A stretch of DNA of 27,999 nt from the IMG/VR virus record IMGVR_UViG_3300030419_002302, positions 1 to 27,999 of that record. The stretch is one strand, 5' to 3'. The notes under the pieces were generated by a model. The model worked only from the letters and a program-made list of their open reading frames with translations. It made no database searches and was not told where the DNA came from. Each line of letters starts with the position of its first letter. Positions within the stretch are counted from its first letter, which is position 1. This stretch comes from a virus. Of the stretch, positions 1 through 27,999 are shown one piece after another. The position numbers were made by a program, and so were the translations under genes.

Positions 1-715
1 GTAACCCCCCAGCATTAGTAATACCATTAGGATATAAAGCACTTCCAGCAGTTGTGCTAGTATAAGTAGCATAACCTGTTTGAGCATCATTTACATAGTT
101 AAGGATTACTTCGGGTGAAGCTGAATTATTTTTAATATTAAATTCTAATACTCTATCAAAATTATTCGAATCTGCTTCATTATGAAAATATAATAAAGTT
201 TGAATTTCTCCTGAAGTTGATATAGGTCTAAAATAAGCCCACATATCAAAAAATACTTTACCATTAAAATTACTACTAGAGCCTAAATTAGTATTTCCAA
301 TAGGATTAGATTTTACAAAGGTATCAAAACTAGAAGCTTCTACAATTTGGCTACCATCTCCTATCATACAAAATTGTGTTGCTAAACTATTAGTAGGCTG
401 ATCATTACTCTCTAATGTAAATTGAACATAAGTCCCTACTGCATCTTTACCTCTTGTCATTTCTCGTATAGCTAAGTTATTAGCATTACGATGACGTAAG
501 TTAAATACTGTATTTCCTTCTAATTCATTAAATTTCCAATGCCCTACATTTGCGTACCCAGTGGCGGTAGAGTTTGATAAATCTCCACTACCGGAATTAG
601 CAGACCATAAGCTATTATAATCCTCACCAGTAGTGTACGTAGTTCCATCGTCTTTAATATAAAGCTTCGGGGTTACTCCTGTAATTTTAGATGCGCTTCC
701 CTTTTTAACTGACAT
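1..715 (-). CDS. Large tail/receptor-binding-like protein, 3' end outside window (partial)
   Basis: An open frame begins with ATG at 713-715 (MSVKKGSASKITGV...) and stays open to the left edge, giving 238 codons without a stop. It starts three bases after the stop of the 632-aa gene; the only purine-rich stretch, GGGA, lies very close to the ATG. The protein is rich in Asn, Ser, Thr and Gly. A segment near residues 150-215 (FFDMWAYFRP, LLYFHN, RVLEFNI) resembles the alternating strands of a concanavalin/LamG-like jelly roll, common in phage fibres and adsorption proteins. Its place downstream of the tape measure fits a tail-tip or fibre component. The family is not identified with certainty, and the C-terminus is not visible. 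Confidence 0.75.
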   Translation of the reverse strand, partial: MSVKKGSASKITGVTPKLYIKDDGTTYTTGEDYNSLWSANSGSGDLSNSTATGYANVGHWKFNELEGNTVFNLRHRNANNLAIREMTRGKDAVGTYVQFTLESNDQPTNSLATQFCMIGDGSQIVEASSFDTFVKSNPIGNTNLGSSSNFNGKVFFDMWAYFRPISTSGEIQTLLYFHNEADSNNFDRVLEFNIKNNSASPEVILNYVNDAQTGYATYTSTTAGSALYPNGITNAGGL

Positions 716-718
716 TCC

Positions 719-2617
719 CTAATCCGTTTCAATAAATTTAAAAGAAATTGAAAACCTTGATAGGTCCCAAAAACTTTTTCTCACATTTGTTATTTCCATT
801 TCCCCCACCAGACAATGCGGTACTTGTGGCAAATGTGGGTGTAGTGTTAATTTATGTCCTAAATCTTGCCATCTCAATAAGTCTTGTAATTTATCATACT
901 CAGTTTGAGGTAGATATAAGAACTCACAACTTATTTCATGTAAGAATCTTTGATTACTACCGGTAATATCCATAGTTTTACGGGAGCCATCTGATAATGA
1001 TAGTTTTACAGGTTTTGTAGATTGAACTCTATTTACTTGTAAAGTCCCTTGTTCAGGATTCTGGTCAATAATACAATAACCACTACCTGATGCATTTGAA
1101 ATATCACCTTCATGCTCTAACCACATATTATCAATAAACAACATTTGTTCAACCCCAGAATATCTAGAGGAAGCATTACCAGTAGTATTAGCACTTACCT
1201 GGACAACCCCTATTGCTTGATAATTAGTACCATCGGTTAAATCTATATTAGCCGACTCAACAGTTCCACTAACCATTTTGGTTGTATAACTATTTATTGC
1301 CTTTTTACTAACATGATTACCATCTAATAGTTTATCGGTAGACATATAATAATCTGTATATGTATTAGTATCTCCCGCATATACTCCGGAACTCCATTGA
1401 AAGAATGCATAAGTATATGAACTATTCATGATTGTGCTTCTATCAGTCATATTACCTCGGTAAGTAATTCCCATTCTATAATTAGTACCTGAAGTCAACT
1501 TAGAATAGCGAGCATCATTATTATTTTCAATACTACGAGTTAAAGGTTGATAAAAAATTCCTGTACTTGTGTAATTACCCCCCGCACTATCTGATAACCC
1601 ATTCTGTGCTGTGTAAACAGCTTGAGCAGTATCTTTAAATTCTCCACCCGGATGATCATAACCTGTTAATACTGATAATTCAGTTTCATCACCCGAAACA
1701 ATAGTTTTAGCAGTATTATTAATATTGAAGGCAAATAATGCAAAATTAGAATCATTATGTTTATAAACATATCTGAATACGCCTGTAGTATCATTACTTA
1801 CCCCAGAAGCAGCATCATTATAATAATCAATAGCAGATTCTGTACCAGGGCTTGATAAATTTGATGTTCTAAAAGGCATTAAACCATATTTACTAAATTC
1901 TCTTGATGGCCCTTTAGCATTTGAATGTAAGGGACCTGAACTATAGCCTTGAATAAAATCAACTTGAGCATCTGAGTGGCCAATAGGTAATTTAACTTTG
2001 ATACCTACAAAACCATCTCCAACTGAATTATTTTCCCATGCATCAGTTAAAGAAGTATCAGAACCTGTGGTTTGAACATAACGTCCCATGTGATTTAAAC
2101 TTATGTACCCTTTTCTTATACCTGTTGTTTGCCCTTGAATGTTTTGCATGTACCAGCCAGCCGCTCTACCTGTACCGTATATGCTCACTGAGTCTGAAAG
2201 TTGATATTTATATCTATTTGCTCTATCGAGCGAGTATAATAAGCCGTCTGTCCAAGCAGTTGAACTGACATCATTAATATGACCTGCAGAAGCTAACCTA
2301 ACAGGTTCTGTATAACCTTCATATCCTGAAACAGTTGAAGGTCCAAATATTGCTCTATCACCATATTGTATAAATTGAGAAGGACAACTGTTTTCATCTT
2401 GGTCACTATGTGATATCCCAAATTGATGAGTATTCAAAACAGTACTAGAAGTACCAAATTCATCAGCAGCCAAAGAGTATTTAATAACTTGACCATACTC
2501 ATACTTACGATTCACTAAGTCAACCGCAATCCCCATTTGAAACTTAGAACCATCTGCATTAGGAGTTGTTTGAGTTCCTAAACTTGGTGCTACGTGATAT
2601 TTAGTTCCGTTCGCCAT
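719..2617 (-). CDS. Tail protein downstream of tape measure (632 aa, distal-tail candidate)
   Basis: This 632-residue protein follows the tape measure with a three-base gap; its Shine-Dalgarno (AGGGGAT) lies at the end of that gene. Most of it is Ser/Thr/Asn/Tyr-rich beta-type sequence without a signal peptide, as expected for a virion surface protein. The last ~85 residues are different and more conserved-looking (FLYLPQTEYDKLQDLL, LTLHPHLPQV, LVGEMEITNV, FSISFKFIE). This strand pattern resembles C-terminal domains of tail-tip or distal-tail proteins. By synteny it belongs to the tail tip or the adsorption apparatus. I do not recognise a named family, so distal tail protein is an inference from position. 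Confidence 0.75.
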   Translation of the reverse strand: MANGTKYHVAPSLGTQTTPNADGSKFQMGIAVDLVNRKYEYGQVIKYSLAADEFGTSSTVLNTHQFGISHSDQDENSCPSQFIQYGDRAIFGPSTVSGYEGYTEPVRLASAGHINDVSSTAWTDGLLYSLDRANRYKYQLSDSVSIYGTGRAAGWYMQNIQGQTTGIRKGYISLNHMGRYVQTTGSDTSLTDAWENNSVGDGFVGIKVKLPIGHSDAQVDFIQGYSSGPLHSNAKGPSREFSKYGLMPFRTSNLSSPGTESAIDYYNDAASGVSNDTTGVFRYVYKHNDSNFALFAFNINNTAKTIVSGDETELSVLTGYDHPGGEFKDTAQAVYTAQNGLSDSAGGNYTSTGIFYQPLTRSIENNNDARYSKLTSGTNYRMGITYRGNMTDRSTIMNSSYTYAFFQWSSGVYAGDTNTYTDYYMSTDKLLDGNHVSKKAINSYTTKMVSGTVESANIDLTDGTNYQAIGVVQVSANTTGNASSRYSGVEQMLFIDNMWLEHEGDISNASGSGYCIIDQNPEQGTLQVNRVQSTKPVKLSLSDGSRKTMDITGSNQRFLHEISCEFLYLPQTEYDKLQDLLRWQDLGHKLTLHPHLPQVPHCLVGEMEITNVRKSFWDLSRFSISFKFIETD

Positions 2618-2620
2618 TTA

Positions 2621-5600
2621 TTATCCCCTGTCTGAAACATTACTTAAGTCAATTTCTCTATTTTCAATAGCATCATTAACACTTGTTAATAGTAAGGCTT
2701 GAAGTTCAGCCCCAAATTCATTTACACTTCCTTGACCAATAAATACCTGTTCTCCCTGTATTACCACTGTCGGATTTATTTCAACTGATAAGTTTTCAGC
2801 TTTAATAGAACCACCAAATCTTTGTTGATTAGCTGAACCAGCTTGATTATCTCCTTCTCCTCTTATCTGGGCTTCTCTTCTGTCAAATTCAGCTTGAGCA
2901 TCCATGTAATCTCTTTCAGCTTCTCGAGTTACCTTGTTTGCGTAACTATTAATTAATGCATTGGCTGTAACCCCTGCTGCAAGCATACCAAGTGCCGCTG
3001 GAATATTACCTGATTCAGCAGCCTTCTTAGCCGCATAAACCATAATTTGTCTTCCTACATCCCTAATTAATTGAGCAAGAGCAAGTTTCTCATTCTTTGA
3101 TTTTTCAGCAGCAGTTAATTTTGCGTTTTCAATAGCTAAAGCATCAGCTTGTTTCTGATTAATAACTCCATCCATAACCTCTTTCTTTAGCTTCTTCTGA
3201 TATTTCATATTAGCCATTAATCGGTTATGTTCAAGATTCTGCATTTGAGTAGTAAAGTTTGAGAAGAATTCAGCATAAGCTGTGAACCTTTGTATAGATT
3301 CTTGAACTCTTTCTCGTTCTTGCATATCTTTAAGTACTTTAGCTTCTATCTCATTTAAATCTTCTAAAGCTTTACCTTCAGCAAGTAGTGCATCTATTTT
3401 CTTTTGAGAAGCTGAAATTCTTTTTTCTTGGTCTTTAATCTCTTGATTTGTATATGTACCTCTTTCTAGAGCTTGTGATAAAGTATCTTTTTCAGCTTGT
3501 AATTCTAATCCCGCTAAAGTGAGTTTATCTTGATGAGCATCCATTGCAACCTTTTGTTTATGAGCAAGCTGTTCAGTTGCTTGTGCTTGTTTTCTCATTA
3601 AAGCATCAGAAGTCTGCATTGGATTTATAAATTCTTTAATCATACCTCCAAGAGATTGAGTACTATTTGCATATTTATTAGTAATAGCAGCTGCCCTTTC
3701 TGCTTCTAGTATACTTCTAGCAAAAGCTCCTGTTAAGTTACCTTCTGCATCTAGAACTCCTCTAATGGCATTTGCTAATCTTTTATATTCGTCGGATAAT
3801 ACTTTTAAGTCTTCTTTATAGAAAGCAGCCCCTAATGCTCTTTTCTCTTCTATAGTCATAGACTGTCTTAATAAATCTAATGCCTCTTTATAAGCTTGAT
3901 TTCCTAATTTTACTTGTTCATCCATTGAAGCTTTTTCATCTTTTAATACTGAGTATTCTTTACCCGCTGAATTTAAGACAGTAATTAAACCTTCTATCCC
4001 TTGAATATCATTTATAAGGTTTGCATAAGCTTTAGTATCTTCTCCACTTTTTGCTTCTAAAGCCTCAGCTTGTGCTACTAATGCATCTTTAGTTTCAATA
4101 AGACTCTTTTTATATTGTAATACAAGTTGGTTAGTTTGGTCAACAGTAAGATTAGAGTCCCATAGTTCAGATTTATAATTAGCTTGGACTTTAATAAGTT
4201 TTTCATAAGCCGCTTGGACATTATCTGCCATTTTTATAGCTTCGTTAGCTCCAATGTCACTTCCTTCTCTTATATCATCAGCTATTAATCCGACTGCCCC
4301 CTGACCATATTTAGCTCCTCTTCTATCAAGAGAACTAATATCAGCCCCTTGGACAATCTTCATTCCAACATTCGAGATATAATCCTCTTTAGAAGATTCA
4401 TAAGCCCCTTTAGCTAAAGCTTCCATAGCATCAAAATGTTCTTTAAGTTTTTCTTCTTCAACTTTTCTTTTACTTGCCCATTGGCCTTTAATTCTCGTTA
4501 TCTCATCAGCATTAAATTCAAATAGTTTCATATCATATTTTTGTCTAATATCGATCATTCTATCATAATGATTACCTAATGATTTTTCTCTTTGGAATTC
4601 TAATTCGTCTCTTGCCATATTGACTGCAGTATACATTCTCATCATCTTTTCACTCATCTCTGGACTTTCTCTATCTTTTTTACTTAATTTGGTATAAGAC
4701 AATAAGAATTCTTCATATTGATTTAAACGGGCTGTTAAATTTTGTCTAGCTTCAATTATATCGTCTACCCCTCTTCTCTTTTGTTTAGTTTCCAATTCTT
4801 CATTGTAAGCAACATTTGCTGCATTTAATTTTGAAAGGTGAGAGGCCGTCAAAGCTTCTATTTCAAGTTGATAAGCTTTTAAATTAGCAAGAGATTTATC
4901 ATAAGCTTCTAATTCTTGGTCTATTTTAATTTGCCATTCTGCTTGTTGGTCTCTAGTCTCGGCTTTAGCATATTGACTTCTTGCATCCATAACTTTCTTA
5001 TATTGCATCTGGACATCGTTAAAGATTGTAGCCATTTCTATTGCTTTTTCTTGAGAATCTAAAAACAGCATAGCATTTGCTCGAGAAGTAGCATAACCAT
5101 CTTCTATTGTTTGGAATGATTTCTTAAATGAGGCTATTAATGAATCATTTCTCTTTTTATTAACTTCACTTTGTTTTTCAACCCCAGTCATTAATTCTGT
5201 TAGTCTTTTCCAAATCCACAATACGGCTTCAAATGCCAAAAAGGCTATCAATAAAGGTCCTAATGTTGCTTTTACACCCTGTATGGATATTTTTAATAAA
5301 TTCATTGCCACGCTAGCACCTTTTGCAGTAAAAGTAGCGGTACGTAATGCTTTACTTTTTAAATTCATCAGTGCTGTTCCTCTAGCCACTGACCCATTTA
5401 AAGCTTCATAATTCAATCTCAATCTTTGAAGCTCTATTCTATACCTCTTTCTAAGTGATAAAGATTTCCAGCGTTGTTTATCAGCTAGACTGTATAAAGT
5501 AATTTCTTTCTTCTTCCCCGTGTTGTTCAGCTCCTGAACAGCATGGCCTTTTAAATTTTCGGCTGTCAACGTTGCTGATGCTTTGGCAGTATAGTTTTGT

Positions 5601-7129
5601 CTGAGATTGTATAACTTGAGCATAGCTGAGCCTTTAATGAATGCTCCAATTAGTCCACCCATCGCCTCATTTGCTTTCATAAGCCATTGAGAGAAAGTAC
5701 CGAGACTTGCATTTAGATATCTAATAGTACTCTCCACCTCATATCCTATTTTTACCATTCTCTGCATAAACTCGGGATTTTCTTCTAAAGCTACTCCAAA
5801 TTTTAGCATAGCATCGGAAGCTTGAGCAAATGCTTGGACAAAACCCCCTGCTAGAGGTTGACTAAGTTTTCCTATTTGAGCCGCAGCTTTTTCTGAGTTT
5901 ACTCCTAATTTTGTTATAGCCCCAGACATAGTAAGTACTACCTTTTCAGCATCTCCAGCAAAAATTGCTCCTTCTTTCATTACCCCATTATATATAGCTT
6001 GACGTTTTTGAGCTTCATCTAATTTACCAGCAGAAGTACCGATTGTAGCAGCATATTCTTTATACATAATAGATAAGTTTTTAGTAATACCAGCATTATC
6101 AACCATGATTGAGTTTTGGTTTTTAATACCTTGAGTAGCCCCTACTACTGCTTGTCCTAATGATAAAGTACCCTGTCTATTAAAAGAAGCAGAGTCTGTT
6201 AATGTATCCATTAATCCTATAGCTTCTTTCAAACCAAAGCCTGCTGATAATAAATTCTTTAAACCTGCTGCAGCATCTTGAACTGATAATAACCCTTTAT
6301 CACTTAAATTTTGAGCAGCAGCCATAGCTTTATTCATATCATTTCCAGTATTTGCTGCAACTGCCCCTAAACCTTTCATAGCAGCTTCTAATTCATTAGC
6401 AGCATCAAAGGCTGTTTTAAAAGCATTTCTTAATGCAACAGTAGCAAACGTTAATAGAAGGACTTGGTTTCTAAAAGCTCCAACCTGTCTTCTTAGTTTT
6501 GCAAAAGTACTAGATCCCGTTGTATCTAATCTTTGTCTTAATTGATTAGTTGCAAACTCATTCTTTTTGGTTGCAGCAGTATTCTGATCGGTAGCTCTAG
6601 TATTTTTCTTTACTTCTGAAGTGTTTTTCTTTTTTTCTCTAGAGGCTTTAGTAACACTACTTGTAAAACTATCGATTCTTGTTTTAGCTATACCTTGAGC
6701 TTTAGCCAGCATTTTAACATTAACACCAGCATTCTTTGTTCTAAAATCTAGTTTAACCATTCCGGGTACTAATTTATTAATAGTTCTAGCATAGCTATGA
6801 GCCGCAGCTTTAGCAGAAACCATAGTAGTTCTATACTTTTCTAGGAGCGCAGGATTAGGATTATTTTTCTTCATCTCTTTCCGTAACATAATTTGAGCTT
6901 TATGATACTTTTCAACTGAAGTAATTAGACCTCTTAAGCTTTTTTCAAATATTCTCCAAGCATCCTTACCTTCTTTAGTTGTCATCTCAGCTTTTTCTAT
7001 AGCTTTATCTAGGTGTTCAAAAATTTGTTGTAGTTTTTTGGCGCTAGCCCCGAGCTTCTTTAATTCAGGACCTCCTTTAGAGGTGATCTCAATTAACATT
7101 TGGAATCGTTTACTTTGACTACTCGCCAT
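2621..7129 (-). CDS. Tail tape measure protein
   Basis: At 1502 residues this is by far the longest tail gene. It has the usual composition: long alpha-helical, Lys/Glu/Gln/Ala-rich stretches with coiled-coil character. The N-terminal ~200 residues are basic and helical. Residues ~220-450 carry the Gly/Ala-rich tape-measure core (AAMKGLGAVAANTG, LSLGQAVVGATQGI). A hydrophobic segment lies at ~623-641 (LGPLLIAFLAFEAVLWIW), as in tape measures that reach the inner membrane during DNA ejection. At about 1.5 angstrom per helical residue, the length predicts a tail of roughly 225 nm. The start overlaps the upstream gpG-like gene by 11 nt. No peptidoglycan hydrolase motif was recognised. Confidence 0.93.
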   Translation of the reverse strand: MASSQSKRFQMLIEITSKGGPELKKLGASAKKLQQIFEHLDKAIEKAEMTTKEGKDAWRIFEKSLRGLITSVEKYHKAQIMLRKEMKKNNPNPALLEKYRTTMVSAKAAAHSYARTINKLVPGMVKLDFRTKNAGVNVKMLAKAQGIAKTRIDSFTSSVTKASREKKKNTSEVKKNTRATDQNTAATKKNEFATNQLRQRLDTTGSSTFAKLRRQVGAFRNQVLLLTFATVALRNAFKTAFDAANELEAAMKGLGAVAANTGNDMNKAMAAAQNLSDKGLLSVQDAAAGLKNLLSAGFGLKEAIGLMDTLTDSASFNRQGTLSLGQAVVGATQGIKNQNSIMVDNAGITKNLSIMYKEYAATIGTSAGKLDEAQKRQAIYNGVMKEGAIFAGDAEKVVLTMSGAITKLGVNSEKAAAQIGKLSQPLAGGFVQAFAQASDAMLKFGVALEENPEFMQRMVKIGYEVESTIRYLNASLGTFSQWLMKANEAMGGLIGAFIKGSAMLKLYNLRQNYTAKASATLTAENLKGHAVQELNNTGKKKEITLYSLADKQRWKSLSLRKRYRIELQRLRLNYEALNGSVARGTALMNLKSKALRTATFTAKGASVAMNLLKISIQGVKATLGPLLIAFLAFEAVLWIWKRLTELMTGVEKQSEVNKKRNDSLIASFKKSFQTIEDGYATSRANAMLFLDSQEKAIEMATIFNDVQMQYKKVMDARSQYAKAETRDQQAEWQIKIDQELEAYDKSLANLKAYQLEIEALTASHLSKLNAANVAYNEELETKQKRRGVDDIIEARQNLTARLNQYEEFLLSYTKLSKKDRESPEMSEKMMRMYTAVNMARDELEFQREKSLGNHYDRMIDIRQKYDMKLFEFNADEITRIKGQWASKRKVEEEKLKEHFDAMEALAKGAYESSKEDYISNVGMKIVQGADISSLDRRGAKYGQGAVGLIADDIREGSDIGANEAIKMADNVQAAYEKLIKVQANYKSELWDSNLTVDQTNQLVLQYKKSLIETKDALVAQAEALEAKSGEDTKAYANLINDIQGIEGLITVLNSAGKEYSVLKDEKASMDEQVKLGNQAYKEALDLLRQSMTIEEKRALGAAFYKEDLKVLSDEYKRLANAIRGVLDAEGNLTGAFARSILEAERAAAITNKYANSTQSLGGMIKEFINPMQTSDALMRKQAQATEQLAHKQKVAMDAHQDKLTLAGLELQAEKDTLSQALERGTYTNQEIKDQEKRISASQKKIDALLAEGKALEDLNEIEAKVLKDMQERERVQESIQRFTAYAEFFSNFTTQMQNLEHNRLMANMKYQKKLKKEVMDGVINQKQADALAIENAKLTAAEKSKNEKLALAQLIRDVGRQIMVYAAKKAAESGNIPAALGMLAAGVTANALINSYANKVTREAERDYMDAQAEFDRREAQIRGEGDNQAGSANQQRFGGSIKAENLSVEINPTVVIQGEQVFIGQGSVNEFGAELQALLLTSVNDAIENREIDLSNVSDRG

Positions 7130-7808
7130 AATCTCTTAATATCCTATTTGCAAATCTAGTTACACTGTCATTAATAAAATCTTCAACTTCAAAATCTACT
7201 TTTAAAAAGTTTCTTACAGGAATTTCAACTCTCCTCATAGCCGGTGGATACCCACTAATTTTAGAAAATTCTTTCCCATACTCTGAACTATTAGTTTTAC
7301 CACTAGGATAGTCCATAGCATCGAAGTCTGTATAAAATCTTGTTTTTGTTTTGCCTCCATATTTGTATTTCTTTTCCCAACCTCTAATTACCATTTCTCC
7401 ACCAAATAAATGTTTTTCTGCATAAGGTACTCCTACTGTACCAATTCTTAAAGTAGCAACTTCCCTTTGTCCCCCTTTAACATTTTTAGTAGGACTTTTT
7501 AATCTTCTAATACTACGTTGTAATCTACCTGTATCTTTAAGAGTAGGTCCATGTGGGTTTACTCTAGCAAGTTTTGTATGAATAGAACGAGTAGCTCCTG
7601 GCTTATCTTCATTATATGGACTTGCATTTAAACGGTCATCTTCAAATCTATCTTTAACCATATTAACTAATGGGTCTGCTATCTTATTGAAGAGTGGAGT
7701 TAATTCCCCCATTTGCTTTTGAAGTTCATTAAAAGTATTACTTAATTCTCCAAAAGCTTGTTCTGCTTCTTCATAAGTCCTTCCACCGAATGTAAATTTA
7801 ATTGCCAT
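7119..7808 (-). CDS. Virion morphogenesis / tail-completion protein (Mu gpG-like)
   Basis: A 229-aa protein with the signature layout of the phage virion morphogenesis (gpG/tail completion) family. An N-terminal helix is followed by a conserved LKDTGRLQRSI block near residue 90, then the strand-turn GVPYAEKHLFGG near residue 125, and a C-terminal IPVRNFL block. In family members these correspond to the 'tG.L..Si', 'YA..hqfG' and 'iPaRpFLg' blocks. The protein probably acts during head-tail joining or tail completion. It lies between the tail chaperones and the tape measure and overlaps the latter by 11 nt, suggesting translational coupling. There is an insertion between the 'YA' and 'RNFL' blocks (about residues 135-195). 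Confidence 0.75.
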   Translation of the reverse strand: MAIKFTFGGRTYEEAEQAFGELSNTFNELQKQMGELTPLFNKIADPLVNMVKDRFEDDRLNASPYNEDKPGATRSIHTKLARVNPHGPTLKDTGRLQRSIRRLKSPTKNVKGGQREVATLRIGTVGVPYAEKHLFGGEMVIRGWEKKYKYGGKTKTRFYTDFDAMDYPSGKTNSSEYGKEFSKISGYPPAMRRVEIPVRNFLKVDFEVEDFINDSVTRFANRILRDYGE

Positions 7809-7811
7809 TAA

Positions 7812-8402
7812 TTATCCTTGTCTTGGAGGTAAATCTTCGTTCATTGTTAAATTTTTAGCACCGGGCATTTCATTTTGTGTTTGTGCTTTTTTATTTTTCT
7901 TTTCCATTCTTTCATATCGGATTCTCTCATATTGATTACGTTCCGATCTAATAGTTGTAAAAATATCTAATAATTGTCTGGGCTGATCCCATAACCCACC
8001 TGCAAAAGGTAATTGATGATATTCTCTTGCAGACTGTTCAGTCTCTAATAAAAACATATAATAAGTGTCAAGAATAGATTGCGGACATGCTTCCATAAAA
8101 TATAACCTTAAAGCTTCAAAAGGAGGCATACTTGGAAAGTTTTCCTCTACTTTATCTAATTCTTCAAACAGGTTATCGAGTGTTAACTGCTTTTGTTCAT
8201 ACCCAACCGGAGTTTGGTTCAGTGCCTGATCATCAAATACTGGAACTTTAAACATATAGCTTTCCTGTCCAGGCCATGTATCTAGGAAGCATGCTCTATT
8301 CTTGTATGCTTTTGTTGCGATACAAGTTTCGCAATCGTAACTTCTTAGTCTTTCTCTTTTTTCACTTCTCCAGAGGCTGAAGTATGTGATAAGTTGGAGC
8401 TT
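7812..8402 (-). CDS. Tail assembly chaperone, T frame (made as a -1 frameshift extension of G)
   Basis: An ATG-started ORF lies at 8255-7812 (MFKVPVFDDQ...). The same frame stays open upstream for 49 more codons, up to the A9 run inside the G gene, encoding KLQLITYFSLWRSEK... and CETCIATKAYKNRAC. This is the arrangement of lambda G/GT, where the T part is made only as a fusion. A ribosome slipping -1 at 8402-8408 would give a product of about 333 aa (137 from G, 196 from this frame). No good Shine-Dalgarno precedes the internal ATG at 8255. The T part has a CxxC plus a further Cys and a helical body (FFEALRLYFMEA-like), then a Gln/Asn/Lys-rich tail. The role is a chaperone keeping the tape measure soluble during tail assembly. 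Confidence 0.8.
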   Translation of the reverse strand, partial: KLQLITYFSLWRSEKRERLRSYDCETCIATKAYKNRACFLDTWPGQESYMFKVPVFDDQALNQTPVGYEQKQLTLDNLFEELDKVEENFPSMPPFEALRLYFMEACPQSILDTYYMFLLETEQSAREYHQLPFAGGLWDQPRQLLDIFTTIRSERNQYERIRYERMEKKNKKAQTQNEMPGAKNLTMNEDLPPRQG

Positions 8403-8812
8403 TTTTTTTCGCCCTGTTTTAAGACTGCTAAGTTATTGGATGCTTCCATAATTTCAACTAATAAATCAGCTGAAATATCCATAGCCACTTTCTTTAACAT
8501 TTCTGGTTGCTCTACTGATGTATGCAACCCTTGCTTTTCGAGATCTGGAAACTGGTCTGAGAAATAATAATTCTCAACTTTAATAACTACATCTAGAAAT
8601 TCCTGTAAATCAGCATTATCTAGTTTAGTTACGTTTAGCTCCCTATAACCTTTACGGCCATCTCTACCAGCAGCAGCGTATCTGGACATAGTGACGTTAG
8701 CTTGATGCCCCGTCTTTGGTTTAATCCATATTACCGTCTGGTTTTCTTTTACTGTTCTTTCTTCCTCAGGAATGTAAGCGACAGCTTGCTTTGAAACACC
8801 TCTAATTGCCAT
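8345..8812 (-). CDS. Tail assembly chaperone G
   Basis: A 155-aa protein encoded directly after the tail-tube region and before the tape measure, the standard position of the G chaperone. It starts with MAIRGVSKQAV and has a strong Shine-Dalgarno (AAGGAG, 7 nt before ATG). The body is a compact alpha/beta domain (VTMSRYAAAGRDG, ADLQEFLDVVI) and the tail is Lys/Ser-rich. The codons GAA AAA AAA AGC near the 3' end form a -1 slippery site leading into the T frame. Without slippage translation ends 18 residues later (…EVKKEKD). The short and long forms would together coat the tape measure protein, as gpG and gpGT do in lambda. Confidence 0.8.
   Translation of the reverse strand: MAIRGVSKQAVAYIPEEERTVKENQTVIWIKPKTGHQANVTMSRYAAAGRDGRKGYRELNVTKLDNADLQEFLDVVIKVENYYFSDQFPDLEKQGLHTSVEQPEMLKKVAMDISADLLVEIMEASNNLAVLKQGEKKSSNLSHTSASGEVKKEKD
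8399..8410 (-). promoter_or_regulatory. -1 ribosomal frameshift site (G to GT), A9 run
   Basis: On the coding strand the G frame reads GAA AAA AAA AGC, containing the slippery heptamer A AAA AAA in the correct register. A one-base backward slip joins the G frame to the downstream frame, which is open for 196 codons (checked codon by codon; G codons start at positions 1 mod 3, T codons at 2 mod 3). About 17 nt downstream a small imperfect hairpin is possible (ACTTC...GAAGT), which could stimulate slippage. A sequencing indel in the A9 run is the alternative, but the G/GT arrangement is a standard feature of long-tailed phages. Confidence 0.8.
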
Positions 8813-8921
8813 GTTTCTTCTCCTTTTTACTTTTAGCTTCGTCCTTAGTAGGATCTTGCTTTGTTATCGTATATACGACATCCTCCGATACCTCAAAAAG
8901 AGGTACCGGAGTCATTGTCAT
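8802..8921 (-). CDS. Small ORF between tail tube and tail chaperone (39 aa)
   Basis: A short ORF, MTMTPVPLFEVSEDVVYTIT..., ends in a Lys-rich tail. It starts 20 nt after the tail-tube stop, fills the otherwise empty gap before G and overlaps the G start by 11 nt. Its last codons supply the G Shine-Dalgarno. The start lacks a clear Shine-Dalgarno of its own; a second ATG lies two codons on. No function is recognised. Translation across this stretch would couple tube and chaperone expression. Confidence 0.4.
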   Translation of the reverse strand: MTMTPVPLFEVSEDVVYTITKQDPTKDEAKSKKEKKHGN

Positions 8922-8941
8922 GTTTTTAGAAAGGGTCAATA

Positions 8942-10414
8942 TTAGATCCTATCTAAGTATGTTGCATCAACTGCGAAGTAAGCCTTCATAGCATCTGCCC
9001 AGAAAGTTTTAACTCCCTGGAAAGTAACATCGATCATCATCTCGTTGTCACCTGATACTTCGTAGTCGGTTGCTCTAGCACAAACAACAAAAGAAGCATA
9101 GTTCTGTATGTCGTTTGCTGCAGAATCATTTTTCTGTCTATCTAATGCAGCATCTGGTTGTAATCTATAATCGGTACCAACATTAGCTGCTGAACCAGAT
9201 TGTCCCCAATACCATGCAAGCATAAATTCTTGTCCTGCAAGGAATCGGTCAATCATATAGTTATTACCAACATCTGATGTACCAAAAGGCATAGAGAAAG
9301 TTCCTTCAACGTTTAATCTACCAACAATAGCATCTGAAGCAGCGTCATCGTTGTAATAATTGAATTGACAATTATTAGTAAACGTTAAACTAACAGATGG
9401 TGAATTAATAGTTCTCCAAACTGCTGGTGTAACTTCAACTCCTACAGTTGCTACTTCATCAACAAATGATGTACTTTCTCCATCACTTGCTGAAGCCAAT
9501 ACAAGGTGATCATCGTTTGTATGATCCATACGGTAGAGGCCATCATTAGATACTGAGTTTTCAACAAGTACTATACCTGCACCGGCTGCTGTAGCATCAA
9601 CAAAGCCATTAGCATTGCTCATGACACCAGCTGATGGTGAAGTTGCATCTATAAGATTAGCACTACTGTTATTGAATGTAGCTTTAATAGTTTGAGTGTT
9701 ATCATAGTCAATATCCAAAATTGCCAATGTGGAATCTTGGAATTTTAAAGGAACAATGTTAGCAAATGAATTTTCTGGATTTGCTGTTCCACTGTTTCCT
9801 AACTGTTCTGATCTATCCTCTTGAGACCATTTTCCACCATAAATGGTAGGTTCAATGGTTAATACTCCGCCTGATTCACCAGATACAACCATTGTGTGAC
9901 AAATACCACCTCTTACAACTAAGTCGATACTATCTGTACCTGACTGTGGTTGCATGTGACGAGTAAATTGTCCGAAGTATGTTGTATCAGCTGAACTATA
10001 AGGAGCACATTGGAAGATGTGCATCCCTGCAGTAGTCATTGCTGAATGAGACAGTTGTGTAAATCCTGTTTGGAATAATAATTGCATAAATAATGAAGTG
10101 TTATATGCATCTCCGTTTTGAGGAAGATTGAATTGAACAGCTTCACCAGTTTGAACAATATTATATTCTGATTTACGTCTTGTAGCCAACCCAGTAGCTT
10201 GCTCTGATTCTAGAGTACCACTAGGGGCTTTAAAGTTTGGGTGATCATTTAACGGCATTGAGAATCTTCCGTTTGCAGTTTTATCCCCTTGAATTCCCAC
10301 TTGATCTACTGCGTAAGCAACAGTGCTTGCAGCAATGTGAGCAGAAAAGGTCTGCGAACTGGTTTTATCTACTAGGACCGTATAAATATCTTGCCATACT
10401 GTACGTGTAGCCAT
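8942..10414 (-). CDS. Major tail tube protein
   Basis: A 490-aa beta-rich protein without a signal peptide, encoded just upstream of the tail chaperones and tape measure, where the tube protein belongs. The start is preceded by AGGAGAATAAT. N-terminal strands (residues ~85-200) and C-terminal strands (from ~330, SVSLTFTNNCQFNYY, NVEGTFSMPFG) look like the two halves of a tube fold. A Ser/Ala/Asp/Asn-rich stretch at ~225-325 may be an extra domain exposed on the tail surface. Gln/Asn-rich, well-balanced sequence suits a highly expressed structural protein. Tail tube is assigned from synteny and length; the fold cannot be confirmed by eye. Confidence 0.7.
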   Translation of the reverse strand: MATRTVWQDIYTVLVDKTSSQTFSAHIAASTVAYAVDQVGIQGDKTANGRFSMPLNDHPNFKAPSGTLESEQATGLATRRKSEYNIVQTGEAVQFNLPQNGDAYNTSLFMQLLFQTGFTQLSHSAMTTAGMHIFQCAPYSSADTTYFGQFTRHMQPQSGTDSIDLVVRGGICHTMVVSGESGGVLTIEPTIYGGKWSQEDRSEQLGNSGTANPENSFANIVPLKFQDSTLAILDIDYDNTQTIKATFNNSSANLIDATSPSAGVMSNANGFVDATAAGAGIVLVENSVSNDGLYRMDHTNDDHLVLASASDGESTSFVDEVATVGVEVTPAVWRTINSPSVSLTFTNNCQFNYYNDDAASDAIVGRLNVEGTFSMPFGTSDVGNNYMIDRFLAGQEFMLAWYWGQSGSAANVGTDYRLQPDAALDRQKNDSAANDIQNYASFVVCARATDYEVSGDNEMMIDVTFQGVKTFWADAMKAYFAVDATYLDRI

Positions 10415-10462
10415 ATTATTCTCCTAAGTCTACGTTAATTATCATCGGTCTTCTCTGGATCC

Positions 10463-10738
10463 TTATGATAATTCGGTTTTATTTTTCTTCTTATTTTTTG
10501 GCTTTGGCTGTTCTTCAACCTTACCTTCTTCAATTTCTTCTTTAAAGATTTCTTCAACTACTGGAGCTGCTGGTGCTGCTTCTGGTGAAACAACCTCTGC
10601 TCCTGCCATAATATATTTAAAAGCTTCATCGGAGATTTCCCCCTCGCCTTTACCTTTAACTATAGCCATTACTTCTTCTCTTAATTCCGCTGGAATGTCA
10701 AGAGATAGTTGAATGCCTTTATTCTTAATGTATACCAT
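10463..10738 (-). CDS. Small acidic/basic-tailed protein (91 aa), unknown
   Basis: The start chosen is ATG at 10736-10738 (MVYIKNKGIQLSLD), because AAGGAGAAAATT lies immediately before it. A longer ATG-started reading in the same frame would overlap the upstream gene and has no comparable signal. The N-terminal ~60 residues look folded (LDIPAELREEVMAIV). The rest is an Ala/Pro/Glu-rich linker followed by a Lys-rich tail (KPKNKKKNK). It sits between the tail terminator and the tube. It is probably a small tail or head accessory factor; no family is recognised. Confidence 0.75.
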   Translation of the reverse strand: MVYIKNKGIQLSLDIPAELREEVMAIVKGKGEGEISDEAFKYIMAGAEVVSPEAAPAAPVVEEIFKEEIEEGKVEEQPKPKNKKKNKTELS

Positions 10739-10748
10739 AATTTTCTCC

Positions 10749-11711
10749 TTAACTAGTTGGTAGTCCTTCATAGCTAGAGGTATTAAATAAAATTTGAGTT
10801 CCAAATAATAAATTACCTCTTGCTGTTAATTGTCCGTAATTAGTGCCAACATAGTCAACGTTATAACATGTGCCATCAATATCGGGATAAGACATGATAA
10901 TTTGTCGGCATTTATCAGCTAAATCCATATTACGGTTTAAAGATTTAACTTTTGATTTTACTTTTGTAAAAATATTTATACCAATCGTTCTATCTACACT
11001 ATCTTGACCTGCAAATTTATGTTCTCTTCTTTCTTCTTCAATAGAAACAAATAAGACAGGGTAAACGGGTTGAGGTGGTAATGTAAAACTTTTCAAGCTT
11101 CTAACTTCACTTAATATAGGTGAGCTTAATTTTGCAGTCTTTAAAAATCCAGTGACTTTATCTAATAAAGTTTTAGTATCAACTTCTGATACTGTTAATG
11201 TTCTTTTAGTACTAGGAACTTCTTCATGAGAAAAAACAGGGTCAAAGCTATGAGCTTCTAACTCAATAGCTGCATTATGTAAAAACCCATTCCTATACGG
11301 AGCAGCTTGCCCACTAGTTTCAATATCTACAATTTCTAAATCCATAAGTGTATTTGCTTCTAATGTCTCCCTATTAGGAACTAAATAATCATCTGCATTA
11401 ACTTTAAAAATATCTTTAATCTTTTCTGTAATACCAATTGCTTGTCTAAGAGATGATTTACTATCTCTTTTTTGAGTTAATACTTCAATACGAACTCTAC
11501 GAATATTATATAATTTATTTCCACGGTAGCCATTATGTCTTTCAGCAATAGGAATAACTGTAATAACAGGGAAAGCTGCAGGATTAGCTATAGGTTCAGT
11601 AGCTACCTTTTTAACGCTTGGTAGTAAACCATTTACTCTAACCTCATCTCTGATATGCTGAGCGATATCTGCTATGAGCTCTTTCATTGTTGTGGACTGT
11701 TCAGTCGCCAT
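10749..11711 (-). CDS. Tail-terminator-like protein with two tandem copies of one domain
   Basis: The 320-aa protein consists of two similar halves, about residues 9-155 and 178-313. Each has a helix, then (F/Y)PV..V....ER, a loop with Y-G or F-A-G, an Arg-containing strand (RRVRIEVLTQ / RTIGINIFTK), a helix, an acidic stretch and final strands (IELEAHSF / TQILFNTSS). This topology matches small tail-terminator/tail-completion proteins of about 130-150 aa (lambda gpU or HK97 gp10 type), which cap the tail and join it to the head. Position between the connector and the tube agrees. The duplicated form would halve the number of chains needed for a ring. The start has AGGAT 7 nt upstream. Confidence 0.7.
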   Translation of the reverse strand: MATEQSTTMKELIADIAQHIRDEVRVNGLLPSVKKVATEPIANPAAFPVITVIPIAERHNGYRGNKLYNIRRVRIEVLTQKRDSKSSLRQAIGITEKIKDIFKVNADDYLVPNRETLEANTLMDLEIVDIETSGQAAPYRNGFLHNAAIELEAHSFDPVFSHEEVPSTKRTLTVSEVDTKTLLDKVTGFLKTAKLSSPILSEVRSLKSFTLPPQPVYPVLFVSIEEERREHKFAGQDSVDRTIGINIFTKVKSKVKSLNRNMDLADKCRQIIMSYPDIDGTCYNVDYVGTNYGQLTARGNLLFGTQILFNTSSYEGLPTS

Positions 11712-11747
11712 TTTTTTATCCTATGTCGTAAGTATTTTAAATAATAC

Positions 11748-12521
11748 TTAATAGCCCGAACGAGGATTCCAATCCTTCTCCGGGTAATCTGTGGCATCTA
11801 CGCCATATTCATCGATTTCATAATCGACCTGTATGGGATTAATATCCCTTGTGCTAAGACCTTTTTCAAGAAAGGCTTCTCCGCGTTGTAAAGCTCGTAC
11901 CTGTCTTTGGTACTGCTCTAAATATTTTTCTGCTGAAGCGGAAGCATCGGGTACTTCCTCAGTATAAATAGTATTTAAAACTTGGTTTGCAGCTAGCAGA
12001 GAGCTTAAATAAACCAAAGCTGTTTCATGAGTGTAAACTTTAATATAGTGTACATCCCCATTAAAAAATGTTCCATTCCATAATTCAGTAGGAATAGTTA
12101 AAAATGTATCTGTAGTAGTAAAATCACTAGCTGTTGAACCAGTACCATTACTACCTGTTAAATCACTTTCAACTGAAAATGCCGTAGCACTTGTAAAAGT
12201 AATTGTATAAACTTGTGTATTACTTAATGATGAAGAAACGGTTAAAGTTTCTGTCCCTGCAGCATTTTCTAATAATAAATTACCCGTTTGAGTATTACCA
12301 AATCTTGGAATAGGAGAAGTAGCATAAGGAGTTGATGTAGTTAATGTACTGCCGTAATAAGGTCTTAGTTCATTTTTTAATCTAGTATCAGTCCTTGTAA
12401 TTAAACTTCTAATTTCAATCTCTGATAATACATTAAACTTATTTTCCTCTGGGTCGTATAATTGAGGAATTAAATCCACAACATCTAAAAAGTTTGATAT
12501 ATTATCTGTAGTAACTGCCAT
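11748..12521 (-). CDS. Head-tail connector / adaptor with an inserted beta-rich domain
   Basis: 257 aa. The N-terminal ~58 residues (FLDVVDLIPQLY, EIEIRSLITRTDTRL) and the C-terminal ~100 (ETALVYLSSLLAANQ, EKYLEQYQRQVRALQRG) are helical. They match the layout of gp6-like or Mu gp36-like adaptors: an early helix pair, then a helical region and a repeated 'L..i..G'-type ending. Between them (~59-155) is a Thr/Ser/Gly-rich beta stretch, probably an extra surface domain. The gene lies between the virion membrane protein and the tail terminator. A perfect 8-bp AT-only inverted repeat (11729-11736/11743-11750) covers its stop codon. Adaptor is assigned from layout and synteny. Confidence 0.65.
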   Translation of the reverse strand: MAVTTDNISNFLDVVDLIPQLYDPEENKFNVLSEIEIRSLITRTDTRLKNELRPYYGSTLTTSTPYATSPIPRFGNTQTGNLLLENAAGTETLTVSSSLSNTQVYTITFTSATAFSVESDLTGSNGTGSTASDFTTTDTFLTIPTELWNGTFFNGDVHYIKVYTHETALVYLSSLLAANQVLNTIYTEEVPDASASAEKYLEQYQRQVRALQRGEAFLEKGLSTRDINPIQVDYEIDEYGVDATDYPEKDWNPRSGY

Positions 12522-12555
12522 AAGTACACCTGTAATGTCCCTTTAATTTATAAAA

Positions 12556-13308
12556 TTATTCTATATCTCCTCTATAGTTTTCTAGGATTAATTTATTATA
12601 AGCTACAACTAGCATAACTGCAAGAGGGTCAAATACAAATATCAATATTAATATAAGGAGATTTACTATTAAATCAATAGGCAAATTAGTTAATTTTGAT
12701 ATAAATATAGCTGGACCTACTTCTACTCCTGTATCAATTAATGCTAAATTAAGATTAGCTAAATCACTTTTTAACTCTAGTATTTCTTGACTTTGTGATT
12801 GTATTAATGGAGTATATTGTTCTCTAGCTTGTCTTTTAGCTGTAACATAATTATCAGGATATGAATTAACTATTTGTTCCATTTCTTGTAATAAGAAATT
12901 TTGTTCTTCTGATATGTCAGAAATTCGCTCTTCAATGAAATTAACTTGGTTTAATTGTTTATTTAATTCAATAGAAGCTTTTTGATAAGCATTACTTAAA
13001 TATCCATATATTCCTAAACTTGTAATAAAAACTAATGTAATAACTGCTGTACTTAAATAAATCTTCATAGCGGCATTTATAGATTGCCAATATCTATATA
13101 AAAATGATGCTGTAACTAATTTGCCTAATTCAAGGCTAGAGGCCATAATTACAACAGAAAAGAATGCCCCCGAAAATAATGAGGACAGGCCAAATATAGA
13201 AAAGAATGCTGCACAAGCAGCGATAGATAACGCTGAGAAACCAACTAGATAAGTAAACAGTTGGCTTCTCTTAAAAGTTATTTCTTTTTGTCTTTCTTGG
13301 GTGCGGAC
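12556..13308 (-). CDS. Multi-pass membrane protein (probably expressed by -1 frameshift from the 40-aa ORF)
   Basis: A start at the internal ATG (13144-13146) would give 196 aa, but the frame continues upstream for 54 codons with strongly membrane-like sequence (RSQLFTYLVGFSALSIAA, FFSIFGLSSLFSG), giving 250 codons after the slippery site. There is no ATG, GTG or TTG start in this extension. Counting a 281-aa fusion, hydrophobic segments lie at about 49-71, 72-95, 114-136 and 238-269, with a coiled coil (NQVNFIEERISDIS...) between the last two. From memory, proteins with this 'FFSIFGL...ASSLE..KL' opening occur in other marine phages; this was not checked. Function is unknown; a virion-associated or inner-membrane role is possible. 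An indel in the A run is the alternative explanation. Confidence 0.7.
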   Translation of the reverse strand, partial: VRTQERQKEITFKRSQLFTYLVGFSALSIAACAAFFSIFGLSSLFSGAFFSVVIMASSLELGKLVTASFLYRYWQSINAAMKIYLSTAVITLVFITSLGIYGYLSNAYQKASIELNKQLNQVNFIEERISDISEEQNFLLQEMEQIVNSYPDNYVTAKRQAREQYTPLIQSQSQEILELKSDLANLNLALIDTGVEVGPAIFISKLTNLPIDLIVNLLILILIFVFDPLAVMLVVAYNKLILENYRGDIE

Positions 13309-13400
13309 TTTTTTTTAGGCTGTTCAGCCTGTTTTTTACCGTTTGAGTAAAGTCCCCATCTTTCAGACTTGGTTTCAAATAATCTTTTAATCTTCTTCAT
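13278..13400 (-). CDS. 40-aa Lys-rich leader ORF of the membrane protein
   Basis: MKKIKRLFETKSERWGLYSN... ending in Lys-rich KKDKKK. It has a strong Shine-Dalgarno (AAGGAG about 7 nt before ATG) and lies between the major-capsid terminator and the membrane protein. Its A8 run can shift ribosomes into the membrane-protein frame after residue 31, producing a ~281-aa protein with a basic cytoplasmic N-terminus. Without slippage a 40-aa basic peptide is made. Both products may be functional, or the short one may be only the non-shifted by-product. Confidence 0.65.
   Translation of the reverse strand: MKKIKRLFETKSERWGLYSNGKKQAEQPKKKSAPKKDKKK
13308..13316 (-). promoter_or_regulatory. -1 ribosomal frameshift site, A AAA AAG heptamer
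   Basis: The 40-aa ORF reads CCT AAA AAA AAG TCC. This contains A AAA AAG in the right register, among the most efficient bacterial -1 slippery heptamers. Slipping back one base places the ribosome in the membrane-protein frame (next codon GTC, 13306-13308). That frame has a stop at 13315-13317, just upstream, so frameshifting here is the natural entry. A short hairpin (13317-13330) abuts the site on its 5' side. Confidence 0.65.
13317..13330. repeat. Short perfect hairpin next to the frameshift site
   Basis: AGGCTG and CAGCCT form an inverted repeat separated by two bases (or a 5-bp stem with a 4-nt loop). On the minus strand it lies directly before the A8 slippery run. On the plus strand it is followed by GTTTTTT, so it could also stop rare rightward transcription. 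It may modulate ribosome slippage. Function is inferred. Confidence 0.5.
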
Positions 13401-13416
13401 GGTTTTTCTCCTTCTC

Positions 13417-13451
13417 AAAAATAGGGACCTGTAAAAACAAGCCCCTATTTT
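13417..13451 (-). terminator. Intrinsic terminator after the major capsid gene
   Basis: The leftward RNA would fold AAAAUAGGGGCUUGU / ACAGGUCCCUAUUUU into a 15-bp stem with a UUUU loop. Two of the pairs are G-U wobbles; on the other strand they would be A-C mismatches, so the hairpin suits the minus-strand transcript specifically. The 3' arm runs into UUUUU. It begins 24 nt after the major-capsid stop and lies before the Shine-Dalgarno of the 40-aa ORF. It probably lowers transcription of the connector and tail genes relative to the capsid protein. Confidence 0.75.
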
Positions 13452-13475
13452 CAATTTGATTATTCTAGATCGTTA

Positions 13476-14648
13476 TTAAGCTGTTGACTTAACAATGTAT
13501 CTCCAATCAGTGTGGCCTACGCCAGCGTGATAAGAGAATCTGAATCTTGATACAATCTGGTTAGTGAAAGCTAATTCACTGTTAGCACCTTGTGATTCGG
13601 TTGCTGGAGCATAAACGTTTAACCATTTAAGCTGTTTAGCAAAATCACCCATGTACCAGTCAGTAGCACTTGACAAGAATACAGATGAAGCAACGTTCAA
13701 TCCGCCTTGTGCAAGGTCATTAACTGGGTTATATGTTGGTGATACAGTGTCTTGTTGCCCACCACCTAACATTTGACTGTTCATGATTTGGAAAGCCTTA
13801 GCTTTCAATGCAGCAGGAACAAGTAGAGTATTAGGAACAATATCTACTTTATTACCAGCTTCATCAACCATAGCAGCAAATGCTTGATAGACTGCGTCAA
13901 TATCTGTATAATCTGCCAATGCATTACTTGCAATCAAGTTATCATTAACTTGACCATCAAGTGAAGCATGTGTGTTAGCATACATCGCAGCAGCATTTCT
14001 TGCTGTGCCTTTGTAGATAGCAGCTGAAGAAGCTGTTTCTTCAAATGCTGATCTAGCAGCAACTTCAACAGATTCGATGATCATCTTTTGTTTATGATGA
14101 CCAGCGGCTCTACCGATGTCTCTAGCTCTTGCAAGAACTTCGCCTGTACGATCTTCAAAGATAACTTCTCTTGTTAGAGAAATCATTCTACCAAAATCTG
14201 CCATCTTGATAGTCCAATTTTTCTCTCCCATTGAAGTTTCTTCGTATGCCATACCCTGACGTCTTAATAAAGGTGTAGTGTCACCAGCTGTGAAACCAAC
14301 AACTAATTCTTCATCAGTTCTTGAAGCTTGAGCTTCAGTCACAAGATTAGCTGCAGATCCAACTGCTAAGTCGTACTCTTTAATAATGTCTGAGTGTATG
14401 ATCTTTTGTGCAACGTTTGGAAACGCTGATGAGTTTAAAGCCTCAGAAACTTGTGCTGCAGATTCTGAAATAGGACAATCAACTAATTCTTCGTAAACTT
14501 GTCTTAAAGAAATATCTTTAGTGTCAATTTTACCTTCATTAATTAAATCGCCGATAGTATCAGCAGCAGCGTTAGCACCTTGGTATAAATTACCGCCGTG
14601 TTCTTCAACTTTAGTCTCAACAAGATTTTTAATTAATCCATTTTTCAT
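13476..14648 (-). CDS. Major capsid protein
   Basis: 390 aa, following the protease-scaffold and decoration-like genes and followed by a strong terminator, as expected for the most abundant capsid protein. It has a helical N-terminal region, then the mixed alpha/beta body typical of HK97-fold subunits: a strand pair near 120-165 (NWTIKMADFGRMISLTREVI), a long helix with RAAGHHKQKM near 185, and C-terminal 'NTLLVPAAL', 'WYMGDF' and 'SRFRFSYHAGVGHTDWR' elements. These resemble Mu-type major head subunits. A good Shine-Dalgarno (AAGGAG) lies 10-11 nt before ATG. The HK97 fold is inferred from layout and context. Confidence 0.88.
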   Translation of the reverse strand: MKNGLIKNLVETKVEEHGGNLYQGANAAADTIGDLINEGKIDTKDISLRQVYEELVDCPISESAAQVSEALNSSAFPNVAQKIIHSDIIKEYDLAVGSAANLVTEAQASRTDEELVVGFTAGDTTPLLRRQGMAYEETSMGEKNWTIKMADFGRMISLTREVIFEDRTGEVLARARDIGRAAGHHKQKMIIESVEVAARSAFEETASSAAIYKGTARNAAAMYANTHASLDGQVNDNLIASNALADYTDIDAVYQAFAAMVDEAGNKVDIVPNTLLVPAALKAKAFQIMNSQMLGGGQQDTVSPTYNPVNDLAQGGLNVASSVFLSSATDWYMGDFAKQLKWLNVYAPATESQGANSELAFTNQIVSRFRFSYHAGVGHTDWRYIVKSTA

Positions 14649-14669
14649 GATTTTTATCTCCTTAAGTTA

Positions 14670-15107
14670 TTAAGCTGCAACGCTAAATAGTTTCTGTAAA
14701 CTTACCACATCGACCAGCACCTTTAAAGATGTTGCAGAAGTTTTATATTCTAATGAGTGCGCAATAGTGTTTGCGTCCGGTGAAGCGGTCTCTAGAGTGC
14801 CGTTTGAAGCATTCATAGAAAGACTTTGACCAGGTTGATATGTAGCAGATTCGGTTGGTACCTCAACAATAGCTTTAAGGTAAACCATAATCTGATCTGG
14901 TCCGTCTGCGTCTTCGGAAAGTGTTCCACAAACACCAATGAAACTCGCATCATCAGTAGCAGCGCCCATTTTCTCTACTCCTGAAGTATCCCAGTTAAGG
15001 AAGTCTCCAATTTGTAGATCATCGGCAGCTGTTTTCTTAGGAAGAGTTTGTCTTCCAAAGATAGGATCGCCATATTGTAATATAGCACTAGCTTTTAAGT
15101 CAGCCAT
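14670..15107 (-). CDS. Capsid decoration (cement-like) protein
   Basis: A 145-aa beta-rich protein (ASAILQYGDPIFGRQTL, IGDFLNWDTSGVEK, IMVYLKAIVEVP, LKVLVDVVSLQ) between scaffold and major capsid genes. Small beta proteins in this slot, with an N-terminal 'G.......a...i..Gdfl' opening, are typical capsid-stabilising or cement proteins. The Shine-Dalgarno is AAAAGGAG. No signal peptide or membrane segment. Assigned from position and composition. Confidence 0.65.
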   Translation of the reverse strand: MADLKASAILQYGDPIFGRQTLPKKTAADDLQIGDFLNWDTSGVEKMGAATDDASFIGVCGTLSEDADGPDQIMVYLKAIVEVPTESATYQPGQSLSMNASNGTLETASPDANTIAHSLEYKTSATSLKVLVDVVSLQKLFSVAA

Positions 15108-15165
15108 GATTATCTCCTTTTATGATTTTCGATTTTCATTTTATGCCAGAATCTTCCAACAATTA

Positions 15166-15741
15166 TTATCTAATTGGTGAATATGATTGCATGGACTTGA
15201 CCAGATCATCTAAATCAACAGAAGGTTTAGCTTCTTCAGCTTCTTCTTCTTTGACTTCTTCAGCTTCTGGTTCTACTTCTTCGTCTTCATCCTCTTCAAG
15301 TCTTGCCCCATTATCTGTGACATCACCTGAGACGGATTCAACAAGTTGCTTACGATCTGCGATACGATTCGCAACTTCTTCTTCGCTGTCAACCTTCATA
15401 AGATCTTCAACAAAGACTTCTGAAACGTATTGAGCATCCAAGCCGCTATCCTCGATAGCTTTCTGGACTTCTCTACGTTTGTTAGCCACTTGCTCCTTAA
15501 GTTCGAATTCATCGACCTTAGCACGGAGTTCGTCGGCTTCTTTCGAAGCCTCTTCTAACTTAGTTTCCAACTCTTTGACTTTTGCTTCTTCTTCTGCAAC
15601 TTTTGCTGCATTAGCTTCTGCATCAGCCTTTTGTTGTTCTACTTCTTTCTGAGCTTCTAAACGAATTTCCTCAAAAAGATTTGGATACTGAGCTGAAAAG
15701 GATTCTTTTGTGAACTCAACAGTTTTGTTGTTATCGCTCAT
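15166..15741 (-). CDS. Scaffold protein from an internal in-frame start (191 aa)
   Basis: Within the protease-scaffold gene an ATG at 15739-15741 (M234, MSDNNKTVEFTKES) is preceded by GGAGG at 15750-15754, spaced 8 nt: a better initiation signal than that of the full gene. Initiation here gives scaffold without protease, as in lambda C/Nu3, allowing many scaffolds per protease. No protease residues are included. Confidence 0.65.
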   Translation of the reverse strand: MSDNNKTVEFTKESFSAQYPNLFEEIRLEAQKEVEQQKADAEANAAKVAEEEAKVKELETKLEEASKEADELRAKVDEFELKEQVANKRREVQKAIEDSGLDAQYVSEVFVEDLMKVDSEEEVANRIADRKQLVESVSGDVTDNGARLEEDEDEEVEPEAEEVKEEEAEEAKPSVDLDDLVKSMQSYSPIR

Positions 15742-16440
15742 TTCAGAGTCCTCCGTAGTTAAATCTGAAGAATTATCCTCTTCAGATTGGTTATTAACGA
15801 GTTTAGCGACTCCATCTCCCATACCCTCCAGAATTTGGTCAAGTTGCTGATAAGCTTTTTGAATTTCTTCACTAGCTTTTATTTCAACAACTCCACCTCC
15901 CGCTGATGGATAAGTAACGAAGTCTACGGAATTAAGGAATACGATTTCCTCAACTACGTATTTCTGGCGTCTTTCTGTTTCATCATCTTCTTTTGCTTCA
16001 TGAGCTTTTATTTTAGCTCTAGCATCAATAGATGCTCCCACTTGACCCGGAAATTTTTTGGCCATCTCGTATAGCCAATTGGTAGCAGGATTGTCAACCA
16101 TTTCGACAACCGCATAAGCAGCCCCATCTTTTTTATAGGAGTCGGTTGCTACTGCTACTAAATCTTTGAATGATCTACCTTGTCTCATGCCCATAGCATG
16201 ATCCATGTACATTTGAGGTCTGGTTCTAATATGGTCTGCAACAGATTCTGCTACATCTTTGGAATAATAATAACCATTTTTAGACCAGCCTTCTCTAATT
16301 AACTTTACTGCCATTCTTTTTGTCTTACCTTTAGATTCTAAAGCTCTAACCTCAAGGTTTTCTTTTACATTATGATCGGACTCAAGAATGTTAACGTCGG
16401 GTTGAGTTTGCCCTAAGTTAGGAATGTTTTCGTTATTCAT
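15166..16440 (-). CDS. Capsid maturation protease fused to scaffold
   Basis: 424 aa in two parts. Residues ~35-190 form a prohead-protease domain of the S78/assemblin-like type. The likely catalytic His is H81 in MYMDHAMG and the likely Ser is S137 in GQVGASIDA, followed by the conserved strand VEEIVFLNSVDFVTYP. Residues ~205-424 are the scaffold: a highly charged coiled coil rich in Glu/Lys/Ala, an acidic stretch (EEDEDEEVEPE) and a short C-terminal helix that should contact the capsid protein. The protease cleaves the scaffold and itself during maturation. It has a weak Shine-Dalgarno and a structured leader at 16467-16496. Confidence 0.85.
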   Translation of the reverse strand: MNNENIPNLGQTQPDVNILESDHNVKENLEVRALESKGKTKRMAVKLIREGWSKNGYYYSKDVAESVADHIRTRPQMYMDHAMGMRQGRSFKDLVAVATDSYKKDGAAYAVVEMVDNPATNWLYEMAKKFPGQVGASIDARAKIKAHEAKEDDETERRQKYVVEEIVFLNSVDFVTYPSAGGGVVEIKASEEIQKAYQQLDQILEGMGDGVAKLVNNQSEEDNSSDLTTEDSEMSDNNKTVEFTKESFSAQYPNLFEEIRLEAQKEVEQQKADAEANAAKVAEEEAKVKELETKLEEASKEADELRAKVDEFELKEQVANKRREVQKAIEDSGLDAQYVSEVFVEDLMKVDSEEEVANRIADRKQLVESVSGDVTDNGARLEEDEDEEVEPEAEEVKEEEAEEAKPSVDLDDLVKSMQSYSPIR

Positions 16441-16466
16441 AATATTTTTTCCAGTTATTACTTATA

Positions 16467-16496
16467 ATTTACAGTCACCGCTGCACGGTGGTAAAT
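16467..16496 (-). promoter_or_regulatory. Stem-loop in the leader of the protease-scaffold gene
   Basis: In the leftward RNA ATTTAC pairs with GTAAAT and CACCG with CGGTG around a TGCAG loop, with a three-base bulge (ACT) between the stems on the 3' side. It lies 26 nt before the ATG. There is no U-tract, so it is not a classic terminator. It could stabilise or be a processing site for the capsid mRNA. The surrounding 124-bp gap (16441-16564) holds no other clear feature. Confidence 0.5.
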
Positions 16497-16564
16497 GTCC
16501 CTATTAATATAATTAACTTTTTCGAGGATAAACAAGGATATTCTGGGATTCCCTCATAAAAAAC

Positions 16565-16825
16565 TTATTCAGGGTCTGTATATTTCTCCAAAAGTTTATG
16601 AGTTCTTTCTTTTTCTTTAACATCATTTACCGAAGTACCTAATATCTTTAACTCTAAACTACCGTAATAGTTCCCCTTATTAAAGCGCTCAAGAATAAAA
16701 AGTATACTCATCCACATAGGAGTTCCTTTTCCAAACTTATTAACATCAAAAGATTTATCTAAAGCTTGGATTATTCGTTCTTTAATTTTATCTCTTTGTT
16801 CTGGTGTATAATCTGTTATATTCAT
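16565..16825 (-). CDS. Hypothetical protein (86 aa)
   Basis: A short helical protein beginning MNITDYTPEQRDKIKERI. Its ATG overlaps the TGA of the glycosyltransferase by four bases, implying coupled translation. Two helical stretches (RIIQALDKSF; MSILFILERF) and a charged C-terminus are visible. There is no signal peptide or known motif. It may help the upstream enzyme, but that rests on coupling alone. Confidence 0.7.
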   Translation of the reverse strand: MNITDYTPEQRDKIKERIIQALDKSFDVNKFGKGTPMWMSILFILERFNKGNYYGSLELKILGTSVNDVKEKERTHKLLEKYTDPE

Positions 16826-17649
16826 TCTAATACCTTTCTTCCATCCCAGTGTACCATTCTAGGGCCTAAATGCAGAGTGGTTATTTTAGGGATAAATTTT
16901 CTTAGCCCTGGTTGCCACAAACTTGAAAAATAAGAATCACATCCAGCAGCTGTATCAAACTTATCTGGATATTCTTTATCAAAATGTTCTTGACAACTAA
17001 ATAATTGACCATAACCGAGAGGTAAGGGGTTATCTAATGTACTCTCTACATTTGAATTCCAGCCCATAGCACTAAATACTTCAGGGTCTTCTAATTCAAA
17101 ATATGGTTTCATAATTCTTAATCGTGATCTAGCATCAATAGGTAATAATTGAGTGAGATCATTCATTGTAGCAAATTCTTTATAGTTACCTCCTAAATAA
17201 AGAGGGTCAATAGTGTCTAATAATTCATGCCACTCATTTTCTCCTCTAACCCCTACATCCTTTTTCTTTAATATTCTTCTATAAAAGCCATATAAGTAAG
17301 CAGTATCTAAAGGGGGTAAATAATCATATAATCTTAAAGGCCAGAATATATCAGCATCAGTAATACAAATCCAGTCTTCACCTAAATCTTTTAATATTTC
17401 CAATCCTGCATTTAATGCAGCCCCTTTATTAAAATTATTTCCAAAGGCTTCAGTTGTAAAATAGGGGATTTCTAAATTTTTACAAGTTGTAATCGTATCT
17501 CCATCACTCGGTTTAGTAACTACATAAATTTCATCGAATACATTACGATTATGAGGTAACGTAAGTTCTAAATAATCATGAAAATCAACAGAAGTTAATA
17601 AAGCTACTATTCTATCGGGTTTTCTTACGTTTACGTTTTTTCTTAGAAT
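16822..17649 (-). CDS. Glycosyltransferase (GT-A type), start codon ATT
   Basis: A TTG start at 17403 would cut the fold in half. The frame is open upstream and encodes the missing N-terminal half: RIVALLTS (first strand), LPHNRNVFDEIYVVTKPSDG, then FNKGAALNAGLE, and the DxD-type motif DAD (98-100) within WICITDADIFW. The only start-like codon at the right place is ATT at 17647-17649, preceded by GGAGG with 5 nt spacing, giving 275 aa. The C-terminal part has LGYGQLFSC and GCDSYFSSLW, like the acceptor region of galactosyltransferase-type enzymes. It may glycosylate virion proteins or host surface sugars. Family member: fairly sure; ATT start: likely. Confidence 0.75.
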   Translation of the reverse strand: MLRKNVNVRKPDRIVALLTSVDFHDYLELTLPHNRNVFDEIYVVTKPSDGDTITTCKNLEIPYFTTEAFGNNFNKGAALNAGLEILKDLGEDWICITDADIFWPLRLYDYLPPLDTAYLYGFYRRILKKKDVGVRGENEWHELLDTIDPLYLGGNYKEFATMNDLTQLLPIDARSRLRIMKPYFELEDPEVFSAMGWNSNVESTLDNPLPLGYGQLFSCQEHFDKEYPDKFDTAAGCDSYFSSLWQPGLRKFIPKITTLHLGPRMVHWDGRKVLE

Positions 17650-17875
17650 GGTTTCCTCCTTTTTCTGGATGGAGTTTGTTATGTTGAGCCGGTGTCACTA
17701 GCTTCAGATTCTTTTTACTAGAATTCTTTTTGTTATGATCTTTGTGATGGACGATTTTACCGTCCCCTTTTTTAGCACCAGCCTTTTTCCTATAATAGGT
17801 TTTACTAATGCCGCCTTTCCAGCGACCATTAGATTTACCCATACGGGCCATTGGAGATTTTTTCTTTCTAGGCAA
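17612..17875 (-). CDS. HNH endonuclease-like protein
   Basis: 87 aa. The start chosen is TTG at 17873-17875 because GGGAG lies 6 nt upstream; the next ATG would remove eight residues. It has a basic N-terminus, an NG-W-GG segment, and an HNH core: HHKDHN at 43-48, N56, and HN-x-x-H at 65-69. The C-terminus is extremely basic. Free-standing HNH proteins of this kind in phages are homing-type nickases or packaging-associated nucleases. The gene directly abuts the stop of the upstream membrane-protein gene and overlaps the glycosyltransferase start by 38 nt. Confidence 0.75.
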   Translation of the reverse strand: MPRKKKSPMARMGKSNGRWKGGISKTYYRKKAGAKKGDGKIVHHKDHNKKNSSKKNLKLVTPAQHNKLHPEKGGNHSKKKRKRKKTR

Positions 17876-18055
17876 TTAAATCTCCCTTTCTTGTTCCTTG
17901 TAATTCTTTTTATTAGCTTTCTTTTTCTTCTTCTTTTTAGCTTTAGGTTTTTTTGGTTCTTCGCAACAATCATTACTCATTACGTTATTCTTCCAAATAT
18001 AAAGCCATAATAAAGCAAAGACTAAAAGTAGCATCATAATTAATATATTCATCAT
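17876..18055 (-). CDS. Small single-pass membrane protein (59 aa)
   Basis: MMNILIMMLLLVFALLWLYIW forms one membrane segment. It is followed by CC (residues 30-31), a Lys-rich tract (KKKKKKKANKK) and a charged tail. The start chosen overlaps the upstream TGA (ATGA); a start 12 nt earlier (MGLAMMN) is possible. The topology suggests an N-out or N-in inner-membrane anchor. No function is recognised; a lysis accessory role is conceivable given the neighbouring coiled-coil protein. Confidence 0.6.
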   Translation of the reverse strand: MMNILIMMLLLVFALLWLYIWKNNVMSNDCCEEPKKPKAKKKKKKKANKKNYKEQEREI

Positions 18056-18747
18056 CGCCAATCCCATAGTTTAATTAAGTTATATGTAACTCCGATACCT
18101 ACAATAGGTTCCGTCAAACCAGTACTAGTATTATAAGCAATACCTAAAAATGGACCTAAACTAAATTGGTTTCTCGGAGGTTCTATCTTTTGAACTTGAC
18201 CTCGACCCCTTATAGTTATACCGCCTACATAAGTTTCATCAATATAAGAAACAAAACTATTTCTATCTAGTTTCTCTATCTTAGGAGCCAAATTAATTTC
18301 TCCTACTGTATTGAAAGTAACTTTCTTAGCGGTTAAGTAATCATCTTTCCAGGCTACTAATACTTGCCCTTTAGTTTCATAATTCCCTACTCTATTAACT
18401 TGTTTATCTTCAAATTCAAACCTCTTATTTCCCGAAATACTATTAGATAATATAGGTTTTAAATTTAAAGTATCTATCCTTTCTTCAAGGATTTTTATTT
18501 TAGCTAATAAAGTAGCGTTTTCTTTCCCACGAATTCTATCATGTTCTTCTAAATCTGATATCAATCGCTCGTTATCTTTACCTAGTAAATTAACCTTATT
18601 TTTTAACTCTTCTATCTGATTTTCTTGGGATGTAATAACTAAAGATAATTCTTCTATCTTATTATTGTTAGTTATGTAAACACAATAAAGAAGAGCAATA
18701 GAGATAAGGAAAGAAATTAATTCTTTAAAGTATTTCATTAACGGCAT
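18052..18747 (-). CDS. Membrane-anchored coiled-coil protein (i-spanin-like candidate)
   Basis: 231 aa: an N-terminal membrane segment (residues ~8-26, LISFLISIALLYCVYI), a long coiled coil (~28-95), a beta-rich middle, and a Gly-rich C-terminal strand pair (FSLGPFLGIAYNTSTGLTEP, IVGIGVTYNLIKL). N-anchored coiled-coil proteins ending in such strands occur in phages of Bacteroidota-like hosts, near lysis genes. The gene overlaps the second CsgG-like gene by 23 nt. A role in bridging or disrupting the envelope at lysis is plausible but not shown. A GAGG element supports the start used. Confidence 0.55.
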   Translation of the reverse strand: MPLMKYFKELISFLISIALLYCVYITNNNKIEELSLVITSQENQIEELKNKVNLLGKDNERLISDLEEHDRIRGKENATLLAKIKILEERIDTLNLKPILSNSISGNKRFEFEDKQVNRVGNYETKGQVLVAWKDDYLTAKKVTFNTVGEINLAPKIEKLDRNSFVSYIDETYVGGITIRGRGQVQKIEPPRNQFSLGPFLGIAYNTSTGLTEPIVGIGVTYNLIKLWDWR

Positions 18748-19237
18748 TATATATAGCCTCTTTTAAAGCCCCGCCTATTTCTGTCCTATCAAATGGAATA
18801 TCATCTTCAATTTGGAAGCCTCTAGCATTAATCTGTTTATTAACTGTTCCAATTCCGTTACCGGTTTTTACTTCACCGGTTTTATTATTTTTTAATTCTA
18901 CTACAACTCTAACTTCAGTAGTCTGACTCTGGGTTCTGAATAATCCTAATATTGTAGTAGATTTTCTTGGACTCCCTAAATAAACAACTCTAGCAGTCAT
19001 TTCAAAATCTGAATCATTTTCAACTAATTCATATCTAGAATCCATTACATTTTCTTCCAAGATATTAGTAATACCTAGAAAAACCCTAGTATCTTCTAAA
19101 CCTTCTACTTCAGCTTGATTTACAAACTTAGAAATACTTAATGTAGGTATCTGTAAACGGTCTTGACCCACCATTGTAGGTTGTGGTAATTGAGCGTGTA
19201 TTAGCCCAATAAATAATATTAATAATAATCGTTTCAT
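18725..19237 (-). CDS. CsgG-like secreted protein, second copy (170 aa)
   Basis: Signal peptide MKRLLLILFIGLIHAQ, with cleavage likely after HAQ. The mature part has the order expected for the CsgG/curli-secretion-like fold: PTLSISKF start, SRYELVENDSDFEMTARVVYLG ('tdYlv.g.v' strand), RVVVELKNNKTGEV (strand-turn), GIGTV and a C-terminal helix TEIGGALKEAIYNAVNEI. No lipobox Cys. It is shorter than CsgG (~260-280 aa). A strong Shine-Dalgarno (AAGGAGATGGA). CsgG forms an outer-membrane export pore for curli; whether this short form can do so is unknown. Confidence 0.6.
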   Translation of the reverse strand: MKRLLLILFIGLIHAQLPQPTMVGQDRLQIPTLSISKFVNQAEVEGLEDTRVFLGITNILEENVMDSRYELVENDSDFEMTARVVYLGSPRKSTTILGLFRTQSQTTEVRVVVELKNNKTGEVKTGNGIGTVNKQINARGFQIEDDIPFDRTEIGGALKEAIYNAVNEIL

Positions 19238-19246
19238 TCCATCTCC

Positions 19247-20236
19247 TTAAAAATTGGCCCCAAATACTATGGAGTAATTTATATTTCTTTCGCCTAAATC
19301 ATTTACTAAAGTATTATACCCAACATAGAATCCTAGATTCATTTTAAAGGTATTAGTAACTTTAAAGTCTATATTCATTCCCGGATAAATTAATATCGGA
19401 CTTTCTAATAATAAATATTTCTTATCAACTTTAAATCCTTCAAAATACCTAAATACCGTATAACTTAAGAATGTTTGTAAATTTAAAGTATTCTCATTCT
19501 TCAATTCAATGGGGTAACGATATCCATACATAGTATTGATATTAAAAAAACCCTGTTCGGTTATCTGTCCTACACTAGAGCTTAATAACCCCACTTGAAG
19601 CAAATTACCTTTTAATAATTTACCATAGTTCCCAGTAATTAACCAGTCACTACCTTCAAAAGTTTGGTAATACAATAATCCCGCGTTCCAAAAAACACTT
19701 TGATTTTTGCCTTTAAATTTATGACTTCTGCCATGTAAACCCAAGATTTTCTTCAGATCTAGAGTAATATTAACTGTATAATTCATTTCCTGAGTTAAAT
19801 CAAAGTTTTCCTCAGTATAAACAGAGTTTAATGAGGTGACAACTCCATAATCATAAAAGGTATTTACAATATCTCCACCAACAAAACTGGGTTCACCCAC
19901 TCCAATATCTTCATCTTCATCACCTTCTAACTCATTTTCTAAATTTAAAGTTAAAGATGAGGCTAATACTTCTTCTGCTACATTTACTGCACAAGGGAAT
20001 AAATTTTCAAAATCTTTATAGACTTGTTGAGTCCAAGCTTGTAATGTTCCGTCTGCTACCTCAGTCCAAGTAAAGAATCTTCGTTGATTATAATAAGTGA
20101 CCCAAAAACCACCTTCAGTTACTTGAGTTGAATAATTCAGATTAACCGCTTGTTGATTACAAGGATCTATATAATTATAACCGAAAGTTTGTGGAAAAGC
20201 TAAACTAAGTAGCAGACTAAATAAAAAGACTCTCAT
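19247..20236 (-). CDS. Outer-membrane beta-barrel protein (329 aa)
   Basis: Signal peptide MRVFLFSLLLSLAFPQ. The mature protein has repeated amphipathic strands with alternating aromatic residues (NAGLLYYQTFEG, WLITGNYGKLL, LNLQTFLSYTVFRYFEGF, MNLGFYVGYNTLV) and ends in ...YSIVFGANF, with the terminal Phe typical of BAM-assembled barrels. An acidic stretch (ELEGDEDEDIGVGE) lies near residue 105. It sits between the two CsgG-like genes with gaps of 5 and 9 nt, which suggests a joint function. Family not recognised; similar to transporter-like barrels. Confidence 0.65.
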   Translation of the reverse strand: MRVFLFSLLLSLAFPQTFGYNYIDPCNQQAVNLNYSTQVTEGGFWVTYYNQRRFFTWTEVADGTLQAWTQQVYKDFENLFPCAVNVAEEVLASSLTLNLENELEGDEDEDIGVGEPSFVGGDIVNTFYDYGVVTSLNSVYTEENFDLTQEMNYTVNITLDLKKILGLHGRSHKFKGKNQSVFWNAGLLYYQTFEGSDWLITGNYGKLLKGNLLQVGLLSSSVGQITEQGFFNINTMYGYRYPIELKNENTLNLQTFLSYTVFRYFEGFKVDKKYLLLESPILIYPGMNIDFKVTNTFKMNLGFYVGYNTLVNDLGERNINYSIVFGANF

Positions 20237-20241
20237 TCATT

Positions 20242-20937
20242 TTACCAACCACGTTTTTCCATCCTTCTTAATACATTTGCTACAGCAGTTATAACAGCTC
20301 CTGTTGTTGCATAAGATACAGTTGATTGGTCAAAACTCATATTAAGGTCTTTTAAAAATCCTTCTCCTTCTTGAGAAGATGTGCCTAATCCACTACCAGT
20401 AATATATCTTCCATTTTCTACGTTGACTAAACGAACTTGAATACCAACCATTGTTTTATTGGATAGTTTTGCTTTTCTTCGTTGGACTACTTCTTCCCTA
20501 GATACTGCAAAATCATATAACTCAGCATATACAAAATATTTAGTTTGAGCAAATTGTCCTACGCTATCTAGTTCTTTATCAAGCATACCATCAACGCTTC
20601 TCTCCCATTCTCTTACCATCTTATTTAGCACTTCTTGTTTTTCTTCTACAAAATAAAACCTACCCGCTTCTTCTAGTACTTCAATAATACGTTGAGTAAC
20701 TCCAAAGCCAACTCTTTTATCTTTTAGTTCAGGGTATTGGTTTATGATATTTTGAGGAATGCTAATTTGTATTAATTGAACTCCTTCTGGTTCTCCATCA
20801 TACCATTTAATATCATCTAAAGTCTTTTCAGCTTCATAGTTAGCAACCTTTGATTGCACTTTTACTTTACCTGATTGAGCTGCACAAGCAGTCATCATAA
20901 AAGGTAATATCATCATTAAGATTAATAGTTTTTTCAT
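20242..20937 (-). CDS. CsgG-like lipoprotein (231 aa)
   Basis: Signal peptide ending MMTAC (lipobox-like, Cys18), so probably an outer-membrane lipoprotein. The mature domain matches the CsgG-like fold order: VGFGVTQRIIEVLEEAGRFYFVEEKQEVL ('l...l...grF.vveR..l'), then TKYFVYAELYDFAV, the basic strand region QRRKAKLSNKTMVGIQVRLVNVENGRYI, GSGLGTS, and a C-terminal helix with AVITAVANVLRRM. CsgG is the curli subunit exporter; CsgG-like lipoproteins also exist outside curli systems. No CsgA-, B-, E- or F-like gene was recognised, so curli export itself is not supported. Confidence 0.65.
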   Translation of the reverse strand: MKKLLILMMILPFMMTACAAQSGKVKVQSKVANYEAEKTLDDIKWYDGEPEGVQLIQISIPQNIINQYPELKDKRVGFGVTQRIIEVLEEAGRFYFVEEKQEVLNKMVREWERSVDGMLDKELDSVGQFAQTKYFVYAELYDFAVSREEVVQRRKAKLSNKTMVGIQVRLVNVENGRYITGSGLGTSSQEGEGFLKDLNMSFDQSTVSYATTGAVITAVANVLRRMEKRGW

Positions 20938-20947
20938 TTTTCTGTTC

Positions 20948-21328
20948 CTACTTTTTAAATTTCTTTAGTGGGTCGCCAGTAATGTCTTCAATTTCTTTAC
21001 TTAATGATTTAACATCTCTTTGTAATCCATTAATATCGCTTTTAATCTCGGATAAATCAACACCTTCATAACTGTCAATTCTTTCTTTAAGATAATCAAT
21101 ATCTTTTTCAAAAGCTTCTAACTTTTGTCCGACTAATTCAATATCTGAGGTTTCTGCAAACCCTTGAACTACTTGTTCTAACGAATCAATACGACCTGTA
21201 AAAGTATACCATCCCGCAATAAGAGAAGATAATACTGTTACTATAGCAATTATATTTTGGATTGATAATCCAAATTTTGCATTTTTGAGATTATCTACTA
21301 ATCCCTCTGCATCGACTTGTTTTGCCAT
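20948..21328 (-). CDS. Single-pass membrane coiled-coil protein (126 aa)
   Basis: A membrane segment at about residues 22-44 (IQNIIAIVTVLSSLIAGWYTF) is followed by a long coiled coil (GRIDSLEQVVQ to VKSLSKEIED) and a Lys-rich end. No signal peptide cleavage is expected. The Shine-Dalgarno AAGGAG overlaps the stop of the 42-aa gene. It could be a holin accessory, an Rz-like protein or a scaffold for the envelope proteins next to it. Family not recognised. Confidence 0.65.
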   Translation of the reverse strand: MAKQVDAEGLVDNLKNAKFGLSIQNIIAIVTVLSSLIAGWYTFTGRIDSLEQVVQGFAETSDIELVGQKLEAFEKDIDYLKERIDSYEGVDLSEIKSDINGLQRDVKSLSKEIEDITGDPLKKFKK

Positions 21329-21337
21329 AATTTCTCC

Positions 21338-21466
21338 TTATTTTTTATATTTACAAGTTTTAAAGCCTAATTTGCTTAATCCTAACTTGTCTTCATTTCC
21401 ACAAATAAAATATCTATGAACTAAAGCACCAATTAATACTCCAAGTAATAATAGTAGTAATTTCAT
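21338..21466 (-). CDS. Small membrane protein (42 aa)
   Basis: MKLLLLLLGVLIGALVHRYF, then ICGNEDKLGL and a basic tail KTCKYKK. One hydrophobic segment and two Cys are visible. It has a Shine-Dalgarno (AGAGGACGG) 4-5 nt before ATG and sits 12 nt after the PorV-like gene. It is too short for a family call and is possibly a membrane adaptor. Confidence 0.6.
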   Translation of the reverse strand: MKLLLLLLGVLIGALVHRYFICGNEDKLGLSKLGFKTCKYKK

Positions 21467-21478
21467 TTTTCCGTCCTC

Positions 21479-22354
21479 TTAAATTTCAAAACCTAATGAT
21501 AACATAACGGTTTTGTTATGGAAGCTATCCGGGTTCATTAAAAAACCAACATCTAATCCAAGTCCTTTAGCTTTAATTCCAGCCCCGAAAGTGAAATACT
21601 CAACCTCGTATTCCGGCTCCATATAATATCCTAGTCTAATCTCAAACAAATCTTTATAATAATATTCAGTTCCTAAACCTACTGAATAATATTCGTTATA
21701 TAATTTTGCGTCGGCTGCAATAGTAAATAAATTACCTAAAGTATATTTTGCAGCTAATCCCAATGAAGTAGGTAAATCTAAACTTTCATCAATAAAGTCA
21801 CTTTTAGTTCCTAAGTCTTTTACAACAATACCAATAGAAGCATAATCTCTTTCACTTAATCTGAAAGATTTTAAAGCCCCAATATCAATCCCAAAACTTG
21901 AACCAATATCAACAGTATCTATAAAATCATGGTTGTAAATATTAAATCTACCACCTAAAAGCCAACCTTTAATATTCTTACCATAACTTCCACTTAATTT
22001 ATAAGAAGAAGATTGAAAGCTTCCAATGATGATCCCGTTTGCATCGGCATGAACTTGGTCACCATAATCAAAATAAAATAATTCAACCCCGAAGCCTTTA
22101 GTATGAGTATATGTTAAATTGTGATATTGCATATCATCATTAAGGTTAGGGAGCCAAGATACACTAGTAAATCCAGCATAATTTGTGTCTAAAGCAATCA
22201 AAGCGGGGTTATGATATAAGTTCTTAATATTAGCATGAGATATACCTGTGTTTCCCATTCCCGCACTATAAACACTTGGGTTAATAGTAAAAATTTGATT
22301 AGCTTGAGCAAATAAGCCTGCAGTTAATAATACTATACTTAATAATTTTTTCAT
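21479..22354 (-). CDS. PorV/PorQ-like outer-membrane protein
   Basis: Signal peptide MKKLLSIVLLTAGLFAQ. Next comes the hallmark N-terminal motif of the PorV/PorQ/FadL-like family: SAGMGNTGIS, then NIKNLYHNPALI. Fourteen or so amphipathic strands follow (e.g. FGVELFYFDYG, YKLSGSYGKNI, FEIRLGYYMEPE, GLGLDVGFLM), 291 aa in all, near the usual length. PorV is the outer-membrane shuttle that collects type IX cargo and hands it to the attachment machinery. The ATG overlaps the TGA of the type IX cargo gene by four bases, which is strong evidence that the two are produced together and may interact. Whether PorV- or PorQ-like cannot be decided by eye. Confidence 0.75.
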   Translation of the reverse strand: MKKLLSIVLLTAGLFAQANQIFTINPSVYSAGMGNTGISHANIKNLYHNPALIALDTNYAGFTSVSWLPNLNDDMQYHNLTYTHTKGFGVELFYFDYGDQVHADANGIIIGSFQSSSYKLSGSYGKNIKGWLLGGRFNIYNHDFIDTVDIGSSFGIDIGALKSFRLSERDYASIGIVVKDLGTKSDFIDESLDLPTSLGLAAKYTLGNLFTIAADAKLYNEYYSVGLGTEYYYKDLFEIRLGYYMEPEYEVEYFTFGAGIKAKGLGLDVGFLMNPDSFHNKTVMLSLGFEI

Positions 22355-25164
22355 CGAATCACCGTAAATTTCTTAGATTTAACTCTATTTTCTGTTTCTA
22401 ATACAAATAAATATATCCCAGGTTTTAAAGTTTCATACCCTAAAAATACTGATACTTCAGGCAACCAAATGTTTGGACTGTTTGTAAAATCAAAAGTATG
22501 AATACCTGCTGATACTACTTCATTTAATACAACTCCTATTAATTGACCCACAGGATTATATATACTAATCTTAGCAATACCTTCTTCTTCCATAAAGAAT
22601 TGGAAATTAGCTGAGGTAGAGAATGGATTAGGATAAATATAAGTTATATCATCTTCTTCAGGTTTACCCCCTCCAAATGCCCAATACTTATTCCATACTA
22701 ATACTTTTCCATCTTGTCTTTCCATTAACAAGTCATCCCCGTTTGGATTACCAGCATTTGCTTTTCCAACAAAGGTTAAATCTGCTTCAGTCCATTCAGC
22801 ATCTGGGAAGTCTGCTGTAAATACTAATTCTAATCCTACCATTTCTTGAGTAATATAATAATCTTCTGGAGCGTTGGTTGGCGAATTATCTAGCCCTCCA
22901 AAACTAACTGTTTTATACCCTAAATCATCAACTTCACTTTCATTTAAGTAAGTCATCCAAGGGCCTGGCAATAAACCTGTTGAAGCATCTATAAATTGTA
23001 ATTCATTTGTATTATATTTAAACTCAAACTCAAATCCCGCAATATTAATTGGAATACCTTGTTCATCTAATTGAGGAGATATAGTTAATGGTACTACAAC
23101 TTGATTACCTGATTGAACTTTTACAGTAGAGTCAGCAGGTAAAGATAATAATACATCTGGATTAGTTAATAATTTACTTAAGCTTCTATTAGTTTCCATT
23201 GTTCTTGACCAACCATCTGGAGGATTTCCATTACCCCAACGATAGTAAGTTGTTCCATCTAAACTTTGATATCCGTCTCCTCCACTTTCTTGAACTTTTG
23301 TTCCTGATAAATTCATGTCTCCGGTAAAGTAATATGCAATATCATCTTCTGTATAATCTGGATTTACATCATTACCAAAGCTAGAACTACCAGCTCCTAT
23401 ACTTACTTGTAAAGTATCATTACCTGTTTGAACATCATCCATAAGTGGATTTAAAATTTCAACTTGACCCTCATCAAGTGTTTCAGTTTCTTGGTCTAAA
23501 TCATCATCCCAAAAAACTGTAAATTCTCTTCTTTGTGGATAAGATACACCTCTTAAAGTTTGATAATAATTTAAGGTTTCTGAATTACCATTTGCTTTCA
23601 AGTTATCAATACTAGACCATTGTTGATAAGTATTTCCATTAGCATGAGCATAAGAAGTTTCAAATACCCCACTTACATAAGCCCATAAGAAATATGTATC
23701 GTTTAATTGAAATACATCATCTCCATCCACATCACCAATTAAATAACCACTTGGTGATTCTATATCAATATCATTAGAGTTTTTATATTTAGCTGATTGA
23801 AAGTTAAAGGAAGCGATAGCATCATTGATATTAGTAATAGCTCCTCTATCTAGTTCAAGCTGATCATGGTCTCCAATATAATCCCCCGCATCTGGTGGCC
23901 AGAATGATACTCGATACGTATTATTTCTAGGTAAAGCTATATTCCAATAGCCCTTATCATCAGTATAAGTAAAATCCCAATAAGAGATATCTTTAAATCC
24001 CGTCCCATTATGAGTTTGGTCACTAGTTCCTATTTCTGAATCGTCATTAAATTTATAATGGTAAAAAGTACCTGAATTATCCCCGATAACATCATCAGAT
24101 AAATCTTCATCAGCAGTGTTTGCGTCATCTGATATATTTTCAATATTATACCAAGTAGGATATGGGGTAGCAGTTCCATTTCCATCAGTATCAGGGTTAT
24201 TTTCATCTAACTCAAATACTACTTTCCAATAAGGATATTTATTTTGAGTCCATTCACCTGAATCTACTGATCCATCCCCGTCAGCATCAATGAATTCTCC
24301 TATATATCTTCCAAATCCTTCAACATCAACAAGTTTAGGATGTAGGGTCATATCCCCTCTTGCTCCTCCATTATTAGTGGAATCTGTTCCCCAATTACCA
24401 TCTATGTAAACTTTATAAGGTAATAAATAATCATCACTGACATAAGTATAATAACCTGTTCCACCACTATAAAGTGTTGGGATTCTAAATGAATGAGTTT
24501 CATAATTATCAACTACATCATCTACTTTAAAATATAATTTTAATAATTGAGCTTGATTTCCTTCACCACTACCAAATGTTTTATCAGGTGTACCATCATT
24601 ATCATCATCACGTCCATGTGATACCATTGTAATTCTTAACCAGTCATAATCATTAGTAGAAGTTGAGACCTCATTACCATTATCTTGAATACTATCTTTA
24701 TAGCCGATATTAGAATAATAGGTTACTTCAAAAGAATAATCAGTTGAATTATTTGAAGTTTCATCTCCTTCAGTCCAGTTAGCTATATGACTACCAACGA
24801 CAACTTTTGAATTCCCAGCTTGCCAAGCATTTATATTAGTTTCTCCTGATTCTACCCAAGTAAAGATATCATTATCAAAAGCAATATCAAATCTAAATGC
24901 AGTAACATCTGCGCCATCATCATCAAGAGTAATTTCTATTTCTAGAATATCATCGCGCCATATATCAAAGTTATTGTTTTTATAAGCCGGTAAATCTTCG
25001 TCTTCAGCTAGGAATGTTTGTAAGTTTTGAGTTTCCTGATCTTTCCACCATAGTTTTGGTGTATCCCATGTCCCTATTTGTTTGACACGGATGATCGGAT
25101 CTTGTCCGAACAAGAACACACTAGAGCTGAGTAAGAGTAACGCGTTGGTAAATAGTCTGTACAC
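22351..25164 (-). CDS. Secreted cohesin/dockerin-like protein with type IX sorting domain
   Basis: 937 aa. Start GTG (AAGGAAAG upstream) and signal peptide MYRLFTNALLLLSSSVFLFGQ. Modules: a cohesin-like beta region (~22-240); calcium-loop motifs rich in Asp/Gly at ~185-197, ~293-305 (DADGDGSVDSGEW), and a dockerin-like GDVDGDDVFQLND at ~477-489; a second cohesin-like domain (~680-825, VPLTISP...GFEFEFKYN); and a C-terminal type IX sorting domain (~842-937) with YPNPFS, KISIYNPVGQLI, AGIHTFDF, KPGIYLFVL and final KKFTVIR. Such proteins are exported across the outer membrane and attached to or released from the surface. Very unusual for a phage. Possible roles: surface masking, adhesion, exclusion. 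No catalytic domain seen. Confidence 0.8.
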   Translation of the reverse strand: MYRLFTNALLLLSSSVFLFGQDPIIRVKQIGTWDTPKLWWKDQETQNLQTFLAEDEDLPAYKNNNFDIWRDDILEIEITLDDDGADVTAFRFDIAFDNDIFTWVESGETNINAWQAGNSKVVVGSHIANWTEGDETSNNSTDYSFEVTYYSNIGYKDSIQDNGNEVSTSTNDYDWLRITMVSHGRDDDNDGTPDKTFGSGEGNQAQLLKLYFKVDDVVDNYETHSFRIPTLYSGGTGYYTYVSDDYLLPYKVYIDGNWGTDSTNNGGARGDMTLHPKLVDVEGFGRYIGEFIDADGDGSVDSGEWTQNKYPYWKVVFELDENNPDTDGNGTATPYPTWYNIENISDDANTADEDLSDDVIGDNSGTFYHYKFNDDSEIGTSDQTHNGTGFKDISYWDFTYTDDKGYWNIALPRNNTYRVSFWPPDAGDYIGDHDQLELDRGAITNINDAIASFNFQSAKYKNSNDIDIESPSGYLIGDVDGDDVFQLNDTYFLWAYVSGVFETSYAHANGNTYQQWSSIDNLKANGNSETLNYYQTLRGVSYPQRREFTVFWDDDLDQETETLDEGQVEILNPLMDDVQTGNDTLQVSIGAGSSSFGNDVNPDYTEDDIAYYFTGDMNLSGTKVQESGGDGYQSLDGTTYYRWGNGNPPDGWSRTMETNRSLSKLLTNPDVLLSLPADSTVKVQSGNQVVVPLTISPQLDEQGIPINIAGFEFEFKYNTNELQFIDASTGLLPGPWMTYLNESEVDDLGYKTVSFGGLDNSPTNAPEDYYITQEMVGLELVFTADFPDAEWTEADLTFVGKANAGNPNGDDLLMERQDGKVLVWNKYWAFGGGKPEEDDITYIYPNPFSTSANFQFFMEEEGIAKISIYNPVGQLIGVVLNEVVSAGIHTFDFTNSPNIWLPEVSVFLGYETLKPGIYLFVLETENRVKSKKFTVIR

Positions 25165-25210
25165 TCTAACATCTTTCCTTATCGTGATCTTTACATTTCA
25201 TAATAGTCTT

Positions 25211-25257
25211 AAAAAATTAAATAAATTATCCCAACCTTCTCTAGGAATACTTGGGAT
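25211..25257 (-). terminator. Possible intrinsic terminator after the holin gene
   Basis: ATCCCAA (25251-25257 on the coding strand) pairs with TTGGGAT (25228-25234), giving a 7-bp stem with a weak inner TTC/GAA pairing. An A/T-rich stretch ending in six T follows 12 nt later. It lies in the 94-bp gap between the holin stop and the type IX cargo gene. The U-tract is not adjacent to the stem, so termination would be weak. Confidence 0.4.
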
Positions 25258-25258
25258 G

Positions 25259-25648
25259 TTATGCGGATTTTCTTATCTTCTCCATCGACCTACCAGCAAA
25301 ATAAGCTCCATACACTGTCATGAGTAGAGTTTGGTAAACCGGGACGTAAGAACTATTAATAGAAAAGTCTCCTACGTTACCATCAAAAAAACTTAAGAAA
25401 ACAAATACTACAGTTAAAAATATTAAGGTTAATGGTCTAATATTTTTTGATAACCAAGAACCGTGTTTCATATCAGCTTCCCACCTTGCACTTACTTGTT
25501 CTTGTGCTTTCTGTTCAGCATTTGCTAATAGAGTTTCTAATTTTAGTTTTGCTTCAGCTTTCTCGTCGTCAGAGGTGTGGAGGTTATCAATGATTCCCCC
25601 CACGTCTTTTAAGATTCCGCCGGATAATATTTCCATTATCTTAGGCAT
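25259..25648 (-). CDS. Holin-like protein (Holin_3TMs / gene-transfer-agent type)
   Basis: The start chosen is ATG at 25646-25648 (MPKIMEILSGG), because AAAGGAGATAAAG precedes it; a longer in-frame ATG start has no such signal. 129 aa: an N-terminal helix, a Glu/Lys/Ala-rich coiled coil (DDEKAEAKLKLETLLANAEQ), then W-x-x-x-RPLTLIFLTVVFVFLSFF and a second membrane segment (VPVYQTLLMTVYGAYFAGRS). The 'W....RP' plus 'G.Y..GRs' endings match the Holin_3TMs family. It would permeabilise the inner membrane at lysis. No endolysin is visible in this window. Confidence 0.75.
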   Translation of the reverse strand: MPKIMEILSGGILKDVGGIIDNLHTSDDEKAEAKLKLETLLANAEQKAQEQVSARWEADMKHGSWLSKNIRPLTLIFLTVVFVFLSFFDGNVGDFSINSSYVPVYQTLLMTVYGAYFAGRSMEKIRKSA

Positions 25649-25850
25649 CTTTATCTCCTTTTTCGTCATAGCTATCATCCATTGTAGCTAAGACTAAATT
25701 TCGTAATCGTTTATCATTAGTTACATCAAAAGCATATAATTGCTCTTGACCTTTTAACTTCATAGTAATAAGCATCATTTCTACTAATCCGTCTAGTTCA
25801 TCAGAAGCTTCTTTTGCTTCATCAACATAAATAGGTTTAATCTTGTCCAT
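25641..25850 (-). CDS. Small helical protein between portal and holin (69 aa)
   Basis: MDKIKPIYVDEAKEASDELD..., with a helix (GLVEMMLITMKLK) and an acidic, Asp-rich end. It overlaps the portal 3' end by 14 nt and the holin start by 8 nt, so all three are translationally coupled. No motif recognised. Confidence 0.65.
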   Translation of the reverse strand: MDKIKPIYVDEAKEASDELDGLVEMMLITMKLKGQEQLYAFDVTNDKRLRNLVLATMDDSYDEKGDKDA

Positions 25851-27537
25851 CGTCTTCTTCTTCTTTTCCTTTCGGAGCTTCAGGTTCTTTCTGAGGTTCT
25901 TCAGCCATCATAGATTGAAGTTCATGCTTCCAATTATACCCCGCTCTTTTTGCGAGCGTAGCGGAGGAAACAATCCCAAGTGATTTATGAATTTGCATAA
26001 CCTTAGCTTGAGCTTCCATGTCTTCTTTTATTATTTCAGGGAATTCTAATGACATTGGAATGTCTACTGTATTTACTGGTTTCATTACAGCTTTCTTTCC
26101 ACCTATCATTTTTTGAGCCTGTTCAGTTACATACTCTGGATCTTTACCTTCAAGAATCATTGTATTAATTTCTGACATAACACTTATCATAGATTCTTGA
26201 GCGTATTCTGGTACCCTAACTGTCTTCGGTAATTGTCCCGCCTTTACAGCTTGCTTTAAAACTTCTCTATACATTGTTTCAAAAGCTTCACCGAAGAATT
26301 CTTGTTTTCCTCTAATGTATTGACTAAACGGTGTATCAGCTTTTCTTATTGAAGCATATACGTTTTGGTCAGCCCTTTGATTTAAGATGTGGATAGGTAA
26401 GCTTGTTCCAGCTCCGATTGTATATAGAATCCCTAATCCATCCTCTTTAGCATCATCAGCATTAATTTGAGGTTTTTCAATTCTGTATTTAACGTTTTCA
26501 GTTTCGACAAGCATAACCCCACCCGCTGGAGCTCTTCTTTGTCTTTCTGTTGTTTCTGGCATACGGCCTGATATTTCTTTTACCCAAACAACTTTAGATC
26601 TTTCATGGTTTAATCTGATTCTATCCATCAACCAATCTTCATAATATTTTAAATGTCTCATAACTGGTTGTAATGGAACTCTACCTCTAATTTCAGTATC
26701 AATTCCAAATTTAATAAATTGGACACAAGGCATGTCAGCAACTTCATATTTAGATTTATAACCTCTAGCTTGCCCAAAAGCACTATTTGCTAAATCATCA
26801 TAACCAATATCTTTAACCCATACATCTTTTTTATAAGATTGTTTAGTTCCAGTTGGTGTATAATCATAGTCCCAGTGATAAGCTAATTTAGTTTCAATAT
26901 CTCCTGGATGGCATTCAACATCCATTATTTCTTGAGGTCTTATTCTTCTTACTTTAATTTCTCCAGAAATAGGGTTTATATAATAACCAATGAATAATTC
27001 TCCTTCGATAAAAGCCATTCTAACAAAGTCTTTTTCTCTTTTAACCATTTGATTATTATAACGAAATTGATTTAATATATTTTCAACCTTCTTATTTTCA
27101 ACTTCTATTTTTATACCACCACCAATAGTATAATGAGTCCAATTCTCAATAATAGAGCGACAATGTGGATCATTAAAATATTTATATAATCCAGCTTCTT
27201 GCATTTGATGTAATTCAGAAGTAGTCTGACTATATCTTATACTTGGATAATTACTACCAAAGAAAGTATATCCACCTAAGAATCTTTCCATTAATCTTTG
27301 GGTTTTACTTTCTGTTGATTTCTTTATCTTAGGTTGATTATGTTCATATAAAAAGAAATTATCTTGTGGATGATCATCAATATAATTATCCTCAAAAGGT
27401 TCTTGAGTATTTACATCTTTTAATCTCCATTTCTTTTCTTCTTGGATTCCTTCTTCAGCTGCTCTAGCTGCTTCATTATCAACTTCACTACGACTATAAG
27501 GTCGATATTTATTCCAAAGGTCTTTTAATTTACCCAT
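25837..27537 (-). CDS. Portal protein
   Basis: 566 aa, directly after the large terminase. The N-terminus is charged; the body has the usual portal order: YFNDPHCRSIIENWTHYTIGGGI (clip/wing start), FVRMAFIEGELFIGYYINP, VRRIRPQEIMDVE, ADMPCVQFIKFG, RGRVPLQPVMRHLKYYEDWLMDR, and KVVWVKEISG with VMLVETENVKYRIEKPQINADD, then an aromatic helical stem and an acidic Gln/Glu-rich tail. The terminal region VPVN-like sites for cleavage were not looked for. The dodecameric portal sits at the capsid vertex where DNA enters. Confidence 0.9.
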   Translation of the reverse strand: MGKLKDLWNKYRPYSRSEVDNEAARAAEEGIQEEKKWRLKDVNTQEPFEDNYIDDHPQDNFFLYEHNQPKIKKSTESKTQRLMERFLGGYTFFGSNYPSIRYSQTTSELHQMQEAGLYKYFNDPHCRSIIENWTHYTIGGGIKIEVENKKVENILNQFRYNNQMVKREKDFVRMAFIEGELFIGYYINPISGEIKVRRIRPQEIMDVECHPGDIETKLAYHWDYDYTPTGTKQSYKKDVWVKDIGYDDLANSAFGQARGYKSKYEVADMPCVQFIKFGIDTEIRGRVPLQPVMRHLKYYEDWLMDRIRLNHERSKVVWVKEISGRMPETTERQRRAPAGGVMLVETENVKYRIEKPQINADDAKEDGLGILYTIGAGTSLPIHILNQRADQNVYASIRKADTPFSQYIRGKQEFFGEAFETMYREVLKQAVKAGQLPKTVRVPEYAQESMISVMSEINTMILEGKDPEYVTEQAQKMIGGKKAVMKPVNTVDIPMSLEFPEIIKEDMEAQAKVMQIHKSLGIVSSATLAKRAGYNWKHELQSMMAEEPQKEPEAPKGKEEEDDGQD

Positions 27538-27549
27538 TACTATATTCTC

Positions 27550-27999
27550 CTAGTTATACATGTATGAATCATCAAACTCTAGTTCATCCCCAAAATTGTC
27601 TTCTGTCCCTGTATTAATATTATCTTCAGCATTTGTATATTCTCTTTCATTATTTACAAGATTATATACACTACCTGCCATACTTTGCAGAAGGTCAATA
27701 GTACCTCGAGGTTTATGATCCACTTTATTTTTCTTATAATCTATTTCAGCCCCAACAGCTTCTTTCTTCCAATATTCATGTACGGGAATAGCAAGCCTTT
27801 CATCATATAATGCATCTTTTAATGCTTGCATAGCTGCCATTGTTTGGCCTTCAGTACTTTTTCTAGATAAACCATCTCCTGTTTTAGAACGTTTATCTAA
27901 TACTAATTTTGTAGAGGTTCTATCAATAGATAAACGCCCTACTCTAAAACCTTGATTTCTTAATATTTGAATAGAATCTACTGATTGAAATCCATCAAA
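27550..27999 (-). CDS. Terminase large subunit, C-terminal nuclease end (partial)
   Basis: An ORF starting at 27840 is only the last part of a longer frame that stays open to the right edge (149 residues visible; the first is F). The sequence fits the RNase H-like nuclease end of TerL: DGFQSVDSIQILRNQG, then 'YDERLAIPVHEYWKKE' and the 'KVDHKPRGTIDLLQSMAGSVYNL' ending, where D-H-(P)-x-G-x-x-D is the final acidic part of the active site. An Asn/Asp/Glu-rich tail follows. TerL packages DNA through the portal, which is encoded next. Confidence 0.85.
   Translation of the reverse strand, partial: FDGFQSVDSIQILRNQGFRVGRLSIDRTSTKLVLDKRSKTGDGLSRKSTEGQTMAAMQALKDALYDERLAIPVHEYWKKEAVGAEIDYKKNKVDHKPRGTIDLLQSMAGSVYNLVNNEREYTNAEDNINTGTEDNFGDELEFDDSYMYN

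Follow-up and report, generated by a model that had tools for sequence, protein, structure and literature searches.

A recurrent phage gene cassette that may display T9SS-exported proteins on the surface of Bacteroidota-type hosts

The window analysed here, a stretch of 27,999 nucleotides, comes from a phage contig of 33.9 kb (locus L001). At positions 17876-25164 it carries nine ORFs, all on the minus strand and arranged head to tail, most of which overlap or have near-zero spacing (Table 1). The first-pass annotation had described nine tightly packed minus-strand genes, and the ORF coordinates bear this out: the main genes are spaced by −23 to +10 bp, with the exception of the B-C gap, which is occupied by a 42-aa ORF. 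A promoter and terminator scan returned fewer promoter-like sites than shuffled sequence and was uninformative.

Table 1. Features of the cassette and its flanks, in window coordinates
Feature	Coordinates	Strand	Description and basis
Holin (flank)	25259..25678	-	Directly upstream of cassette; GTA_holin_3TM 27.5 vs 24.8; phrog_3427 holin 1.2e-30
A	22351..25164	-	937 aa, exported; C-terminal sorting domain of T9SS type A at 843-935
B	21479..22354	-	291-aa PorV/PorQ-family outer-membrane barrel (NF033709, PorV profile match)
42-aa ORF	21338..21466	-	Single TM, in the B-C gap; L002 and L003 have comparable short TM ORFs in this position
C	20948..21328	-	126-aa inner-membrane single-TM coiled-coil protein; conserved in 10 sequences
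D	20242..20937	-	231 aa; CsgG/PelC fold (AF2 model); lipobox-like Cys
E	19247..20236	-	329 aa, exported; two-Cys N-terminal segment, predicted C-terminal 12-stranded beta-barrel
F	18725..19237	-	170 aa, exported; D paralogue (hhalign)
G	18052..18747	-	231 aa; inner-membrane TM, coiled coil and C-terminal beta segment; conserved in 8 sequences
H	17876..18067	-	63 aa; single TM, Lys-rich tail; L002 counterpart after G is 46 aa
HNH endonuclease (flank, outside cassette)	17612..17875	-	Abuts cassette; HNH_3 30.3 vs 24.8
Presumed capsid protease (flank)	15166-16440		PHROGs: tape-measure match of coiled-coil type only

The upstream flank consists of a portal gene and the holin, both confirmed by profiles; a few kb beyond them, the contig also encodes an endolysin. 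On the downstream side, the HNH gene is followed by two small genes, then by the putative "protease" and finally by the major capsid gene. The cassette had been placed between portal/holin and the capsid protease; the portal and holin side of this placement stands, whereas the PHROGs profiles gave no protease match for the other. A chimeric assembly was rejected, as each cassette edge is present in independently assembled contigs: locus L003 reads portal-orf69-holin-(two small ORFs)-A-B-C-D, and locus L002 reads A-B-C-D-E-F-G-HNH-orf86-"protease"-MCP. Elsewhere in this contig, unknown bases interrupt the gene just upstream of the portal (window ~28000; L001 1979-2494), the L003 version of which is uninterrupted and encodes 311 aa. 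Beyond the window, at L001 6109-7934 (contig 32108-33933), two phage proteins have Hint/intein-like ends, judged by eye and unusual for structural genes; one of the two is collagen-like, with GPTGPT repeats.

Signal peptides of Bacteroidota are reported to be followed by Gln at +1, the Q-rule (PMC10653852). When signal peptides with this residue were scored by a simple pattern, they were found in 161/175 members of the A family, 9/9 of B, 87/93 of D, 89/90 of E and 67/81 of F, against 143/1714 for the other genes of the same loci. The signal peptides claimed by the first-pass annotation are thus present in five families, and their Gln ends fit Bacteroidota-type hosts. For C and G the count is 0, in keeping with their anchoring in the inner membrane. 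These two proteins each have one TM and coiled coils, and D has a lipobox-like Cys in the window group.

The C-terminal domain of protein A matches TIGR04183, the NCBI model of the T9SS type A sorting domain, with 35.3 bits against a cut-off of 23, and relatives from L007, L035 and the cultured Flavobacterium phage immuto also pass this model. With Pfam, the window protein falls just under the cut-off for Cohesin (23.1 vs 24.1) and scores 16.5 vs 27 for Por_Secre_tail. Its relatives in L035, L091 and immuto (gp015) exceed the Cohesin cut-off of 24.1, with 43.2, 36.6 and 36.7, respectively, and the same three are above the Pfam cut-off for Por_Secre_tail. A dockerin-like Ca-binding motif lies near residue 478 of the window protein; Dockerin_1 is below its cut-off everywhere, with 15.3-19.3 vs 22.9 in relatives and no match in the window protein. 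Many relatives of the cassette add a C-type lectin (Lectin_C) protein with a dockerin-like tail; in immuto, gp013 is a C-type lectin protein. LamG domains also occur among A and its partners. In immuto, regions of A that other phages encode in one gene are divided between two neighbouring genes, gp014 and gp015, a hint that both parts function jointly. The idea that the lectin is a copied tail adhesin that masks the phage's own receptor is not supported, since in immuto the domain was found only in gp013 and in none of the tail proteins.

An alternative use of the displayed scaffold is "sibling capture": with the help of lectins in those phages that have them, it would attach infected cells to neighbouring cells or to particles and thereby bring progeny into contact with new hosts. 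The C-type lectin, LamG and cohesin domains of A and its partners are in keeping with such adhesion, and the same proposal has been made for pelagiphage curli (PMC7029224, PMC9599517). However, no lectin was recognised in the window cassette, the lectin proteins of the relatives are only moderately variable, and Melnitz, a phage with CsgGF, showed no clumping (PMC9004378). We therefore regard adhesion as an unlikely, if reasonable, alternative.

Protein B scored 125.4 bits with the PorV_fam model NF033709 (cut-off 90), and 8/8 B members match at E<=0.1. Its profile also matches the solved PorV structure 6h3i_F with E=5.8e-12. B did not pass the PorV equivalog model NF033710, with 80.9 against a cut-off of 250. 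The PorV shuttle recognises all type A CTDs, and cargos of type B frequently have a shuttle gene of their own in genetic linkage (PMC12618676).

The AF2 model of D (pLDDT 67.8) was built with 27 sequences. Its top Foldseek hits are CsgG (8.9e-9), and VIA gave a Z of 14.0 for CsgG, with an rmsd of 4.5 over 162 residues, and of 11.0 for PelC; in the viral fold library, D matched an uncultured Caudovirales protein annotated as CsgG. By these model comparisons, the predicted fold of D is that of CsgG/PelC. At the sequence level, the CsgG family PF03783 gave no hit in the window's own record and matched 2/10 D members weakly (best E 0.0082), the D and F sequence profiles found no match in the PDB, and hhalign of D and F against the single E. 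coli CsgG gave low probability. The hhalign comparison of D with F gave 97.8%, and F is a paralogue of D. Because the segments of D that match the CsgG membrane hairpins are charged, D may be a PelC-like periplasmic ring without a barrel of its own. This would resemble the PelBC architecture, in which a lipoprotein ring sits on a beta-barrel (PMC12141448).

Alignments of E show a conserved N-terminal segment with two Cys (DPC...PC). The AF2 model of E (pLDDT 59.6) gave VIA Z scores of 19.9 for NalP and 14.7 for FapF, and we tentatively assign the modelled region to a 12-stranded beta-barrel of the autotransporter/FapF type. The viral fold library returned nothing for E at E<=0.001, and the D, E and F profiles did not match the single E. 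coli CsgE and CsgF, which is a weak test. The model of E also resembles small porins and FadL, which raises the question of whether E, with a collar of D and F, could be a phage-supplied porin for which A serves as a substrate-capturing surface binder. A role in uptake has been raised for pelagiphage CsgG (PMC7029224). However, it would leave the T9SS cargo and the PorV partner unexplained, and family scans found no enzyme domain in A; we therefore consider a nutritional function very improbable.

C and G both have weak PHROG matches to Rz-like spanins, of the coiled-coil type, and G scored 19.0 bits for DUF6808 (cut-off 24.4). Together with the holin next to the cassette, these matches could mean that D-E-F and the coiled-coil proteins C and G form a complex for outer-membrane disruption and release, a spanin substitute co-expressed with holin and endolysin. 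An endolysin or a recognised holin lies within 7 kb of the cassette in 13/24 dereplicated loci, and CsgGF has been proposed as a regulator of lysis in Melnitz (PMC9004378). However, most cassettes lack G and C, and a lysis complex would have no need of a T9SS-exported cohesin scaffold and a lectin. Immuto has its annotated endolysin-holin pair (gp191-gp190) ~28 kb from the cassette, although another annotated endolysin is ~6 kb away. We regard an aid to lysis, too, as an unlikely but reasonable alternative.

The gene-neighbourhood search proposed in the first-pass annotation found the conserved set in other phage contigs, with a wider recurrence than expected. An IMG/VR scan with D gave 11 loci. 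L002 and L003 have the same backbone as the window phage, and L004-L011 have a T4-like backbone, with a fused gp46/47-like gene and other structural proteins, as judged from sequences. The order A-B-C-D-E-F-G is kept in L002-L011 as far as the contigs reach, with occasional small inserted genes, and among the genes compared L004-L011 have no detectable gene in common with the window contig outside the cassette. Transfer of the cassette among unrelated phages with a common host range is therefore probable. Between C and D, T4-like phages (L004-L012 group, 7 loci) have an inserted gene for a protein of 95 aa that carries two Cys clusters of the 4Fe-4S ferredoxin type.

A broader scan found D relatives encoded in at least 506 viral contigs. 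Dereplication of the loci with full context by D identity left 31 at 95% and 11 at 80%. At 95%, E and F follow D in 31/31 loci and A precedes D in 30/31; the order A-D-E-F is found in 30/31 loci at 95% and in 11/11 at 80%, and most of these loci also encode a small inner-membrane protein ahead of D. The minimal conserved unit is therefore A, a small inner-membrane protein and D-E-F. The subgroup of the window and T4-like phages is the only one in which B, C, G and the short TM ORFs were seen, and B is absent from most cassettes; a scan with B as a single protein gave no matches, the B members having been recovered through the D loci. In 71 loci, the gene before D encodes a Pro/Gln-rich single-TM protein of ~107 aa, which has no detectable homology with C. 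Some cassette neighbours are 120-aa proteins with 2 TMs, for which no link to the window holin was found. Conservation is highest for D, and there is more variation in E, A and the lectin, as would be expected of surface-exposed proteins.

In immuto, gp017 is D (35% identity, E=2e-32), and the small TM protein gp016 lies between it and gp015. The adjacent gp018 is E, with the DPC...PC motif and the C-terminal region in common, and gp019 aligns with F at 28%. A first, narrower genome scan found no cellular D. In a broader scan of genomes from 84,980 species, D was found on a single contig that looks like a large phage, and among 395 Bacteroidota genomes there were one solid match, on that same contig, and two weak ones. 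At this search depth, the D family is essentially phage-borne. Other secreted proteins are encoded near some cassettes. A DNA/RNA non-specific endonuclease (Endonuclease_NS over cut-off) lies beside the cassette in ~15 loci in all (for example, L051 12496-13107), and gp012 of immuto is annotated as a NUC1-type nuclease. A protein of ~150 aa that has an HExxH-like stretch and matches no Pfam family is encoded near the cassette in 47 loci in all (for example, L058 14506-14937).

The earlier reading is supported in part: the genes form a discrete, recurrent phage envelope module, which may remodel the host surface for masking, superinfection block or release. The module is not a generic outer-membrane set, as it combines a T9SS type A cargo, a PorV/PorQ-family protein and two CsgG-fold proteins on either side of a probable beta-barrel. 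The best-supported reading is that the cassette is a surface-display module for T9SS-bearing hosts, most likely providing a coat that blocks competing phages or the re-adsorption of progeny; we give this a probability of about 0.5. Late in infection, a scaffold would be loaded onto the host cell surface through the host T9SS, which we infer to be present in the host of the window phage. Because protein A carries a type A CTD in addition to its Sec signal, it would be carried over the outer membrane by the host translocon. In the window/T4-like subgroup, B would be a phage-supplied shuttle that takes A after translocation, a role suggested by the established function of PorV. On the basis of fold and gene order, D and F may form CsgG/PelC-like periplasmic rings or collars beneath the putative barrel E and be connected with the inner membrane through C or, in other phages, through the ~107-aa Pro-rich protein; the role of this D-E-F complex would be to anchor, gate or assist the scaffold on the surface. 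In many relatives, the dockerin-like tail of the C-type lectin could bind to the cohesin of A, so that the cell would carry a lectin coat.

The purpose of the cassette may be a superinfection block, adhesion or help with lysis, and a coat that limits superinfection appears to be the most likely benefit. Whether the parts amount to a phage-specific envelope system without a cellular counterpart, in which a T9SS-exported cohesin scaffold, often lectin-bearing and served in one lineage by a PorV-type shuttle, is held by D/F/E, is a more tentative proposal that we put forward with some reserve. For phages of Bacteroidota-type bacteria, surface display would mean that a recurrent set among their hypothetical proteins appears to take over the host T9SS and surface. 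This offers a way into the question of how superinfection, adhesion or release is controlled by these phages. The function is testable because immuto, a cultured phage, has the cassette core.

We compared the cassette with known systems. In the literature searched, whose coverage leaves out most subscription papers, neither this operon nor a phage PorV nor the D-E-F set was found, and the gene set seems to be new. Its closest parallels in phages are the curli (T8SS) clusters of pelagiphages and Melnitz, which are likewise multi-gene outer-membrane modules with a CsgG-fold protein and occur across phage families (PMC7029224, PMC9004378, PMC9599517). However, those clusters encode a sequence-recognisable CsgG, CsgF and curli repeats of the alphaproteobacterial type, whereas the likeness to CsgG in the cassette is at the level of the fold, a probable barrel is flanked by two paralogues with the CsgG fold, the cargo is T9SS-tagged and no CsgF was recognised. 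We do not class the cassette as a T8SS, since the CsgG sequence model is not passed by D.

Cryophage genes likewise carry T9SS type A sorting domains and are thought to use the host translocon (PMC7468147). Their cargos, for which superinfection exclusion has been suggested (PMC7468147), are variable single genes (endoglucanase, GH39, PA14), whereas the cargo described here belongs to a conserved operon with D-E-F, to which one subgroup of cassettes adds a PorV-family partner. In the host PorV and SprB-SprF-type pairs, a PorV-family barrel also stands beside a CTD cargo (PMC12618676, PMC12635249), but B is phage-encoded, short and below the PorV equivalog cut-off, and none of the other A-G genes scanned matched a T9SS component. 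As in the PelBC/CsgG secretion complexes (PMC12141448), the CsgG-fold proteins D and F are encoded beside a probable outer-membrane barrel gene; unlike those complexes, the cassette has no Pel or curli cargo recognised among its proteins in family scans. We do not class it as a T9SS and group it with phage-encoded outer-membrane export and display modules, where it adds a phage lineage to the CsgG-fold outer-membrane proteins.
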